From NCBI RefSeq assembly GCF_014207855.1, contig NZ_JACHKZ010000008.1, positions 1-64,000 of the forward strand: a DNA stretch of 64,000 nucleotides, read 5' to 3'. The notes beneath the pieces were generated by a model that worked only from the letters and a program-made list of their open reading frames with translations, ran no database searches and had not been told where the DNA came from. Positions 1-64,000 of the stretch are shown piece after piece. This stretch comes from Comamonas odontotermitis (GTDB lineage: Bacteria; Pseudomonadota; Gammaproteobacteria; Burkholderiales; Burkholderiaceae_C). Position 1 is the first letter of the stretch. Each line of letters starts with the position of its first letter. Both the position numbers and the translations under genes were made by a program.

Positions 1-162
1 GCGGGCATCTCGGGTGCGATCCAGCACTTGGCGGGCATGAAGGACTCGAAGGTGATCGTGGCGATCAACAAGGACGAGGAGGCACCGATCTTCAGTGTGG
101 CCGACTATGGCCTGGTGGCCGATCTGTTCGAGGCGGTGCCCGAGATGGTGGGCAAGCTGTAA
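1..162 (+). CDS. etfA: Electron transfer flavoprotein alpha subunit, C-terminal fragment
   Basis: The frame is open from the first base and ends at TAA 160-162, giving the last 53 residues of a protein whose start lies outside the window. The segment with [10 protein letters not shown] and [14 protein letters not shown] matches the FAD-binding C-terminal domain of EtfA, which passes electrons from acyl-CoA dehydrogenases to ETF:quinone oxidoreductase. The next gene on the same strand is an acyl-CoA dehydrogenase, a natural electron donor. A hairpin terminator follows directly, so etfA probably ends its own transcript. Confidence 0.93.
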
Positions 163-174
163 AAGAGCGCACAC

Positions 175-201
175 AAAAGGCATCCGGCGTGATGCCTTTT
201 T
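175..201 (+). terminator. Intrinsic terminator after etfA
   Basis: A 10-bp perfect stem (175-184 with 191-200) has a 6-base loop and a T-rich 3' arm and tail. It lies 13 bases after the etfA stop. Confidence 0.85.
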
Positions 202-244
202 CTTTGAGAGATACACGATTAATTAGATGGTTGGAGACAAGACA

Positions 245-2038
245 ATGAGCTACAAGGCGCCCGTAAAAGACATGCTGTTTGCGATCGAGCATCTGGCCAG
301 GATCGACCAGGTGGCGCAGATCCCGGGCTTTGAAGATGCCGGTCTGGATACCGCACAGGCTGTGCTGGAAGAGTGCGCGCGCTTCAATGAAGAAGTGGTG
401 GCGCCGCTCAATGTGCCGGGAGATTTACACCCCTCCACCTGGAAGGACGGCACGGTCACCACAACCGCCGGCTTCAAGGATGCCTTCAGGCAGTATGTGG
501 AAGGCGGCTGGCAGGGCTTGCAGCACCCCGTGGATGCAGGTGGCCAGGGCTTGCCCAAGACGATTGGCGCGGCCTGTGTCGAAATGCTCAACAGCGCCAA
601 CATGAGCTTTGCACTGTGCCCGTTGCTGACCGATGGCGCCATCGAGGCACTGCTGACTGCGGGCAGCGATGCGCTCAAGAATATCTACCTCGAAAAGCTG
701 GTCTCCGGCCAGTGGACGGGAACGATGAACCTGACCGAGCCGCAGGCTGGTTCGGACCTGGCCCTGGTGCGCACACGTGCCGACAAACAGGCCGATGGCA
801 GCTACAAGCTCTTTGGCACCAAAATCTTCATCACCTATGGTGAGCACGATATGGCAGAGAACATCGTGCACCTGGTACTGGCCCGTGCGGCTGGTGCGCC
901 AGAGGGTGTCAAGGGTATCAGCCTGTTTGTCTGCCCCAAGTTCCTGGTGAATGGTGACGGCTCTCTCGGCGCACGCAATGATGTGCACTGCGTCAGCATT
1001 GAGCACAAGCTGGGCATCAAGGCATCGCCTACCTGTGTGCTGCAGTATGGCGACAACGGCGGTGCAGTGGGTTATCTGGTGGGCGAGGAGAACCGCGGCC
1101 TCGAATACATGTTCATCATGATGAACGCCGCACGTTACGCCGTGGGCATGGAAGGCGTGGCCATTGCCGAGCGCGCCTACCAGCATGCAGTGGCCTATGC
1201 CAAGGAACGTGTGCAGAGCCGTCCGGTGGATGGCAGCGTGGCGGGCAGCGCCACCATCATTCACCACCCGGATATCCGTCGCATGTTGATGACCATGCGT
1301 GCATACACCGAGGCATGTCGCGCGATGGCGCTGACGGGAGCTGCATCGTTTGATGCTGCGCACCAGCACCCCGATGCCGAGGTTCGCAAGGTCAACCAGG
1401 CCTTTTATGAGTTTCTGGTGCCGCTGATCAAGGGCTACAGCACCGAGATGAGCCAGGAGGTGACCAGCCTGGGCGTGCAGGTGCATGGCGGCATGGGTTT
1501 CATCGAGGAAACCGGAGCAGCCCAGTACTACCGGGATTCCAAAATTCTGACTATCTACGAAGGCACCACGGCCATCCAGGCCAACGATTTGGTGGGCCGC
1601 AAGACGGCGCGCGATGGCGGACAGGTGGCCAAGGGCGTTGCCAGCCAGATCGAGGCGACCGAGAAGGCGCTCATTGCCAGCGGTAGCGAGGGTGCAAGAT
1701 CGCTGGCCATCAATTTGGAAAAAGCCCGCAAGGCATTTTTGGATGTGGTGGATTTTGTTGTCGACACCAGCAAGTCGGCTCCCAACGATGTATTTGCCGG
1801 CAGCGTGCCGTATCTCATGCTGGCGGGCAATCTGGTGGCGGGTTGGCAGATGGGCCGCGCCTTGCTGGCAGCGCAGGAGTTGCTCACAACTGGCAGCGGC
1901 GACAAGGCTTTCCTCGAAGCCAAGGTGACAACCGCTCGTTTCTATGGCGAGCATATTTTGGTAAAAACTTCGGCATTGCGTGATGAGATTCTGCACGGTG
2001 GCGCATCGGTGATGGCCTTGCCGCTCGATAGCTTCTGA
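245..2038 (+). CDS. Acyl-CoA dehydrogenase, DmdC-like long form
   Basis: This 597-residue flavoprotein should oxidise an acyl-CoA thioester at the alpha-beta carbons and pass electrons to ETF. The N-terminus SYKAPVKDMLFAIEHLA is typical of the roughly 600-residue subfamily that includes 3-methylmercaptopropionyl-CoA dehydrogenase (DmdC) and other long FadE-like enzymes. The motif MNLTEPQAGSDLALVRT lies in the middle domain and GGMGFIEETGAAQYYRD marks the FAD/ETF end of the catalytic core; a C-terminal extension domain follows. An in-frame ATG at 227 exists, but GGAGA about 8 bases before 245 favours 245. The acyl substrate cannot be told from sequence. Confidence 0.9.
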   Translation: MSYKAPVKDMLFAIEHLARIDQVAQIPGFEDAGLDTAQAVLEECARFNEEVVAPLNVPGDLHPSTWKDGTVTTTAGFKDAFRQYVEGGWQGLQHPVDAGGQGLPKTIGAACVEMLNSANMSFALCPLLTDGAIEALLTAGSDALKNIYLEKLVSGQWTGTMNLTEPQAGSDLALVRTRADKQADGSYKLFGTKIFITYGEHDMAENIVHLVLARAAGAPEGVKGISLFVCPKFLVNGDGSLGARNDVHCVSIEHKLGIKASPTCVLQYGDNGGAVGYLVGEENRGLEYMFIMMNAARYAVGMEGVAIAERAYQHAVAYAKERVQSRPVDGSVAGSATIIHHPDIRRMLMTMRAYTEACRAMALTGAASFDAAHQHPDAEVRKVNQAFYEFLVPLIKGYSTEMSQEVTSLGVQVHGGMGFIEETGAAQYYRDSKILTIYEGTTAIQANDLVGRKTARDGGQVAKGVASQIEATEKALIASGSEGARSLAINLEKARKAFLDVVDFVVDTSKSAPNDVFAGSVPYLMLAGNLVAGWQMGRALLAAQELLTTGSGDKAFLEAKVTTARFYGEHILVKTSALRDEILHGGASVMALPLDSF

Positions 2039-2210
2039 TGGCAGGGCAGGCGGTCAGTGATCACCGCCTGGATTGCAATGAAGCAAAGGGCTGCTTGCAC
2101 AAACATGGTGGGCGTGAGCAGCTTTTTTACACCGATTACCCATGACACGCGGCCGTTTGCAAGAACGGCTGCTGGCTGGCCCCAAGGCCTATTGAATCGA
2201 AGGAGATCCC

Positions 2211-3212
2211 ATGTCCCAACTTCCTGGCGCATTGAAACACGTGCCGTTTCCGGTGATCGGTTCGCCGCTTTTCATCATCAGCAATCCCAAGTTGGTGATT
2301 GCGCAGTGCAAGGCGGGCATTGTGGGTTCCATGCCTGCGCTCAATGCCCGGCCGGCCGAGCAGCTGGAAGACTGGTTGGCCGAAATTACCGAAGAGCTGG
2401 CTGCGCACAACCAGGCCCACCCCGACAGCCCCGCAGCGCCGTTTGCCATCAACCAGATCGTGCACCGTACCAACGAGCGGCTGGAGCACGACATGGCGCT
2501 GTGCGAGAAGTACAAGGTGCCCATCCTCATCACCTCGCTGGGAGCGCGCGAAGACGTGTTCCAGGCAGCGCACAGCTGGGGCGGCGTGGTGCTGCACGAC
2601 ATCATCAACAATACCTTTGCGCACAAGGCCATCGACAAGGGGGCGGATGGCCTGATTGCCGTTGCAGCAGGTGCGGGTGGGCACGCGGGCATCAAGAGCC
2701 CGTTTGCACTGGTGCAGGAAATCCGTGAATGGTTTGATGGCCCGCTGGCGCTGTCGGGCAGCATTGCCAGTGGACGTGCAGTGCTGGCAGCGCAGGCCAT
2801 GGGTGCGGACTTTGCCTATATCGGTTCGGCCTTCATTGCGACCGATGAAGCACGCGCGGTGGAAGAGTACAAGCAGATGATCGTCAATTCCAATTCGGAT
2901 GACATCATCTACAGCAACCTGTTCACCGGTGTGCATGGCAACTACCTGAGCCCGTCGATTCGTGCAGCAGGGATGGACCCGGACAATTTGCCGGTCTCCG
3001 ATCCAAGCTCGATGAGCTTTGGCAAGGAGCGCAAGGCCTGGAAAGACATCTGGGGCAGTGGCCAGGGTATTGGCGCCATCAAACAGGTGGTGCCAGCCGC
3101 CGAATTGGTCGCGCGGCTCAAGCGTGAGTACTTTGCTGCCCGGGATGGATTGGTGGAGCGTGCTACCGCTGCCGAGCGTCTGGCTGCAGCGGGTGAGACG
3201 GCGGTGGTCTGA
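2211..3212 (+). CDS. Nitronate monooxygenase-like NAD(P)H-dependent flavin oxidoreductase
   Basis: This 333-residue protein is a TIM-barrel FMN enzyme of the 2-nitropropane dioxygenase / nitronate monooxygenase family. It begins with PVIGSPLFIISNPKLVIAQC, carries the FMN phosphate motif GAGGHAGIKSPFALVQEI (about residues 155-173) and ends its core with GSAFIATDEA. GAAGGAGA lies 5-6 bases before the ATG. It sits 172 bases behind the acyl-CoA dehydrogenase on the same strand, an arrangement common in beta-oxidation neighbourhoods. Family members include nitronate monooxygenases and enoyl reductases, so the exact reaction is open. Confidence 0.88.
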   Translation: MSQLPGALKHVPFPVIGSPLFIISNPKLVIAQCKAGIVGSMPALNARPAEQLEDWLAEITEELAAHNQAHPDSPAAPFAINQIVHRTNERLEHDMALCEKYKVPILITSLGAREDVFQAAHSWGGVVLHDIINNTFAHKAIDKGADGLIAVAAGAGGHAGIKSPFALVQEIREWFDGPLALSGSIASGRAVLAAQAMGADFAYIGSAFIATDEARAVEEYKQMIVNSNSDDIIYSNLFTGVHGNYLSPSIRAAGMDPDNLPVSDPSSMSFGKERKAWKDIWGSGQGIGAIKQVVPAAELVARLKREYFAARDGLVERATAAERLAAAGETAVV

Positions 3213-3335
3213 ACCACCACGCTGGCATGCCTACCCCCAGGGCTGCCAGCTTCCTCTGAGATAGCGGTACACCTGATTACAGAACTTTTGGCTGCTGGCG
3301 CGCTCCAATGGCGTGCCGTCTGCTATAAGTTTTAT

Positions 3336-3968
3336 ATGTTTCAGCGATGCGGGTTACCCGCCTTTCCAATATCCCGCCGTGCCTGTGTTGGCGCGCTCCT
3401 GGCGTGTTCGACCTTGCCAGGCTTTGCTACAGGCACGCAACTGTCCGCACTGTCTGCCCTGCCGCAGGGTGCGCGCAGCATCAGCATTACCCAGTCTCAG
3501 CTGCAAAGCGCTGTGGCGGCCAAGTTTCCGCTGGCGCGGTCGTGGCAGGGCATGGTGGTGATTCAGCTGCAAAAGCCCTCCGTGCAGTTGCTGGCCAGCA
3601 GCAACAGCCTGCGCACCATGCTGGATATCTGGGTGACTGAAAAGCTGATGAACACCGAGTATCCCGGCCAGATAGCGTTGGATTTTGGCCTGTACTACAA
3701 CGACGCTGACAGCACCATCCGTATGCAGCATGTCCGCGTAGAGCAGCTTCACATGCAAGGCGTGCCGCCGCAGTACCAGCCCATGTTCCAGACCTATGCG
3801 CCGCGCCTGGCGGAGCAGGTGTTGAACGGCCTTGCCGTGTATGAGCTTCCCGCCAGCCAGCGCATGCTGCTCAAAGGCCTGGGCTATACGGTGCACAGCA
3901 TGGAAGTGCAGGCGGACAAGCTGCGCATCGTTCTTGCGCCCAAGCTGCTAGGCACTGAGCAGTCTTAG
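3336..3968 (+). CDS. DUF1439 family exported protein
   Basis: A 210-residue protein with a basic start and a hydrophobic segment (about residues 14-31) ending near an ALA-like site, so export to the periplasm or outer membrane is likely. The middle region (ITQSQLQSAVAAKFPL, then WVTEKLMNTEYPGQIALDFGLYY) resembles the DUF1439/YceB group of beta-rich envelope proteins of unknown role. The open frame reaches back to 3288, but residues before MFQRCGLP look non-coding, so 3336 is chosen. No clear Shine-Dalgarno supports either start. Confidence 0.7.
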   Translation: MFQRCGLPAFPISRRACVGALLACSTLPGFATGTQLSALSALPQGARSISITQSQLQSAVAAKFPLARSWQGMVVIQLQKPSVQLLASSNSLRTMLDIWVTEKLMNTEYPGQIALDFGLYYNDADSTIRMQHVRVEQLHMQGVPPQYQPMFQTYAPRLAEQVLNGLAVYELPASQRMLLKGLGYTVHSMEVQADKLRIVLAPKLLGTEQS

Positions 3969-4130
3969 AGCCGCGAACACAACCCTTGTACGTCGTTGCC
4001 TCGTCGGGGGCGCCTAGTCGGGGCACCCAGCCTTGTCGTACGTCTGTACTGCCTGCGGCTTCGCCTGACGCGGCCCGGCTCCTCGTTTCAACCGCAAATC
4101 TGCGATTTGCTGGGTTGTGCTAGTGGCTCT
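3967..4130. repeat. Intergenic element bounded by 19-bp imperfect inverted repeats
   Basis: The segment between two convergent stop codons starts with AGAGCCGCGAACACAACCC (3967-3985) and ends with a near-complement (4112-4130, about 15 of 19 positions). Inside are further palindromes, including a 7-bp stem GCAAATC/GATTTGC with a 3-base loop (4094-4110). Its ends sit on the stop codons of both flanking genes. It looks like a non-coding palindromic intergenic repeat (ERIC- or REP-like) that may also act as a two-way terminator; copies elsewhere cannot be checked here. Confidence 0.5.
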
Positions 4131-4714
4131 TAGTCGTTGTTTTCTTTTTTGCCTGCGGACTTACCAGTCAGGCGATCCTTGAGGCTCAGTACGCGGGTGA
4201 CGGCGCTGCCCATGCCCATGAGCTGCATGGCGGTTTCTGGGTTCAGGCGCTGTACATCGTCAAACCAGGTCATCAGGCGGTCGATCAGGTCGTACATCTC
4301 CTGCATGCGTTGCTGGGCGTATTTTTCGTCGTCCGAGTGGGTTTCCTGTAGCAGGGCGGAGCGCAGCATCGATTGCGTAGGTTCGATCTCGCGGCGGCGG
4401 CGCTCTTCAGCCAGCGTGCGAAATATCTCCCACACATCGCTGGGCGATTCAAAATACTCACGGCGGTCACCAGGCAGGTGGCGCATATGCACCAGGCGCC
4501 AGGATTGCAGCTCTTTCAGTCCCATGCTGACATTGGAGCGCGAGAACGACAGGCCTTCGGCGATCTCATCGGCATTGATCGGGCGCGGTGACAGAAAGAT
4601 CAATGCATAGATCTGCCCCACGGTCCGGTTGATGCCCCAGCGGCTGCCCATTTCACCGAAATGCGAAACAAACTGGCGGGTGAGTTCGGGCAGTGGGGCT
4701 TCGGGTGTTTTCAT
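4130..4714 (-). CDS. GbsR/MarR-type transcriptional regulator
   Basis: A 194-residue winged-helix protein. FGEMGSRWGINRTVGQIYALIFLSPRPINADEIAEGLSFSRS-type sequence (about residues 20-65) is the classic GbsR opening, where the recognition helix is SFSRSNVSMGLKELQSW, followed by a wing with HLPGDRREYFE. The C-terminal half is helical and probably dimerises. GbsR-type regulators control osmoprotectant or membrane genes in other bacteria, but no obvious target lies next to this one. The divergent neighbour is the acyltransferase gene, a possible target by position only. Confidence 0.85.
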   Translation of the reverse strand: MKTPEAPLPELTRQFVSHFGEMGSRWGINRTVGQIYALIFLSPRPINADEIAEGLSFSRSNVSMGLKELQSWRLVHMRHLPGDRREYFESPSDVWEIFRTLAEERRRREIEPTQSMLRSALLQETHSDDEKYAQQRMQEMYDLIDRLMTWFDDVQRLNPETAMQLMGMGSAVTRVLSLKDRLTGKSAGKKENND

Positions 4715-4842
4715 GGCTGGATTATCGGTCTTTTCAGAAAATGCTGAATCCCTCGCGGCAACCTGGTGAAAACCCTTCTATGTAAAGAACGCGAATTTGC
4801 ACGTTGCAGCGTCAACCAGCCTGCGCGGCAAGGCGTTAGACC

Positions 4843-6150
4843 TTGAGCAGCGCTGTTTGTGCAGCGCTGCTGCTGTGTTTGACCACTGCCGGTCTCCATT
4901 GCTGGAGTGCTTGTCGGGCGTACCCATCCAATCCATGTTTGCGGCGATTGAATGGGGCTGGCCGGTCTTGCCCCTTGCGGTGCGCCGCCGGCCTGACGAC
5001 CTTGTCTTCTACAACAACGCATAACAATCGCAATCTGTGGCTGGACGTCATCAAAGGAGCGTGCTGCGCGGCCATCGTGTGGCATCACCTGGCCTTCTAT
5101 GGCCCGATGTCGGACGTTGCTCGCCAGGTCACCCCGGGTGTGATTGATTGGCTGGCCGACTACGCCCGTATCGCCGTGCAGATATTCCTGGTCATGGGCG
5201 GCTACCTGGCCGCAGCGAGCCTGGTGCCCCAAGGCGTTGCTCGGTTTGACCAGCCCTTGGAAAAAATTGGTAAACGTGCGCTGCGGCTGCTGGCGCCATA
5301 TTCCGTTGCCCTGCTGTTTGCCGTGCTGATTGCAGCCGTGGTACGCCCCTGGTTTGCGCATGAATCCGTACCTGGCGAGCCCAGCTGGCACCAGCTGATT
5401 GCCAATGCCCTGATGCTGCAGGACATCACGGGCGAAGACGCGCTATCGGCCGGTGTCTGGTATGTGGCCATCGATTTTCAGCTGTTTGCCGCAGTGACCC
5501 TGCTGTTTGCTGCCACGCGAGGCTGGTCGTGGCGTTGGATGGGGCTGTCGATTGGGCAGTACCTGGTGATTGGCTTGTCTGCACTATCGCTGTGGGTGCT
5601 CAACCGCAACAGCGATCTGGACATGTGGTTTGTTTACTTCATCGGTGCCTATGGCATGGGCATGCTCGCTTATTGGGGCAAGGCGAGTAGCCGGCCCTGG
5701 GCATGGACGGCGCTGCTCCTCTTGCTGGGGGTTGTCTCTTTCGAGGTCGAATTCCGCTTGCGCATTGCAGTGGCCTTGGCCAGTGCCGTGGCTTTGCTGT
5801 GGCTGATGCGTGTGCCTTCCGATGGCAAGACGGGGTGCTGGCTGGCGAGCCATGTGGCGCCGCTGCGCTGGTTGCAGTCGCTGGGGCAGTTTTCGTATTC
5901 GGTGTTTCTCGTGCACTTTTCCATCGTGGTGCTGTGCAATGCCGTGGCTTCGCAGGTGATTGCGACACAACCCTGGCTCAACTGGCTGGGCATGTGTGCG
6001 GCCTTCGGGCTGTCACTGCTGGCCGGGCGTGTGCTTTACCACTTTGTCGAGACACGCACGCCGAGCCTCAAAGGCGTGGCGCGTTGGGAGCTGGGCTTTA
6101 TCGGCGCTGGCCTTGCCGTCAGCCTGTTGAGCACCCGTTTCGCGCTGTAA
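4843..6150 (+). CDS. Acyltransferase family 3 integral membrane protein
   Basis: The recognisable protein begins at NLWLDVIKGACCAAIVWHHL, the first membrane helix of acyltransferase-3 proteins, which carries the conserved His; about ten hydrophobic segments follow, and the late motif FSYSVFLVHFSIVV is typical. Such enzymes O-acylate sugars of surface polysaccharides or other envelope molecules. The open frame reaches back to 4843, but the first 50 residues (Cys- and Arg-rich) look untranslated. A TTG at 5002 is the likeliest real start, without a good Shine-Dalgarno. Substrate unknown. Confidence 0.75.
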   Translation: MSSAVCAALLLCLTTAGLHCWSACRAYPSNPCLRRLNGAGRSCPLRCAAGLTTLSSTTTHNNRNLWLDVIKGACCAAIVWHHLAFYGPMSDVARQVTPGVIDWLADYARIAVQIFLVMGGYLAAASLVPQGVARFDQPLEKIGKRALRLLAPYSVALLFAVLIAAVVRPWFAHESVPGEPSWHQLIANALMLQDITGEDALSAGVWYVAIDFQLFAAVTLLFAATRGWSWRWMGLSIGQYLVIGLSALSLWVLNRNSDLDMWFVYFIGAYGMGMLAYWGKASSRPWAWTALLLLLGVVSFEVEFRLRIAVALASAVALLWLMRVPSDGKTGCWLASHVAPLRWLQSLGQFSYSVFLVHFSIVVLCNAVASQVIATQPWLNWLGMCAAFGLSLLAGRVLYHFVETRTPSLKGVARWELGFIGAGLAVSLLSTRFAL

Positions 6151-6171
6151 GCGCTTTTCGACATGAAAACG

Positions 6172-6196
6172 AAAGCACGCCATGGCGTGCTTTTTT
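6172..6196 (+). terminator. Intrinsic terminator after the acyltransferase gene
   Basis: AAAGCACGCC and GGCGTGC(TTT) form a GC-rich stem around a short AT centre, followed by six T residues. It starts about 20 bases after the stop codon. Confidence 0.8.
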
Positions 6197-6254
6197 CATG
6201 AGGTCGCCATTGGCCTGCAAGTGGCATCACCAGCCAATCGCAATCAACAGATGA

Positions 6255-6668
6255 TCAGCGGTGCAGTTCGCCTGCGCGCTCTGGTTGGTAGACGATACCG
6301 GTCACGCGCACGGTCATGATCTTGCCGCCCACCGACGGCCATGACAGTTCGTCTCCTACCGACAGGCCCAGCAGTGCGCTGCCTACGGGCGCGAAGACCG
6401 AAACCTTTTCAGTGCTGCCATCCAGATCCTTGGGGTAGACCAGCGTGAGCTGGAATTGTTTGCCCGATTCAGCCATGTCGAAGGTGACCGTCGAGTTCAT
6501 GGTCACTACATCGGGTGGGATATCCTTGGGCTCGACGATATCGGCACGCGCAATTTCTGCTTCCAGATCGGCTTTTCCGGGGAAAGCCGCAGCAGACATT
6601 TGAGTCAGCAATGCCTCCAGGCGATCCACGTCCAGCGACGACAAGATGAGATGGGGCTTGCGAGACAT
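6255..6668 (-). CDS. rnk: Nucleoside diphosphate kinase regulator (GreA/GreB-like)
   Basis: A 137-residue protein with a short N-terminal helical part and a GreA/GreB C-terminal domain (VTMNSTVTFDMAESGKQF to LSVGDELSW). Rnk proteins bind RNA polymerase near the secondary channel but lack the long coiled coil of true Gre factors, and affect nucleotide-pool balance. The frame continues upstream, but GAGGAAG about 5 bases before the ATG at 6668 settles the start. It is divergent from the LexA-controlled radical SAM gene, and the shared gap holds two palindromic sites. Confidence 0.88.
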   Translation of the reverse strand: MSRKPHLILSSLDVDRLEALLTQMSAAAFPGKADLEAEIARADIVEPKDIPPDVVTMNSTVTFDMAESGKQFQLTLVYPKDLDGSTEKVSVFAPVGSALLGLSVGDELSWPSVGGKIMTVRVTGIVYQPERAGELHR

Positions 6669-6718
6669 CAAAACTTCCTCTGGATGATGAAAAGTTGAAC
6701 TGTAGGCGATCCGTAATC

Positions 6719-6737
6719 TCGCACCATATTGGTGCGA
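6719..6737. promoter_or_regulatory. Perfect 19-bp palindrome resembling an NtrC site
   Basis: TCGCACCATATTGGTGCGA is a perfect inverted repeat with a 3-base centre. Its core GCACC-N5-GGTGC equals the half-site pattern known for NtrC enhancer sites. It lies between rnk (start 6668, minus) and the radical SAM gene (plus). I see no sigma-54 promoter (GG-N10-GC) next to it, so the activator role is uncertain. Confidence 0.5.
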
Positions 6738-6761
6738 ATAGGAGGTGGTCAATCCTTTCTG

Positions 6762-6790
6762 TTGGCATGCTTGGATTGTCTTTGTATACT
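6762..6790 (+). promoter_or_regulatory. Sigma-70 promoter of the radical SAM gene
   Basis: TTGGCA (6762-6767) and TATACT (6785-6790) are separated by exactly 17 bases. The predicted transcript start is near 6797, about 25 bases before the GTG start codon. The LexA box overlaps the end of the -10 element. Confidence 0.7.
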
Positions 6791-6804
6791 GTATAAATAT
6801 ACAG
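6789..6804. promoter_or_regulatory. LexA (SOS) box
   Basis: CTGTATAAATATACAG has the exact CTGT-N8-ACAG form with an AT-only centre, as in the consensus used by gamma- and betaproteobacterial LexA. It covers the -10 end and transcript start of the downstream gene, an ideal place for repression. Confidence 0.88.
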
Positions 6805-6821
6805 TTTATCAGGGCAGTATC

Positions 6822-8087
6822 GTGCCAAAAAGTAAGCATTCCTCTCATTTTCCGAGCATCTCCTGCGATGAGGAATGGCTGCGCACGAGCGAAGATGCGG
6901 AGCCGGTGCCGGAGGGGGCTCCGCCCGTTCGCATTGCCCTGAAAGGGCGAGGGGCTGTCTCGGCACCCCTGCACCGGTTTGCCAAGGAGCAGCGGGAATG
7001 GTTGGATGATGGCTGGAGTGGCTCCATGGCTCAGGGCGCGGGTACTGATGCGCAAGACCAGGAGGTTTCGCACGACGAGGCGATATGGTGGCAACAGGCT
7101 GCACAGGCGCCAAGCACCCAGGTACACGAGGAGCGGGCCCGCAGTGCGATCCAGAAGAACGATTCGCCAGACATCTTCTTCGATCATTCGGTCAACCCCT
7201 ACCGCGGCTGCGAGCATGGCTGCATCTATTGCTATGCACGGCCGTATCACAGCTACCTCAATCTGTCACCGGGACTGGATTTCGAGACGCAGCTGTTTGC
7301 CAAAACCAATATTGCAGAGGTGCTGCGGCGTGAGATCGGCCATCCCCGCTACCGGCCAGCATCACTCAACATTGGCTCTGCCACCGACTGCTACCAGCCG
7401 ATTGAACGGGATTGGCGACTGACGCGGCAGGTGATCGAGGTTCTGCACGAAGCCTGCCACCCGTTCTCGGTGATCACCAAAAGCAGTGGCGTGGAGCGCG
7501 ATATTGATTTGATAGCAAGGGCTGCAAGCTGCAAGCGTTCTGCGGTCTATATCACCATCACCACCCTGGATGGACGGCTGGCAAGGTTATTGGAGCCTCG
7601 CGCTGCTGCGCCGCATCGAAGACTGCAGACCATACGCCGCCTGGCAGAAGCTGGGATTCCTGTGGGCGTCAGTGTTGCACCGCACATCCCCTTTTTGAAC
7701 GACGACATGGAGCAGGTACTGGAGGCGGCGCGTGAAGCAGGTGCAACTACCGCTTTCTACACAGTGCTGCGCCTGCCCTGGGAGCTGAACGGCGTGTTTC
7801 AGCAATGGCTGCAGGCACACTACCCGCAGAGAGCCGCGCGAGTGATGGAGCGTGTGCGCGATCTGCACCAGATCAGCGACGAGGAACGTGCGCGCGGCAA
7901 AAGCTACAGCAGTGACTATCTCACCCGCATGAAAGGCCAGGGCCTGTGGGCGCAATTGGTTCGCCAGCGCTTTGCGCGCAGTTGCGAGCAGCTAGGTTAC
8001 GGGCGGGAGCGGGAGCCACTGGATTGGGCTCCCTTTGCCGCATGGCAGCAAGGCCAGCGCGGGCCGCAGCAAAGCAGCCTGTTTTAG
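6822..8087 (+). CDS. PA0069-family radical SAM protein, SplB-like, SOS-controlled
   Basis: A 421-residue radical SAM protein. The cluster motif GCEHGCIYCYARP (Cys-x3-Cys-x2-Cys) lies at about residues 130-142, preceded by NPYRG, as in relatives of spore photoproduct lyase; EPRAAAPHRRL and VSVAPHIPFLND follow in the barrel. GTG 6822 is chosen because the frame upstream of it runs through the promoter and LexA box. The LexA box fits my recollection that the Pseudomonas member (PA0069) is in the LexA regulon. A DNA repair or damage-response role is inferred; the substrate is unknown. Confidence 0.85.
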   Translation: MPKSKHSSHFPSISCDEEWLRTSEDAEPVPEGAPPVRIALKGRGAVSAPLHRFAKEQREWLDDGWSGSMAQGAGTDAQDQEVSHDEAIWWQQAAQAPSTQVHEERARSAIQKNDSPDIFFDHSVNPYRGCEHGCIYCYARPYHSYLNLSPGLDFETQLFAKTNIAEVLRREIGHPRYRPASLNIGSATDCYQPIERDWRLTRQVIEVLHEACHPFSVITKSSGVERDIDLIARAASCKRSAVYITITTLDGRLARLLEPRAAAPHRRLQTIRRLAEAGIPVGVSVAPHIPFLNDDMEQVLEAAREAGATTAFYTVLRLPWELNGVFQQWLQAHYPQRAARVMERVRDLHQISDEERARGKSYSSDYLTRMKGQGLWAQLVRQRFARSCEQLGYGREREPLDWAPFAAWQQGQRGPQQSSLF

Positions 8088-8137
8088 CCCGGGTTGGGTG
8101 CGTTCAGCGTTGTCACCCGTGCCGCTCGGGCAGATAT

Positions 8138-10024
8138 TCAGGCAGCGGCGCCGGTATGGGCTGCCATGGCCGCCACACCTGGATGTGATTGGCTGCTGCC
8201 AGGGGTAGTGCAGTTGGAAAAAATATCCAGCTTGGGGTCGTGCAGGCTGGTTTGCACATCTGTCAGGCCCAGCACCGAGTGAAAGTAGTTGTCGTGGCTG
8301 ATTCTGCTGCTGCCCACGGATTGCTGCAGGCAGGCAGTGCTTACGCCCATGCGTTGCTGCATCAGCGGCGACAGCCAGGTGATCCAGGGCACATGCTTTT
8401 GCACGTCGGGTGCGACGGAGTAGGGCAGGCCATGCAGATAGAGGTTGTTCTCGCCCAGCGATTCGCCGTGGTCGGCCACATACATCATGGCGGTGGGCTG
8501 GCGCTGGCCTTTTTGCTCCAGCCAGCCGATCAGGCCGCCCAGCATCCGGTCGGTCGCGACAATGCTGTTGTCATAGGCATTGACCAGCGATTCACGGTCG
8601 CACGACTGCAGCGCGACATTGGTGCACTCAGGGGAAAATTTCTTGTCCTGGGAAAGCGAGCGCTTGAAGTATGCCGGTCCATGGCTGCCCATCTGGTGCA
8701 GCACCAGCACTACGCCGCGTGTACGTTGCTCTGCAGGCAGTGCATTGATGCGATTGTCCAGATCATCCAGCAGCGCCATGTCAACGCACTCGCCATCCTT
8801 GCAAAGGGCGGCCTGTTCCTGTGCGGTCAGGGCAATGGTTTTGCCTGCATCGGTTTTTTCCGGAGCGGATGGCTCATTGCTGGCGGGCAGGGTTGCGGCA
8901 CTGTGTACGCGCGCGCATACGCCTTTGCAACCAGACTGGTTGTCTACCCACAGCACTGCCAGGCCAGCGCGTTGCAGCACATCCAGCAGGTTTTCATAGG
9001 ATTTGCTACTGGTCTGGCCATCTCGCCCCAGGTGCGAGAACATGCATGGCAGCGATACCGCAGTGCTGGTTCCGCAGGACCAGGCATCCTTGGCCACGGC
9101 CAGATCATTGCGGGCCGAGAGCTGGGGCGTGGTGGCACGATCATAGCCATAGATGCCAAAGTTGCCCGCGCGGCCGGTTTCTCCCACCACTAGTACATAG
9201 ATGGGGAATTGCGATTGGCCGATATAGCTGGCGCCCAGCTTGGCATCCTGACCAATGGGGTAAAGCGTGGTGTCGCGGCGATGGAATTGCTGCACGCCAA
9301 GGCTGCCCGCGGCATACAGCGTCGAGAGCGGGTTCATCATGTAGCGCAACTGAGTGTGGTTGCGCATGGTGGATGAGATGGGACGAAACCCCGCCAGAAC
9401 CACCAGCACCATCGCCACCACGGCCACAAGCATGAAGCCCAGCTGGCGCAGCAGTGGGCGCCAACTGGTGTTGGGCTGCAGGTTTTGGCGCAGCAACCAC
9501 CAGGTAGGTGGTATGGCAATGGCGCCTACGGTGACAAAGAGACTCCAGTGCAGCAGATCGCTTGCCTCGCGTGCATCGGTCTGCAGCACGTTGACCAGCA
9601 TGGACGCATCGATGGCAATGCCGTAGTTGAGCATGAAGTACGCGGCAAACGCCGTCATCCAGCACAGAAGCACCATCACAGGTTTGGATGCCCGGCCCCA
9701 ACTGAGCAGGTTCAGGATCGCCCAGCAGGCCATGGCAATGGCCAGGCCGAGGGCCAGCCCCAGTACCCACTGCTGGGTACCCCCTTGCTCAGAGATTGCT
9801 GCAACAGCCTTCCACAAGGCAAGGTTTCCGATGCTGGCGAGCCACAAGCTGATGATCAGCGCGACCGTCCATACAGGGCGGGCCTGTACCAGGCCTTGGT
9901 TGGAGGGCAATGACAACTCGCCCAGAGTGGGCAGATTGCCAGCCATGGAAGGCGGAACTGCAGCACTTGCGGAGGGGACAATGGATTTACCAGCGAGGGA
10001 GAGCAGCCGGGCGAGAAACTTCAT
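8138..10024 (-). CDS. Phosphoethanolamine transferase, EptA/MCR-type
   Basis: A 628-residue inner-membrane enzyme with about five N-terminal membrane helices (from TVALIISLWLASIGNLALW to LVAVVAMVLVVLAGF) and a periplasmic sulfatase-fold domain. VVGETGRAGNFGIYGY starts the catalytic domain, CGTSTAVSLPCMFS carries the threonine nucleophile, and VADHGESLGENNLYLHG supplies metal-binding Asp and His. It transfers phosphoethanolamine to lipid A or another surface acceptor. It is longer than typical EptA (about 545) because of an N-terminal extension of some 50 residues and a Cys-containing insertion. It converges on the radical SAM gene. Confidence 0.9.
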   Translation of the reverse strand: MKFLARLLSLAGKSIVPSASAAVPPSMAGNLPTLGELSLPSNQGLVQARPVWTVALIISLWLASIGNLALWKAVAAISEQGGTQQWVLGLALGLAIAMACWAILNLLSWGRASKPVMVLLCWMTAFAAYFMLNYGIAIDASMLVNVLQTDAREASDLLHWSLFVTVGAIAIPPTWWLLRQNLQPNTSWRPLLRQLGFMLVAVVAMVLVVLAGFRPISSTMRNHTQLRYMMNPLSTLYAAGSLGVQQFHRRDTTLYPIGQDAKLGASYIGQSQFPIYVLVVGETGRAGNFGIYGYDRATTPQLSARNDLAVAKDAWSCGTSTAVSLPCMFSHLGRDGQTSSKSYENLLDVLQRAGLAVLWVDNQSGCKGVCARVHSAATLPASNEPSAPEKTDAGKTIALTAQEQAALCKDGECVDMALLDDLDNRINALPAEQRTRGVVLVLHQMGSHGPAYFKRSLSQDKKFSPECTNVALQSCDRESLVNAYDNSIVATDRMLGGLIGWLEQKGQRQPTAMMYVADHGESLGENNLYLHGLPYSVAPDVQKHVPWITWLSPLMQQRMGVSTACLQQSVGSSRISHDNYFHSVLGLTDVQTSLHDPKLDIFSNCTTPGSSQSHPGVAAMAAHTGAAA

Positions 10025-10151
10025 CCGCGCATGGTCGCGGGGGCAGCTTAAAGCGGCATTAATGTGTCACAGAGATGAAAGTGGCCCTTGACGTTGGAGC
10101 AGACCATTGCCCGGTAAAAGGGCCGCCAGAGGCTTTCCGCGTGGTGTAGGC

Positions 10152-10177
10152 AAAGAAAAACCCGCCAGAGGCGGGTT
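10152..10177 (-). terminator. Intrinsic terminator of gltA
   Basis: On the minus strand, AACCCGCC-TCT-GGCGGGTT forms an 8-bp stem followed by TTTCTTTG. It lies about 50 bases beyond the gltA stop. Confidence 0.8.
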
Positions 10178-10224
10178 GGATCTGCATTGGCGCCTCGCTA
10201 AGAAGAGGCACCTGCGGACATGGC

Positions 10225-11535
10225 TCAGCGCTGTGCGATAGGCTTGACGTCGCGCACCACCGAGCCGGTGTACAGCTGGCGAGGGCGACCGATCTTGTAC
10301 TCAGGATCAGCCATCTGCTCGTTGAGCTGAGCGATCCAGCCCACGGTGCGGGCCAGTGCAAAGATACCGGTGAACAGCTTGACAGGGATGCCGATGGCGC
10401 GCTGCACGATGCCGGAGTAGAAGTCTACATTCGGGTACAGCTTGCGCGACACGAAGTAGTCGTCTTCCAGCGCGATCTTTTCCAATTGCTTGGCCAGCGC
10501 GAACAGTGGATCGTTTTCCAGACCCAGTTCTGCCAGGATTTCGTTGCAGGTTTCCTGCATCAGCTTGGCGCGTGGGTCGTAGTTCTTGTAGACGCGATGG
10601 CCAAAGCCCATCAGCTTGACGCCGCTGTTCTTGTCCTTCACTTGTTCCATGAACTCGCCCACCTTGGCGATACCGCCATTGGCCTGGATGTGCTCCAGCA
10701 TGTTCAGGCAGGCTTCGTTGGCGCCACCGTGGGCAGGGCCCCACAGGCAGGCCACGCCAGCGGAAATGGCGGCAAACGGGTTGGTGCCCGACGAACCGCA
10801 CAGACGCACGGTGGAGGTCGATGCATTCTGCTCGTGGTCTGCATGCAGGATGAAGATGCGGTCCAGCGCGCGTTCCACCACGGGGTTGACCTGGTATTCC
10901 TCGCAAGGGTTGCCGAACATCATGCGCATGAAATTGCCTGCGTACGACAGATCGTTCTTGGGATACATGTAAGGCTGGCCAACGCCATACTTGTAAGCCA
11001 TGGCAACCAGGGTCGGCATCTTGGCGATCAGACGGATCGCAGCGATGTTGCGGTGCTCTGGGTTGTTGATGTCGGTGCTGTCATGGTAGAAGGCCGACAT
11101 GCCGCCCACCAGGCCGGTCAGCACAGCCATGGGGTGTGCGTCACGGCGGAAGCCGCGCAGGAAGAACTGCATCTGCTCGTTGACCATCGTGTGCTGGGTC
11201 ACGGTGTTCTCAAAGTCTGCCTTTTGCTTTTCGTTGGGCAGTTCGCCGTACAGCAGCAGATAGCAGGTTTCGAGGTAATTGCAGTTCTTGGCCAGCTGTT
11301 CAATGGGGTAGCCACGGTACAGCAGTTCACCCTTGTCGCCATCGATATAGGTAATGGCGGACTGACAGGCAGCCGTCGAGAGGAAACCTGGGTCATAGGT
11401 GAACATGCCGGTTTGGGCGTACAGCTTGCGGATGTCGATCACATCCGGGCCGATGCTGCCCTGGTAGACCGGCAGGTCCACGCTTGCTGCGCCATTGCTA
11501 AACGATAGCGTGGCTTTGTTGTCTGCTAGTTTCAT
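10225..11535 (-). CDS. gltA: Citrate synthase (type II)
   Basis: A 436-residue citrate synthase that condenses oxaloacetate and acetyl-CoA at the entry to the TCA cycle. Visible motifs include [11 protein letters not shown], the [15 protein letters not shown] helix, [10 protein letters not shown], the catalytic [13 protein letters not shown] region and a C-terminal [10 protein letters not shown]. The length and N-terminal beta domain fit the NADH-sensitive hexameric type of Gram-negative bacteria. GAAGGAA precedes the ATG. It is last in the sdhCDAB-sdhE-gltA series on the minus strand. Confidence 0.97.
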
Positions 11536-11553
11536 AACTGGTTCCTTCTCGAG

Positions 11554-11844
11554 TTAGTCCGCTAGGGATGCGCGGTGTTTTCGGCTGCGCAGCATTCCCA
11601 GCACTTCATGAACATCAGGTTTGTCGAGGTCGCTTGTTGGTTCCTTGCGGTTGAGCAGCAAGTCCAACAGATCGTTGTCCGACAGATTCATCAAAGCGGT
11701 CAGCCCTTGTGCCTGGCGGACATTCAGGCTTGCTCCATAAGTGTGGAAGAACTGCTCGATGAAGATGTCGTTCTCCACCAGGCCGCGTCGGCTGCGCCAG
11801 CGCAGCAGATCACGGGCACGTTCATCCAGCAGTTCGTTTTCCAT
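11554..11844 (-). CDS. sdhE: Succinate dehydrogenase FAD assembly factor SdhE
   Basis: A 96-residue helical protein of the SdhE/YgfY (DUF339) family, which helps attach FAD covalently to SdhA. The motif RRGLVENDIFIEQFF contains the conserved RGxxE element (about residues 18-32). It lies between sdhB and gltA with short gaps of 18 bases on each side, so it is almost certainly co-transcribed with the enzyme it matures. Confidence 0.93.
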   Translation of the reverse strand: MENELLDERARDLLRWRSRRGLVENDIFIEQFFHTYGASLNVRQAQGLTALMNLSDNDLLDLLLNRKEPTSDLDKPDVHEVLGMLRSRKHRASLAD

Positions 11845-11862
11845 TTTTGCTCTACCTGGTTC

Positions 11863-12567
11863 TTAGACGGCGCGACGAACCATCAGTTCCTTGATCTTGC
11901 CAATCGCCTTCGTGGGGTTGAGGTGCTTGGGGCACACGTCCACGCAGTTCATGATGGTGTGGCAACGGAACAGACGGTAGGGGTCTTCCAGGTTGTCCAG
12001 GCGCTCGCTGGTGTGGTCATCGCGGCTGTCCGCGATGAAGCGGTAGGCCTGCAGCAGACCGGCTGGGCCCACGAACTTGTCGGGGTTCCACCAGAATGAT
12101 GGGCAGCTGGTCGAGCAGCTGGCGCACAGAATGCATTCATACAGGCCATTGAGCTCTTCGCGCTCTTCGGGCGACTGCAGACGCTCCTTGTCGTTGGCGA
12201 CAAAGCTGTCAGCCATCAGGTAGGGCTTGATCGAGTGGTACTGCTTGAAGAACTGGGTCATGTCCACGATCAGGTCGCGGATCACGGGCAGGCCAGGCAG
12301 CGGCTTGAGCACAATCTCACCCTTGAGGGTGTTCATGTTGGTCAGGCACGCCAGGCCGTTCTTGCCGTTGATGTTCATGGCGTCCGAGCCGCACACGCCT
12401 TCACGGCAGGAGCGGCGGAACGAGATGGATGGATCCATCGCCTTGAGCTTGACCAGGGCGTCCAGCAGCATGCGCTCATGACCGTCGAGTTCGACCTCAA
12501 CCGTCTGCATGTAGGGCTTGGCGTCTTTATCGGGATCGTAACGGTAGATTTTGAAAGTACGCTTCAT
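11863..12567 (-). CDS. sdhB: Succinate dehydrogenase iron-sulfur subunit
   Basis: A 234-residue subunit of complex II that carries electrons from FAD in SdhA to quinone. Cluster ligands are visible: the [2Fe-2S] set SCREGVCGSDAM plus a later Cys, then CILCASCSTSCP and CHTIMNCVDVCP for [4Fe-4S] and [3Fe-4S]. The frame is open further upstream, but MKRTFKIYRYDPDKD at 12567 is the conserved start. It is 29 bases behind sdhA. Confidence 0.96.
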   Translation of the reverse strand: MKRTFKIYRYDPDKDAKPYMQTVEVELDGHERMLLDALVKLKAMDPSISFRRSCREGVCGSDAMNINGKNGLACLTNMNTLKGEIVLKPLPGLPVIRDLIVDMTQFFKQYHSIKPYLMADSFVANDKERLQSPEEREELNGLYECILCASCSTSCPSFWWNPDKFVGPAGLLQAYRFIADSRDDHTSERLDNLEDPYRLFRCHTIMNCVDVCPKHLNPTKAIGKIKELMVRRAV

Positions 12568-12596
12568 TTGGGATGTTCTTTCGTGGGCTGCGTGGA

Positions 12597-14402
12597 TTAG
12601 AACGTACGAACCTTGGGAGGCACGGATGGCACGGTCAGCGGCTTGAGCTGGACCGGCTTGTAATCCAGGCTGTTGGAATCGCTGTACCACAGGGTGTGCT
12701 TGAGCCAGTCGATGTCATTGCGGCCCAGTGGATACTTTGGATCATCGGCAGGGTGCTCGTAGTCGTCCACAGTATGGGCGCCACGGCACTCGGTACGGGC
12801 AGCGGCAGAAACCATGGTGGCCTGCGCCACTTCGATCAGGTTGGCCACTTCCAGTGCTTCCATGCGGGCCGTGTTCCAGACCTTGGACTTGTCCTTGAGG
12901 GTCACGCCGCCCACGCGAGCGCGGATGTCGGCAATCTTCTTGACGCCTTCGTCCATGCTCTTTTGCGTGCGGAACACACCTGCGTGCTGCTGCATGCAAT
13001 TGCGGATGTCGTTGGCCACATCCTGCGCATACTCACCGCTGCTCGACTCGTCGAGCTTGTTGAGGCGAGAGAGCGAGAAGTCGGAAGCGTTTTCAGGCAT
13101 GTCCTTGAATTCGCCATAGCTATTGACGTAGTTGACGATGTGCTTGCCGGCCGACTTGCCGAACACCAGCAGATCCAGCAGCGAGTTGGTGCCCAGGCGA
13201 TTGGCGCCGTGCACCGACACGCAGGAGCATTCGCCAACAGCGTACAGTCCGTTGACCACATTGTTCTTCTCGCCATCCCACACCACGACCTGGCCATTGA
13301 TGTTGGTGGGAATGCCGCCCATCTGGTAGTGGATGGTCGGCACCACAGGGATTGGCTCCTTGGTGATGTCCACGTTGGCAAAGTTGTGGCCGATTTCTTC
13401 CACCGACGGCAGGCGCTTGTGGATGGTCTCGGCGCCCAGGTGGGTCATGTCCAGCAGGATGTAGTCCTTGTTGGGTCCGCAGCCTCGGCCTTCCTTGATT
13501 TCCTGGTCCATCGAGCGCGAAACGAAGTCGCGGGGGGCCAGATCCTTGAGCGTAGGTGCATAGCGTTCCATGAAGCGCTCGCCTTCGCTGTTGCGCAGAA
13601 TGGCGCCTTCACCGCGGCAGCCTTCGGTCAGCAGCACGCCCGCGCCGGCCACGCCGGTGGGGTGGAACTGCCAGAACTCCATGTCTTGCAGCGGAATGCC
13701 AGCGCGTGCCGCCATGCCCAGGCCGTCGCCTGTGTTGATGAACGCATTGGTCGATGCCTGGAAGATGCGGCCGGCACCGCCTGTGGCCAGCAGCACGGCC
13801 TTGGCGTGCAGTTCGTACAGATCGCCGGTTTCCAACTCCAGCGCTGTCACACCGATGACATCGCCCGATTCGTCACGAATCAGATCCAGCGCCATCCACT
13901 CCACGAAGAAGTTGGTCTTGGACTTGACGTTCTGCTGGTAGAGCGTGTGCAGCATGGCGTGACCGGTGCGGTCGGCTGCAGCGCAGGCGCGTTGCACTGG
14001 CTTTTCGCCGTGGTTGGCTGTGTGGCCGCCAAATGGACGTTGGTAGATCGTGCCATCGGGGTTGCGGTCAAAAGGCATGCCGAAGTGTTCAAGTTCGTAC
14101 ACCACCTTTGGTGCCTCACGGCACATGAACTCGATGGCATCCTGGTCGCCCAGCCAGTCGGAGCCCTTGATGGTGTCGTAGAAGTGCCATTCCCAGTTGT
14201 CCGGCGACATGTTGCCCAGCGAGGCAGACACGCCGCCTTGCGCTGCAACGGTGTGCGAGCGGGTGGGGAACACCTTGGAGAGTGCAGCAACGGACAGGCC
14301 GGCCTTGGACAGTTCCAGGGCAGCGCGCAAGCCAGACCCGCCTGCGCCAACGATGACCACGTCAAACTTGCGTTTGGTGATGTTCTCTTTTGTATAGCTC
14401 AT
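12597..14402 (-). CDS. sdhA: Succinate dehydrogenase flavoprotein subunit
   Basis: A 601-residue flavoprotein that oxidises succinate to fumarate. The N-terminal dinucleotide fold VVIVGAGGSGLRAALELS (about residues 15-32), the FAD-linking histidine in SHTVAAQGGVSAS, HPTGVAGAGVLLTEGCRGEG and the C-terminal RTECRGAHTVDDYE active-site region are all present. Full length for the family. It is between sdhD and sdhB in the operon. Confidence 0.97.
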   Translation of the reverse strand: MSYTKENITKRKFDVVIVGAGGSGLRAALELSKAGLSVAALSKVFPTRSHTVAAQGGVSASLGNMSPDNWEWHFYDTIKGSDWLGDQDAIEFMCREAPKVVYELEHFGMPFDRNPDGTIYQRPFGGHTANHGEKPVQRACAAADRTGHAMLHTLYQQNVKSKTNFFVEWMALDLIRDESGDVIGVTALELETGDLYELHAKAVLLATGGAGRIFQASTNAFINTGDGLGMAARAGIPLQDMEFWQFHPTGVAGAGVLLTEGCRGEGAILRNSEGERFMERYAPTLKDLAPRDFVSRSMDQEIKEGRGCGPNKDYILLDMTHLGAETIHKRLPSVEEIGHNFANVDITKEPIPVVPTIHYQMGGIPTNINGQVVVWDGEKNNVVNGLYAVGECSCVSVHGANRLGTNSLLDLLVFGKSAGKHIVNYVNSYGEFKDMPENASDFSLSRLNKLDESSSGEYAQDVANDIRNCMQQHAGVFRTQKSMDEGVKKIADIRARVGGVTLKDKSKVWNTARMEALEVANLIEVAQATMVSAAARTECRGAHTVDDYEHPADDPKYPLGRNDIDWLKHTLWYSDSNSLDYKPVQLKPLTVPSVPPKVRTF

Positions 14403-14424
14403 TGTTTTCTTTCAATCGCAGGGA

Positions 14425-14790
14425 TCACAGACGCCACAGAACCTGGAGACCCCAGCCGAGGCAGCCAACCAACCACACCAGCACAAACACCTGCAGCACA
14501 ATGCGCAGGCCCGCAGGCTGGACGTAGTCCATGAAGATTTCACGCATACCCACCCAGGCGTGGTAGGCGAGGGCGACCAGGGTGCCAACGGTGATGAACT
14601 TCATCCACTGATGGGCAAAGATGCCAGCCCATTGCTCGTAGCCGATGGGGCCTTTGATCAGCAGTACCTGTACCAGCAGGGCAACGGTGAACAGCGCCAT
14701 CAGGAGGCCGGTCACGCGCTGGGCCAGCCAGTCGCGCAAGCCGTAGTGGGCACCTGTCACGACACGCTTGGAGCCGTAATTGACGGACAT
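14425..14790 (-). CDS. sdhD: Succinate dehydrogenase membrane anchor subunit
   Basis: A 121-residue protein with three hydrophobic segments (RVTGLLMALFTVALLVQVLL, ITVGTLVALAYHAWVGM, LQVFVLVWLVGCLGW). HAWVGMREIFMDYVQP holds the conserved His region near haem and quinone. An upstream in-frame ATG would add 14 residues, but AAGGAA placed 5 bases before 14790 supports the shorter form (MSVNYGSKR). Confidence 0.92.
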   Translation of the reverse strand: MSVNYGSKRVVTGAHYGLRDWLAQRVTGLLMALFTVALLVQVLLIKGPIGYEQWAGIFAHQWMKFITVGTLVALAYHAWVGMREIFMDYVQPAGLRIVLQVFVLVWLVGCLGWGLQVLWRL

Positions 14791-14832
14791 GGGGAGTTCC
14801 TTTCTATTCTTGGGTAATGCAGTCGCAGGCAA

Positions 14833-15267
14833 TCAATACAGGCCAAACAGCTTGGCGCCCAGAACCACGGTGAGGATCAGGCTGATCGCAAAGCAGGTGA
14901 GGGCGGAAGAGCGTCCAAATTCCTTGGTGACCGACTTGTGCGAAACATCCATCCAGATGTGACGCAGACCGGCGCAGAAGTGGTGAAGGTAGGCCCAGAT
15001 CAGAGCCAGCACCACCAGCTTGATGAACCAGCCAGCAAAAATGCCGGCGCCCGTGTTGAAGGCGGCGGCAAATCGGGCGTAGGAGTATTCCGAGGAAATG
15101 GAGGTGTCGAGCAGCCAGATTACGAATGGCAGCAGCAGGAACATGATCAGACCGCTGGCGCGGTGCAGGATCGACAGCTTGGCGGCCGCAGGCAGGCGGT
15201 AGGTCGTGAGGTCCGATAGAGGATTGATATTTCGGAACTCTGGCCGCTGTTTCGTGGTATCTGTCAT
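14833..15267 (-). CDS. sdhC: Succinate dehydrogenase cytochrome b556 subunit
   Basis: A 144-residue membrane subunit with three helices. The signature HRASGLIMFLLLPFVIWLL and the haem-ligand region HHFCAGLRHIWMD are present. It is the first gene of sdhCDAB-sdhE-gltA, and the transcript should start in the 137-base gap up to the GntR gene. I could not pick out a confident promoter there. Confidence 0.94.
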   Translation of the reverse strand: MTDTTKQRPEFRNINPLSDLTTYRLPAAAKLSILHRASGLIMFLLLPFVIWLLDTSISSEYSYARFAAAFNTGAGIFAGWFIKLVVLALIWAYLHHFCAGLRHIWMDVSHKSVTKEFGRSSALTCFAISLILTVVLGAKLFGLY

Positions 15268-15404
15268 AGTGAATGTATCTTTCGTGGATGTAACTGCTAT
15301 GTAATCGGGTTGCTCAAACCGGGAAAATTCTATTGCAATGCAGCGCGAAGGTCTAAGGGTTTCTCATTAAACCCCGTGGTGATCGCTGTAGCTTGACCGG
15401 CGCA

Positions 15405-16199
15405 CTAGCTCAGAGTATTGCTGTAGTGGTGGGTGTCCGTGCGATAAAGGCCTCGTCGTAATTCCATGGGAACATCGTTATAGGTGTAGGCCACACGCTC
15501 AACACTGAGGAGCGGCGTGGCCTGGTCTATGTGCAGGAGCTGGGCTTGTGCCTCATCCGGCAGCACGGCGCGCAGTTTTTCTTCAGCGCGGACCATGCGC
15601 ACGCCGTATTCCACCTCAAACATGGCATAGGTGGCGCCAGGATAGTCGCGCATCTGCTCTGCCGACAGGCCTTTGAAGCTGCTGCTGGGCAGCCAGAGGT
15701 CTTCCAAAATGGTGGGGGTGGATGCCAGGATCAGCACGCGCCGCACGTGGATCAGACACTCTCCCGTAGGAACCTGCAGCAGCTTGCAGATGTCGCTCAG
15801 GCCCTTGATGGTTCGGCACGAGATGATGTTGCGCTGTGTCGGGCCTTCCTCGTTGCGGTCGCCGGTATCGGGCAACAGACGCAGAAAGCGGTATTGCACA
15901 TTGCGCTCTGCATGGGTGGCCACAAAGGTGCCTTTGCCCTGGCGCCGCAGCAGCAGGTTGTCGGCGGCCAGCTCGTCGATGGCCTTGCGCACGGTTCCCT
16001 GGCTGACGCGGTACCGGGCAGCGAGCTCCATTTCGCTGGGGATCATTTCGCCTGGCTTCCAGGCACCGGCCTGCAGGCTTTGCAGGATCAGGCTCTTGAT
16101 CTGCTGGTAGAGTGGGCTGAAAGCCGGAGCGCCGCCGCCCACGCTGTCGCCCGCAGCCGTGCTGCTGGTGTCGTTTGCGTTGGGGGTGAAGGATGTCAT
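15405..16199 (-). CDS. GntR family (HutC-like) transcriptional regulator
   Basis: A 264-residue protein. SPLYQQIKSLILQSLQAGAWKPGEMIPSE opens the GntR winged helix, with recognition helix YRVSQGTVRKAIDELAADNLL and wing RRQGKGTFVATH (about residues 25-95). The C-terminal UTRA domain ends in VERVAYTYNDVPMELRRGLYRTD and should bind a small ligand. The frame stays open to 16304, but 16199 (MTSFTP) matches where relatives begin. Sitting between the divergent sdh-gltA and mdh-acnB groups, it is a good candidate regulator of the TCA block, with a TCA acid as possible effector (inference). Confidence 0.85.
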   Translation of the reverse strand: MTSFTPNANDTSSTAAGDSVGGGAPAFSPLYQQIKSLILQSLQAGAWKPGEMIPSEMELAARYRVSQGTVRKAIDELAADNLLLRRQGKGTFVATHAERNVQYRFLRLLPDTGDRNEEGPTQRNIISCRTIKGLSDICKLLQVPTGECLIHVRRVLILASTPTILEDLWLPSSSFKGLSAEQMRDYPGATYAMFEVEYGVRMVRAEEKLRAVLPDEAQAQLLHIDQATPLLSVERVAYTYNDVPMELRRGLYRTDTHHYSNTLS

Positions 16200-16309
16200 G
16201 CGCTTGTCTCTTGAGAGGCTTAACCTCTCGTGCGCCGCGGGTGGGGCGGCGTCAGTCAGTTCTTCGGATCTCGGATGCATATATTGTAGCAACCGAAGCT
16301 GCAATCATA

Positions 16310-16321
16310 TCTTATATAAGA
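16310..16321. promoter_or_regulatory. Palindrome TCTTATATAAGA, candidate GntR operator
   Basis: A perfect 12-bp palindrome followed by CATAAGAC, a further partial half-site on the right. It lies between the GntR start (16199) and mdh (16472). GntR-family regulators commonly bind short AT-rich palindromes near their own gene. No matching copy was seen in front of sdhC. Confidence 0.5.
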
Positions 16322-16471
16322 CATAAGACAAATTGACTGAGTGATCCGTTCAAGAGTACACTTGCACGTTGTTTACAGGCCTGTAACTGGGATGCTGCCA
16401 GCCGTAAAGCGACATGTTTTACCGGTAATGGCCTGGATGGACACCTCTCATCTATTTTCTGGAGTTTTCCC

Positions 16472-17458
16472 ATGAGCAAGAAGCCCGTACGTGTCGCTGT
16501 TACCGGCGCCGCTGGTCAAATCGGTTACGCCCTGCTGTTCCGCATCGCTTCCGGCGAAATGCTGGGCAAGGACCAGCCTGTCATCCTGCAATTGCTGGAA
16601 ATCCCGGACGAAAAGGCCCAGAACGCGCTCAAGGGCGTGATCATGGAGCTGGAAGACTGTGCATTCCCGCTGCTGGCTGGTATCGAAGCCCACAGCGATC
16701 CCATGCAGGCTTTCAAGGATACCGACTACGCGCTGCTCGTGGGCGCACGCCCTCGCGGCCCAGGCATGGAGCGTGCCGACCTGCTGGCTGCCAACGCACA
16801 GATCTTCACGGCCCAGGGCAAGGCATTGAACGCTGTTGCTTCGCGCAACGTGAAGGTGCTCGTCGTGGGCAACCCTGCCAACACCAACGCCTACATTGCC
16901 ATGAAGTCGGCGCCTGACCTGCCAGCAAAGAACTTCACCGCCATGCTGCGTCTGGACCACAACCGTGCTGCATCGCAACTGGCGGCCAAGGGTGGTTTCA
17001 AGGTGGGCGATATCCGCAAGCTGACCGTCTGGGGCAACCACTCGCCCACAATGTACGCCGACTACCGCTTCGCCACCGTCGACGGCAAATCGGTGAAGGA
17101 AGCCATCAACGACCAAGAGTGGAACAAGGACGTGTTCCTGCCTACCGTAGGCAAGCGTGGTGCCGCCATCATCGCTGCTCGTGGCCTGTCGTCGGCAGCC
17201 TCTGCCGCCAATGCCGCTATCGATCACATGCGCGACTGGGCTCTGGGCTCCAAGGGCGAGTGGGTCACCATGGGTGTGCCTTCCAACGGTGAATATGGCA
17301 TCCCTGCCGGCATCGTTTTCGGCTTCCCTGTGACCACCGAAAACGGTGAGTACAAGATCGTGACCGGCCTGGAAATCGATGCCTTCTCGCAAGAATGCAT
17401 CAACAAGACCCTGGCCGAGCTGCAAGGCGAGCAGGACGGCGTCAAGCACCTGCTGTAA
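16472..17458 (+). CDS. mdh: Malate dehydrogenase
   Basis: A 328-residue NAD-dependent malate dehydrogenase of the LDH-like MDH group. The Rossmann motif [20 protein letters not shown] (about residues 11-30), the substrate-binding [26 protein letters not shown] and the catalytic [12 protein letters not shown] are present. CTGGAG lies 7 bases before the ATG. It leads the plus-strand half of the TCA block. Confidence 0.97.
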
Positions 17459-17476
17459 TCCGGTGAGGCAATAGAC

Positions 17477-18265
17477 ATGGTTCAGTGGAATGCCCAACTC
17501 TACAGCCGCTTTGAGGACGAGCGTACGCGCCCGGCCGCCGAGCTGCTGGCGCGCGTGCCCCTGGCTGATGATGCGGCGTATGTCGTAGACATTGGCTGCG
17601 GCCCGGGCAATTCCACCGAACTTTTGGCCCGGCGCTTTGTGCATGCACAGGTGCTGGGTGTCGATAATTCGCAGGAGATGCTTACGGCTGCGCGTGCGCG
17701 CCTTGCGAATGCCCGTTTCGATCTGGCAGATATCGCCAGTTGGCAGCCTCAAACGATCAATGGCCGTTTGCCCGACCTGATCTTTGCCAATGCAGCACTG
17801 CAATGGGTGCCGGATCATGGACAGCTTTTCCCGCGCCTGCTCAATATGCTTGCGCCTGGCGGCGTGCTGGCCATCCAGATGCCGGACAACCGCGAAGAGC
17901 CTACGCACCGCCTGATGCGTGCGGTGGCTGCTGAGCAACCATGGGCAGACAGCATCGGTGATCCGCATGCGGTTCGCACCGATCTGCTCGGATTGAATGA
18001 CTACTACGATTTGTTGGCCCGTGACGCACAGGTGGATGTGTGGCGCACGGCGTACCAGCACCCAATGGACAGTGCCGAGGCCATTGTCCAATGGGTCCGT
18101 GGCACCGGACTGCGTCCGTTCCTGGAGCCTTTGAATCCCGAGCTGCAAGCCAGCTTTCTGAGTGAATACACCAGCCGTATCGACGCGGCCTACGACAAGC
18201 GCAGCGATGGCAAGCGCCTGCTGGCTTTCCCTCGCTTGTTTTTGGTGGCTCGCCGCCCCAACTAA
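17477..18265 (+). CDS. tam: Trans-aconitate 2-methyltransferase
   Basis: A 262-residue class I SAM-dependent methyltransferase. WNAQLYSRFEDERTRPAAELL at the N-terminus, VVDIGCGPGNSTELLARRF (SAM-binding motif I, about residues 35-53), and FANAALQWVPDH are hallmarks of Tam. The enzyme methylates trans-aconitate, an aconitase inhibitor formed spontaneously from cis-aconitate, so its place a few genes before acnB is biologically sensible. It starts 18 bases after mdh and its stop overlaps the next start by one base (TAATG). Confidence 0.9.
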   Translation: MVQWNAQLYSRFEDERTRPAAELLARVPLADDAAYVVDIGCGPGNSTELLARRFVHAQVLGVDNSQEMLTAARARLANARFDLADIASWQPQTINGRLPDLIFANAALQWVPDHGQLFPRLLNMLAPGGVLAIQMPDNREEPTHRLMRAVAAEQPWADSIGDPHAVRTDLLGLNDYYDLLARDAQVDVWRTAYQHPMDSAEAIVQWVRGTGLRPFLEPLNPELQASFLSEYTSRIDAAYDKRSDGKRLLAFPRLFLVARRPN

Positions 18266-19260
18266 TGTCTGACATGAGCGTTTCTGCCATCCATCCCGCA
18301 CAGGTTCTGCTTGGCGCCCAGGGCGGGGCCCTGAGCCTGCCGGTATGCGACCACTACAGTGGCGTGGAAGAACGCATGCGCAAGAGCCTGGCCTTGCAGG
18401 CAGAGATGATGGCCGAGTTTGGCCGCTGCGTGTTCGATGTGACGCTGGACTGCGAAGATGGTGCTGCTGTCGGGCAGGAGGCAGCGCATGCCCGGCTGGT
18501 GGTATCCCTGGTCAACGGTGCAGTACCGGGTGCACGGGTGGCAGCGCGCGTGCATGCGGTGGATCATCCGTCATTCGCGGATGACATCGCCATGATCGCA
18601 GGCGAAGCGGGGCACAGGCTCTGCCACATCATGCTGCCCAAGGTGGAATCCGTGGACGACGTGGTGCAGGCAGAAAAGCTGCTCCAGCGTGCAACCGGTG
18701 CGGATGTGCCGCTGCATGTTCTGATCGAATCGCCGCAGGCCGTGCACCGCGCTTTTGAGATTGCGGCGCACCCGCGCGTGCAAAGCATCAGCTTTGGGTT
18801 GATGGATTTCGTCTCGGCCCACGGTGGCGCGATTCCTTCCAGCGCCATGGGCGTGCAAGGGCAGTTTGCGCATCCGTTGGTCGTGCGGGCCAAGCTTGAA
18901 ATTGCCGCTGCCTGTCATGCCTATGGCAAGGTGCCGTCGCATTGTGTGGTAACAGAGTTTAAAAATCCTGACGCGATGCAGCAGGCTGCGCATCGAGCGG
19001 CCAGTGAGTTTGGCTATACCCGCATGTGGAGCATTCACCCGGCGCAGATCCGCCCCATCCTGCAGGCATTTGCCCCGGCTGAGGCGGAAGTGACACTGGC
19101 AGCGCGCATTGTGCGGGCTGCGGCAGATGCGCAATGGGCCCCGATCAGTGTGGATGGCGTGTTGCACGACCGCGCCAGTTATCGTTACTTTTGGCAAGTT
19201 TTGGAGCGTGCTGCGCAAACGGGTTGCCCGTTGCCGGGTACAGTGCGGGAGTGGCTGTAG
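18265..19260 (+). CDS. HpcH/HpaI aldolase / citrate lyase beta-like CoA ester lyase
   Basis: A 331-residue protein of the CitE-like family. It carries CVFDVTLDCEDGAAVG (metal-binding acidic motif, about residues 52-67), MLPKVESVDDVV, VLIESPQAVHRAFEIA, FGLMDFVSAHG and WSIHPAQI. Family members include citramalyl-CoA, malyl-CoA and malate-type lyases/thioesterases; the lyase partner subunits CitD and CitF are absent here, so this is a stand-alone CitE-like enzyme. It is translationally coupled to tam. Confidence 0.85.
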   Translation: MSDMSVSAIHPAQVLLGAQGGALSLPVCDHYSGVEERMRKSLALQAEMMAEFGRCVFDVTLDCEDGAAVGQEAAHARLVVSLVNGAVPGARVAARVHAVDHPSFADDIAMIAGEAGHRLCHIMLPKVESVDDVVQAEKLLQRATGADVPLHVLIESPQAVHRAFEIAAHPRVQSISFGLMDFVSAHGGAIPSSAMGVQGQFAHPLVVRAKLEIAAACHAYGKVPSHCVVTEFKNPDAMQQAAHRAASEFGYTRMWSIHPAQIRPILQAFAPAEAEVTLAARIVRAAADAQWAPISVDGVLHDRASYRYFWQVLERAAQTGCPLPGTVREWL

Positions 19261-19320
19261 CCAAGTTCGGCCGGCCTATTCTCAATCTGTTTCTTGCGTT
19301 GTATTGCGGGAGTTGTAGTT

Positions 19321-19914
19321 ATGAAAAATCGCGTGATTTCGTTGTTGGTGCTGGCCCCTGCGCTGGCCTTGGTTCAAGTGGGCGCGCACGCCGCTGAAAA
19401 GAAGCCTGCCAAACCTGCAGCCACCACTGCCAAGAAGGCCGCAGCCCCTGCCAAGAAGACAACTGCCAAAAAATCCACCGCCAAGAAGGGCGCTGCCGTG
19501 GCCGCTGGCGCAGGTGCCGTGGCGGTTGGCTCTGCCGCCGCCATCCCCACACAGCAGACGCTCACGCCTGCCGAGCTGGCCATTGCCGAGCAGGTCTACC
19601 AGGGCCGCATCAGCTGCGAGTTGGGCGCGTCGGTCAGCATTGCCAAGGACTCGGTCAACCCAGGCTACTTCTTTGTGGAAGGCAAGGGCTTCAAGTACCA
19701 CATGTCGCCCGTTTCCACCTCCACCGGCACGGTGCGCCTGGAAGATGCCAAGGCGGGCGCCATGTGGTTGCAAGTGGCCAACAAATCCATGCTCATCAAC
19801 CGCAAGCTCGGCCAGCGCATGGCTGATGAGTGCATGAGCCCAGAACAGAACCAAGTGGCCGAAGCCATCAAGAAAAACCCCCCCGCCGCCTTGTTTGAAG
19901 GCAACGGCCGCTGA
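19321..19914 (+). CDS. Exported protein with lysine/alanine-rich linker, function unknown
   Basis: A 197-residue protein. Residues 1-22 form a signal peptide ([20 protein letters not shown]). Then comes a roughly 50-residue low-complexity stretch of [13 protein letters not shown] and similar units resembling histone-H1 tails, followed by a compact domain of about 120 residues with two Cys (ISCELGA and DECMS). GGGAG lies 7 bases before the ATG at 19321. It sits between the CitE-like gene and acnB, 71 bases before the latter. I do not recognise the domain; a periplasmic or surface role is inferred from the signal peptide. Confidence 0.7.
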
Positions 19915-19985
19915 TCCTTGTCAGCGGCGCGGATGCAGCAGGCACGGCGCGCGCCCCACCATTGAAACAGAGAACCGGAGTAAGT

Positions 19986-22571
19986 ATGTTGAAAGCCTAC
20001 CGCGACCATGTGGCTGAACGCGCCGCACTGGGCATTCCCCCGCTGCCATTGGATGCCAAGCAGGTTGCCGAGCTGATCGAGCTGATCAAGAACCCTCCCG
20101 CCGGTGAAGACGCTTTCCTGCTGGATTTGCTCACCCACCGTGTGCCGCCAGGCGTGGACGATGCTGCCAAGGTCAAGGCGTCTTTCCTGGCTGCCGTTGC
20201 GCATGGCGACATCAAGGTCGCTCTGATCTCCAAGGCCAAGGCGACCGAGCTGCTGGGAACCATGGTGGGCGGCTACAACGTGCAGCCGCTGATCGAATTG
20301 CTGGACGACGCTGAAGTTGCCGCCGTGGCTGCCGATGCGCTCAAGAAGACCTTGTTGATGTTTGATTACTTCAACGACGTCGCCACCAAGGCCAAGGCTG
20401 GCAATGCCAAGGCCAAGGAAGTGATGCAGAGCTGGGCCGATGCCGAATGGTTCACCTCGCGCCCCAAGGTCGAAGAAAAGATCACGGTCACCGTGTTCAA
20501 GGTGCCTGGCGAAACCAACACCGACGATTTGTCGCCTGCACCCGATGCCTGGAGCCGTCCCGACATTCCGCTGCACTACCTGGCGATGCTGAAGAACACC
20601 CGTCCCGATGCGGCCTTCAAGCCCGAGGAAGATGGCAAGCGCGGCCCGATGCAGTTCATTGACGACCTGAAGAAGAAGGGCCACCTCGTCGCCTATGTGG
20701 GCGATGTGGTTGGCACCGGCTCTTCGCGCAAGTCGGCCACCAACTCCATCATCTGGGCAACTGGCATGGACATCCCCTTTGTGCCCAACAAGCGCTTTGG
20801 TGGTGTGACGCTGGGCGGCAAGATTGCCCCGATCTTCTTCAACACGCAGGAAGACTCGGGCTCGCTGCCGATTGAAGTCGATGTCTCGAAGATGGAAATG
20901 GGTGATGTGCTCGACATCTTCCCGTACGAAGGCAAGGTCGAAAAGAATGGCGCAAAAATCGCTGACTTCGCCCTCAAGAGCGACGTGTTGCTCGACGAAG
21001 TGCAAGCCGGTGGCCGTATCAACCTGATCATCGGCCGCTCGCTGACGGCCAAGGCCCGCGAAACCCTGGGCCTGCCTGCCTCTACCGCCTTCCGCCTGCC
21101 GCAAGCCCCTGCTGCATCCAATGCAGGCTTCACGCTGGCGCAGAAGATGGTGGGCCGTGCCTGCGGTCTGCCAGAAGGCCAGGGCATTCGCCCCGGTACC
21201 TACTGCGAGCCTCGCATGACCACCGTGGGTTCGCAAGACACCACCGGCCCGATGACCCGCGATGAGCTCAAGGACCTGGCTTGCCTGGGCTTCTCGGCTG
21301 ACATGGTGATGCAGTCCTTCTGCCACACGGCGGCCTATCCCAAGCCCGTGGACGTGAAAACCCACCGCGAGCTGCCTGCCTTCATCTCCAACCGTGGCGG
21401 CGTGGCCCTGCGCCCTGGCGACGGCGTGATCCACAGCTGGCTCAACCGCCTGCTGCTGCCCGATACCGTGGGTACCGGCGGCGACTCGCACACGCGCTTC
21501 CCCATTGGCATCTCGTTCCCCGCAGGCTCGGGCCTGGTGGCCTTCGGTGCCGCCACCGGCGTGATGCCTCTGGACATGCCTGAATCCGTGCTGGTGCGCT
21601 TCAAGGGCGAAATGCAGCCCGGCGTGACGCTGCGCGATCTGGTGCATGCGATTCCTCTGTACGCCATCAAGGCTGGTTTACTGACCGTGGCCAAGGCAGG
21701 CAAGAAGAACATCTTCTCGGGTAAGGTTCTCGAAATCGAAGGTCTGCCCAACCTGAAGGTGGAGCAGGCATTCGAGCTGTCCGACGCTTCGGCAGAGCGC
21801 TCGGCCGCTGGCTGCACGATCAAGCTCAACCCCGAGCCGATCAAGGAGTACCTGACCTCGAACATCGTTCTGATGAAGAACATGATCGCCGATGGCTACG
21901 CCGACGCCAAGACGCTGCAGCGCCGCATCGAGAAGGTGGAAGCCTGGCTTGCCAAGCCTGACCTGCTCGAAGCCGACAAGGACGCCGAGTACGCCGCCGT
22001 GATTGAGATCGATCTGGCCGATATCAAGGAGCCTATCGTCTGCTGCCCCAACGACCCGGACGACGCCAAGTTCCTGTCCGAAGTGGCGGGCACCAAGATC
22101 GATGAAGCCTTCATCGGTTCGTGCATGACCAACATCGGCCACTTCCGCGCTGCGGCCAAGCTGCTGGGCGGCCAGCGTGACATCCCCGTCAAGCTGTGGG
22201 TGGCGCCGCCAACCAAGATGGACCAGAGCGAGCTGATCAAGGAAGGCCATTACGCCGCCTTTGGTACCGCTGGTGCACGTACCGAAATGCCCGGCTGCTC
22301 GCTGTGCATGGGCAACCAGGCCCAGGTGCGTGAAGGTGCGACGGTGATCTCCACCTCTACCCGCAACTTCCCCAACCGTCTGGGCAAGAACACCAATGTG
22401 TTCCTGGGCTCGGCCGAGCTGGCTGCGATTGCATCGCGCATTGGCAAGCTGCCTACCAAGGAAGAGTACCTGCAGGAAATGGGCGTGATCGATGCCGACA
22501 AGGCTTCGGTGTACCGCTACATGAACTTCAACGAAATCTCCGAGTACGCAGAAGTCGCAGAGAAGGTCTGA
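19986..22571 (+). CDS. acnB: Bifunctional aconitate hydratase 2 / 2-methylisocitrate dehydratase
   Basis: An 861-residue AcnB. The N-terminal HEAT-like domain ([21 protein letters not shown]), the swivel domain ([19 protein letters not shown]) and the catalytic part with cluster cysteines in [11 protein letters not shown] and [13 protein letters not shown] are present, as is [21 protein letters not shown]. It interconverts citrate and isocitrate. CCGGAG is 6 bases before the ATG at 19986. Its large terminator ends the plus-strand TCA series. Confidence 0.97.
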
Positions 22572-22630
22572 TGCCCTGCGGCCCAAGGGCTGCTGCAGCA
22601 CTGAGCTGCAATAATTGCCAGGGCTCATAG

Positions 22631-22665
22631 AAAACCCCGCCAGATGATGTCTGGCGGGGTTTTTC
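22631..22665 (+). terminator. Strong intrinsic terminator after acnB
   Basis: A perfect 14-bp stem (22631-22644 with 22650-22663) around a TGATG loop, with A-rich 5' and T-rich 3' sides, so it could work in both directions. Confidence 0.93.
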
Positions 22666-23296
22666 ATTGCGAGGGCAGGAGCTCTGTATTGGGCCTGCGC
22701 AGCTTGCGCAATCAGGAGTCGTGCGCTCCATCCGCAGCCGGCATGGCGGCCCACGTAGGTTCTCGGTGTGAGTTATTTTTGGAAAGTAAGAATAGTTTCT
22801 GTACGCATCCTCTTTGAGAGGGAGCCTGCTGCAGTAATTGGCAAGTACCGACTTGTTGCAGGTAACGCCCTTTCTCTCTCACTTACCAACTCAAAGCCTG
22901 CCAATTGGCCTGCGCGAGCTACTCCTGCAAACGCAAGTTGGTGAGCCTGAGTAGCCACTTCCTCAAGGGCTCTAGCGCCTTAAAGTACAAAAGACTCAAT
23001 GAGAAGGATTCAACACTCGCTGAGAAGCAACGGCCGAGCTCTCGTAGGTGAATTGTCCCGGGCTCCGAGGGGGCTGTTTGGTTTAGGTCAGGCCACTAGC
23101 ACGGTGGCCTGGCTAGCGAGTTACGTACCTGGCAAAGAGGCCGAGCTCGCTCAGATAGCAGCTTGCGACCCAGAGCAGACCTAACGCCCAGCAGAAAGCG
23201 GTCTATCTCCTTGCACAGAAAAGCGTGCTGCTCCTTGCTAAAGGACTGTTTGGCTGATCAAGTACACCACACAAGCAAACTGCTGAGACTTTGCTC
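22666..23296. other. 631-base stretch without a supported gene
   Basis: Only short frames of about 60 codons occur, on both strands, without Shine-Dalgarno or family features. The stretch is visibly less GC-rich than its neighbours and holds several inverted repeats: AATTGGCA near 22836 with TGCCAATT near 22900, and AGGCCAC/GTGGCCT near 23089-23109. It may be decayed coding DNA or the edge of a transferred segment. Confidence 0.5.
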
Positions 23297-23794
23297 TTAG
23301 CGCTCCCGAAGTATTCCCCTAGTTCTTGCCCAATCAACTACCTTTTGGGAGCTAGCGACCTTGTACTTGAAGTCGCCAGCTTTACTTTGCCACCTTAGGG
23401 TCTTTCCATTCACCTCAAATGTAAGTTGGTGCCGCCGGGGACCTAGGAACAGACCTCCCCCTAACACCAGAAGGAGAGCCAAAGCGCCAACTGGAACCCT
23501 TGTTCCTGGGGCGACCTCCGAGGTAAGAATAAAAAGAACTAGCGTCACAAAGATAGCACCAATGAGCATCGGCCAAATGGCGAGCCTTTTTTTGTAGCGC
23601 ACTGAAGTGAGCGACGAAGTAGGAAATTGCAGTAGCTCATAGGGAGTCATTGCCAATTCCTTTCGTTTCACGAACAGAATTCTTTCGCTCGACACGCTAG
23701 CGACCTGGTTCACATTCTTGGAGTATTCATCAGGATAGACCAATGTTGCGACGTGCTCAGCCTCGTCGTTGATAGATGCGTTGTTAGCACTCAT
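23297..23794 (-). CDS. Hypothetical membrane protein
   Basis: A 165-residue protein with two adjacent hydrophobic segments (LAIWPMLIGAIFVTLVLFIL and VGALALLLVLGGGLFLG, about residues 70-115). The soluble front half looks beta-rich and the short tail (LTFEVNGKTLRWQSKAGDFKYKV) also reads as a beta-sheet. This resembles small PH-like or DUF6232-type membrane proteins, but I cannot assign a family. Codon use is less GC-biased than in the flanking genes. No partner gene is near. Confidence 0.6.
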   Translation of the reverse strand: MSANNASINDEAEHVATLVYPDEYSKNVNQVASVSSERILFVKRKELAMTPYELLQFPTSSLTSVRYKKRLAIWPMLIGAIFVTLVLFILTSEVAPGTRVPVGALALLLVLGGGLFLGPRRHQLTFEVNGKTLRWQSKAGDFKYKVASSQKVVDWARTRGILRER

Positions 23795-23987
23795 GTTCTG
23801 TAAATTTAACTTTGATTCAGGATTTCTGTCTGCTTATGGCCGATGGACTTCATCCTAACCTCGAATGCTCAAGCTTCGCACGCGACCAGGCCGGCCAGCT
23901 TCCCCTACGGGCCGAACGGCCAGAATGCACGCGTAGACAGTGTGAGGGTCGATTCTCAATTTGCATGCAGTGAGAAAATTTGCAAGA

Positions 23988-24845
23988 TCAATGAGAACCT
24001 ACAGCCCGCATGTTCGCCAAAGCCGTTTTGGTTGCGGCATCTGCGGGAAAGAAGGACTCAACCGCCAGCTCCTGCAAGGTGACATCCACTGGAGTGCCGA
24101 AGATGGTGATGGTGCTGATGAAGCTCAGCTTTCCCAAAGAGGTGTGCAGCTCGAAGGGGACGGCAATGTGGCTGCCAGGGGCAGTACCGTGCGAGGCGTC
24201 TTCGTCGCCCTGGCAGGGGTAGGTGGCGATCTCGTCATGCAGGGCCTGCAACTGGTGGTCGGCCGTTGCTGCAATCTGTTGCTGCAGGCGGTGTAGAAGG
24301 TGGGCGCGCCACTGCGCGGCATTGGCCAAGCGCGGGCCCAGCCCTTCGGGGTGGAGGCTCAGGCGCAGAACGTTCACCGGAGGCGCCAGCAGGTGCGGCG
24401 CAACGCCTTCGAGCAGCAGCGGCACGATGGCATTGGCGGCTACCAGATTCCAGTGCCGATCCACCGCGAGCGCGGGGTTGGGCTCATGGCCTTGGAGCAC
24501 CAGTTCCACAGCCTGGCGCGCGGCTGCCAGATCGGGGTGGTTTAAGGGGCGAGCCTGGTACATGGGGGCAAAGCCTGCAGCCACCAGCAGCGCATTGCGC
24601 TCACGCAGCGGCACCGACAGGCGTTCGGCCAGGCGCAGCACCATCTCGCGGCTGGGCTGTGCGCGCCCGGTTTCCACATAGCTCAGGTGCCGGGTCGAAA
24701 TATCGGCTTCGAGCGCCAGGCCTTGCTGGCTCAACCGGCGGTGCTGGCGCCAGTGGCGCAGGTGCTCGCCAAATGGGGCACGGGCACCTGGTGGCGCAGC
24801 GGGTGCACGAGATGCATGAGAGGAGGGCGCGGTACTGGTGTTCAT
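23988..24845 (-). CDS. XRE-type regulator with MmyB-like ligand-binding domain
   Basis: A 285-residue protein. The helix-turn-helix is RLSQQGLALEADISTRHLSYVETGRAQPSREMVLRLAERL (broken across about residues 38-77). The rest matches the MmyB-like/PAS-type ligand domain common in such regulators (YQARPLNHPDLAAARQAVE and HWNLVAANA). Divergent from the small membrane protein at 24986, which is a likely target because such regulators usually control the adjacent gene. Confidence 0.85.
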   Translation of the reverse strand: MNTSTAPSSHASRAPAAPPGARAPFGEHLRHWRQHRRLSQQGLALEADISTRHLSYVETGRAQPSREMVLRLAERLSVPLRERNALLVAAGFAPMYQARPLNHPDLAAARQAVELVLQGHEPNPALAVDRHWNLVAANAIVPLLLEGVAPHLLAPPVNVLRLSLHPEGLGPRLANAAQWRAHLLHRLQQQIAATADHQLQALHDEIATYPCQGDEDASHGTAPGSHIAVPFELHTSLGKLSFISTITIFGTPVDVTLQELAVESFFPADAATKTALANMRAVGSH

Positions 24846-24985
24846 GTCTGCATCGTAGTGGCAACCGCGAAGAGCGCGCCATGACCTGCGAGGTTATCGA
24901 CGCAGTGCGTGTGGATGGGAATCATGGAGCCCAGCAGCCGGTACAGGACTGGCCGCAGACCTTCTTCATTCAACAGGAGTCTTTC

Positions 24986-25408
24986 ATGTCCGTCTTTGCT
25001 TCTTCCCGGTTCTTGCCCCGTGTGATGTGGGCCGATGCAGCATCCTGTGCGGGTACAGGGATTGTCCAACTGGCTTTTACGCAACCGTTGGCCGGTGTGA
25101 CGGGCCTGCCGTCATCCTTGCTGGCCGGGACAGGCCTCTTTTTGCTGGCCTATGCCTTGGCCGCGGGTTGGATGGCACGCCGCCAGCCTGCGCCGCGCAC
25201 ACTGATCGGCCTGGTTGCCCTGAGCAACCTGGGCTGGGCACTGGCTTGCGCGGTGCTGGTCTGGGGATCCAGCCTGGTATTGAGCGGCTGGGGTGTTGCG
25301 TGGGTGGCGGTGCAAGCGGTTGTGGTGCTGGTTCTGGCCGATCTGCAGTGGATGGGCTTGCGCGCCACGCGGCAGGTAGCACTGCATGGGCAGCAGGCTG
25401 CCGCCTGA
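24986..25408 (+). CDS. Small four-helix membrane protein
   Basis: A 140-residue protein with about four hydrophobic helices (from FTQPLAGVTGLPSSLLAGTG to VAVQAVVVLVLADLQWMG). CAGGAG lies 6-7 bases before the ATG. The open frame extends far upstream through the reverse strand of the regulator gene, which is not meaningful. It resembles unnamed 4-TM proteins found next to MmyB-like regulators; function not known. Confidence 0.7.
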   Translation: MSVFASSRFLPRVMWADAASCAGTGIVQLAFTQPLAGVTGLPSSLLAGTGLFLLAYALAAGWMARRQPAPRTLIGLVALSNLGWALACAVLVWGSSLVLSGWGVAWVAVQAVVVLVLADLQWMGLRATRQVALHGQQAAA

Positions 25409-25535
25409 GCAGCACTGCAAGCCGCCGCGCACTCGTCTGGCAAACCATTGCAGGGCCGTGGAAGAAAGGGCCTACCAAGGAGGAAAGCGCGGCACCCTGC
25501 TGCGCTCACCGTCCAGCCATCAATGCATCAACGCA

Positions 25536-25832
25536 CTAATGCAGCTTGACTTCAAAAAACGCTTCTTCTACCGCGATGTCACGAAAGCCTGCAAACCGGG
25601 CGCGTTCAAAGGCCTTGAGCCAGCTGCGAGCCAACTGCTCCTGGCCAGGGCTGATCTCATCAGCGCCTTCTGCAGCGCTGCTCCACGCTTCCCATGCCTC
25701 CACCAGCGCTTGTTCCGAAGGGAACTGGCGCTGCAGCTCTTTGACAAAACGCGCTTCCGCCTTGCTGCGCAGCGCCGGTTCAATGCCCTGGCAATCCTGC
25801 AGATGGGCTTCGATCAGGGTGACAGTTTCCAT
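25536..25832 (-). CDS. Orphan 98-residue acidic protein under tandem LexA boxes
   Basis: The predicted protein is METVTLIEAHL... to ...FFEVKLH, mostly helical by composition, rich in Glu, Ala and Gln, with one Cys and no signal peptide or membrane segment. I do not recognise the family; it does not look like SulA, YebG, DinI or UmuD. An upstream ATG would read through both LexA boxes, so 25832 is chosen, although no good Shine-Dalgarno precedes it and only 10 bases separate the ATG from the nearest box. Its regulation makes an SOS role likely (inference). Confidence 0.68.
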   Translation of the reverse strand: METVTLIEAHLQDCQGIEPALRSKAEARFVKELQRQFPSEQALVEAWEAWSSAAEGADEISPGQEQLARSWLKAFERARFAGFRDIAVEEAFFEVKLH

Positions 25833-25842
25833 GGATGAATAT

Positions 25843-25858
25843 CTGTATATAAAAACAG
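25843..25858. promoter_or_regulatory. LexA (SOS) box, proximal
   Basis: CTGTATATAAAAACAG fits CTGT-N8-ACAG with an AT-only centre. It ends 10 bases before the start of the 98-residue gene on the minus strand. Confidence 0.85.
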
Positions 25859-25877
25859 TGCTGAGTATCTTATGAAA

Positions 25878-25893
25878 CTGTTTATTTGTACAG
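25878..25893. promoter_or_regulatory. LexA (SOS) box, distal
   Basis: CTGTTTATTTGTACAG also fits CTGT-N8-ACAG. It lies 35 bases from the proximal box, centre to centre. Tandem operators usually mean tight, co-operative repression. Confidence 0.75.
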
Positions 25894-25982
25894 GTATTCA
25901 CGCCATTTTTTGCTGCGCATTCGCTGGGGTAGGGCGTTTGCAAGGTATTCAGTCCGCCAGGCGATGATCACATCGCTCGTGC

Positions 25983-26894
25983 CTATGGCTGCGGTACAGC
26001 GCCTTTGCCAATGGCGCTGACGGCAGCGCGCAAGTTGTGCAGCAGGTCCTGCACCAGGGCGTTGTCTGGCTGGCTGCGCCAGATTGCCAGCAGCTCGGAC
26101 AAGGGGTGCTGGCCCTGCAGCGGCCTGAATACGAGCCGTGGCATGCCTACGCGCTGCAAGGCGGCAGGGACGATGGCGGTTCCCTGATTGTGGGATACCA
26201 GCGAGAGTACGGACAGCCAGTGCCGCACTTCGTGGCGAATCTCCGGGGCAAAGCCATGGGCCATGCACATCTGGTAGATGCGCTGGTGGTAGACCGGCGA
26301 GACGGCGCTGGAAAAAAGAATCAGGCGCTCGTCCTTCAGGCGCGCCAGATCGATTTCCGGCGCTCCTGCCAATGCATGGCCCTCGGGCAGGCAGGCGACG
26401 AAGGCTTCCTCCATCAGCAACTGGTTGACAATGCCTTCGGGCAGCAGAATGCTGTGTACCAGCCCCAGATCAAGCCGGCCTTGCTGCAGGCCTTGCACCT
26501 GCTCGGCACTGTTGAGTTCGAGCATGTCCACGCGCACCTGCGGGTGCTGCGCCTGAAAGGCTGCAAGTGCCTGTGGCACGCCACGGTACAAGGCCGATCC
26601 GACAAAACCCAGCCGCAGGTGGCCGCGCACGCCGTGGCCCACATCACGCGTCTCCTGCACCGCTTGCTGGGACAGCGTGAGCAGTTGCCGGGCGCGGGGC
26701 AGCAGGTGCTCGCCCGCAGGCGTCAGGCGCACGCCTTTGCTGGTGCGCTCGAACAGCTGGGCGCCAATTTCCTCTTCCAGCTGCTTGATGGCCACCGACA
26801 GCGGCGGCTGCGATATGGACAGGCGCCTGGCCGCGCGGCTGAAATGCAGTTCTTCGGCCAGGGTGGCAAAGTAGTTGAGAAGGCGCAGTTCCAT
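25983..26894 (-). CDS. LysR family transcriptional regulator
   Basis: A 303-residue LysR protein. The N-terminal helix-turn-helix (MELRLLNYFATLAEELHFSRAARRL type, residues 1-60) and a substrate-binding domain beginning at GHLRLGFVGSALYRGVP are clear, with similarity to CatR/CbnR-like regulators of aromatic and short-chain acid catabolism. It is divergent from the acyl-CoA dehydrogenase gene at 27100 and probably regulates the acd-bug-caiB series with an acyl or aromatic acid as inducer (inference). Confidence 0.9.
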   Translation of the reverse strand: MELRLLNYFATLAEELHFSRAARRLSISQPPLSVAIKQLEEEIGAQLFERTSKGVRLTPAGEHLLPRARQLLTLSQQAVQETRDVGHGVRGHLRLGFVGSALYRGVPQALAAFQAQHPQVRVDMLELNSAEQVQGLQQGRLDLGLVHSILLPEGIVNQLLMEEAFVACLPEGHALAGAPEIDLARLKDERLILFSSAVSPVYHQRIYQMCMAHGFAPEIRHEVRHWLSVLSLVSHNQGTAIVPAALQRVGMPRLVFRPLQGQHPLSELLAIWRSQPDNALVQDLLHNLRAAVSAIGKGAVPQP

Positions 26895-26956
26895 GCTGTC
26901 TCCTTGAATCTAGGCTCCTCCGTCCACGATTTGCTCCATGGCACGGGGAACATATT

Positions 26957-26969
26957 CATATTTAATATG
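26957..26969. promoter_or_regulatory. Palindrome CATATTTAATATG, candidate LysR operator
   Basis: A perfect inverted repeat (CATATT-T-AATATG) in the AT-rich gap between the LysR gene and the divergent dehydrogenase gene. It sits 63 bases upstream of the regulator's start and contains a T-N11-A pattern. Confidence 0.5.
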
Positions 26970-27099
26970 TATTGATCAAGATTTTAATAATATTTGACGC
27001 GAATCGTTGTGGGTGCTGAAATTCACCGATCAAACACTGGCTGCACCGCGGGCTCCAAGGTGGAACTGTGGCGACAGACCAGCTTTTCAGGAGACGTGC

Positions 27100-28803
27100 A
27101 TGTCCGCCCATGACAAGCCCCAGCATACTGCCGTTGCCAAGACGGTGCTGTCCAATGAACACCCGGTGCCCGACCGCCACGGCGCCAATTTCTACGAGAC
27201 CGATCCCGAGCTGCAGGCATTGCTGAAGCTGTATCTGCCTGCCGATCTGCTCGCGCATCTGCAGCCGCATTTTGCGCGCATGGGAGAGCTGGCGGGAGGC
27301 CGGATCGACGAGCTGGCTGGCATTGCCGACAAAAACCCGCCCACACTCGAATACCGCACCCGCTCGGGCGAAGACAGGCAGCGCATCATCAAGCACCCGG
27401 CCTATGAAGAGCTGGAGCGCATTGCCTACGGCCAGTTCGGCCTGCAGGCCATCTCGCACCGCGACGACATGCTGGGCTGGAAGGGCAAGATGCCGCCCAT
27501 CGTCAAGTATGCGCTGACGTATCTGTTCGTGCAGTCCGAGTTCGGGCTGTGCTGTCCGCTGTCGATGACCGACTCGCTCACCCGCACCCTCAAGAAGTTC
27601 GGTGACCAGGCGCTGGTGGACAAATACCTGCCCCAGCTTCTGTCGCTGGATTGGGACACGCAGGCCCAGGGCGCCATGTTCATGACCGAGCAGGCGGCGG
27701 GCTCCGATATCTCGAACACCCAGACCATTGCCAAGGCGGCTGCCGATGGCAGCTGGCGCCTGAGCGGCGACAAGTGGTTCTGCTCCAACCCCGATGCCGC
27801 ATTTGCCATGGTGCTGGCGCATGTCGATGGCGCGCCTGCCGGCATGAAAGGCATTTCGCTCTTCTTGCTGCCACGCACGCTGGACGATGGCAGCACCAAC
27901 CATTACCGCATCATCCGCCTCAAGGACAAGATGGGCACCAAATCCATGGCCAGTGGCGAGATCCGAATGGATGGCGCCGTGGCCTATCTGGTGGGCGAGC
28001 AGGGCCGGGGCTTTGTGCAGATGGCCGACATGGTGAACAACTCGCGCCTCTCGAACGGGGTGCGATCGGCAGGCATGATGCGCCGCGCCGTGGCCGAGGC
28101 CGAGTTTGTCGCGCGCGAACGCATCGCCTTCGGCAAGCGCCTGCAGGATATGCCGCTGATGCAGCGCCAGCTCGACAAGCTGCGCGTGCCCGCCGAGCAG
28201 GCCCGCACCATGGTATTCCAGACTGCGCGTACTCTGATGCGTTCGGACGCGGGCGAAGAAAACGCCTACGCGCTGCTGCGTATCCTCACGCCGATGATCA
28301 AGTTCCGCGCCTGCCGCGACGCGCGCAAGGTGACGGGTGACGCGATGGAAGTGCGCGGCGGCTGCGGCTACATCGAAGAGTGGAGCGACCCGCGTCTCGT
28401 GCGCGATTCGCACCTGGGCTCGATCTGGGAAGGCACCAGCAACATCGTTGCGCTCGACGTGATCCGCGCCATCAAGCGGGAAGGCTCGCTGCCGGTATTG
28501 CAGGCCTATCTGAAGGATTTGCTGGACCACAGCCAGGCCAGTGCAGGCTACCGCAAGGCGTTGGAGGACGCATTGAGCCGCGCAAGTACTCTGGCCGAGC
28601 GCGCTGCGCAGGAGGGTGGTGATGCGCTGGCCCGCCAGGCAGCCACAGGCCTGTACAACTGCACCACCGCCATTGCCATGGCGTGGGAGGCAGGCGAGAC
28701 CGGATCGGCCGAGCGGCTGCGCCTGTCGCAACTGGTGCTGCTGCACCGCGTGCTGCCCCGCGATCCGCTGGAGAGCGGCGCCGTGCCTGCCGACTGGCTG
28801 TGA
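27100..28803 (+). CDS. Acyl-CoA dehydrogenase, AidB/isovaleryl-type
   Basis: A 567-residue flavoprotein. The front segment (NFYETDPELQALLKLYLP) and SEFGLCCPLSMTDSLTRTLKKFG resemble AidB-like acyl-CoA dehydrogenases; MTEQAAGSDISNT, SNGVRSAGMMRRAVAEAE and GGCGYIEEWSDPRLVRDSHLGSIWEGTSNIV cover the FAD and active-site regions. CAGGAGA lies 4-5 bases before ATG 27100. Leading a Bug-receptor and CoA-transferase series, it is more likely catabolic than a DNA-protection protein such as AidB. Substrate unknown. Confidence 0.88.
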   Translation: MSAHDKPQHTAVAKTVLSNEHPVPDRHGANFYETDPELQALLKLYLPADLLAHLQPHFARMGELAGGRIDELAGIADKNPPTLEYRTRSGEDRQRIIKHPAYEELERIAYGQFGLQAISHRDDMLGWKGKMPPIVKYALTYLFVQSEFGLCCPLSMTDSLTRTLKKFGDQALVDKYLPQLLSLDWDTQAQGAMFMTEQAAGSDISNTQTIAKAAADGSWRLSGDKWFCSNPDAAFAMVLAHVDGAPAGMKGISLFLLPRTLDDGSTNHYRIIRLKDKMGTKSMASGEIRMDGAVAYLVGEQGRGFVQMADMVNNSRLSNGVRSAGMMRRAVAEAEFVARERIAFGKRLQDMPLMQRQLDKLRVPAEQARTMVFQTARTLMRSDAGEENAYALLRILTPMIKFRACRDARKVTGDAMEVRGGCGYIEEWSDPRLVRDSHLGSIWEGTSNIVALDVIRAIKREGSLPVLQAYLKDLLDHSQASAGYRKALEDALSRASTLAERAAQEGGDALARQAATGLYNCTTAIAMAWEAGETGSAERLRLSQLVLLHRVLPRDPLESGAVPADWL

Positions 28804-28832
28804 GCCCATGATTGGCTGGCAGCAGTATTTTC

Positions 28833-28884
28833 AAGAAAAGAGCTGCTGGTGCCTATGAAATATGCGCCATAAGCTATTTTTTTT
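28833..28884. repeat. Dispersed intergenic repeat, copy 1
   Basis: Copy of a short element with GAGCTGCTGGTGCC, a GCGCCAT half and AGCTATTTTTTTTATAGTG. Related copies in this window lie near 38957, 44966, 52911 and 59610. The element lies between the dehydrogenase and Bug genes. Confidence 0.5.
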
Positions 28885-28959
28885 ATAGTGAAGTGGCCTG
28901 TTGCGCGATGCACAACCGTGCTGCAGGCAGCACAACAACAAGATACAAGGAGACAGATG

Positions 28960-29946
28960 ATGAAAAAACGCAGCATGTTGCTGGCCCTCGTGGCCGCAGG
29001 TGTGGCCCAGTGGCTGGGCGCTTCGGCCGCCAGCGCCGCAGAGAAGTTTCCCGATCGCCCGATCATGTTCACCGTGCCCTTCCCGCCCGGCGGGCCCACG
29101 GATGCCATGGCGCGCATTCTGGCCACCGCAATGACCCAGGAGCTCGGCCAAAGCGTGATCGTGGATAACAAGGCGGGCGCCGGCGGCAACATTGGCGCCG
29201 AATACGTGGCGCGTGCCAAGCCTGACGGCTACACCATCATGTTTGGCACCTCCGGCCCACTGGCCATCAACCAGAGCCTGTACAAGGCCATCAAGTACGA
29301 TCCGCGCACCAGTTTTGCGCCCATCATCTATGTGGGCTACCTGCCCAACATCCTGGTGGTCAAGCCCGATCTGCCCGTCAAAAACGTGCAGGAGCTGATT
29401 GCCCTGGACAAGGCTCAGCCCGGCAAGCTCAACTTCGCCTCGTCGGGCAACGGGGCTTCGTCGCACCTGGCAGGTGTCATGTTCAATGGCATTGCCGGTA
29501 CCCATCTGCAGCACATTCCCTACAAGGGCACGGGCCCTGCGCTCAATGACCTGCTGGCCGGTCAGGTGGACATGACCTTCACCGACATCCTCACCGCCAT
29601 GCCGTACATCAAGACCGGCAAGGTGAAGGCGCTGGGCGTGGCCACTGCCAAAAAATCCAGCGCCATGCCGGAGATTCCGACTGTGGCCGAGCAGGGCCTC
29701 AAGGGCTATGACGTGAGCGTGTTTTTTGGGGTGGTAGCGCCCAAGGGCACGCCGCAGGATCGCATTCAGATATTGAACCAGGCGTTTTCCAAGGCGCTGG
29801 ATTCCGATGCGGTGAAGAAGGCGTTTGCCGCCCAGGGGCTGGAGGCATCGCCTGACCGCTCGCCGGCCTACCTGGCGAGCTTCATCAAGACCGAAGTGGA
29901 CAAGTGGAAAACCGTTGTGCAGCAGTCGGGTGTGACGCTGGATTGA
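28960..29946 (+). CDS. Bug-family (TctC-like) periplasmic solute receptor
   Basis: A 328-residue tripartite tricarboxylate transporter receptor. It has a signal peptide (about residues 1-27 ending in SAASAA), then FPDRPIMFTVPFPPGGPTDAMAR, VIVDNKAGAGGNIGAEYVA, HIPYKGTGPALNDLLAGQVDMTF and PTVAEQGLKGYDV, all hallmarks of Bug proteins. AAGGAG precedes two adjacent ATGs (28957 and 28960); 28960 has better spacing. No TctA/TctB membrane genes are near, as is usual for these receptors. The ligand is probably the acid used by the neighbouring CoA enzymes (inference). Confidence 0.92.
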   Translation: MKKRSMLLALVAAGVAQWLGASAASAAEKFPDRPIMFTVPFPPGGPTDAMARILATAMTQELGQSVIVDNKAGAGGNIGAEYVARAKPDGYTIMFGTSGPLAINQSLYKAIKYDPRTSFAPIIYVGYLPNILVVKPDLPVKNVQELIALDKAQPGKLNFASSGNGASSHLAGVMFNGIAGTHLQHIPYKGTGPALNDLLAGQVDMTFTDILTAMPYIKTGKVKALGVATAKKSSAMPEIPTVAEQGLKGYDVSVFFGVVAPKGTPQDRIQILNQAFSKALDSDAVKKAFAAQGLEASPDRSPAYLASFIKTEVDKWKTVVQQSGVTLD

Positions 29947-29981
29947 ACGCACAATCAGAGCCCAACCATCAGCATTCGAGC

Positions 29982-31130
29982 ATGAGCAATATTCCGCAAT
30001 CCATTCCCAATACCGGCGCGCTCAAGGGCGTGCGCGTGCTGGATCTCTCGCGCATCCTGGGCGGCCCGCTGTGCGGCCAGATCCTGGGCGACCATGGCGC
30101 CGATGTGCTCAAGGTCGAGCCGCCACAGGGCGACGACACCCGCACCTGGGGCCCTCCGTTCCGCGACGGCGTGGCCTCGTACTACTTTGGCCTCAACCGC
30201 AACAAGCGCATCCAGTTCATGGACCTGGCAAGTCCCGAGGGGCAGCAGGAGATCAAGGAACTGATGGCGCAGGCCGATGTGGTGGTGGAGAACTTCAAGG
30301 TCGGCACGATGGAGAAATGGGGCATCGGCTACGAGCAGATGCAGCACGTGTTTCCGCACCTGGTGTGGTGCCGCGTCACCGGCTTTGGCGCCGACGGCCC
30401 GCTGGGCAGCCTGCCCGGCTACGACGCCGCCATCCAGGCCATGGCAGGCTTGATGAGCATCAATGGCGAAGCCGACCGCGACCCGCTGCGTGTGGGTCTA
30501 CCGGTCGTCGACATGGTGACGGGCCTGAACGCCGTCATCGGCGTGCTGCTGGCGCTGCACGAGCGCGCAGCCAGCGGCCGGGGGCAGCTGGTGGATGCCT
30601 CGCTGTACGACGCCGGTATTTCGCTGCTGCACCCGCATGCAGCCAACTGGTTCATGAACGGCAAGATTCCCGGCCGCTCCGGCAATGCGCATCCCAACAT
30701 CTATCCATACGATGTGGTGAGTACTGGCACTTCGCCCATCTTTTTGGCTGTAGGCAACGACCGTCAGTTCCGCCTGATGTGCAAGCACCTCGGCCAGGAA
30801 GGGCTGGCGGATGACCCCCGTTACGCCACGGCGGGCCAGCGCTCGGTGCACCGCGCCGAGCTCAAGCCGCTGCTGGAGACGGCTTTTGCCGCGCTGGACG
30901 GTGTCAAGCTCGCGGAGGATCTGATGGACATCGGCGTGCCCGCTGCCCCAGTGCTGAATGTGGAGCAGGCCCTGCAGGCGCCGCATACCCTGCACCGCGA
31001 ACTGGTCGTCAAAATGGGTGAATACACCGGCCTGGGCGCGCCGGTCAAGCTCAGCCGCACACCTGCGTCCTACCGTTTTGCGCCGTTGACGGAGGGCAAG
31101 GCGTTTCTGGATGCCGCCAACGATGCCTAG
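29982..31130 (+). CDS. CaiB/BaiF family CoA-transferase (class III)
   Basis: A 382-residue class III CoA-transferase. LKGVRVLDLSRILGGPLCGQILGDHGADVLKVEPP opens the fold (given here as a pattern of two known motifs: LDLSR and GADVLKVE), and the catalytic Asp lies in GSLPGYDAAIQAMAGLMS. It should move CoA between acyl groups to activate a carboxylic acid for the dehydrogenase encoded upstream. It follows the Bug gene by 35 bases and ends at a terminator. Confidence 0.92.
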   Translation: MSNIPQSIPNTGALKGVRVLDLSRILGGPLCGQILGDHGADVLKVEPPQGDDTRTWGPPFRDGVASYYFGLNRNKRIQFMDLASPEGQQEIKELMAQADVVVENFKVGTMEKWGIGYEQMQHVFPHLVWCRVTGFGADGPLGSLPGYDAAIQAMAGLMSINGEADRDPLRVGLPVVDMVTGLNAVIGVLLALHERAASGRGQLVDASLYDAGISLLHPHAANWFMNGKIPGRSGNAHPNIYPYDVVSTGTSPIFLAVGNDRQFRLMCKHLGQEGLADDPRYATAGQRSVHRAELKPLLETAFAALDGVKLAEDLMDIGVPAAPVLNVEQALQAPHTLHRELVVKMGEYTGLGAPVKLSRTPASYRFAPLTEGKAFLDAANDA

Positions 31131-31158
31131 GCGGTGATTACCACGCACCGCATGACGC

Positions 31159-31183
31159 AAAAGAGGCCGCAAGGCCTCTTTTT
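31159..31183 (+). terminator. Intrinsic terminator after the CoA-transferase
   Basis: AAAAGAGGCC-GCAA-GGCCTCTTTTT, a 10-bp stem with a tetraloop and T tail, 28 bases after the stop. Confidence 0.9.
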
Positions 31184-31227
31184 CATGATCGTTCCCTGGC
31201 AGGCTACGCCATTCAGGGTCACGCCAC

Positions 31228-31941
31228 TCAGTTCAGCAGCCGGATGCCGGTGCGCTGAACAAACTCCTCATAGCTGATGGGTTTGCCGGCACGGGTGGAT
31301 TTCTGGTTGGCCTGCAGGTGCACCCAGCGCTCGCCGGTGGCCGGGTCGTACACCATCTTGAACACGGCGTCAGGCACCCAGACCCCGCTGTTGCCAATCG
31401 TGCGGGGCTGGCGGCTGTTGAACACCGGGCCGGTGATCACGTACACATCGCCTCGGGCGCGGCGGATGTAGCGGCGGGTGTCCTGCTCGATCTGCGACCA
31501 GGGCTTGCCGTTCTGCGTCGGGTCCTGCGGCACCATATTGGCCAGCGAATAGCTCTGTGCCTTGCCAAAGGTAGTGCTCATGTCGCCCGCGGCTGCCATG
31601 TGGCCCCGGCTGAAACCCGAGCGGCGGTAGTCGGAGAGCAGGGCGCGTTCGGATTCGGGAAGGCGGGCTTCCTCATAGAACTTGTCGTTGCGCTTCAAGT
31701 CCTTGGCCTTGTTCAGCATTCGGGCGTTCAGGCGCTGGGCGGTGTAGAGCGGCGTCTTGGTCTGGCCCGAGTGCAGCACTGCAAACTCTTCAAAACACAG
31801 CGCACGCTGTTGGCCATAGCCCTGAATGACCGGGGGCTTGCCAGAGAAAAATTGCGGGCAATCATCAAAACCTGCTGCAAAAGCCGTAGCGGCACCGGAA
31901 AGCAGGGCGGGCGCAAGAAGAAAAGAGGGGCGGAAAAACAT
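31228..31941 (-). CDS. Exported DNA/RNA non-specific endonuclease
   Basis: A 237-residue NUC-type beta-beta-alpha-metal nuclease. A signal peptide (MFFRPSFLLAPALLSGAATAFA) is followed by the mature domain with the catalytic SRGHMAAAGDM (DRGH-type motif; Ser replaces the usual Asp), NMVPQDPTQNG with the metal-binding Asn region, and YVITGPVF. The start at 31941 is preferred to an upstream one that would put residues before the signal peptide. It probably degrades nucleic acids in the periplasm or outside the cell for nutrient uptake. Confidence 0.88.
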   Translation of the reverse strand: MFFRPSFLLAPALLSGAATAFAAGFDDCPQFFSGKPPVIQGYGQQRALCFEEFAVLHSGQTKTPLYTAQRLNARMLNKAKDLKRNDKFYEEARLPESERALLSDYRRSGFSRGHMAAAGDMSTTFGKAQSYSLANMVPQDPTQNGKPWSQIEQDTRRYIRRARGDVYVITGPVFNSRQPRTIGNSGVWVPDAVFKMVYDPATGERWVHLQANQKSTRAGKPISYEEFVQRTGIRLLN

Positions 31942-32013
31942 AAGCGCGCAAGTGTTGCACAACTTGGCGCGCTTGCGGCCAAAAAACCTCGCGCGCTGCG
32001 GGCATTGACGCGG

Positions 32014-32919
32014 CTATCCGCTCGCGGGCAGCTCCGCCAGAAAAGCCCAGAGCTGCTGCGCGTGCGCAGGCAATTGCTCGGGGTTGCGGCAGGCGAGCAT
32101 CAGGTGGCGCGCGGCCCATTGGGCAGCCACAGGAAGAATGCGCAGTGGCGCGTGTGGCCAGCGCTCAACGCAACGCTGCGCTGCAGCCTGCGGCACCAGT
32201 GCTGCGCCCAGGCCCATGGCGGCCCAGTCGCACAGGGCGTCGAGATGCGGCGCCCTGGCGCGGTAGCGCAGGCCAACGCCTGCCTGCAGCGCCTGCGTGG
32301 CAATCAGCTGCTGCAAGGCATGCTGCGGCAGCAGGCCCAGCAGCGGCAGATCCTTGAGGTGGGGCAGCTGAATATCTGCTGGCAGGCCTTCCAGCAGTGG
32401 TGCAGGGCCCATCAGCACCAGCGGATCGGCGCGCCAGGTCTGTGTATGCAGCGCGCCGGAAGGTGCCGCGTTGGAGAGCACACCCAGGTCTGCTTCTCCG
32501 TCCAGCAGTGCGCGCGCAATGGCGTCGCTGGTGCATTCGCGCAGCTCCAGTCGCAGCAGTGGGTTGGCCTGCATGAAGGCGCCCAGCGGCGCAATCAGGT
32601 GTTCGCTGATGGCCGAGGTGTTGGCCAGCAGCTCGATGCGTGTACCCAGCCCCTGGCCAAAAGCCTGCATGTCGCCTGCCATCTGCTCCACCTGCAGCAG
32701 CATACGGCGCGCGTGGGGCAGCAGCACGGCCCCGGCATCGGTGGGCAATACGCCGCGCTTGCTGCGCGAAAGCAGGGCCGTGCCCAGCACGGCTTCCATG
32801 CCGCGGATGCGCTCGCTGGCCGAAGCCAGGGTGATGTGGCTGCGCTCAGCGCCTTGGGTGATGGTGCCTGATTCCACCGTGTGCACAAAAAGGCGCAGGT
32901 CCTGCAGGTCAAAGCGCAT
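32014..32919 (-). CDS. LysR family transcriptional regulator
   Basis: A 301-residue LysR protein with the helix-turn-helix in MRFDLQDLRLFVHTVESGTI through LSRSKRGVLPTDAG. The ligand domain starts near RIELLANTSAISEH. The frame continues upstream to 33012, but that stretch holds palindromes typical of the promoter, so the start at 32919 is preferred. It is divergent from the TauE/SafE exporter gene and is probably its regulator. Confidence 0.88.
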   Translation of the reverse strand: MRFDLQDLRLFVHTVESGTITQGAERSHITLASASERIRGMEAVLGTALLSRSKRGVLPTDAGAVLLPHARRMLLQVEQMAGDMQAFGQGLGTRIELLANTSAISEHLIAPLGAFMQANPLLRLELRECTSDAIARALLDGEADLGVLSNAAPSGALHTQTWRADPLVLMGPAPLLEGLPADIQLPHLKDLPLLGLLPQHALQQLIATQALQAGVGLRYRARAPHLDALCDWAAMGLGAALVPQAAAQRCVERWPHAPLRILPVAAQWAARHLMLACRNPEQLPAHAQQLWAFLAELPASG

Positions 32920-32986
32920 GGCGGCCAAGGCTTGAAAGGGAGGTCGGACGCATCCGCCAATGGTAGCGAGGTGTCGGCGGTTTAAA

Positions 32987-33067
32987 TATGGATTTTCCAT
33001 AGTGACTATCAAAAATATCCAGTTTGTATTCAGTAAATATTCGATTCAGAATTTTTTCTATGGAAAA
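32987..33067. promoter_or_regulatory. Inverted repeats between LysR and TauE genes
   Basis: TATGGA-TTT-TCCATA (32987-33001) is a perfect palindrome. Its right part TTTTCCATAG (32993-33002) recurs as the exact complement CTATGGAAAA at 33058-33067, 55 bases further on. Such paired sites fit LysR tetramer binding in a divergent promoter. Confidence 0.5.
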
Positions 33068-33175
33068 AACTGAAACGAGTGGGCGCCTGCATGGCGTACT
33101 TCCGTGTTCTCTGGTCGCAGGTGCGGGCTGTGTTGTCAAGGCTGCTGGAAACGCACCGGCTTGTGGAGGTGGCGC

Positions 33176-33937
33176 ATGACGGATTCGGGCTGGTGGCTGG
33201 GCGTCGCTGCTGTCTTTGTGCTGGCCGGTATGGTCAAAGGGGTGGTGGGCCTGGGCTTGCCCACCGTGTCGATGGCGCTGCTGGCGCTGTGGCTGAGCCC
33301 GGCAACGGCTGCGGCCTGGCTGGTGCTGCCGTCGATGGTGACGAATATGTGGCAAATGCGCCCCTGGCCACAGCTGCGCGTATTGGCGCGGCAGCTGTGG
33401 CCCATGCAATTAGGTGTGGTGGTGGGTACGTTGGGCGCTGCCTGGCAGTTTGGTGCACTGCAACTGGCCAGCAGCCAACGCTGGCTGGGCGCGGCGCTGG
33501 TGTTGTATGCGCTGTGGGGGTTGTGGGGCAGGCCCCTGGTGATACCAGCAGGCGCTGGCGGCAGGCAGCAGTCATTGGCGCATGGCGTGCTGGGGGCACT
33601 GGTAGGCGCAGCTACAGGTGTGGTGACGGCATTGACGGGCGTGTTCGTCATCCCGGCCGTGCCGTATCTGCAGAGCCTGGGGTTGGGCAAGGATACCCTG
33701 ATCCAGGCCATGGGCCTGAGCTTTTCGGTATCGACCATCGCACTGGCTATCAGCCTGCAGCAGCATGGCGGCGTGGCAATGGCGCAATGGGCCTGGTCTG
33801 CCCTGTGGTTGCTGCCCGCACTGGCAGGCATGTGGTGTGGCGAGCGGCTGCGCGGGCGGCTGTCGCCACAGGTCTTCAAGCGCTGCCTGTTTGCCAGCCT
33901 GTTGTTGCTGGGGACCTATATGGCGTTGCGCCGATAA
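33176..33937 (+). CDS. TauE/SafE family membrane transporter
   Basis: A 253-residue protein with about eight hydrophobic segments. FVLAGMVKGVVGLGLPTVSMALLALW is the first TauE/SafE repeat and LGALVGAATGVVTALTGVFVIPAVPYLQSLGL the second (each shown only in part as family signature). The family exports sulfite, sulfoacetate or other organic anions. TGGAGG lies 6 bases before the ATG. The divergent LysR gene is its likely regulator. Confidence 0.88.
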   Translation: MTDSGWWLGVAAVFVLAGMVKGVVGLGLPTVSMALLALWLSPATAAAWLVLPSMVTNMWQMRPWPQLRVLARQLWPMQLGVVVGTLGAAWQFGALQLASSQRWLGAALVLYALWGLWGRPLVIPAGAGGRQQSLAHGVLGALVGAATGVVTALTGVFVIPAVPYLQSLGLGKDTLIQAMGLSFSVSTIALAISLQQHGGVAMAQWAWSALWLLPALAGMWCGERLRGRLSPQVFKRCLFASLLLLGTYMALRR

Positions 33938-34060
33938 CAAAAACAGCGGAAGAATTCAGGCCACCAGCAGGTGGTGAGGAGGCATGTCATTGAAGCAGGT
34001 TCAGTACTTTTTCGAGGTAGTTGGATACACTCATTTCGTCACCCCAGTTCATTCACCCTT

Positions 34061-34405
34061 ATGCATTTGCTACACCGCCTTCGAGCTCCAAAACAAGCTG
34101 CAGCTTTGCTGGCAACCCTGGTGGGAGGAACCATTCCGTGGGTGCGATTGGCCATGCGCGGGCATGTCGAGTTCTGCGATGGTGAGTGCAATCCACGCGA
34201 TTGGCTGGACTATGCCGACATCATGGGGGGCCTGCTCTCACTTTGCATCCCCGCCGCCGTCCTGACATGGTTGACCTTTCAGTTCTTTCGACGCCATGAA
34301 AGGAACTGGACGCTTTTGTCGGTCTGGTTGTTCACCTTGATAGGCGCCATTGCCAGTGGTGTGTATCTTGCGTGGCTGGAGGATGCGTACTTTGCCCAGT
34401 TCTAG
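34061..34405 (+). CDS. Hypothetical membrane protein
   Basis: A 114-residue protein with three hydrophobic stretches (ALLATLVGGTIPWVRLAM, IMGGLLSLCIPAAVLTWLTF, LLSVWLFTLIGAIASGVYLAW) and a Cys pair in EFCDGECNP. The frame extends upstream to 33971, but MHLLHRLRAPKQ at 34061 gives a sensible positive-inside start. The next gene begins 6 bases after its stop, so the two form a pair. Not recognised. Confidence 0.55.
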   Translation: MHLLHRLRAPKQAAALLATLVGGTIPWVRLAMRGHVEFCDGECNPRDWLDYADIMGGLLSLCIPAAVLTWLTFQFFRRHERNWTLLSVWLFTLIGAIASGVYLAWLEDAYFAQF

Positions 34406-34411
34406 GAGTTC

Positions 34412-34846
34412 ATGGCGCAGCACGCTTTGTCAAGCACCGTTTCTCGCCTCAGCAGGCGCGCGCCTCAGATCTGCATATGCACGGGGTACAAAGAGCTGGG
34501 CATGTCCCTTGCGTTGTTCTGTCTGGCAGTTGCTGCATTGTGGCTGGGCTCACGCCCTCCAGAGCCTCCTCCTGCGGAAAAAGCCACGCTCAGCATTCGT
34601 TGGACCGACACCGAGTTTCGTGACGAGCTCACTGGCATGTTTCCCTGCGATGTCATTGGGATGGAGGTCGTCACCAAAGGTTATGCGCTGGGCGAACCGG
34701 TGGAGGTGAAGGTTTCAGGAGGACTGGAGGAGGACCCTCCCGAAATCTTTTTTCCCTTGGTGGACCATCAAGGCATCGCGCGAATGCTTTTCCAGGTCCC
34801 CGAATGCAGGGAAGGAGCGAGCGAGACCGACGAGTCGGGAAATTGA
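34412..34846 (+). CDS. Hypothetical protein with one N-terminal membrane helix
   Basis: A 144-residue protein with a hydrophobic helix (MSLALFCLAVAALWLG, residues 31-46), a Pro-rich link and a beta-rich domain that seems to face the periplasm. AGGAG is only 3 bases before ATG 34412, and an internal ATG at 34502 would start just at the helix. It overlaps no other gene and converges on tolA. Not recognised. Confidence 0.5.
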   Translation: MAQHALSSTVSRLSRRAPQICICTGYKELGMSLALFCLAVAALWLGSRPPEPPPAEKATLSIRWTDTEFRDELTGMFPCDVIGMEVVTKGYALGEPVEVKVSGGLEEDPPEIFFPLVDHQGIARMLFQVPECREGASETDESGN

Positions 34847-34971
34847 TCTCGTCAAAGAGCGCTTTAGAAAGCGGAAAAACCGTAGGCGAATGGGCAGCGC
34901 TTGTATGGCAGTCCTGTTCGATGCAGCCCGAGGACAGGGCGTCTGCCACGCCCGCTCCGCGGGCAGGGCGC

Positions 34972-36126
34972 TCAGTCCTTGGGCTCGAAGCCGATGGTGA
35001 GGTGGCTCGGCACTCTGCCGTCCACATCCTTGGGCAGCGTTTCAGTCTTGTGCATGGCGCGCACCACGGCGTCGTCCCAGGCCTTGTTGCCGCTGGATTT
35101 GACCACGCGCACGCCAACGATGGTGCCATCGGGGGCGGCGCGCACTTCGAGCTCGGCCCGCGGATTGCCCTGGATTTCGTCCGGGAAGGCGATGTTGGGG
35201 CGCACCTTGGCCACCACACGGGCGCCATAGCCAGCAGATGGGCCGCCTGCGCCCTTGGCAGTACCAGTTGGCGAGCCGCCCTTGGAGGCCCCGGATGCAC
35301 CATCGGCTCCCGCCAGACCCTGCATGCGTGCTAGGTTGGCGGCGCGCTGGGCTTCGGCAGCCTTGGCATCGGCTGCTGCCTTGGCTTTGGCCTTGGCGTC
35401 GGCTTCCGCCTTGGCCTTTGCATCGGCTGCCGCTTTTGCCTTTTCTGCCTTCGCTTTTTCTGCCTTTTCGCGCTCGGCCTGTTCCTTCTGGGCTTTGTCC
35501 TTGGCGTCCTTTTCCTTTTGCAGGCGATCTTTCTTCTCCTGCTCCTGGCGGTCTTTCTTGTCCTGCTCGGCCTGCTTCCTGCGCTCGGCTTCCTTGCGCT
35601 CGCTCTCGGCCTTCTGGGCTTTTTCTTTGGCCTCTTTCTTCTCCTGCTCGATGCGGTCCTTCTTGTCCTGCTCGGCTTGCTTCTTGCGCTCGGCTTCCTT
35701 GCGTTCGGCCAGTTCGCGCTCTTTCTGTTCCTTTTGCTCGCGCAGCTTCTTCTCCTGCTCCTTTTTCTTGCGCAGGGCAATCTCGGCCTCGTGGTCGTCG
35801 TCATCATCCTGCGCGGCAACAGGCTTGGGCGGCGGCGTCACCACGGGTTTGGGCGAGGGAGCAGGTGGAGGCGGGGGAGGTGGCGGCGGCTCTGGCACGG
35901 GCTGCGGGGCCGGAGGGGGCGTGACCGGGGCAGGCGCGGCCTGCTCATTGGTGGGGGCCCACAGCTCGGCCTCGACAGCGGGCTGGTCACTGTCTCGCGG
36001 GTTGCGCACTGTCCACAACAGTGCAATCACCACCAGCAAGTGCGCAGCCGCTGCCAGGGACCAGGATTTGGTCCGCGATGGCGGCTTGGGTGGTGCGAAC
36101 TGGTCGCGTTCTTGGCGAGGGGACAT
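34972..36126 (-). CDS. tolA: Cell envelope integrity protein TolA
   Basis: A 384-residue protein in the usual TolA order: a short cytosolic start, one membrane helix (SLAAAAHLLVVIALLWTV, about residues 24-41), a Pro-rich link, a long Lys/Glu/Ala coiled coil (about residues 110-270), and a C-terminal TonB-like domain (YGARVVAKVRPNIAFPDEIQGN to VPSHLTIGFEP). It links the TolQR motor to the outer membrane for envelope stability and cell constriction. 21 bases behind tolR. TolB and Pal do not follow; unrelated convergent genes do. Confidence 0.92.
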   Translation of the reverse strand: MSPRQERDQFAPPKPPSRTKSWSLAAAAHLLVVIALLWTVRNPRDSDQPAVEAELWAPTNEQAAPAPVTPPPAPQPVPEPPPPPPPPPAPSPKPVVTPPPKPVAAQDDDDDHEAEIALRKKKEQEKKLREQKEQKERELAERKEAERKKQAEQDKKDRIEQEKKEAKEKAQKAESERKEAERRKQAEQDKKDRQEQEKKDRLQKEKDAKDKAQKEQAEREKAEKAKAEKAKAAADAKAKAEADAKAKAKAAADAKAAEAQRAANLARMQGLAGADGASGASKGGSPTGTAKGAGGPSAGYGARVVAKVRPNIAFPDEIQGNPRAELEVRAAPDGTIVGVRVVKSSGNKAWDDAVVRAMHKTETLPKDVDGRVPSHLTIGFEPKD

Positions 36127-36147
36127 GGAGGCTTTTCGTCTTTTTGC

Positions 36148-36582
36148 TTACTTGCTGGCGCCGCCAGCGACCTGCAGGGCAATGCGCTGGACATTGGCGC
36201 GCTGCAGGGCGCCCATGGCGTCCATGACTTTCTGGTAGCTCAGGTCCTTGTCGGCTACCAGCAGTACGGCGCTGTCATCGGGCTGTTCGGTCTGCCAGGC
36301 CTTGGCGGCGTCGCCCAGCTCTTTCACCGTGAGTGCCTTGGTGGCCTTGCCGGTCTTGAGCTGGATGGTGCCGTCCTTGTCGAGCAGCACATGGGCGATG
36401 TTCTTGGTGGGCGGGCGTACGCTCTTGCCCGCCTTGGGCACATTGATGGCACCGGGCGTGAGCATGGGTGCCGTCACCATGAAGATGATGAGCAGCACCA
36501 GCATCACGTCGATGAACGGAACCATGTTGATTTCGTTCACGGTGCGGCGGTTGCGTTTTCCGCGAGAGGCTACGGCCGGCAT
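36148..36582 (-). CDS. tolR: TolR/ExbD biopolymer transport protein
   Basis: A 144-residue protein with one membrane helix containing the proton-path Asp (NEINMVPFIDVMLVLLIIFMV, about residues 17-37) and a periplasmic domain ending in QRIALQVAGG. It forms the proton-driven motor with TolQ. The gap to tolQ is 21 bases. Confidence 0.93.
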   Translation of the reverse strand: MPAVASRGKRNRRTVNEINMVPFIDVMLVLLIIFMVTAPMLTPGAINVPKAGKSVRPPTKNIAHVLLDKDGTIQLKTGKATKALTVKELGDAAKAWQTEQPDDSAVLLVADKDLSYQKVMDAMGALQRANVQRIALQVAGGASK

Positions 36583-36603
36583 GGCAGTTTCCTTTGAATC
36601 TTG

Positions 36604-37302
36604 TTAGTGCGCAGCGTGCAGCGGCTGGGCACCCAGGTTGCGCTGCAGGATGTTGGAAAACTCTTCGATGAAGGTTTCCTGCTGGCTGGCGATGCGGTCG
36701 ATGCCGCTGGAGAAGCGGTTGTAGGCAGTGACGGCCGGGATGGCGGCGAACAGGCCCATGGCGGTGGCCACCAGCGCTTCGGCAATGCCGGGGGCTACGG
36801 TGGCCAGCGTGATCTGCTCCATGTTGGCAAAGCCGGTGAAGGCGTGCATCACGCCCCACACGGTGCCGAAAAGGCCGACGTAGGGCGAGACCGAGCCGAT
36901 GGTGCCCAGCAGCGACAGACCCGATTCGATCTCGTCCATCTCGCGCTGGAAGCTGGCGCGCATGGCGCGGCGGGTGCCGTCCAGCAGGGTGTCGGGGTTG
37001 GTGATGTGGCGCTCGCGCAGCTTCTGGTATTCGCGCATGCCGCTGGCAAAAATGCGTTCCATGGGGCCGCAGGTTTTGACGTTGTGGATGGCGTTCTGGT
37101 AGAGCTCGTTCAGGCTCGATCCGGACCAGAAGTCGGTCTCGAAGGCTTCGTTCTTGCCCTTGATCGATTTGAGCATGCCCACCTTGCGCAAGATGGTGGC
37201 CCAGCAGGCGACCGAGGCGCCGACCAGGATCAGCATCACGAGTTGCACTACCCAGCTGGCGTGCAAGACCAGGCTGGCAATGGACATTTCTTGGGGGTTC
37301 AT
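36604..37302 (-). CDS. tolQ: TolQ motor protein
   Basis: A 232-residue MotA/TolQ/ExbB protein with three membrane helices: WVVQLVMLILVGASVACW near the start, then GSVSPYVGLFGTVWGVMHAF and ATVAPGIAEALVATAMGLFAAIPAVTAYN carrying the conserved Thr/Gly-rich ion path. Its ATG overlaps the stop of ybgC (ATGA), so the two are translationally coupled. Confidence 0.95.
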   Translation of the reverse strand: MNPQEMSIASLVLHASWVVQLVMLILVGASVACWATILRKVGMLKSIKGKNEAFETDFWSGSSLNELYQNAIHNVKTCGPMERIFASGMREYQKLRERHITNPDTLLDGTRRAMRASFQREMDEIESGLSLLGTIGSVSPYVGLFGTVWGVMHAFTGFANMEQITLATVAPGIAEALVATAMGLFAAIPAVTAYNRFSSGIDRIASQQETFIEEFSNILQRNLGAQPLHAAH

Positions 37303-37727
37303 GAGATGGTTTGGATCAGGGTTGTAGGAATTCTTGCGGGCCGCATGCTGGCAGCATCGACCCAGCCGATACGGATTGTGCCTTCACACAGCAGCACAGG
37401 TGTATCTGTTGGTTGCTTCGGTTTTAAGAGCACCTGCTGCAGGATGGCCATGGACGCACGGCCTGCGGATTGGAGTTGCGCAGTAACGACGAGTTCATCG
37501 TCGAGCCGCGCAGGTTGTAAATATTTGATATTTGCTTCGCTCACGACGAACATGCCGCCCACCTCGTCACGCAGGCGCTGCTGCTCGATGCCCAGTGAGC
37601 GCAGCCATTCGGTGCGGCCGCGCTCCATGAACTTGAGGTAGTTGGCATAGAACACGATGCCGCCGGCATCGGTGTCTTCCCAGTAGATCCGGATGGAGTG
37701 CGTGAAGGTCGAGGAGCTGGAGGTCAT
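37299..37727 (-). CDS. ybgC: Tol-Pal system acyl-CoA thioesterase YbgC
   Basis: A 142-residue hot-dog-fold thioesterase. IYWEDTDAGGIVFYANYLKFMERGRTEWLR carries the catalytic Asp of the 4-hydroxybenzoyl-CoA thioesterase type (Asp in EDTDAGG). It hydrolyses acyl-CoA or acyl-ACP and is tied to phospholipid metabolism at the Tol complex. Conserved place directly before tolQ. Confidence 0.92.
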   Translation of the reverse strand: MTSSSSTFTHSIRIYWEDTDAGGIVFYANYLKFMERGRTEWLRSLGIEQQRLRDEVGGMFVVSEANIKYLQPARLDDELVVTAQLQSAGRASMAILQQVLLKPKQPTDTPVLLCEGTIRIGWVDAASMRPARIPTTLIQTIS

Positions 37728-37738
37728 TGCAGAGCGCC

Positions 37739-38935
37739 TTAGGCCAGCAGCTTGTGCAGGCGGGCGATGGCTTCCTGCAGCTGTTCCATCGAGTTGGCGG
37801 TGGAAAAGCGCACAAAGCGGCCTGTGTCCACCGTGCCGAAATCGCGCCCCGGCGTGATGGCCAGGTGGGCGCGCTCCATCACGGCATAGGCAAAGTCCCA
37901 GCTGCAGTCCTTGCCGGGGCCGATGCCCAGTTTCTGCGCCGCCTGCGTGCAGTCGGCCCAGGCGTAGAACGCGCCATCGGGCGCCACGGGCACGGGCAGG
38001 CCGAGCGCTTCGAGCGCGGGAATGAAGTAGTCGCGGCGCGCCTTGAATTCGGCGCGGCGGCGTTCATACTCGGCAATGCTCTCGGGCGCAAAGCAGGCAA
38101 GGGCCGCATGCTGGCTGATGGTGCTGGCGCAGATGAAGAGGTTCTGCGCCATGCGCTCGATAGCGGGCACGAGCGCCTCGGGCACCACGGCCCAGCCCAG
38201 GCGCCAGCCGGTCATGTTGAAGTATTTGCTGAAGCTGTTGATCGAGATGATGTCTTCGCCCAGGGCGAGCGCCGTCTGGCCATAGGCTTCGTCATACGAC
38301 AGGCCCAGGTAGATTTCGTCGATGATGGTAAAACCATCCCGCGCCTTGACCACGTCGTGAATTTTGCGCAGCTCGGCGGGTGCAATGGAGCTGCCGGTGG
38401 GGTTGCTGGGCGATGCCAGCAATACGCCACGTGTCCGGTCGCCCCAGGCTGCGCTCACCTTGTCGGCGCTCAGCTGAAAACGCTCAGCAGCCGTGGTGGG
38501 CAGCAGCACGGCATTGCCTTCCGCTGCGCTCACAAAGTGGCGGTTGCAAGGGTAGCTCGGATCGGGCATCAAAATCTCGTCGCCCGCATTGATGAGCGCC
38601 AGGCACACCAGTTGCAGCGCGGCCGATGCGCCTGCGGTGATCACGATGCGGCGGGCCGGAACATCGACGCCAAACCGCTGCGCGTACCAGGCCGACAGCG
38701 CCTCGCGCAGTGGCGCAATGCCCAGCGCAGGCGTGTACTGCGTCAGGCCGCTTTCGATGGCCTGGCTGGCGGCTTTCTGCACCAGGGGTGGCGCGGTGAA
38801 ATCGGGCTCTCCGATGTTCAGAAAGATCATGGGATCAGCCGTGCCCGCCACCTTGGCCGCCAGTGCCTGGGCGGCCTTGGCCACTTCCATCACATAAAAC
38901 GGTTCAATGCGGTCGGCACGGTTGGCAATCTTCAT
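37739..38935 (-). CDS. PLP-dependent aminotransferase, class I/II
   Basis: A 398-residue fold-type I aminotransferase. ITAGASAALQLVCLALINAGDEILMPDPSYP, LLASPSNPTGSSI, TIIDEIYLGLSYDE and SFSKYFNMTGWRLGW (PLP-binding Lys in SFSKYF) are visible, and the C-terminal Arg in TGRFVRFS binds substrate carboxylate. A TTG start 15 bases upstream is possible; ATG 38935 is preferred. It resembles aspartate/alanine-type aminotransferases, but the substrate is not clear. 11 bases before ybgC on the same strand. Confidence 0.9.
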   Translation of the reverse strand: MKIANRADRIEPFYVMEVAKAAQALAAKVAGTADPMIFLNIGEPDFTAPPLVQKAASQAIESGLTQYTPALGIAPLREALSAWYAQRFGVDVPARRIVITAGASAALQLVCLALINAGDEILMPDPSYPCNRHFVSAAEGNAVLLPTTAAERFQLSADKVSAAWGDRTRGVLLASPSNPTGSSIAPAELRKIHDVVKARDGFTIIDEIYLGLSYDEAYGQTALALGEDIISINSFSKYFNMTGWRLGWAVVPEALVPAIERMAQNLFICASTISQHAALACFAPESIAEYERRRAEFKARRDYFIPALEALGLPVPVAPDGAFYAWADCTQAAQKLGIGPGKDCSWDFAYAVMERAHLAITPGRDFGTVDTGRFVRFSTANSMEQLQEAIARLHKLLA

Positions 38936-38956
38936 GGTCTCTGCAATCAAGGGTGA

Positions 38957-39011
38957 AACAGGTGCTGGCGCTTGCTGTTGATACGCAATGCGCTATCAAA
39001 AGTATAACTGC
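38957..39011. repeat. Dispersed intergenic repeat, copy 2
   Basis: GGTGCTGGCGCTTGCTG, GCGCTATCAAAAGTATAACTGC: the same core as copies near 28833, 44966, 52911 and 59610, in the promoter side of the aminotransferase gene. Confidence 0.5.
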
Positions 39012-39094
39012 ACGGCGAATAAGCGCAAAAGACAGAACCGATGCCGGCAGCCAGTGCGGGCATCGGTCGTCAGGGGATCAGGTTGTTTGCACGC

Positions 39095-39631
39095 TCAGGC
39101 CGCGGTGTTTCGGTCGGCAGCCACTTCTGCGGCGCGCAGGGTGGGCGCCAGGGCATTGAGCACGGCGTTGACATACTTGTAGCCGTCGGTGCCGCCAAAT
39201 TCCTTGGCCAGCTCGATGCTTTCGTTGATGACCACGCGCCAGGGCACATCCAGGCAGTGCTGGAACTCGTACACACCGATCCACATGCAGGCATGCTCGA
39301 TGGGCGAGATCTCGGCCATCGGGCGGTCGAGATGGGGCACGATCTGGGTGTTGAGGGCCTCGGCGTTCTCGATGCAGCCGTGCAGCAGGGCGTCATAGTG
39401 CGCTGCGTCGGCCTTGTGAAAGCCTGCGAGGTCGCGCGTGAAGCTGTCGATGCTGCTGGCGCTGTTGCCGCTGACCAGGTGCTGGTAGAGCGCCTGCAGT
39501 GCAAATTCACGCGAGCGGCTGCGGGTGGATTTGGAGGCGGCCTTGCGCGCGCCGGTCGAGGTCAGGCCCTTGCGGGATTGGCGCGGCGGGCGCTTGCCGG
39601 CGGGGGATTCGCTCTGGTCGTGGTCGTTCAT
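39095..39631 (-). CDS. nusB: Transcription antitermination factor NusB
   Basis: A 178-residue all-helical NusB with a basic N-terminal extension of about 40 residues before [45 protein letters not shown] near the C-terminus is the strongest family signature. It works with NusE in antitermination on rRNA operons. It overlaps the ribH stop by four bases, the ribH-nusB coupling being widespread in proteobacteria. Confidence 0.95.
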
Positions 39632-40089
39632 AGTGTTTCCAGCAGGTTGGCCATTTCGACGGCGACGATGGCGGCATCGCGCCCTTTTTCCGTCTGGCGT
39701 GCGATGGCCTGTTCTTCGTTTTCGGTGGTGATGATGGCGTTGGCGATCGGAATCTGGAAATCCAGCGCAACGCGCGTGACGCCTGCTCCCGATTCGTTGG
39801 CTACCAGCTCAAAGTGGTAGGTTTCGCCGCGAATGATGCAGCCCAGGGCGATCAGGGCGTCGAAATCTTCCGATTCGGCCATGGCCTGCAGGGCGACAGG
39901 CACTTCGAGCGCGCCGGGCACGAGGACGTGGCGGATGTTGTCTGCCTGCACGCCCATGGCTGCCAGCTCCTGGAGGCAGGCATCGGCCAGGCTGGTGGTG
40001 ATGCTTTCATTGAAACGCGCCTGCACGATGCCGATGGACAGCTTGCTGCCGTCGAGGTTGATGGCCTTGCCTTTTTCTGCTCCAAACAT
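39628..40089 (-). CDS. ribH: 6,7-dimethyl-8-ribityllumazine synthase
   Basis: A 153-residue lumazine synthase, the second-last step of riboflavin synthesis. [28 protein letters not shown] binds substrate, [15 protein letters not shown] and [22 protein letters not shown] complete the active site (catalytic His in YHFE). It is 3 bases downstream of the ribB-type gene. Confidence 0.95.
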
Positions 40090-40092
40090 GGC

Positions 40093-41214
40093 TTATTCCT
40101 TGCTGATGTATCCGGTGATTTCGAGTCCGTAGCCTGCCATGCTGGGCAGGCGGCGGGGGGCGCCCATCAGGCGCATTTTCTGTACGCCGCAGTCGCGCAG
40201 GATCTGCGCGCCGATGCCGTAGGTGCGCAGGTCCATGCGGCCACGCTCGGGCGCCTGGGCGGCGCGGGCTTTGCCGTCGAACTGCTGCACCAGCTGGCTG
40301 GCGCTTTCATTGCAGTTGAGCAGCACGGCCACGCCGCTGTCCTGCCCGCCCAGGTAGGCGAGGCTGGCGTCCAGCGTCCAGCTGTGCATGGAGCGGTTGG
40401 TTTCCAGCAGATCCATCACCGACAGGGGCTCATGCACGCGCACGGGCACGTCGGCATCGGCCTTCACTTCGCCCTTGACGAGGGCGATATGCACGGCATG
40501 GCTGGCGCGGTCTTCGTAGAGGTGGGCGATGAATTCGCCATGCGCGGTCTGCAGGCTGCGGCTGCTGATGCGCTCGACCAGGCTTTCGTTGCGGCTGCGG
40601 TATTCGATCAGGTCAGCAATGGTGCCGATCTTGATGCCGTGTTCGGCGCAGAACAGCTGCAGATCGGGCAGGCGGGCCATGGTGCCGTCGTCCTTCATCA
40701 CCTCGCAGATGACAGCAGAAGGCGAGCAGCCAGCCATGCGGGCCAGATCGCAGCCCGCTTCGGTATGGCCTGCACGCATGAGCACGCCGCCATCGACGGC
40801 CTGCAGCGGAAAGATGTGGCCGGGCTGCACCAGATCGCTGGCCTTGGCATGGGGCGCTACGGCGGCCTGCACGGTGCGGGCGCGGTCTGCGGCCGAGATG
40901 CCGGTGGTGACGCCCTCGGCAGCTTCGATGGAGACGGTAAAGGCGGTGGAGAGCGGGGCGCCGTTGCGCGCCGTCATCTGGCGCAGCTCCAGGCGCTCGC
41001 AGCGCTCGCGGGTCAGGGTCAGGCAGATCAGGCCTCGGCCCCACTTGGCCATGAAGTTGATGGCCTCGGGCGTGACATGGTCCGAAGCCAGCACCAGATC
41101 GCCTTCGTTCTCGCGGTCTTCTTCATCGACCAGGATGACCATGCGCCCAGCGCGCATTTCGGCAACGATTTCCTCCACCGGAGAGATCGGTGCAGGGGAC
41201 AAGGGGCTGCTCAT
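40093..41214 (-). CDS. 3,4-dihydroxy-2-butanone-4-phosphate synthase with degenerate GTP cyclohydrolase II-like domain
   Basis: A 373-residue two-domain protein. The DHBP synthase half (about residues 1-205) is intact: [31 protein letters not shown] and [14 protein letters not shown]. The second half has the GCHII outline ([22 protein letters not shown]) but where active enzymes have HSECLTGD and the Cys-x-Cys zinc ligands it has [15 protein letters not shown] and no such Cys. It therefore likely makes DHBP only, like the RibBX-type proteins described in other proteobacteria. GTP cyclohydrolase II would then be encoded elsewhere. Confidence 0.88.
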
Positions 41215-41402
41215 GGATTGCCTTTAAAGAACATAGGTGGCGGGTTGCCGTTACGTTGCCTGGCAGGCGCTGGTGGCACCGGGCAGGCAGTACAAACCCC
41301 AATTTTAGACCAGGCACATGGCGCTCGCGGGGGGAGGCGTCCATATTTGAGAGCGAGAGAGGGCTACGCACTGCGCAGGGCCCGCCTGCTCGGCGTGGAT
41401 GA

Positions 41403-41693
41403 TCAATATTCGCCGCGCAGCAGTACCACATTGCCATCGGGGTAGGCGACGCAAGGCAGGATGCAGCCTGCCTCCTTGTCTTCGGGGCTCAGGCCCGGCC
41501 ATTCAATTTCGTAGTGCACGCTGCCTGATTTGAGGCGGCCCACGCAGGTGCGGCAGGTGCCGTTGCGGCAGCTGCTGGGCCAGTCGACGCCGCCTTCTTC
41601 CAGCGATTGCAGCAGCGGCGTGTCGGCCCAGGCGTCCACCTGGATGTCTTCGTTATCGATTTGGGCGTTGTAAAGCTCGGGAGTGATCGGCAT
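41403..41693 (-). CDS. 2Fe-2S plant-type ferredoxin
   Basis: A 96-residue ferredoxin with cluster ligands in SSCRNGTCRTCVG (Cys-x4-Cys-x2-Cys) and the distal Cys in GCILPCVAY. It carries electrons for an oxygenase or reductase that is not encoded nearby. Possible partners are unknown. Confidence 0.9.
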   Translation of the reverse strand: MPITPELYNAQIDNEDIQVDAWADTPLLQSLEEGGVDWPSSCRNGTCRTCVGRLKSGSVHYEIEWPGLSPEDKEAGCILPCVAYPDGNVVLLRGEY

Positions 41694-42117
41694 GGGGAAT
41701 CAATGCACGGGCGGTAGCCGGGTGCTGGTAACAAATCAAATGAAAAAAGCATAGCGCTTTGCGCTTGCCTGGTATAAGCAAATGGCCAAAACGATAGTTG
41801 GGCCATGTTTTGCTGAAATTGCGGGCAATGTAACACGTGTGTAATAAAAACATGGGCTTAGCGGTTGAAATGGCCGGGATCAGGCACTTATCCACATGGT
41901 TGTTCAGTAAATTTCGGGATAACCCTAGGGATCCTCTGCAAAATTCCCTGCCGTGGTCTGCAGAGGAGCCTTGGGGGCGGATCCTGTCGCCCAAGCGGCG
42001 CAAAGGGTGTTCCAGCTGGCTTACAGTGCCTCTGCATCACGGCTTTCGCGCATGGGCGGAAGCGGTCAAACAATACAGGGGTGCCTGGGCGCGCCCCACA
42101 GCCAAAAAGGTGCAGCT
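41694..42117. other. 424-base gap between ferredoxin and SDR genes
   Basis: No gene is supported. It holds a DnaA-box-like TTATCCACA (41888-41896), a single site and so not an origin, and an inverted repeat CCTCTGCA (41933-41940) / TGCAGAGG (41959-41966) with an 18-base loop. Promoters for both flanking genes should lie here. Confidence 0.5.
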
Positions 42118-43035
42118 ATGGGATTGGATTTCAGCGAACGGGTGGCGATTGTGACGGGTGCGGGCGGAGGATTGGGCCGCGAGCACGCACTGGCCCTGGC
42201 GCGGCGCGGCGCCAAGGTGGTGGTCAATGATCCCGGTGGCTCGGTCGATGGCCGCGGCAACTCGTCGGCCGCCGAAAAAGTGGTGCAGGAGATTGAGGCG
42301 GCAGGTGGCATTGCCATGGCCAACCATGCATCGGTCACGGACTTTGCAGCCGTCGAAGCCATGGTGGCCCAGGTGATGGAGCGCTGGGGCCAGATCGACG
42401 TGCTGGTGAACAACGCCGGCATCCTGCGCGACAGGAGCTTTGCCAAGATGGAGCTGGACGATTTCCGCCAGGTGCTCGATGTGCATCTGATGGGCAGCGT
42501 GCACTGCTGCAAGGCGGTATGGCCGCACATGCAGGCGGCCGGGTATGGGCGCATCGTGCTCACCACCTCGTCATCGGGCCTGTTTGGCAACTTTGGGCAA
42601 AGCAATTACGGCGCGGCCAAGATGGCCCTGGTCGGTCTGATGCAGACTCTGGCGCTCGAAGGTGCCAAGTACCACATCCATGTCAATGCACTGGCGCCCA
42701 CGGCGGCCACCCGCATGACCGAGGGCCTGATGGCGCCCGAGGTGCTGCGCGCCTTGCGCCCTGAGCTGGTGTGCCCCGCCATGCTGGTGCTGGCGCACGA
42801 AAGCGCGCCTACCCGCACCATCCTGTGCGCAGGTGCCGGTAGTTTCGAGGCCTCGCACATCACCATGACGCGCGGTATTCACATCAGCACCGACTGCGTG
42901 CCGCTGACGGAGATGGATACGCGCCTGGCTGAGCAATTGCCCCAGCTGCTCGACCGCCAAGGCGACTCCGTGCCCGACAACGGCTTTGTGCAGGCCGACA
43001 TGGAAATGCGCAAGGCCCTGCAAAAGCTGCACTGA
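42118..43035 (+). CDS. Short-chain dehydrogenase/reductase (FabG-like)
   Basis: A 305-residue SDR. The cofactor motif TGAGGGLGREHALALARRGAKVVVND (about residues 14-39; shown as the TGAGGGLG pattern plus its following helix), NNAGILRDRSF, and the catalytic Ser-Tyr-Lys set (SSSG and SNYGAAKMA) are present. It resembles the dehydrogenase domain of peroxisomal multifunctional enzyme 2 (17-beta-HSD4) and bacterial 3-hydroxyacyl-CoA/hydroxysteroid relatives, and has a C-terminal tail of about 60 residues. Function is probably 3-hydroxyacyl-CoA or similar oxidation. Confidence 0.85.
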   Translation: MGLDFSERVAIVTGAGGGLGREHALALARRGAKVVVNDPGGSVDGRGNSSAAEKVVQEIEAAGGIAMANHASVTDFAAVEAMVAQVMERWGQIDVLVNNAGILRDRSFAKMELDDFRQVLDVHLMGSVHCCKAVWPHMQAAGYGRIVLTTSSSGLFGNFGQSNYGAAKMALVGLMQTLALEGAKYHIHVNALAPTAATRMTEGLMAPEVLRALRPELVCPAMLVLAHESAPTRTILCAGAGSFEASHITMTRGIHISTDCVPLTEMDTRLAEQLPQLLDRQGDSVPDNGFVQADMEMRKALQKLH

Positions 43036-43126
43036 GCAGTTTTCTTCACTGGCCTGCAGGTGGTGCTGCGTAAACAATAGCATGTGGTGCATGTCAGTAT
43101 TCGGTTTCAATGGATTTTTTTTTTGT

Positions 43127-43163
43127 AGAGCAGGCTCAGTAGGCGCTGTCTGCTCTCTTTTTT
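43127..43163 (+). terminator. Probable terminator after the SDR gene
   Basis: AGAGCAG (43127-43133) pairs with CTGCTCT (43150-43156), followed by CTTTTTTG. The 16-base loop makes it weaker than the other terminators here. Confidence 0.55.
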
Positions 43164-43320
43164 GATAAAAAAGGCGGCGGGCTGAGGCCGTCTACACTGC
43201 CCGCTGCAGTTGCGTTGTGCGGGGCTGGCAAAATCCCGGGGCGGGCGCGGGCTGACTGCGCATGGCGCAACCAAGGCGGGCACAACCTGATAATGTGCTG
43301 CCTCAGCTTTGCACACAACA

Positions 43321-44856
43321 ATGCAGATGAACCATATCCAACAACGAATCGACGCGGTCGGCCGCGAGCGCCTGCTGCACATCGGCAGAGGCATTGAAAA
43401 AGAAGGCCTGCGCGTGACCGAGGACGGTGCGCTGGCCATGACGCCGCACCCCGCCGCATTGGGGTCGGCCTTGACGCACCCCAGCATCACGACCGACTTC
43501 AGCGAATCGCAGATCGAGATCATCACCGGCGTGCACCAAAGCGTGCAGGGGTGCCTGGACGACCTCTCGCAGGTGCACCAGTATGTGTACCAGGTGCTGC
43601 AGGCCAATGACGAGCGCCTGTGGATTTCGAGCATGCCTTGCTCGCTGCCGCCGGACGAAACCATTCCACTGGGCAGCTACGGCTCGTCCAACATCGGCCG
43701 CAGCAAAAGCGTGTACCGCATGGGGCTGGGCCACCGCTATGGTCGCCGCATGCAGACCATCTCGGGCATCCACTACAACTGGTCCATGCCCGGCATCAGC
43801 AGCGAAGAGTACTTTGCGCTGATCCGCAACTTCCGCCGCCAGGCCTTTGTGCTGCTGTACCTGTTTGGCGCTTCGCCAGTGCTCTGTCCGTGCTTTGTGG
43901 AAGGCCGCCAGCACCAACTGCAGCCCCTGGGCGACGGCAGCGGTGCGCTCTACCTGCCACACGCCACATCGCTGCGCATGGGGCGCCTGGGCTACCAGAG
44001 CGATGCGCAGGCGTCCATCAGCGTCAGCTACAACCACCTCAAGGGCTACGCCGATTCGCTGTATGGAGCGCTCACCCAGCCATATCCGGCCTACGAGAAG
44101 ATCGGCATTCAGAACCTGGGCGGCGAATACAACCAGCTGGGCACCAGCCTGCTGCAGATCGAAAACGAGTTCTACGGCACCATCCGCCCCAAGCGCACCG
44201 TGCAGCGCGGCGAGCGCCCCCTGCATGCCCTGCGGGAGCGCGGGGTCGAATATGTCGAAGTGCGCTTGATGGACATCAATCCATTTGAGAGCATGGGCAT
44301 CTCGGCGCAGACCATGCGCCTGCTGGACGTCTTCCTGCTGCACTGCCTGCTGTCAGACAGCCCGCCCGATTCGCCTGCCGAAATCGCCGAGATGAAGCAC
44401 AACCAGCACCTGACTGCCGAGCGCGGCCGCGAGAGCGGCCTGCATCTGCAGCGCAACGGCCAGCCCGTGGTGCTGACCGAGTGGGCTGCAGAGGTGCTGC
44501 AGGCCTGCGCGCCCATTGCGGCGGCGCTGGATGCTGCCCACGGCGTGCAGGATTATTCGCAGGCGCTTGCTGCTGCGCACCAGTTGCTGGCGAATCCCGA
44601 GCAGACGCCTTCGGCCCAGGTGCTGGCAGCGGTGGCCGGACAGTTCCAGGGCCAGTTCAAGGCCTTTGGCGCCGCACAATCGCAAGCCGCCCGTGCCGCC
44701 ACGCTGGCCCAGCCCTGGAGCGAGGCACTGACCGCCCGCTACCAGGCTCTGGCCGCTGATTCCGTGGGCGCCCAGAAATCGCTGGAAGCGGCCGACACCG
44801 TGCCGTTTGAAGAATGGCGCCAGTGCTATATGTCGCCCGAGCACCTGGTTGTCTGA
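43321..44856 (+). CDS. gshA: Glutamate-cysteine ligase
   Basis: A 511-residue proteobacterial (E. coli-type) GshA that makes gamma-glutamylcysteine, the first step of glutathione synthesis. GIEKEGLRVTEDGALAMTPHP starts the fold, TDFSESQIEIITG binds metal and glutamate, and GSYGSSNIGRSKSVYRMGLGHRYGRRMQTISGIHYN (split in two halves in the family signature) follows. Start chosen at the first of two nearby ATGs (43321, 43327). A terminator follows its stop. Confidence 0.93.
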   Translation: MQMNHIQQRIDAVGRERLLHIGRGIEKEGLRVTEDGALAMTPHPAALGSALTHPSITTDFSESQIEIITGVHQSVQGCLDDLSQVHQYVYQVLQANDERLWISSMPCSLPPDETIPLGSYGSSNIGRSKSVYRMGLGHRYGRRMQTISGIHYNWSMPGISSEEYFALIRNFRRQAFVLLYLFGASPVLCPCFVEGRQHQLQPLGDGSGALYLPHATSLRMGRLGYQSDAQASISVSYNHLKGYADSLYGALTQPYPAYEKIGIQNLGGEYNQLGTSLLQIENEFYGTIRPKRTVQRGERPLHALRERGVEYVEVRLMDINPFESMGISAQTMRLLDVFLLHCLLSDSPPDSPAEIAEMKHNQHLTAERGRESGLHLQRNGQPVVLTEWAAEVLQACAPIAAALDAAHGVQDYSQALAAAHQLLANPEQTPSAQVLAAVAGQFQGQFKAFGAAQSQAARAATLAQPWSEALTARYQALAADSVGAQKSLEAADTVPFEEWRQCYMSPEHLVV

Positions 44857-44892
44857 GCGTCTGAGACGGACTGCCGACCATGAAGCCCTGCC

Positions 44893-44917
44893 AAGCCCGC
44901 CTGCGCGGGCTTTTTTG
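44893..44917 (+). terminator. Intrinsic terminator after gshA
   Basis: AAGCCCGC-CTGC-GCGGGCTTTTTT, an 8-bp GC-rich stem with a T tail. Confidence 0.9.
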
Positions 44918-44965
44918 TTGTTGCCAGGCTGCAAGGCGTGCGGGTCGATTGCAAGAAGTTGCAAG

Positions 44966-45018
44966 TTGCAGCCGCTTCTCTTTTGATAGCTGATGGCGCC
45001 CGTCATCGCGGCGCTATC
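44966..45018. repeat. Dispersed intergenic repeat, copy 3
   Basis: CTTTTGATAGCTGATGGCGC and a mirrored GCGCTATCATTTG arm around a GC-rich loop, upstream of the FUSC gene. Confidence 0.5.
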
Positions 45019-45063
45019 ATTTGTCTGACAACAAAAACTCCATCCATCCCGTATCGTTCAGCC

Positions 45064-47415
45064 ATGGCGCATTTCTCTCCCGACCGCAGCTGGCGCACCT
45101 TCAAGCGCAGCCTGCTCAACCACTATGTGCTCAATGGGCTGGAGGTGGCGCTGGGCCTGTTCCTGGTCACCACGCTGGTGCATCTGGTCTGGGGCGTACA
45201 GCATGCGGCGGCGGCCTCGGTAGGGGTGATCGTCACCATCGTGGTGGACATGCCAGCGCCCAAGCGTGGCAAGTTCTGGCGCATGCTGCCGGCGCCACTG
45301 CTGGGGGCGCCGCTGTTCTGGCTGGTGCAGCTTTTGCACCAGCACCCGCTGCTGCTGGGTTTTCTGGCCGTGTTCTCCACCTTCTTCGGCTTTTTGTGGA
45401 TGGCCTGGGGCAAGCGGGGCGGGCCGGTGGCCATTGCCGTGGTGCTGGCGATGGTGCTGGCCATGTCGATCACGCCGCAGCCTGGCCATGTGCTGGAGGT
45501 GGCGACGCAATCGACCCTGTTCTTCGTCATTGGTGCTGCCGTCTACCTGGTGTATGCCGTGGCGGCCAACGCCATACTCAACCTGCGCTACCGTGTGCAG
45601 TTCATCGCCGATACGGTACTGTCTCTGGCCGCGCTGATGCTGGAGCAGGCGCGCATGGTGCTGCCCGACGCTGCGCGCCACGTGGGGCTGGACGACGAGA
45701 CGGTAGACGGCGAGGCCTATGGCGACAACCTGGCTGACCGCAATTTCGGCAGCTTCTCGCGCCAGAGCCCGCAGGCGGCGCACATGGGAAACCTGCTGGC
45801 GCGGCACGCCGCGTTTGCCGACCAGCTGCAGGCGGCGCGCGATATCGTGCTGGAGAGCCCGCGCACCCCGCGCCGCCAGCGCCTGGCGGGCATGCTGATG
45901 CAGATGCTCGACATCCGCGACCATCTGCTCGCTTGCGAGCTCGATCTGGAACACCTGCGCAAGGTGCCCGAGCAGGCGCCCATGCTGTTGGCCCAGCAGG
46001 CCATGCTGCGCGCGCTGGCGCTGGAATTGGTGCATCTGGCAGACAGCCTGCTGTGGGCGCGCAAGCCGCAGCCCATGGTCAACCTGAACACTTTGCTGCG
46101 GCCCATGAAGGCGGCCTGCACACCCCGCCAGCGCCTGGAAGAAGCGCTGCCCGACCAGTACGACCCCGCAGCCCTGCCGCCGCAGGCGCTCTCGCAGGAG
46201 CTGAGCGAGCGCATCGTGCGCATCCATGGCGAGGTGAACCGTCTGATCCAGCTGGGGCGCGACGAGGCTGAGCCCGATCTGGCAGTGGTGCGTGCCAGCT
46301 GGCAAATGTTCGTCAGCCCCACAGCCTGGTCGTGGTCGCCCTTCAAGGGGCTGATGAGCTGGGATGCACCGCCGCTGCGCCACGCCATTCGCGCTGCGCT
46401 GGCGATTGCACTGGGCTATGTGGTGGTACAGCTTTTGCCCTGGAAGGCGCATGCCTACTGGGTGCTGCTGACCATCGTGGTGGTGCTGCGCGGCAGTTTG
46501 GCGCAGACGCTGGAGCGGCGCACCATCCGCGTGCTGGGCACCTTGCTGGGCTGCGTGGCGGCGCTGGCCATTCTGTCGGCCCACCTGCCGCCGCTCGCGC
46601 TGATTCTGTGCCTCACGCTCGCGCAGGGCATATCGCACGGCTTTGCCCTGCGCCGCTACCTGTTCACCGCCATGGGGGCTACCGTGCTGGGTCTTGTGCA
46701 GGCGCACATGCTCAATGCCGAAGGCAGCACGAGCTTTCATATGTTCGAGCGCGTGGTCGACACCATCATCGGCACCGGCATCGCCTGGGCCTTTGCCTAT
46801 GTGCTGCCTTCGTGGGAGCGCTCGCAAGTGCCTGCGCTGGTGCAGCGGGTGCTCAAGGCACAGGCGGCGCATGTGCGCACATCGCTCTCGGTAGAGCAGC
46901 TGCAGGCCGTGGACAACGTCCCCGAGCTGGCCTGGCGCCTTGCGCGGCGCGAAGCCTATGACAGCCTCTCGGCGCTGGTGCAGGCCGTGGACCGCTCGCT
47001 CAAGGAGCCGCGCGCCGTGCAGCCGCCGCTGCAGGCGCTGGAGCAATTGCAGGCGCACTGTTACCAGCTGCTGGGGCAGATGACATCGGTCAAGATCATG
47101 CTGATGATGCGCCGGGGGCAGACGCCATCGTCGTTCGCCGTGCAGCAAATGCAGGAGACAGTGGCCGACGTTGATGCGCATCTTCTGGCCCCGCTGGCTG
47201 CGCAGTCGTCTGCAGACGCCGCTTTGCCCAAGCCCCCAGCGCCAGAGCCCGTGCCTGACCCCGAGGACCGCGACCTGCTGCCCTGGCTGATGCGGCGCCT
47301 TGCGGCATCGCGCATTCTGGCGCGGCAGTTGCAGGCCGATGCGGCGCAGATACACCAGGCATTGGCGCGGCAGGAGCCAGAAGTGCCGGTGGCGGAGGCA
47401 GCCCAGGCGCGGTGA
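45064..47415 (+). CDS. YccS/YhfK-type FUSC family membrane transporter
   Basis: A 783-residue protein with two clusters of membrane helices (about residues 20-180, and 440-600) separated by soluble parts, the layout of FUSC/YccS/YhfK and AaeB-related efflux proteins. LEVALGLFLVTTLVHLVWG and AIALGYVVVQLLPWKAHAYWVLLTIVVVLRGSLAQTLERR-type sequence are in the family pattern. Substrates of related proteins are aromatic acids or unknown; no partner AaeA gene is near. ATG 45064 is preferred although the frame is open upstream through the dispersed repeat. Confidence 0.83.
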   Translation: MAHFSPDRSWRTFKRSLLNHYVLNGLEVALGLFLVTTLVHLVWGVQHAAAASVGVIVTIVVDMPAPKRGKFWRMLPAPLLGAPLFWLVQLLHQHPLLLGFLAVFSTFFGFLWMAWGKRGGPVAIAVVLAMVLAMSITPQPGHVLEVATQSTLFFVIGAAVYLVYAVAANAILNLRYRVQFIADTVLSLAALMLEQARMVLPDAARHVGLDDETVDGEAYGDNLADRNFGSFSRQSPQAAHMGNLLARHAAFADQLQAARDIVLESPRTPRRQRLAGMLMQMLDIRDHLLACELDLEHLRKVPEQAPMLLAQQAMLRALALELVHLADSLLWARKPQPMVNLNTLLRPMKAACTPRQRLEEALPDQYDPAALPPQALSQELSERIVRIHGEVNRLIQLGRDEAEPDLAVVRASWQMFVSPTAWSWSPFKGLMSWDAPPLRHAIRAALAIALGYVVVQLLPWKAHAYWVLLTIVVVLRGSLAQTLERRTIRVLGTLLGCVAALAILSAHLPPLALILCLTLAQGISHGFALRRYLFTAMGATVLGLVQAHMLNAEGSTSFHMFERVVDTIIGTGIAWAFAYVLPSWERSQVPALVQRVLKAQAAHVRTSLSVEQLQAVDNVPELAWRLARREAYDSLSALVQAVDRSLKEPRAVQPPLQALEQLQAHCYQLLGQMTSVKIMLMMRRGQTPSSFAVQQMQETVADVDAHLLAPLAAQSSADAALPKPPAPEPVPDPEDRDLLPWLMRRLAASRILARQLQADAAQIHQALARQEPEVPVAEAAQAR

Positions 47416-47679
47416 TCAGTTGCCGGGCTGGGTGCCGGACGGGGCTTCTTGCGCCTCGGCCAGGGCCTGCAGCGCGCATTCCTGCCAATACATGGCGGCG
47501 GCAAAAAAACCTTCCCACACGCAGCCATTGCAGCCACGGCCGCAGCAGGTGGTAGGGGCGTCGGGCGGTGCGCGCAGACTGATGTGGCGCGTTGTCGCCG
47601 CCGACTGCAGGGAGTCAAAACAGGCCCGTGCGGCGCGCAGGCTGGCGAGCGGCTGCAAGGCGGGCAGGGCGGCAGTCAT
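47416..47679 (-). CDS. Oxidoreductase-like domain protein (Cys-rich)
   Basis: An 87-residue protein whose core CCGRGCNGCVWEGFFAAAMYWQECA is the oxidoreductase-like (PF09791) signature; the four cysteines may bind metal. It starts inside the stop of the upstream gene (ATGA at 47676-47679), so both are translated together. The role of the family is unknown; eukaryotic relatives act in mitochondria. Confidence 0.75.
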   Translation of the reverse strand: MTAALPALQPLASLRAARACFDSLQSAATTRHISLRAPPDAPTTCCGRGCNGCVWEGFFAAAMYWQECALQALAEAQEAPSGTQPGN

Positions 47680-47927
47680 TCCGAAGGGCGCGGCGGCATG
47701 GCCTTGCGGCGCAAGCCAAAGCGGACCACAAAGGCCGCCCCCAATACCAGGGAAAACCAACCCACCGCAGCGGCCTTGGCGAAAACTCCCTGCACAATAG
47801 CGCCTTGGCTGACAGAGGGCGATACAACAATCACCAGCCCGATCATGACCAGAATAATGCCTTTGATGAGCAGATCCTGATCGGATTTTCGCTGCGCATC
47901 CCACTGGCGTTGAGATAAAGAAGACAT
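47676..47927 (-). CDS. Small two-helix membrane protein
   Basis: An 83-residue protein with two hydrophobic stretches (LIKGIILVMIGLVIVVSPSV and AAVGWFSLVLGAAFVVRFGL) and a basic C-terminus. It is coupled by overlapping stop and start to the Cys-rich gene and divergent from the ylqF gene. An upstream ATG would add 6 residues. Not recognised beyond its topology. Confidence 0.65.
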   Translation of the reverse strand: MSSLSQRQWDAQRKSDQDLLIKGIILVMIGLVIVVSPSVSQGAIVQGVFAKAAAVGWFSLVLGAAFVVRFGLRRKAMPPRPSE

Positions 47928-47993
47928 GGCTGCATTATCCGGCACCCGCGCTGCCTACGCGCCGGGCCGTGGCAACCTGCAGAAAGCAAGATT

Positions 47994-48938
47994 ATGAGTA
48001 TCCAATGGTTCCCGGGGCATATGCACCTGACGCGCAAGCTGATTGCCGAGCGCATCAAAGACATCGATGTGGTGATCGAGGTGCTCGACGCGCGCATGCC
48101 GGGATCGAGCGCCAACCCCGCGCTCACCGAGCTGACCGGCCACAAGCCCACGCTCAAGATCATCAACAAGCAGGACATGGCCGATGCCGCGCGCACTGCG
48201 CTGTGGGTGGACTGGTACGACGCGCAACACGAAACCAAGGCCCTGCCGCTCGATGCCAGCGAGCCCGCGCCTGCCAAGCGTCTGGTGGAAGCATGCCGCA
48301 AGCTGGCCCCCGGGCGCGGGGGCATGGCCAAGCCGCTGCGCGTGCTGATCTGCGGCGTGCCCAACGTGGGCAAATCCACATTGATCAACAGCATGAGCGG
48401 CAAAGGCCAGGCCAAGGCGGGCGACGAGGCGGGCGTCACCAAGGACGAGCAGCGCATCGTGCTGGACGACGACTTTTACCTGTGGGACACACCCGGCATG
48501 CTGTGGCCCAAGATCATCGTGCCGCAGACTGGCTACAACCTGGCTGCCTGCGGCTCGGTCGGCCGCAATGCGTATGACGATGAACTGGTGGCCCTGGAAT
48601 TGCTGCTGTACCTGCAAATGCATTACGCCCGCCATCTGGACGAGCGCTACAAGCTTGGCCTGGACGACGAAGAGATTGCAGCGCTGCACGACGACGAACT
48701 GCTCACCCTGATCGGCAAGAAGCGCGGCGCGGTGATGAGCGGGGGCCGGGTGAACATGCAAAAGGCGGCAGAGCTGCTGATTACCGACTTTCGCACGCAG
48801 ATGCTGGGCCGCATCACCCTGGAGGTGCCTGCCGAGTTTGAGCAGTGGCGGGCGGCCGGAGAAGCCGCAGAAGCCGAGCACCAAGCCAAGAAGGCCGAGC
48901 ACGCCAAGCACCGCAAGGCGGGCCGTAAACGCTATTGA
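47994..48938 (+). CDS. ylqF: YlqF/RbgA-type ribosome biogenesis GTPase
   Basis: A 314-residue circularly permuted GTPase. The order is G4 (IINKQDMAD, about residues 55-64), G1 (GVPNVGKSTLINSM, about 118-131), then G3 (DTPGM), which defines the YlqF group. Members act late in 50S subunit assembly. The C-terminal helical part ends in a Lys/Arg-rich tail (AKHRKAGRKRY). Confidence 0.92.
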   Translation: MSIQWFPGHMHLTRKLIAERIKDIDVVIEVLDARMPGSSANPALTELTGHKPTLKIINKQDMADAARTALWVDWYDAQHETKALPLDASEPAPAKRLVEACRKLAPGRGGMAKPLRVLICGVPNVGKSTLINSMSGKGQAKAGDEAGVTKDEQRIVLDDDFYLWDTPGMLWPKIIVPQTGYNLAACGSVGRNAYDDELVALELLLYLQMHYARHLDERYKLGLDDEEIAALHDDELLTLIGKKRGAVMSGGRVNMQKAAELLITDFRTQMLGRITLEVPAEFEQWRAAGEAAEAEHQAKKAEHAKHRKAGRKRY

Positions 48939-49050
48939 AATATGAGCGCCAGCTTATGCATCTGCAGGGCAGAGTTTGCATCGTTTGCGCTTTGCCTGCA
49001 AATGGCATCCAAAGCCAGCACAAAGTCGTGCAAAGCCTGCTGTTGATGGG

Positions 49051-49079
49051 TTGCGTTTTTGCAACGCATTTTGTATAAT
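49051..49079 (+). promoter_or_regulatory. Sigma-70 promoter of the M41-protease unit
   Basis: TTGCGT (49051-49056), a 17-base spacer and a perfect TATAAT (49074-49079); the transcript should begin near 49086. The -35 region and spacer form an inverted repeat (GTTGC/GCAAC), a possible operator. The 5' leader would be about 310 bases long. Confidence 0.75.
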
Positions 49080-49128
49080 GCTTGATTCCCGCCAGTCTTG
49101 GCACTACATTCAGCGCTCATCTTCTTAT

Positions 49129-49295
49129 CGCTGCAGCAACGAATGACCTTCTGCAGCGCACCGCAAGGAGTTTTTGCTATGTCCTGTTTTATGTTAAACC
49201 ATTTCGACTGAACACGGTTCTTGCCCCGGCTGAACTGTGGTCACACCGTTCAGCCTCGGCCCAGATCGCTGCCTGCTTCCTTTGCAGGCAGGATC
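49129..49295 (+). promoter_or_regulatory. Structured leader with three hairpins (putative attenuator)
   Basis: Stem 1 is CGCTGCAG (49129-49136) with CTGCAGCG (49151-49158), before the leader peptide. Stem 2 is GGCTGAAC (49228-49235) with GTTCAGCC (49248-49255). Stem 3 is CTGCCTGC (49269-49276) with GCAGGCAG (49284-49291), extended by GATC pairs. CTGAAC also occurs at 49208-49213, across the leader stop codon, and could compete for GTTCAG. This is typical of ribosome-controlled folding, but it has not been modelled. Confidence 0.55.
49179..49211 (+). CDS. Putative 10-residue leader peptide (MSCFMLNHFD)
   Basis: A perfect AAGGAG (49165-49170) lies 8 bases before an ATG that opens a 10-codon frame ending in TGA 49211. 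Its stop falls within the first CTGAAC, and a chain of hairpins and an intrinsic terminator follow. Such an arrangement is typical for leader peptides that couple translation to transcription termination. I do not recognise the peptide sequence. Confidence 0.6.
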   Translation: MSCFMLNHFD

Positions 49296-49298
49296 GAC

Positions 49299-49329
49299 AA
49301 AAGCCCTGGCTTCCCCGCCGGGGCTTTTT
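49299..49329 (+). terminator. Intrinsic terminator inside the leader
   Basis: AAAAGCCC (49299-49306) pairs with GGGCTTTT (49321-49328). An inner GGC/GCC extends the stem, and five T residues sit at the 3' end. It stands between the leader peptide and the first structural gene at 49399, so read-through must be allowed for the genes to be expressed, unless another promoter exists. Confidence 0.8.
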
Positions 49330-49398
49330 GTTTGGGCTCGCGCCTCTTCTGGTCTCCTGCTGTGCAGGTGCCTGGCGCGGCCCATGAGGAACCGCACA

Positions 49399-49644
49399 AT
49401 GAGTGCAAAAACCGTTTCCCGTGCCTATGGAGAAGGCCGGGTCAAGGCCTTGCGCCGCATGAAGCAGCCAATGGCGTTGCTGATCGTGGCCGATGCCGCT
49501 CCTTTCAACCCTGTAGCCAAAGCCATGGCCCAGCGGCGTCTGTCCGGCGCCGCCGGCAAGCACATCCGAAGCCAGGGCGCGCAGCGCCGGGCCGACCGCA
49601 TGGCGTTGCAGCAGGTGATACGCAGGGGCAGTCATGACGACTGA
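49399..49644 (+). CDS. Small basic protein preceding the M41-AAA gene
   Basis: An 81-residue protein, strongly basic and Arg/Lys-rich (GEGRVKALRRMKQ, then AMAQRRLSGAAGKHIRS), probably helical, without signal or membrane segment. GAGGAA lies 8 bases before ATG 49399. It overlaps the protease gene by 11 bases (ATGACGACTGA), so their synthesis is coupled. I do not recognise the family; it could be an adaptor, substrate-delivery or nucleic-acid-binding partner (inference). Confidence 0.65.
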   Translation: MSAKTVSRAYGEGRVKALRRMKQPMALLIVADAAPFNPVAKAMAQRRLSGAAGKHIRSQGAQRRADRMALQQVIRRGSHDD

Positions 49645-51718
49645 TTCCATTTTCAAACCATCCGATTGCTTTGTCCTCTTGGGTACGCGAATGGTTGAAC
49701 AATGGAGTACCCCTGCCAATGATGAGAACAAGAACATGAATGATCTGAGAACCCCGAGTGAGCTGCTCCTGCGCGAGCAGATGCATGAACGTCAACAAAA
49801 CCTGCAGGCCATTGCGGCGCAGCTGAAAACCGAATTGATCGGTATTGATGACGTGATCGACCGTGTCATTGGCGCCGTGCGCGCCTGGTACGTGATGCCG
49901 CAGCTCATTACCCGCCCCGTGATCGTGTGCCTGTGGGGCCTCACAGGCACAGGCAAAACCCAGCTGACCAGGCGCCTGGCGCAGCTTCTGGGTTTTTACG
50001 ATCGCTTTGTCGAAGTGCAGATGGATGGCTTCAGCCAGAACAGCGGCAACTATGGCGCATCAACGATTTCCGGCACGCTTGAGAGTGCCGGTCTGGTCGA
50101 AGGTGTGCCCGGTATTCTGGTGCTCGACGAGTTCCAGCGCTACCGCACGGTGAGCAGCCGGGGCGAGGACAGCAAGGTCGAGCGTTACCAGGACGTGTGG
50201 GCGCTGCTGTCCGACGGCAAGCTGCCGCCTGCACTGTCGGAGCTGCACAACATGGAGCGCAAGCTGGCCGATGCGCACTATGAGGCAGAGCGTGAAGACG
50301 GTGATGACGAAGAGGAGCGGCGCAAGAAGCAGAAGCTGCGCTACAAGATCGACGCCTGGGACGCGCAGGCGCTCAAGCGCAGCCTCAAGCTGGCCGAGCC
50401 GCTGATCGAGATCATGCAGTGGAACAATGACTACATCCACCAGCTGCTGGTCAAGTTCCGCGAATCGCAGCAATCCTGGGAGACCGACTACAGCAAGCTC
50501 CTGGTGTTTGTCTGCGGCAACCTCGACGAGATGTACACCGAGACTGCCAGCCGTGTGGAAGACTGCGACACCGATGCCGACATCTTCCACCGGCTCACGA
50601 GCCGGCTGTCGCTGATCGATGTGAAGCGCGCGCTGGCCGAGCGCTTCAAACCTGAGCAGATCGCGCGGCTGGGCAACCACCATGTGATCTACCCATCGTT
50701 CAGCCGCGCCACCTACGAGCAGCTGATTGCCGCTACGGTGCGCAACTACGTGCAGGGCATTGCCGACAACTGTGGCCTGCATTTTGTGATCGGCAGCGAT
50801 GTGCTGGCGCAGATCTACCAGAACGCGGTGTTCCCCACCCAGGGCACGCGTCCGCTGTTCTCGTCGGTGCACACGATCCTGTCGAGCTCGCTGGTCGATG
50901 CAGCGCTCTGGGCGCTGGAGCGGGGCGCGCAGGCAGGCCAGTCGCTGCAGGTGCACATGGCGCCTGATGCGGCGGAGCTGGTAGTGCAGATGCAGCTGCA
51001 TGCAATTGCTGGCGGCCAGGTGCACAGTCAGCGTTTTGCCGTGCCGTTGGATCTGAACCGGATCAAGCAGCGCACCAGCGCGGATTTTCGTGCACTGCTG
51101 GCAGTGCATGAAGCGGGCCATGGCCTTGTGTATGCGCTGCTGTTTGGCCGTGCGCCGCAGGAGCTCAAGATCAACATCGCCACGTTCGAAGGCGGCTATA
51201 ACAGCTTTACCGAGCTGCAGGCCACCTCGCGGCGCAACAAGCTCGACATGGTGTGTGTGGGCCTGGCAGGCCGTGCTGCCGAGCGCCATGTGTTTGGCGA
51301 AGCCGCTTGCACCACTGGTGCCGAGCAGGACATTCGCCAGGCAACGGCTGATGCCGCCCGCTACCTGCGCCACCTGGGCTTTGGCGACCGCCTCTCGCGC
51401 ACCGATGTGGCGGACGAATCCGGTGAGAACATGAACACCGAGGTGGAGCCCACCAACACCGCCATCGAAGCGCTGCTGCAGGCGCAGATGCTGCGTGCCC
51501 AGCAATTGCTGGTGCAGCACAATGCCTTGCTGGTGTCGATGACGGAGGTGCTGATGCGCGAGGGCCTGATCACCCCGGCCGCAATGGTGGCGCTGTGCGC
51601 AGCCCAGGGCCAGCCTGTGGCGCTGACAGTGGCCAAAGGGGGCGACGCGCCAGAGCCCAAGCTGGTGCTGGAGCCCTATGCCAGCATGCTGGCAGTACAT
51701 ACCCAGGGCGCTGCGTAA
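49634..51718 (+). CDS. Soluble AAA ATPase fused to an M41 (FtsH-type) zinc protease
   Basis: A 694-residue protein. The AAA part has ELIGIDDVIDRVIGAVRAW ahead of Walker A GLTGTGKT (about 102-109) and Walker B ILVLDE (about 161-166), more like Clp/HslU-type than the usual FtsH module. The C-terminal half is M41: HEAGH (492-496) for zinc, GLAGRAAERHVFG, and TGAEQDIRQATADAARYL with the third ligand Asp near 566. No membrane helix occurs, unlike FtsH. A charged insertion (EREDGDDEEERRKKQK, about 218-233) interrupts the ATPase. It should unfold and degrade cytosolic targets. Start 49634 is chosen for the overlap with the small gene; internal ATGs at 49691 and 49736 are possible. Confidence 0.85.
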   Translation: MTTDSIFKPSDCFVLLGTRMVEQWSTPANDENKNMNDLRTPSELLLREQMHERQQNLQAIAAQLKTELIGIDDVIDRVIGAVRAWYVMPQLITRPVIVCLWGLTGTGKTQLTRRLAQLLGFYDRFVEVQMDGFSQNSGNYGASTISGTLESAGLVEGVPGILVLDEFQRYRTVSSRGEDSKVERYQDVWALLSDGKLPPALSELHNMERKLADAHYEAEREDGDDEEERRKKQKLRYKIDAWDAQALKRSLKLAEPLIEIMQWNNDYIHQLLVKFRESQQSWETDYSKLLVFVCGNLDEMYTETASRVEDCDTDADIFHRLTSRLSLIDVKRALAERFKPEQIARLGNHHVIYPSFSRATYEQLIAATVRNYVQGIADNCGLHFVIGSDVLAQIYQNAVFPTQGTRPLFSSVHTILSSSLVDAALWALERGAQAGQSLQVHMAPDAAELVVQMQLHAIAGGQVHSQRFAVPLDLNRIKQRTSADFRALLAVHEAGHGLVYALLFGRAPQELKINIATFEGGYNSFTELQATSRRNKLDMVCVGLAGRAAERHVFGEAACTTGAEQDIRQATADAARYLRHLGFGDRLSRTDVADESGENMNTEVEPTNTAIEALLQAQMLRAQQLLVQHNALLVSMTEVLMREGLITPAAMVALCAAQGQPVALTVAKGGDAPEPKLVLEPYASMLAVHTQGAA

Positions 51719-51792
51719 GCACATCTTGGTGCCAAGCGCGGCACAGACCGCGCGGCAGGCCTCGGGCCACCAGTCTTTTTGTTACTTTCAAG

Positions 51793-51820
51793 CCACCCGC
51801 GAACCGCGGGTGGTTTTTTT
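51793..51820 (+). terminator. Intrinsic terminator after the M41-AAA gene
   Basis: CCACCCGCG-AAC-CGCGGGTGG with seven T residues, 75 bases after the stop. Confidence 0.92.
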
Positions 51821-51860
51821 CATGGTGCCTTCGTGCTGCTGCATGCAGAGGCACGTGGCT

Positions 51861-53042
51861 TCATTGCGCGCTGTCGGCGCCTTTGCCGGTCAGCTGGCGC
51901 ACGGTGAATCCTTCTTTTTGCAGCAGCTGCAGCAGGTTGTTGTCTCCCACCATGTGCAGCAGGCCGACTGCGATGAAGAGCTTGGGATTCTGGGCGACCA
52001 GGGGGGAGATGCGTTCTGCCATGCGCTGGTTGCGGTCGTCGAGCATGGCGGTCTTCATGCCCAGGTCGTCCATGCAGTTGCAGGTGCGCATCAGTGTTTC
52101 CAGGGCCGCCAGATCGCCGCTTTGCCAGTGGCGTACCAGCTCGCCGGTCATCTCGCGGCTCTTGCCGCTGCGGATGTCGTCCAGCACCTTGGTGATGTCA
52201 TCGGGCGTGGCAAGGTTGGCCAGTGGATCCTTGCCGCCCAGGCCCATGGCGTCGAGCTGCTCCTGCGCAGTTTCGAGCGGCAGGATGGGCCGGGCCACGA
52301 CCTGCGCCATGGCTGCCAGGTTCAGGTCGATGCCAAAGGCCATGTTGTAGCCATCGCGTGACACATCGGCCACTGCGAGGGCCAGTATCTTGGGGATGGT
52401 GGCCATGCCTTGCCAGCTGTTGCGCTCTATGCACAGCGCCTGGGCCATGGCATCCATGCGCGTGCGCAACTGCGGGTTGTTGCGCATCACCAGTTGCTGC
52501 GCATCGCTGTCGCGTGCCATGGCCTGCATCAAGGTCTGCAGGGTTTGTGGGTCGAGCGGATTGAGTTCCAGCGCAATGGCGGGGGCGGTGCGCAGGGCCT
52601 GCGCGGTACGCGGGCCGGGGTAGATCCACGGCAGCTTGCCCAGGTGAATGGTGCCAAACAGGTATGCGGTGTGCTCGCCTTTGCGCAGCTCCCACAGCAC
52701 GCCCTGGTCGGGATGCGGGCGCTGTGCTTCGGCCTGGTAATCGGCAGGGCTTGGCAATGTGGGCGGGGGGCACTGCAGGGGCGCTGCGGCCGCGTTGGTG
52801 CGAGGGGCCGATTGTGGGGCGCGGGCCTGCGCGCCGGGCGTGGCCAGCAGAGCGCCGCCTGCCAGCGCCAAGGCCGCAAGGCCCGCCTTGACGCCAGGTG
52901 TCTGAAATGAAGTTGCTATATTTTTGATAGCTAATAGCGCTTTACAGTATTGCGCAAGAGGCTGTTTTCCCTGCAAATCTCTCTCCCGGTAGTGGTTGAG
53001 CGCATTGTTGCCGCAAACCAAAAAAAAGCGAATGCCGGGCAT
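51861..53042 (-). CDS. TraB/GumN family protein
   Basis: The clear domain is TraB/GumN: LWELRKGEHTAYLFGTIHLGKLPW, then ALELNPLD, and the late GLLHMVGDNNLLQLLQKEGFTV with the His motif. The family is related to ChaN/EreA-like hydrolases and TIKI proteases. A signal-like segment (GVKAGLAALALAGGALLATPGAQA) precedes it. The true start is unclear: the only ATG (53042) lies in the terminator hairpin of the upstream gene, and the next residues come from a dispersed repeat. A TTG at 52976 is an alternative. Confidence 0.75.
   Translation of the reverse strand: MPGIRFFLVCGNNALNHYRERDLQGKQPLAQYCKALLAIKNIATSFQTPGVKAGLAALALAGGALLATPGAQARAPQSAPRTNAAAAPLQCPPPTLPSPADYQAEAQRPHPDQGVLWELRKGEHTAYLFGTIHLGKLPWIYPGPRTAQALRTAPAIALELNPLDPQTLQTLMQAMARDSDAQQLVMRNNPQLRTRMDAMAQALCIERNSWQGMATIPKILALAVADVSRDGYNMAFGIDLNLAAMAQVVARPILPLETAQEQLDAMGLGGKDPLANLATPDDITKVLDDIRSGKSREMTGELVRHWQSGDLAALETLMRTCNCMDDLGMKTAMLDDRNQRMAERISPLVAQNPKLFIAVGLLHMVGDNNLLQLLQKEGFTVRQLTGKGADSAQ
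52911..52965. repeat. Dispersed intergenic repeat, copy 4
   Basis: TTGCTATATTTTTGATAGCTAATAG and a GCGC-bearing arm, in the 5' region of the TraB/GumN gene; the repeat is read into the predicted N-terminus (ALLAIKNIATSF). Confidence 0.55.
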
Positions 53043-53047
53043 TCGCT
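53020..53047 (-). terminator. Intrinsic terminator of the Bug receptor gene
   Basis: On the minus strand, AGCGAATGCC and GGCATTCGCT pair with a minimal centre, followed by nine T residues. Confidence 0.85.
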
Positions 53048-53072
53048 GTGTTGCGCCAAGGCTGCGGTGCGA

Positions 53073-54065
53073 TTACTGCGCCTGAATATGGGCTTCCCGC
53101 ACCACCTTGCCGTTGGCTTCCCACTCCTTGCGGATCAGGGCCTGGAACTGGTCTGCGCTCATGGACAGCGGAATATTGTCGAGTGAGCGCAGTTTGTCCT
53201 GCACCTCGGAGTGGGCCAGTTGGGCGTTGATGGTCTGGTTCAGGCGCTGCACCACGGCAGCTGGCGTGCCTGCCGGTGCGTAAAAGCCGAACAGTGAGGT
53301 GAGGTTGGCGCTTTGGTAGCCCAGCTCGCCGAGCGTGGGCACCTGCGCAAATGCCGCCGCGCGCTCGGGGCCGGTGACCGCCAGCACGCGCAGCTTGCCT
53401 TCGGCGATGAGCGCGTTGATGGGCGCGTAGGGGTTGGCCACCAGCAGATCGAACTGGCCGCCTGCCGCGTCGGTGATCAGCTGGCTGCCGCCCTTGTAGG
53501 GCACGTGCACGAGGTTGGCGCCGCTCTGGCGGGCGAACTGCTCGATCATGATGTGGCCCAGCGTGCCGTAGCCGGAGCTGGCAATGGTCACCCCCTTGGT
53601 GTTGGCCTTGGCAGCAGCCAGCACGTCGGCCACGCTGTTGCCCTTGAAGGCCTTGGTGGCCAGCAGGTACACCGGCGCATACATGGTGGAGGCCACGGCG
53701 CTGAACTGTTTCATCGGGTCGTAGGCCACCTTCATCACATGCGGCAGCAGGGTGAGGGTGCTGATGCCGGAAAAAGCCAGCGTGTGGCCATCGGGGGCCG
53801 AGCGCGCAAGCGCGTCCATGCCCATGCTGCCGCCTGCGCCGGGCTTGTTGTCCACGATGATGGAGGTCTGCAGCAGGGGTGCCAGCAGGTCGGCAAACTG
53901 GCGCGCCACTACGTCATTCACGCCACCGGCCGGGAAGGGCACGATGATGCGGATGGGCTGGCCGCCGGGCCAGGGTTTGTCTGCAAAGCTGTTGCCGCAG
54001 GCAAGGCCGGCAGCCAGGGCCGCGCCGGTTTTCAGCCATTGGCGGCGGGAGAGCGAGGAGTTCAT
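53073..54065 (-). CDS. Bug-family (TctC-like) periplasmic solute receptor
   Basis: A 330-residue receptor with a Tat-type start (SLSRRQWLKTGAALAAGLACG), then IRIIVPFPAGGVNDVVAR, IVDNKPGAGGSMGMDALA, VHVPYKGGSQLITDAAGGQFDLL and PTLGELGY. A second ATG lies two codons upstream. It is 24 bases behind the M20 amidohydrolase, so it probably captures the substrate of that enzyme, for example an N-acyl amino acid or another amide-linked acid (inference). Confidence 0.92.
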   Translation of the reverse strand: MNSSLSRRQWLKTGAALAAGLACGNSFADKPWPGGQPIRIIVPFPAGGVNDVVARQFADLLAPLLQTSIIVDNKPGAGGSMGMDALARSAPDGHTLAFSGISTLTLLPHVMKVAYDPMKQFSAVASTMYAPVYLLATKAFKGNSVADVLAAAKANTKGVTIASSGYGTLGHIMIEQFARQSGANLVHVPYKGGSQLITDAAGGQFDLLVANPYAPINALIAEGKLRVLAVTGPERAAAFAQVPTLGELGYQSANLTSLFGFYAPAGTPAAVVQRLNQTINAQLAHSEVQDKLRSLDNIPLSMSADQFQALIRKEWEANGKVVREAHIQAQ

Positions 54066-54089
54066 GTGCATCCAGTGAGGAAGAAGGGC

Positions 54090-55286
54090 TCAGCGCAGGG
54101 CCTGGGTGTCAAACCAGCGGCGCGCCAGGCGGTCCCAGAAACGGGCGCCCAGATCGAGGTTGTTGTCGTTGAAGTCGTAGCCGGGGTTGTGCAGGCCGAC
54201 GCCGGGCTGGCCATCGGCGCCATTGCCGATCCAGCCGTAGGCGCCGGGAACGGCTTCGAGCATGAAGCCGAAGTCTTCGGCGGTCATCGCGGGCAGCACA
54301 TCGGTGTGCGCATGGGTGTCTCCCACCATCTCGCGCATCACCTCGCCCATGAAGACCGCTTCCTTCCGGTGGTTGGTGGTGTTGGGGTAGCCGGGTTTGA
54401 TGATGACTTCGGCGCTGGCAAAGTGTGCTTCTGCCATGTGGCCGCTGATGCGGTGCAGGCCGTCGATCAGGAATTGTTGCGAGGCATTGGTGAGGTTGCG
54501 GCAGGTGCCGTAGATGCGCGCTTCGTCGGGGATGATGTTTTCCACCGTGCCTGATTCGATCTTGCCGATGGTGAGCACCGAGCTGTCCAGCGGATCGGTG
54601 CCGCGCGAGATGAGGGTCTGCAGCTGGCCGACGATGGCGCAGGCCACCGGAATGGGATCGATGGTGGTGTGGGGCAGGGCGGCATGGCCGCCACGGCCAC
54701 GCACGATGATCTCGAACCGCAGCGCCGCTGCCATGATGGGGCCGACGCGCACGCCCATCTCACCCTGCGGCAGTGCGGGCCAGTTGTGCAGCGCAAACAC
54801 GGCCTGGCAGGGAAACCGGGCAAAGAGCCCATCATTCATCATGGCGCGCGCCCCGGCACCACCTTCTTCGGCGGGCTGGAAGATCAGATGCACGGTGCCA
54901 TCGAAATCGCGCTGGCGCGAGAGCAGCTCGGCCGCGCCCAGCAGCATGGTGGTGTGGCCGTCATGGCCGCAGGCATGCATGCGGCCTTCGTACTGGCTGA
55001 TGTGGCCGAACTGGTTGGTTTCCTGCACGGGCAGGGCGTCCATGTCGGCGCGGATGCCGATGGCTGGCCCCGGGTTGGCGGCATCGCGCCCCTTGCCGTG
55101 AATGCTGGCAACAATGCCGGTGGTGCCCAGGCCTCGCGCCATGGGTATGCCCAGCGCCGTGAGGTAGGCGGCAATCTTGTCGGCCGTGCGGCTTTCTTCG
55201 TACTTCAGCTCCGGATGCATGTGCAGGTCGCGGCGGAATGCGGTGAGCTGGTTGATGTTGGGTGCGTTGTCTTTGTCGAGGTACAT
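54090..55286 (-). CDS. M20 family amidohydrolase (hippurate hydrolase-like)
   Basis: A 398-residue M20D peptidase. RRDLHMHPELKYEE at the front, the metal ligands in MHACGHDGHTTMLLGAA, PAEEGGAGARAMM with the catalytic Glu, and the lid domain (GRGGHAALPHTTIDPI) are present. Such enzymes cleave N-acyl amino acids such as hippurate or amide conjugates. GGGAGATTGAGCC precedes the ATG. It is the first gene of a two-gene unit with the Bug receptor. Confidence 0.93.
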   Translation of the reverse strand: MYLDKDNAPNINQLTAFRRDLHMHPELKYEESRTADKIAAYLTALGIPMARGLGTTGIVASIHGKGRDAANPGPAIGIRADMDALPVQETNQFGHISQYEGRMHACGHDGHTTMLLGAAELLSRQRDFDGTVHLIFQPAEEGGAGARAMMNDGLFARFPCQAVFALHNWPALPQGEMGVRVGPIMAAALRFEIIVRGRGGHAALPHTTIDPIPVACAIVGQLQTLISRGTDPLDSSVLTIGKIESGTVENIIPDEARIYGTCRNLTNASQQFLIDGLHRISGHMAEAHFASAEVIIKPGYPNTTNHRKEAVFMGEVMREMVGDTHAHTDVLPAMTAEDFGFMLEAVPGAYGWIGNGADGQPGVGLHNPGYDFNDNNLDLGARFWDRLARRWFDTQALR

Positions 55287-55581
55287 GGCTCAATCTCCCG
55301 GATCGATGAAGGCAGCCGGGCCGGTGGGGTTGCACCGATTATGCGACTGCCAAAACTACTTCTGTTTATATGGTTAGGCACGCTATTGTCACCCGCAGGA
55401 CGCACCCGGCATCGGTGCGGACGATGGTGAACGGCATCGGCATTCCATTGGGTGCCAATGCAGCAGGCAGCACCCGATTCTGAAATTTTGATCGAATTTC
55501 TTTATTGAAGTATTTGTTATTCTGATAAAACCTTGTAGTGGTTTTGGAACCGATTCATTGAATGCTGTGCGGGAGATTTGC

Positions 55582-57210
55582 ATGAAGGGCAGTTTGATCA
55601 GAAGCATTGGTCTGAGCGTGTGGATGCTCGCCGCCTCGTGCGCGTATGCGCAAAACAGCTATGCCCCGCAAAACGGCACGTGGGTGGTGTCGAGCGAGCT
55701 GGACGGCAAACCGGGCCGCGGCCTGGCGCTGGATGTGCAGTTTGGCTCGATGGTGCTGCAGCTGTACGGTTACAACGCAGACGGCTCGCCTACTTTCTAC
55801 ATGGCCAGCGGCAATTTTCAGATGGCGGTGGGTACGCCCTTTGTGGCGCCTCTCAAGCGATACGCCGGAGGCCGGTACTTTGGCAGCGAGGCACGTGATG
55901 CCCAGGAGCTGGACACGGCTGGCGATGTCAAAGTGGTTTTCGACAGCGCCACGACGGCGACCTTGACATTGCCTGGCGAGCAGCCGGTGCGCATCGAGCG
56001 CCTTTACTTTGACAATCCGGTGATCCGGTCGGGGCAGCGCGCCACTTTCTTTCTGGGCCATTCCTGGCAGTCGGATGCCTCGGCGCTTGTGGCCAGCCTG
56101 GAAATGACCGGCGATGGCGCTGCCAGCTTTCGGTACCCGCGCTATGACCCGGATGCCAACAAGTTCCTGAGCATTCAGTGGCCTTGCAAGGCAGAGCAGG
56201 CGCGACAGCCCATGGTCTGCGAACGCTTGAGGGAAGACGGCGAGGTGCTGGACCGCGTGGTGCTCAAGCGCTATCTCCATGAGCTTGTCGGCGTGCTGGA
56301 GACCAATGATGTGCGGGGTTCCAACCGGGGAGCAGAGGCTTTCAAGGGCCCTTTGCTTACCGTGCATGGCGGCAGCAATACATTGCAAGCCCTGCCGCTG
56401 GACACAGCCACGCCGCCTGCAGGTGCGGCCGGGGCCGTGGTTCCCGACAGCGGTACCTGGATGGTGACCGAAGAGAGCACCGGCCAGCCCGGCCGGGGGC
56501 TGAGTATCGATCCGCAAGGCGGGCAGGTGCTGGTGCAGGTGTTCAATTACGGCAGCGATGGGCAGCCGACTTTCCATATGGGCACTGGCCCGTACCAGCA
56601 GGGGGCCGCAACCGTGGCTCTCAGGCAATACCGAGGGGGCCGCTCACTGGGCGGCGCAGCCGCATCGGGTACGGAAATGGGCGAGCCCCAGGCAATGGGC
56701 CTGCAATTCGATACGGCCACCACCGGCTGGGTGCAGTTTCCGGGTGAAGCGGCAAAGCGCATCCATCGTTTTCAGTTTGGCGTGAACCATTGGTTTGTGG
56801 AGACCATGAGGCAGCCGTTGATGTATCTGGAAGGGGAGTGGTCTGCGGTATCGGCCGATCCCAACATGGCGCTGCGGGTCAAGCTCTCGCCGGCCAATTG
56901 GCAACCTGGGGTCCATCCGCCGACTTGGTATGACAACTGGCCCGATATCAACTCCAGTGAAAAAGTGAAGTGCTGGTACGAGCAAACGGCCGACGGCAAT
57001 GTGCGCTGCACGGTGACGGACAAGCGGCTGGGCAGCTATCCGGAGCTGGAATACCGCTTTGCGCTCAGCTACCGGGGGCGCAGCCTGGCCACCGTGTACC
57101 GGCTGCAGAGTGACAAATCGCTGCTGCTGTTGGGGCAGGTGCCTTTGATTCGCACAAGCAATTTTTACACCGCATTTGGCGAGGGCATCGCTTTGCCCAG
57201 GACACGCTGA
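55582..57210 (+). CDS. Exported tandem-module protein, paralogue A
   Basis: A 542-residue protein with a signal peptide (residues 1-24, ending AYAQ). Two related modules are visible: residues 31-105 (NGTWVVSSELDGKPGRGLAL ... DGSPTFYMASG ... YAGGRYFG) and about 286-360 (SGTWMVTEESTGQPGRGLSI ... DGQPTFHMGTG ... YRGGRSLGG). Each is followed by a less conserved beta-rich part. GGGAGA is 7-8 bases before ATG 55582. The paralogue at 57244 follows after 33 bases. The GTW...PGRG...LQ...YDG...T(F/W)Y pattern resembles repeats in secreted proteins of Xanthomonadales; function unknown. Confidence 0.78.
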   Translation: MKGSLIRSIGLSVWMLAASCAYAQNSYAPQNGTWVVSSELDGKPGRGLALDVQFGSMVLQLYGYNADGSPTFYMASGNFQMAVGTPFVAPLKRYAGGRYFGSEARDAQELDTAGDVKVVFDSATTATLTLPGEQPVRIERLYFDNPVIRSGQRATFFLGHSWQSDASALVASLEMTGDGAASFRYPRYDPDANKFLSIQWPCKAEQARQPMVCERLREDGEVLDRVVLKRYLHELVGVLETNDVRGSNRGAEAFKGPLLTVHGGSNTLQALPLDTATPPAGAAGAVVPDSGTWMVTEESTGQPGRGLSIDPQGGQVLVQVFNYGSDGQPTFHMGTGPYQQGAATVALRQYRGGRSLGGAAASGTEMGEPQAMGLQFDTATTGWVQFPGEAAKRIHRFQFGVNHWFVETMRQPLMYLEGEWSAVSADPNMALRVKLSPANWQPGVHPPTWYDNWPDINSSEKVKCWYEQTADGNVRCTVTDKRLGSYPELEYRFALSYRGRSLATVYRLQSDKSLLLLGQVPLIRTSNFYTAFGEGIALPRTR

Positions 57211-57243
57211 CATGGCGAGCGGCATGGAAGACAAGGATTTTGT

Positions 57244-58761
57244 ATGAAGCGTTTGCGTAGACAGATTCTGGGGCTGTTGGGGCTTGCCGCGGGCATGGCT
57301 CCGGCGTGGGCCGCGCGTGATTTCACGCCGCAGGCGGGCACGTGGGTGATCGATGCCGAGTTGGATGGCAAGCCGGGGCGCGGTCTGGCGATTGACGTGC
57401 AGGGCAATACCGTGGTGCTGCAGGTGTATGGCTACGAGGCCGATGGTGCTGCTACCTTCTACATGGCTTCTGGCCAGATGGAGGGAGACAGTGCGGTGCT
57501 GCCGCTGCAGAAGTTCAAGGGCGGAACCGCGTTGGGCGGTGCGGCGCAGGATGCAGAGCTTGCCGAAAACGTGGGCAATGTGCGGCTGCAATTTGCCAAT
57601 GGCGTGCAGGGCAGCATCCAATTGCCGGGCGAGCCTGCGTATGCCATGCGCCGCTTCATCTTCAACCCGCGTGGTGACCAGTCGGTCTCCCGGCGGCAGC
57701 GCTTTGCGCTGGCTGAACTCGATGCCGAGCGCCGTCCTGTTGGTTTATGGAATCTGGAGGTCTATGGCGCAGGGCGCCTGACCTTGGAAAGGCAGACTCC
57801 AGCGGAGTACTGGTATTTTGTGTGCCCGCCGGCCAATGAACATGGCACCGTGGAGTGCAGTGGCGAGATGCCAGCCGAGACATCCACCAAAAAAGCTCGA
57901 CTGAGCTACCAGCAACATCTGTACGACCTGAGCGCCCTGATGGAGGTCGATGGCGAGCCCGCTCGCAGGATGACGGGCGCTTACCTGGACACCTCGACAC
58001 CGAGGACGATGCCATCGAGTGGCGATCAGATATGGTTTTCGGGATTTCAGGGGGGCTATGGAGCACAGCGCATTCCAGAGCCGGGTACCTGGATCGTGCG
58101 GGACGAAAAGACCGGCAAGCCCGGCCGCGGTTTCAGCCTCGATGTGCAATTTGACCAGGCACTGCTGCAAATCTTCAATTACCGGCCCGATGGCCGCGCC
58201 ACCTTTCATATGGGCTCGGGTGCATTTGCCAACTCGAAGGCGCAGATTGCACTCAAGACCTACCAGGGCGGGCGCTACCTGGGCGGGCCGTGGCAATCGG
58301 CCTCCGAGGCATCCGATGCAGGGTTGACGACCATCAGTTTTGATCGCATAGACAGCCACAAGAACATGAATGAAGGCTCGATTCGGCTGCCGCAGGAGCC
58401 GCTGCGCGTGATCGAGCGTTTTGAGCTGCAGCCAACCCGCCCTGATCTTGCCAGCCTGATGGGCGATTGGATATTCACTACCAGCAATAACGGGCAAAAG
58501 CAGTTCGTTGTTGCGCTGAACGTGATCAAAGGCAATGTGGTGAGCAATGCGGCTGGAGATTTCCAATGCGAGTTTGCGCAGTTGCTGACCGATACGGTAG
58601 TGGATTGCAACACCATGCCTGCCGATGCCGAGCGGGCTCTCCGCCTCAGTTTTCCGTTCAGTTACCAGGGGCGCAGTATGAATGGCTATAACAACATTGC
58701 CTTTCGGGTGCGGGACAGGTTTGGCAATCTCTCGGGCGTAGGCCCGCTGATCAAGCCTTGA
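57244..58761 (+). CDS. Exported tandem-module protein, paralogue B
   Basis: A 505-residue homologue of paralogue A, with a signal peptide (about residues 1-23, MAPAWAA). Modules lie at residues 29-100 (AGTWVIDAELDGKPGRGLAI ... TFYMASG ... KGGTALGG) and about 279-350 (PGTWIVRDEKTGKPGRGFSL ... TFHMGSG ... YQGGRYLGG). The pair presumably arose by gene duplication on top of an older internal duplication. AAGGA precedes the ATG. Both probably act in the periplasm or on the cell surface. Confidence 0.78.
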   Translation: MKRLRRQILGLLGLAAGMAPAWAARDFTPQAGTWVIDAELDGKPGRGLAIDVQGNTVVLQVYGYEADGAATFYMASGQMEGDSAVLPLQKFKGGTALGGAAQDAELAENVGNVRLQFANGVQGSIQLPGEPAYAMRRFIFNPRGDQSVSRRQRFALAELDAERRPVGLWNLEVYGAGRLTLERQTPAEYWYFVCPPANEHGTVECSGEMPAETSTKKARLSYQQHLYDLSALMEVDGEPARRMTGAYLDTSTPRTMPSSGDQIWFSGFQGGYGAQRIPEPGTWIVRDEKTGKPGRGFSLDVQFDQALLQIFNYRPDGRATFHMGSGAFANSKAQIALKTYQGGRYLGGPWQSASEASDAGLTTISFDRIDSHKNMNEGSIRLPQEPLRVIERFELQPTRPDLASLMGDWIFTTSNNGQKQFVVALNVIKGNVVSNAAGDFQCEFAQLLTDTVVDCNTMPADAERALRLSFPFSYQGRSMNGYNNIAFRVRDRFGNLSGVGPLIKP

Positions 58762-58808
58762 GTACGTGAGTATCTGGGTTTGCGGCTGCTGAGATTGCGC
58801 GGCTGCGC

Positions 58809-59603
58809 CTATCCCGCAAAGTGGCGCAACAGGTGCTGCCATTGCAGCAGGCTGGGGTGATCGCCGTCAGCAGGCGGGCATTCTCCGGCTGTAGGCCATT
58901 GAAGGCCGCTGTGCAGTTGCAGAGCCTGTTGCGTGTACGGATGAACCAGATGCATGCTCCAGGCATGCAGCCATAGCCGCTGCAGGCCCAGGCGCTCGGC
59001 CCACCAGCGGTTGAGTGGGCCTTTGCCGTGGGTGGCATCACCGATGACGGGGTGGGCGATGTGCTTGAGGTGGCGGCGTATCTGGTGGCGGCGCCCGGTG
59101 CGTGGCTCGGCCTGCACAAGCGACAGGCGTGTGCCGGCAAAGCGGCTGTCATAGGCATCGGGGTGTTCCAGCGCGGCCAGCCTCGCAAAGCGGGTCTGTG
59201 CAGCTTGGGCGGGGGCGTCGGCCGGTGCGTCGTCGGGGCGCAGGGCGTGGTCTACCTCACAATGCGCCGGCGCCCAGCCGCGCACCAGGGCCAGGTAGCG
59301 CTTGTGGATCTGGTGATTCTCAAACTGCGTGCGGGTGCGGCTCGCGGCTTCGGGGTGCAGGGCCAGCAGCAATACGCCGCAGGTGCCTTTGTCCAGCCGG
59401 TGCAGCGGGTAGACATGCTGGCCGATCTGGTCGCGCAAGGTCTGCACGATAAAACGCGTCTCGCCCGCGTCCAGCCCCGTGCGGTGCACCAGCCAGCCCG
59501 CTGGCTTGTATATGGCAATCAGGTGCTCGTCGCGCCACAGCACGGGCAGGGGCGTGCCCTCGGTGTGTGCATGCGCGATGGCGGGGTCGATGGGAAGAGA
59601 CAT
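58809..59603 (-). CDS. truC: tRNA pseudouridine(65) synthase
   Basis: A 264-residue RluA-family synthase closest to TruC: LIAIYKPAGWLVHRTGLD, TLRDQIGQHVYPLHRLDKGTCGVLLLAL (catalytic Asp in HRLDKGT), ENHQIHKRYLALVRGW and EPRTGRRHQIRRHLKHIAHPVIGDATHGKG (signature split as read). It makes pseudouridine at position 65 in some tRNAs. The frame upstream of 59603 reads the dispersed repeat, so the internal ATG is chosen. Confidence 0.9.
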   Translation of the reverse strand: MSLPIDPAIAHAHTEGTPLPVLWRDEHLIAIYKPAGWLVHRTGLDAGETRFIVQTLRDQIGQHVYPLHRLDKGTCGVLLLALHPEAASRTRTQFENHQIHKRYLALVRGWAPAHCEVDHALRPDDAPADAPAQAAQTRFARLAALEHPDAYDSRFAGTRLSLVQAEPRTGRRHQIRRHLKHIAHPVIGDATHGKGPLNRWWAERLGLQRLWLHAWSMHLVHPYTQQALQLHSGLQWPTAGECPPADGDHPSLLQWQHLLRHFAG

Positions 59604-59609
59604 TTGAAT

Positions 59610-59663
59610 CACATAAAGCGATGGCGCATGCTGGTACAGCGCCATCAGCTATCTATTTTATAG
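59610..59663. repeat. Dispersed intergenic repeat, copy 5
   Basis: GATGGCGC (near 59616) with GCGCCATC forms a hairpin, then AGCTATCTATTTTATAGTG, the same core as the other copies. It lies between truC and the downstream YeeE/YedE gene and slightly overlaps the end of the latter. Confidence 0.5.
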
Positions 59664-60092
59664 TGATCGAGCGCTGCGCTCCTGCAGCTTGCGCCACAGC
59701 CCGAACAGCACCATGCCCGCGAGCATGGCAGCGCTGAAGATAGCGGCCGATTCCATGCCTGCGGTGATACCCACCAGCGCCGGGCCGGGGCAGTAACCGG
59801 CCAGACCCCAGCCTATGCCAAAGAGGGCCGAACCCATGACAAGCGGCGCGTCGAGCGTCTTGCTGGTTGGCAACTGCATGGGCTCGCCCAGCAGACTGCG
59901 CTGGCGTTGGCGCGCCAGTGCAAAGCCGGGCAGGCCAACGGCAATGGCCCCGCCCATCACCAGGGCCAGCGAGGGGTCCCAGGCACCGGCCAGGTCCAGA
60001 AAGCCCAGCACCTTGTGCGGGTCGGCCATGCCCGATACCAGGAGACCCAGGCCAAAGACCAGGCCCACGATGGCGGCAATGATGGTGGTCAT
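59658..60092 (-). CDS. YeeE/YedE half-transporter, second unit
   Basis: A 144-residue four-helix protein. [31 protein letters not shown] opens the unit (split in the family: SGMADP and VLGFLD), and [16 protein letters not shown] holds the conserved Cys in the YeeE/YedE substrate path. The family carries thiosulfate or related sulfur species. AAGGAGA precedes the ATG at 60092. It follows the other half by 10 bases. Confidence 0.88.
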
Positions 60093-60102
60093 CACAGTCT
60101 CC

Positions 60103-60531
60103 TTACAGAACGTGGCGCGCCACAAACACGGTGGCAAAACCGGCGATCATGAAGCACAGGGTGGCGACCAGCGATCGTACCGACAGGCGGGAGAGCCCGC
60201 ACACGCCGTGCCCGCTGGTACAGCCCGAACCCAGCCGCGTGCCAAAGCCCACCAGCAGCCCGGCAAGCACCAGCACTGGCCAGCTCGCCGGGCTGGCGGC
60301 GGCGGGTACGGGCGCAAACAGGCCATAGACCCAGGGCGCGGCCAGCAGGCCAATGACAAACGCTACCTGCCATGCGCTGCCCTGCGCGCGCGGTGGCAGC
60401 AAACTGCCCACAATACCGCTGATGCCAGCGATACGGCCGTTGAACAGCACGAGCAGCACGGCGGCCAGGCCGATCAGGGCGCCGCCGACCAGGGCAGCCA
60501 CTGGGGTAAACGCAGAAAAATCAACGGTCAT
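60103..60531 (-). CDS. YeeE/YedE half-transporter, first unit
   Basis: A 142-residue four-helix protein with [29 protein letters not shown] and the conserved [23 protein letters not shown] motif with its Cys residues. With its partner it makes up one full transporter, as in the PmpA/PmpB type, moving a sulfur species. First of the two genes downstream of the ArsR-type regulator. Confidence 0.88.
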
Positions 60532-60568
60532 GGAGGGCTTTCATGGGGGGATAAAGGGGCTGTGCGCA

Positions 60569-60892
60569 TCAGGGCGCGGGGCAGTACTGGGCATACATGG
60601 TCTGCAGCAGTGCCAGAAGGCGCGCGTCGGCCACCTGGTAGTAGATGTTCTTGCCTTCGCGCCGCGTGGTGACGGCCTTCTCGCGCCGCAGCACGGCCAA
60701 CTGTTGCGACAAGGTGGGCTGCAGGATGCCCAGATGTGACTCCATATCGCTGACGCAGCACTCGCCCTGGCTCAGGTGGCACAGCAGCAGCAACCGGTCC
60801 TCGTTGGCGAGCACCTTGAGGGCGGCAACGGCCTGCTGCGCGGCGTGGCGCATGGCTTCGGGGGGCAGAGGAGCGGTGGGGCTATCAGTCAT
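60569..60892 (-). CDS. ArsR/SmtB regulator, BigR/SqrR-like sulfide sensor
   Basis: A 107-residue winged-helix repressor. The recognition helix is in ILQPTLSQQLAVLRREKAV. Cys38 (LLLLCHLSQGE) and Cys104 (MYAQYCPAP) sit where BigR and SqrR carry the two cysteines that form a disulfide or polysulfide bridge on sulfide stress; Cys45 and Cys46 are extra. It lies between the transporter genes and the divergent hydrolase, both typical targets of BigR-type repressors. Confidence 0.88.
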   Translation of the reverse strand: MTDSPTAPLPPEAMRHAAQQAVAALKVLANEDRLLLLCHLSQGECCVSDMESHLGILQPTLSQQLAVLRREKAVTTRREGKNIYYQVADARLLALLQTMYAQYCPAP

Positions 60893-60943
60893 CGGCAGAT
60901 GGCTTGTGTTATGGGCTTGCGGATATGTGTGATTTTCATTATA

Positions 60944-60974
60944 TTGAAATATATATTGTTTTATTTGAATATAT
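60944..60974. promoter_or_regulatory. AT-rich direct repeats, candidate BigR-type operator
   Basis: TTGAAATATAT (60944-60954) and TTGAATATAT (60965-60974) begin 21 bases apart, two helical turns, in the gap between the divergent regulator and hydrolase. The whole gap is an AT-rich island. Confidence 0.5.
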
Positions 60975-60982
60975 TTTTAACC

Positions 60983-61897
60983 ATGACTTCACCAACTGCA
61001 TTTGGCGTACGGGCGTTCTTTGACGAGGTGACGGGTACCGTCAGCTATGTACTGCACGATGGTGCGAGCCGGGAGGCGGCGGTGATTGATCCGGTGTGGG
61101 ACTTTGATGCCAAGAGTGGCCGCACCAGCACGGTATCGGCCCAGCGCATCGTTGATTACCTGCAAGCGCAGCAGCTGGATCTGCGCTGGGTGCTGGAGAC
61201 GCATGCGCATGCCGATCACCTCTCGGCTGCCCAATGGCTGCGTACGCAGGTGCCTGCTGGCACGGTCCGCACGGCGGCCCCTGTCGTGATTGGCCAGCAG
61301 ATCACCGCCGTGCAGAAGGTGTTTGGCGGTATCTATGCAATGGACGATTCCATCGCACCACAAGGGCGAGACTTTGACAGGCTGCTGGCCGATGGCGACG
61401 TGCTGCAGCTGGGCGCCATTGGCATTCGGGCCTTGAGCGTGCCGGGGCACACGCCGGCAGACCTTGCCTATGCGGTAGATGATGGAAGCGGCAGTGGTGT
61501 TAGCGCCATTTTTGTCGGCGACACCCTGTTCATGCCCGATGTGGGAACGGCGCGCTGCGACTTTCCAGGTGGCGATGCGCACCAGCTCTACCGGTCCATC
61601 CGCAAACTGCTGGCCCATGCGTCGCACACCGCGCTGTATGTCTGCCACGACTACCCACCTGCAGGCCGTGCACCCGCATGGCGCAGCACGGTGGCCGAGC
61701 AGCGTGCGCACAACGTCCATGTGCACGATGGCATCGATGAGGCCGCGTTTGTTGCAATGCGCCAGGCACGCGATGCAACCCTTGCCATGCCGCAGTTGAT
61801 GCTGCCATCGGTACAGGTCAATATCCGTGCAGGCAGGCTGCCCGACGCTGATGCGCAGGGCCGGCGCTTTCTCAAGCTCCCGGTGAATGCGCTGTAG
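60983..61897 (+). CDS. MBL-fold hydrolase, Blh/persulfide dioxygenase-like
   Basis: A 304-residue metallo-beta-lactamase-fold enzyme. The metal motif THAHADHLSAAQWL (HxHxDH, about residues 75-88), VPGHTPADLAY, FVGDTLFMPDVGTARCDFPGGDA and VCHDYPP are present. The group includes Blh of the bigR operon and ETHE1-like persulfide dioxygenases, which oxidise glutathione persulfide to sulfite. Start 60983 is set by MTSPTAFGVRAFF. Divergent from the BigR-like gene, which should control it. Confidence 0.88.
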   Translation: MTSPTAFGVRAFFDEVTGTVSYVLHDGASREAAVIDPVWDFDAKSGRTSTVSAQRIVDYLQAQQLDLRWVLETHAHADHLSAAQWLRTQVPAGTVRTAAPVVIGQQITAVQKVFGGIYAMDDSIAPQGRDFDRLLADGDVLQLGAIGIRALSVPGHTPADLAYAVDDGSGSGVSAIFVGDTLFMPDVGTARCDFPGGDAHQLYRSIRKLLAHASHTALYVCHDYPPAGRAPAWRSTVAEQRAHNVHVHDGIDEAAFVAMRQARDATLAMPQLMLPSVQVNIRAGRLPDADAQGRRFLKLPVNAL

Positions 61898-61917
61898 CCG
61901 CTGTAACTGCGGCTGTC

Positions 61918-63198
61918 TTATCGGCCCGCAGACTGGTGCTGCGCGTCTTCAAAGCGGTTCACATTCCACAGGCTGGGGAAAAGCCGGCTCCACAACCCCA
62001 CTACGGCCAGCGTGCACAGCCCGCCCGCCACGGCAGCAGGTACGGCCCCCAGCAGGGCGGCACTGCTGCCTGCGCGGAACTCGCCCAATTCATTGGATGA
62101 ACCGATGAACAACATGTTGACCGCGTTGACACGGCCCCGCATGCCATCGGGCGTGGCAAATTGCAGCAGTGCGCCGCGCACGTACACGCTCACCATATCG
62201 GCGGCACCAGCCACTGCGAGCGCGATGCAAGACAGCCACAGCCAGTGCGACAGCGAGAACACCAGGTTGGCGATGCCGAATACGGCAACAGCCAGCATCA
62301 TGCGTTTGCCCACATGCGTGCCGAAGGGGCGGTTGCTCAGGTACAGGCCCGCGCAGACTTCGCCCATGGCCATGGCGCTGCGCAGCAGGCCCAGGCCCTC
62401 GGGGCCGGTGTGCAGCACTTCATGCGCGTAGATGGGCAGCAGCGCCACCACCCCGCCCAGCAGCACGGCAAACAGATCGAGTGAAATCGTGCCCAGCACC
62501 ATCGGCCTGCCGAAGATAAAGCGGATACCGGTGCCAAAGCGCTGCCAGATGGTGTCGGCGGGCGCATCCACCCCGTCCTTGGCCCGCGGCGTGGCATACA
62601 GCACCTGCACGCGCAGCAGCATCACGGTGCCGAGCGCAAACGCCAGCAGGCACGTGCCATAGGTCCACGCTGCGCCGCCTGCGGCATACAGAAAGCCGCC
62701 CAGCATGGGCGCGCCGATGGCTGCACACCGCATGACCACGCTGTTGGTTGCGATGGCCTTGGGCAGCAGCGCCTGCGGCACCAGTTGTGGCAACAGGCTT
62801 TGCAAGGCCGGGCCGGAAAATGCCCGCGTGGCGCCATACAGCACCAGCACGGCATAGATTCCGGCCACCCCCGCATGCCCATGGCTTGACAGCCACAGCA
62901 GCAGCGCGCTGCACACGCCCCCGATCGCCCAGCTGGCCGCCAGCACCTTCTTGCGCGGCAGCCGGTCAATCAGCTCGCCTGCTGGCAGCAGCAGCACCAG
63001 CATGGGAATGAACTGAGCAAGGCCCACAAAGGCCAAGGCCATCGGGTTGCGCGTGAGGTCGTACACCTGCCAGGCCACCACCACGGCCTGGATCTGCGTG
63101 GCGCCAACGGCAAACACGCGGGCCACCAGAAAGGTCAGAAAGCCGCTGTGCTGGTCGCGCAGCAGTGGGGGGTGGGCAGAGCTGGATGGAGCGGGCAT
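61918..63198 (-). CDS. MFS transporter
   Basis: A 426-residue transporter of the EntS/tetracycline-type MFS groups, with about 12 hydrophobic helices. The loop 2-3 motif reads GELIDRLPRKKVLAASW, and DLTRNPMALAFVGLAQFIPMLVLLLPAG is typical of this family (read in part). An ATG 13 codons upstream is possible; 63198 begins MPAPSSS. Substrate unknown; a drug or metabolite exporter is likely. Confidence 0.87.
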   Translation of the reverse strand: MPAPSSSAHPPLLRDQHSGFLTFLVARVFAVGATQIQAVVVAWQVYDLTRNPMALAFVGLAQFIPMLVLLLPAGELIDRLPRKKVLAASWAIGGVCSALLLWLSSHGHAGVAGIYAVLVLYGATRAFSGPALQSLLPQLVPQALLPKAIATNSVVMRCAAIGAPMLGGFLYAAGGAAWTYGTCLLAFALGTVMLLRVQVLYATPRAKDGVDAPADTIWQRFGTGIRFIFGRPMVLGTISLDLFAVLLGGVVALLPIYAHEVLHTGPEGLGLLRSAMAMGEVCAGLYLSNRPFGTHVGKRMMLAVAVFGIANLVFSLSHWLWLSCIALAVAGAADMVSVYVRGALLQFATPDGMRGRVNAVNMLFIGSSNELGEFRAGSSAALLGAVPAAVAGGLCTLAVVGLWSRLFPSLWNVNRFEDAQHQSAGR

Positions 63199-63525
63199 GG
63201 ATGGCAAGGGCAGGCGGCCATGCCGCATGCAGTGCAATCGAAGGGATTGCGGTGTTGTTGGTGGTTATGGCGCCATTCTGCCATGGCAGCTCAACTCTTA
63301 TATAAGACCTGGGCTTCGCAAGCGTGCAACAGCGTATTGCCCAAAAACTGGGCATGGTGAAAATGTGCTTGCAGATCAAATGTCTTGCTCGCTTTTGCCA
63401 AGCTTATGCACAGAGGCATCCCCGCAGGTTGGGAATAACTGCGACTGTTGCAAGACCGTCTTTCGCACAAAGGCCGCTGGCAAGAGCGGGCTCTGCCTGG
63501 CCGCATGCGTGGGGCAGCTCCCGGC
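63199..63525. other. 327-base stretch without a supported gene
   Basis: Short frames on both strands lack family features or convincing Shine-Dalgarno. It probably holds the MFS promoter. No notable structure seen. Confidence 0.45.
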
Positions 63526-63552
63526 AACAAAAAACCCCGGCGAGCCGGGGTT
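63526..63552 (-). terminator. Intrinsic terminator of the DUF4377 gene
   Basis: On the minus strand, AACCCCGG-CTCG-CCGGGGTT with six T residues, about 25 bases after the stop at 63576. Confidence 0.9.
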
Positions 63553-63575
63553 GAACGAGGCGTGGCGCGTGGCGC

Positions 63576-64000
63576 TTACTTGGTGCGTTCGGATTCGACC
63601 GTCATGTCCAGCACGTAGGCGTAGCGCGAGGCATCGGCAGGCGGGTTCTGTACCGTGTAGCGCTTGACGCGCAGCACATTGCGAATGCCCGGCTCGTGCT
63701 GGTAGCCCTCGATGTTGCCGTAGAAATTGCCCCACTCGCCAGTCGTGGTCTTGCGGCCAGCGCCGTCATAGCGCACTTCGCGCACCTGCAGGCACTGCGT
63801 TCGCATCACGCCCGCGCTGCATGGCTTGGTCTGGGGGCCCACTTCCAGGAAGATGGTCTCGCCCGCATTGCCGTACTTGGTGGCATTGGTCGGCACGGCC
63901 TTCAGATTCCAGCGGCTGCCATCACTGAAGGTGAGCACCATGCTCTGCGGGTTGGCATCCTGCGCAATGCGTACGCTCTGCGCGCGCGGCAGCTGGGCGC
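63576..64000 (-). CDS. DUF4377 domain protein, C-terminal part
   Basis: The frame runs off the window edge, giving the last 141 or so residues. TIFLEVGPQTKPC, GVMRTQCLQVREVRYD, WGNFYGNIEGYQHEPGIRNVLRVKRYTVQNPPADASRYAYVLD match the DUF4377 domain (pattern CxG...CLQV...W..FY..I.G....PG), which in other bacteria follows a META/HslJ domain in heat-shock-type lipoproteins. The N-terminus lies outside. Confidence 0.85.
   Translation of the reverse strand, partial: AQLPRAQSVRIAQDANPQSMVLTFSDGSRWNLKAVPTNATKYGNAGETIFLEVGPQTKPCSAGVMRTQCLQVREVRYDGAGRKTTTGEWGNFYGNIEGYQHEPGIRNVLRVKRYTVQNPPADASRYAYVLDMTVESERTK

Follow-up and report, generated by a model that had tools for sequence, protein, structure and literature searches.

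Here, we analysed 64,000 nt of Comamonas odontotermitis DNA (GCF_014207855.1, NZ_JACHKZ010000008.1, positions 1 to 64,000, forward strand; referred to as the window) and identified at 49051-51820 (+) a unit that is fairly probably a two-gene operon behind a ribosome-sensing transcription attenuator, with a soluble AAA+ zinc protease as its second product and with completion of a short upstream frame (uORF) deciding between OFF and ON. The layout is promoter, uORF, alternative hairpins, intrinsic terminator, an ORF of 81 aa, an ORF of 694 aa and a terminator-like hairpin. Leader, uORF, small ORF and protease were found together again in many genomes, which argues that the arrangement is more than chance, and the carriers of the protease unit are a group of mostly environmental bacteria. 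An initial annotation of this DNA had claimed an attenuator-like leader and a soluble M41-AAA protease, and all the elements it stated are present in the sequence; it knew of no described system of this form, and no description of the leader/small gene/protease unit turned up in our searches of open-access literature. The features are as follows.

49051-49079 (+): promoter, -35 TTGCGT (49051-49056), 17-nt spacer, -10 TATAAT (49074-49079); read from the sequence
49130-49157 (+): stem-loop P1, GCTGCAG..CTGCAGC, loop with CGAATGACC, upstream of the Shine-Dalgarno; from sequence and fold
49165-49170 (+): Shine-Dalgarno AAGGAG of the uORF; read from the sequence
49179-49211 (+): uORF, 10 codons (MSCFMLNHFD), stop TGA; conserved across leaders
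49213-49239 (+): helix A, CACGGTTC (49213-49220) with GAACTGTG (49232-49239); starts one base after the uORF stop
49223-49230 (+): antiterminator element GCCCCGGC, in the loop of A and the 5' part of B; complementary to the terminator 3' arm (49317-49324)
49228-49255 (+): helix B, GGCTGAAC (49228-49235) with GTTCAGCC (49248-49255); incompatible with A, and covers the GGC of the antiterminator element
49264-49295 (+): variable hairpin between B and the terminator; from the minimum-free-energy fold
49299-49329 (+): intrinsic terminator, AAAAGCCCTGGC / GCCGGGGC and U-tract; the terminator scan lists a shorter stem
49399-49644 (+): 81-aa basic protein P0002, pI 11.9
49634-51718 (+): AAA+ (Clp/HSP100 D2-like) / M41 zinc protease P0001, 694 aa; start codon uncertain
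51793-51820 (+): intrinsic-terminator-like hairpin after the operon, CCACCCGCGAACCGCGGGTGG then seven T; read from the sequence

The sigma-70 promoter of the initial annotation has a perfect -10 hexamer, though its -35 is weak (3/6 consensus). Our consensus scan did not list it because four of six matches are demanded in each hexamer. The scan also listed no promoter-like site after 49330, where a promoter driving both genes constitutively had been named as the alternative. A simple promoter-like pattern was present upstream in 30 of 84 leaders. P1-type stems (perfect stems of at least 5 pairs, loops of 5-12) were found in 65/84, a raw count without chance control from a search that overlooked the P1 of the window itself, whose loop has 14 nt. 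Loops of 9 nt and of type CGANNNACC or CTANNNACC cap stems in L009, L010, L040, L051, L055, L057, L088, L168 and L170, and a stem with loop type CGANNNCCC occurs in L053.

The 10-codon frame behind the Shine-Dalgarno sequence is where it had been annotated, and each of the 84 distinct leaders has a counterpart of 7-11 codons that ends at the equivalent stop, the frame being kept despite this range of lengths. An SD-like tetramer precedes the ATG in 73/84, and each of the 73 ATGs that have an SD and lie 18-48 nt ahead of the stop shares its frame. TGA serves as the stop in 80/84, and the stop lies 12-18 nt before CCCCGGC in 83/84; a C stands directly before it in 84/84 (our pattern demanded this C, and none of the 84 failed it). 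The encoded peptides are not conserved: 53 different ones were counted among the 84 leaders, no residue after the initial Met is common to all (S, F, L, T, P and A are the commonest), and identical residues never run beyond two. A short uORF with a Shine-Dalgarno sequence and a frame conserved in this way is consistent with a ribosome-mediated attenuator.

The leader (49086-49400) folds at -135.4 kcal/mol, compared with a shuffled mean of -102 (z -6.69, 0/100 shuffles as good). Both switching helices showed two-sided changes in the covariation analysis that the initial annotation had suggested: helix A in 6/8 pairs, with 93.5% of cells paired, and helix B with its extension in 5/10 pairs, with 88.4% paired (89.6% and 4/8 for an 8-pair version of B on alignment A2). 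The two helices share 49232-49235 and are mutually exclusive, so the three hairpins of the initial annotation are present but do not make up a single structure. Neither helix overlaps the terminator. The sole link found is CCCCGGC, which is hidden by B and lies in the loop of A; its pairing with the terminator 3' arm has 99.1% of cells paired, and all seven core pairs are possible in 81/84 leaders. The outermost pair fails in L057, L075 and L088. One compensatory C-G to U-A change was seen (L102), CCCTGG:CCAGGG is also present in L081, where 6/7 core pairs form, and L040 and L047 carry G-U variants; the covariation that speaks for this pairing is one event plus wobbles.

The intrinsic terminator stands ahead of the first gene, as had been claimed, and 90.4% of the cells in its main helix are paired. 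Its U-tract is lost in L068 and L100, and the terminator is broken in L169, where a gene that by eye resembles a transposase has inserted, and in L078, which carries an insertion. Its 5' arm is more variable than its 3' arm (21 vs 5 aligned versions among 91 rows, with some versions being due to the alignment), and the hairpin at 49264-49295 differs in sequence and length among species. On alignment A6, A with the antiterminator and B with the terminator each beat all 500 shuffles in all five measures, as well as slid versions; on the smaller A2, 3/10 shuffle measures were equalled by 10-14 of 500 shuffles. A2 consists of 42 leaders hand-picked from 71 with the anchor pattern, and A3 of 38 of those 42. 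Judged from the alignments, the leader has the mutually exclusive, covarying structures expected of a ribosome-mediated attenuator. A known Rfam element was ruled out as its identity: no family exceeded its gathering score in 48900-51900, the best within the leader being ncS025 (18.3 vs 46 bits).

At equilibrium, B with the terminator is more stable than A with the antiterminator in 80/82 leaders (two of the 84 gave no terminator pattern), and the antiterminator duplex is more stable than the terminator hairpin in only 18/82. Partition functions for 71 leaders are dominated in most by B and the terminator, with region 1 either masked or free; without a ribosome, A prevails in five (L045, L048, L076, L083, L096), and the antiterminator wins in all three states in four (L061, L072, L092, L093). 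Since equilibrium folding favours OFF, the ON state would have to be kinetic. In prefix folding of the nascent RNA, A precedes B in 84/84 leaders with a median lead of 19 nt, a raw count without shuffled control, and relative to shuffles the folding energy of the A hairpin averages z -3.1 over 84 rows (-6.6 to 0.3). In such a model, the antiterminator pairing would have to form from inside a hairpin loop, which may count against it on steric grounds.

We propose that during normal growth a ribosome at the uORF stop would cover the first 9-10 nt beyond it and with them the 5' strand of helix A. With A masked, B would form and sequester GCCCCGGC, and the terminator would fold (OFF). When the uORF is not translated to its stop, through blocked initiation, an early stall or ribosome shortage, A would form first on the emerging RNA and block B; GCCCCGGC, exposed in the loop of A, would then capture the terminator 3' arm and RNA polymerase would read on (ON). 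The protease could then degrade cytosolic substrates that translation failure makes abundant.

With regard to distribution, the initial annotation had proposed a homology search and would have given up its reading if the leader were not conserved with the genes; the leader recurs with them, carrying two-sided changes. Covariance model R1 matched in 91 of 100 sources (related loci), and no leader was found at E 1e-4 in the other nine (L056, L065, L070, L080, L082, L087, L091, L098, L101); a smaller search gave L091 a match of 27 bits. A leader of at least 40 bits was present in 23 of 329 family genomes; 23/23 of these have the small gene and 20/23 the protease, and in 22/23 the leader lies 13-68 nt from the small gene. 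At E 1e-5, the family sample has a leader in 21/34 protease genomes and in 24/32 genomes where the small gene matches at E 1e-20 or below, none being found at that threshold in 13/34 and 8/32, respectively. One of these leaderless genomes (G410) has a 33.6-bit match, and no leader match was obtained for L204 (G473) or L214 (G351). In G449, G541 and G610, the leader stands ahead of the small gene and not ahead of the protease. The leader tracks the small gene at least as closely as it does the protease.

A general switch placed before many genes was set aside: within the C. odontotermitis genome, no site but the true one (90.2 bits) scores above 23.9, and 300 genomes of the order contain no other leader-like site above 38.1 bits. 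Four of the weaker sites in the order sample (L174-L177) look like ordinary terminators by eye. In the family sample, the genomes with weak matches of 35.7-38.5 bits (G458, G403, G468) lack the protease, and the match in G458 adjoins a tRNA-like sequence.

A P0002 homologue lies near the protease in 80 of 90 loci, and no small protein was found within ~1 kb upstream of it in the other 10 (some genomes are included twice, e.g. L003/L023 and L009/L046, as only identical rows were removed). Leader and small gene occur without protease in L168 and L170, and in L040 and L088 leader and protease are present while the 1 kb upstream contains no small gene; these arrangements argue against the small protein, described at first as a partner of the protease, being an obligate one. 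P0002 has no match in Pfam, NCBIfam, PADLOC or PHROGs. ArfA (PF03889) was ruled out, as neither P0002 nor four relatives, of which two are near-copies of real rows, had a Pfam match; the best PF03889 match in the whole genome, 11.9 bits, is elsewhere. With a similar protein of 53 aa from G379 as query, the same genome yielded no convincing match, the best one sitting among prophage-looking genes (by eye).

P0001 matches Peptidase_M41 (PF01434) with 60.7 bits against a cut-off of 29.9 (residues 484-649; 63 bits in the genome search) and Pfam AAA with 30 bits against 21.2 (residues 98-185). It carries Walker A at 102-109 (GLTGTGKT), Walker B DE at 165-166 and a zinc site of H492, E493, H496 and D566; its GAEQD stretch aligns with the GAE-D stretch of FtsH and has the distal Asp of the GAExD type. 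Invariant in alignment A5 of 53 proteins are G102, G105, G107, K108, T109, D165, E166, N296, R345, R406, H492, E493, H496 and D566, of which we take N296, R345 and R406, on the basis of Clp motifs, to be sensor 1, arginine finger and sensor 2. Together with the Walker motifs, these residues would place P0001 among Clp/HSP100 (HCLR-type) AAA+ proteins, and the complete ATPase and zinc motifs predict a zinc protease. It is probably hexameric. The Kyte-Doolittle mean over 19 residues peaks at 1.52 (residue 639), so no membrane helix is predicted, and the earlier picture of a soluble protein joining an AAA domain to a complete M41 zinc site was borne out.

Structure prediction showed that a helical stretch, at about residues 200-280, separates Walker B from the sensor regions. 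With Foldseek, ClpB NBD2 ranks first (TM on target 0.67; 0.58-0.71 in the top 30) and FtsH entries follow closely, helped by the M41 domain; the modelled AAA fold thus seems closer to Clp D2 than to other AAA+ folds. Residues 1-39 have pLDDT below 50, and matches to relatives start at residue 26 or later except for the nearest one (L002), which makes an internal start (Met20 or Met35) without gene overlap possible. Of the two overlapping genes first described, both ORFs are therefore present, but their overlap hinges on a start at 49634. A defence system was set aside, as PADLOC gave only weak AAA matches (best DolB, 8.5e-07, residues 53-171).

Relatives of P0001 were detected on 38 IMG/VR contigs in a scan with A5, some beside phage genes; earlier viral scans with A1 and with L101 alone had found none. 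Plasmid or cultured-phage carriage was set aside, since no full-length match was obtained: tblastn of INPHARED records gave no full-length relative of this architecture, and the 15 records from one of these searches were each similar over no more than 28% of the query, within the M41 part. Exchange of the protease gene between an ancestor of these bacteria and large phages is probable. The relatives on large-phage contigs, helix A at the site of a ribosome on the uORF stop and the separate antiterminator pairing are additions to the initial annotation.

As to function, we tentatively suggest that the unit may be a translation-failure response that bacteria built with a phage-type protease: the uORF-stop leader would govern both the Clp-motor/M41 machine and a small protein that binds ribosomes or RNA, and the two would jointly clear what failed translation leaves behind, be it products or components. 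Large phages might then use such a one-chain soluble protease, a class not yet described, in the course of infection. Helix A lies directly behind the uORF stop, which makes the stop the sensing point under any model. It is conceivable, if doubtful, that the same attenuator works with the opposite sign or on another signal, being ON when a ribosome lingers at the stop (slow UGA termination, RF2 shortage, an arrest peptide), for instance with helix A promoting pausing and termination. The near-constant TGA, the invariant C before it and the start of A just behind the stop would suit such a scheme, but TGA is the commonest stop in such GC-rich genomes. Moreover, the peptides vary too much to suggest an arrest peptide, and the only connection to the terminator found here runs through CCCCGGC, concealed by B and kept in the loop of A. 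A uORF that gauges the charging of a single tRNA, as the trp and ilv leaders do, is very improbable: short uORF, alternative helices and terminator follow the classical attenuator layout, but neither a shared residue after Met nor a run longer than two was seen.

On the other hand, the leader might bind a ligand or protein, e.g. the small basic protein regulating itself through P1 or the GCCCCGGC loop, with uORF translation secondary. The very basic P0002, the small gene's presence in every strong-leader genome (with the protease in fewer), the three genomes where the leader precedes it and the recurrence of the P1 loop in several clades fit this explanation; it is nevertheless unlikely, considering that P1 was not found in every leader, that two loci have leader and protease without a nearby small gene, and that plain protein binding would not need a uORF frame kept in 84/84. 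There is also very little likelihood that P0001 is an ordinary FtsH paralogue minus its membrane part. Its M41 domain is homologous to FtsH and the genome also encodes a normal-looking FtsH (a 647-aa frame at G000:C11, 247 bits), but the AAA part is better matched by ClpA, ClpB, ClpE and Hsp104, with ClpB NBD2 first by fold, and P0001 reaches 52.7 bits on FtsH TIGR01241 against a cut-off of 600, over residues 456-646 only. It also has none of the N-terminal transmembrane helices of FtsH by prediction.

In our preferred reading, a soluble AAA+ protease with a new motor-peptidase pairing would be added to a short list of known types (Clp, Lon, HslUV, FtsH); the leader would be an RNA element reporting uORF completion through one extra switching helix. 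Because leader and genes can be found apart in nature, the leader is available as it stands for testing as a translation sensor, and phage-host exchange of a proteolytic machine can be tested through the relatives on phage contigs. Like FtsH, i-AAA and m-AAA, P0001 has an AAA+ motor and an M41 zinc peptidase (HEAGH and a distal Asp ligand) on one chain, with sequence and fold matches in the peptidase part; unlike them, it has no predicted transmembrane helix and its AAA+ is nearer to Clp/HSP100 D2, and it differs from FtsH in the helical stretch at ~200-280 and in its score below the family cut-off. It resembles the D2 of ClpB, ClpA and ClpC, and HslU, in its best Foldseek match and partial ClpA/ClpB profile matches, whereas its peptidase is fused in cis rather than being a separate ClpP or HslV, and the chain has no second AAA+ domain. 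An FtsH-like protein on the Pseudomonas jumbo phage MIJ3 was reported, in the sections cited here, to be closer to bacterial FtsH (PMC6892783), whereas our relatives on IMG/VR contigs share the P0001 architecture.

For the leader, the vmlR leader of Bacillus subtilis, which precedes an antibiotic-resistance ABC-F gene, has, according to the cited part of the report, a 3-codon uORF inside its anti-antiterminator (PMC9226507). Both leaders would combine a short uORF of variable sequence with competing anti-antiterminator, antiterminator and terminator and with intrinsic termination; here, the uORF stop abuts an additional helix A, which competes with the anti-antiterminator B. In the duf1127-1 leader of Sinorhizobium meliloti, the passages cited describe uORF translation as needed for attenuation, with relief by tetracycline and induction also by chloramphenicol, and DUF1127 proteins as arginine-rich products of small genes (PMC12218461). 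It would thus be, like the leader proposed here, a uORF-based sensor of translation inefficiency, but Rho and a rut site in the uORF are proposed there, whereas the present leader has an intrinsic terminator and alternative helices.

All features listed for this unit by the initial annotation were borne out, each being present in the sequence at its assigned position. The following could be read from the sequence:

Upstream of the leader open reading frame (uORF): perfect -10 element and weak -35 element
Ahead of the uORF: Shine-Dalgarno sequence
49179-49211: uORF of 10 codons
49299-49329: terminator
Downstream of the leader terminator: genes for an 81-aa basic protein (49399-49644) and a 694-aa protein (49634-51718)

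The structure of the leader is strong (z -6.69 on folding versus shuffles). The start codon of the 694-aa gene is uncertain, because, L002 aside, relatives do not match before residue 26 and because residues 1-39 have a pLDDT under 50. A stem-loop at 49130-49157 precedes the uORF Shine-Dalgarno sequence, and its recurring 9-nt loop of CGANNNACC type, with changes in the outer stem pairs, is also present in L009, L040, L051, L053, L055, L057, L088, L168 and L170. This loop may resemble a stretch of 16S rRNA and is therefore a candidate binding site.

In the 694-aa protein, two domains score above their Pfam cut-offs, AAA at residues 98-185 and Peptidase_M41 at residues 484-649, and no membrane helix was predicted. 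In its AlphaFold model (53 sequences, pLDDT 79.1, pTM 0.71), the best structural match was ClpB NBD2, with FtsH entries close behind across both domains. The ATPase and zinc residues were invariant across the 53-protein alignment, including the distant relative L101, and the HExGH pattern was present at all but one of the 90 loci (89), the exception (L097) being broken by stops. From sequence and model we infer an ATP-driven, zinc-dependent cytosolic protease with a Clp-type motor. The same genome additionally encodes an ordinary-looking FtsH-type M41 gene.

Strong homologues of this protease were identified in 10 of the 37 genomes of the genus, its own included, and 11 others had matches of short M41 or AAA similarity only. 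A scan of named genomes yielded 91 relatives, 80 of which were kept; identity was 47-85% for 79 of them and 34% for L101. The named isolates belong to genera of Comamonadaceae and Sphaerotilaceae, together with one Cupriavidus (L040); some relatives come from MAGs named to class or phylum only. In 300 genomes of the order, a sample with few members of this family, the protease was found in the window's own genome only.

Among 329 genomes drawn from the family, the protease was present in 34, the small protein in 42 (E 1e-4) and the leader in 27 (E 1e-5). With leader matches of at least 40 bits (n=23), the small gene was present in all 23 genomes and the protease in 20, and in 22 cases the coordinates place the start of the small gene 13-68 nt downstream of the leader. 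The remaining leader (G652) contains a gene that by eye is transposase-like, and the small gene is on a different contig; the transposase-like gene lies after the first terminator arm (L169, G652:C5) and splits the leader from the genes. In the other direction, the leader (E 1e-5) was found in 21 of the 34 protease genomes and in 24 of the 32 in which the small gene matched strongly (E 1e-20), so that the association from genes to leader is weaker than that from leader to genes.

Leader and genes can be separated. Two genomes (G590 at L168 and G555 at L170) have the leader and small gene without a protease match, whereas in L040 and L088 the leader lies directly upstream of the protease and the small gene was not found. 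In G449, G541 and G610, the leader and a variant small gene are on one contig and the protease gene, itself lacking a leader match, is on another. Either gene can thus be placed under control of the leader, and the small protein is not merely a subunit needed by the protease. By eye, an hrpA-like gene (L168 and the protease loci L028, L053 and L076) and an argA-like gene (L168, L170, L028 and L053) lie near the unit in several genomes.

The small protein, found in 80 of the 90 loci, is very basic and predicted to be helical at low confidence (pLDDT 67.3), and received no name from any library searched. Our guess is that it binds the ribosome or RNA. A 53-aa protein on the minus strand at L213 (G379), where no match to the leader covariance model R1 was found, has a RNPxVAxA..H.(K/R)S..A.R pattern in common with the C-terminal half of the small protein; the two may be members of a broader family of basic proteins of small size.

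R1 was built from 38 leaders on helix B (49228-49255) and the terminator, and it matched 91 of 100 sources, giving 84 distinct leaders. All 84 have a uORF of 7-11 codons with the same end point. The frame and the stop position of this uORF are conserved, but not its peptide, for which there are 53 different sequences (rich in S, F, L, T and P); the stop is 12-18 nt ahead of CCCCGGC in 83 of 84. Helix A (49213-49239) begins immediately after this stop, and helix B takes part of its 3' strand. Two-sided changes were observed at six of eight pairs of helix A and five of ten pairs of helix B with its extension. In the leader alignment A6, none of the 500 shuffles equalled either combined structure on any of the five measures, and the slid controls were exceeded too; in the smaller A2 (42 leaders), 10-14 of 500 shuffles reached three of ten measures. 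Because of how R1 was built, the A6 counts for helix B and the terminator lean on the model structure, whereas those for helix A and the antiterminator are independent of it.

All seven core antiterminator pairs, between 49223-49230 and the terminator 3' arm (49317-49324), are possible in 81 of the 84 leaders, the exceptions being L169 and L078, both of which are broken, and L081, where six of the seven can form. The two sides have changed in concert in Vandammella (L081 and L102), to CCCTGG and CCAGGG, and G-U versions of the pairing occur in L040 and L047. The terminator 5' arm, which in 47 of the 84 leaders carries a U-G pair, varies more than the 3' arm. Two Pelomonas leaders (L068 and L100) have lost the terminator U-tract and kept the uORF, CCCCGGC and the CCGGGG arm; these natural variants may be constitutive.

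When a stop codon occupies the A site, the ribosome extends over some 9-10 nt past the stop. At the uORF stop it would mask approximately 49212-49221, the 5' strand of helix A, and helix B could then form. Helix B would take up the GGC, in many leaders also the GCC, of GCCCCGGC, and the terminator would therefore fold (OFF). Without a ribosome there, helix A would form first, and GCCCCGGC would stay in its loop and be available for pairing with the terminator 3' arm (ON). In prefix folding without a shuffled control, A led B in all 84 leaders, the median lead being 19 nt of transcription. The weak point of this switching model is that at equilibrium B plus terminator was better in 80 of 82 leaders; in the partition function of 71 leaders this state was mostly favoured, masked or not, the exceptions being five leaders that preferred A and four that preferred the antiterminator. 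Since equilibrium favours B plus terminator, these models imply that the system would be off by default in most species and that switching must happen during RNA synthesis. As a whole, this is probably how the leader works. The signal that would fit a uORF this short and free in sequence is a general failure of translation, as reported for the Sinorhizobium meliloti duf1127-1 leader (PMC12218461) and, with antibiotics, for Bacillus subtilis vmlR, whose ribosome toeprint is placed 16 nt 3' of the first base of the start codon, the A (PMC9226507).

Relatives of the protease also occur in phage-like settings. L101, whose surrounding genes look phage-like by eye, can be aligned over 623 residues (34%). 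In IMG/VR, a scan guided by a profile identified 38 protease loci on contigs of up to 548 kb. Seven neighbours were tested in all, at four loci (L221, L222, L231 and L255): they include a clamp loader, a DNA helicase and a tail-like protein at L222, a nicotinamide phosphoribosyl transferase at L231 and a thymidylate synthase at L255. L220, L221 and L241 are on contigs of 96-314 kb called viral; since the neighbour tested at L221 was a transposase, all three contigs may be bacterial and carry a diverged protease copy. Searching 31 of the 38 loci and L101 with R1, we found the leader in L218 and L219 only, and both probably come from bacteria. In a 55-row tree, including 31 of the 38 loci, the bacterial proteins and L218/L219 formed one group (100/100) whose neighbours were viral contigs, and L101 was placed among the latter. 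The tree has an arbitrary root and several very long branches, and L249 was read in the wrong frame, so that transfer from phage to bacterium is best taken as likely. By tblastn, no full-length relative was found in INPHARED records.

In the open-access literature we found no description of this combination of genes and leader, of its extra switching helix, of the soluble Clp-motor/M41 chain or of that chain's relatives on large-phage contigs. Ribosome-mediated attenuation and AAA+/M41 proteases are themselves known kinds.
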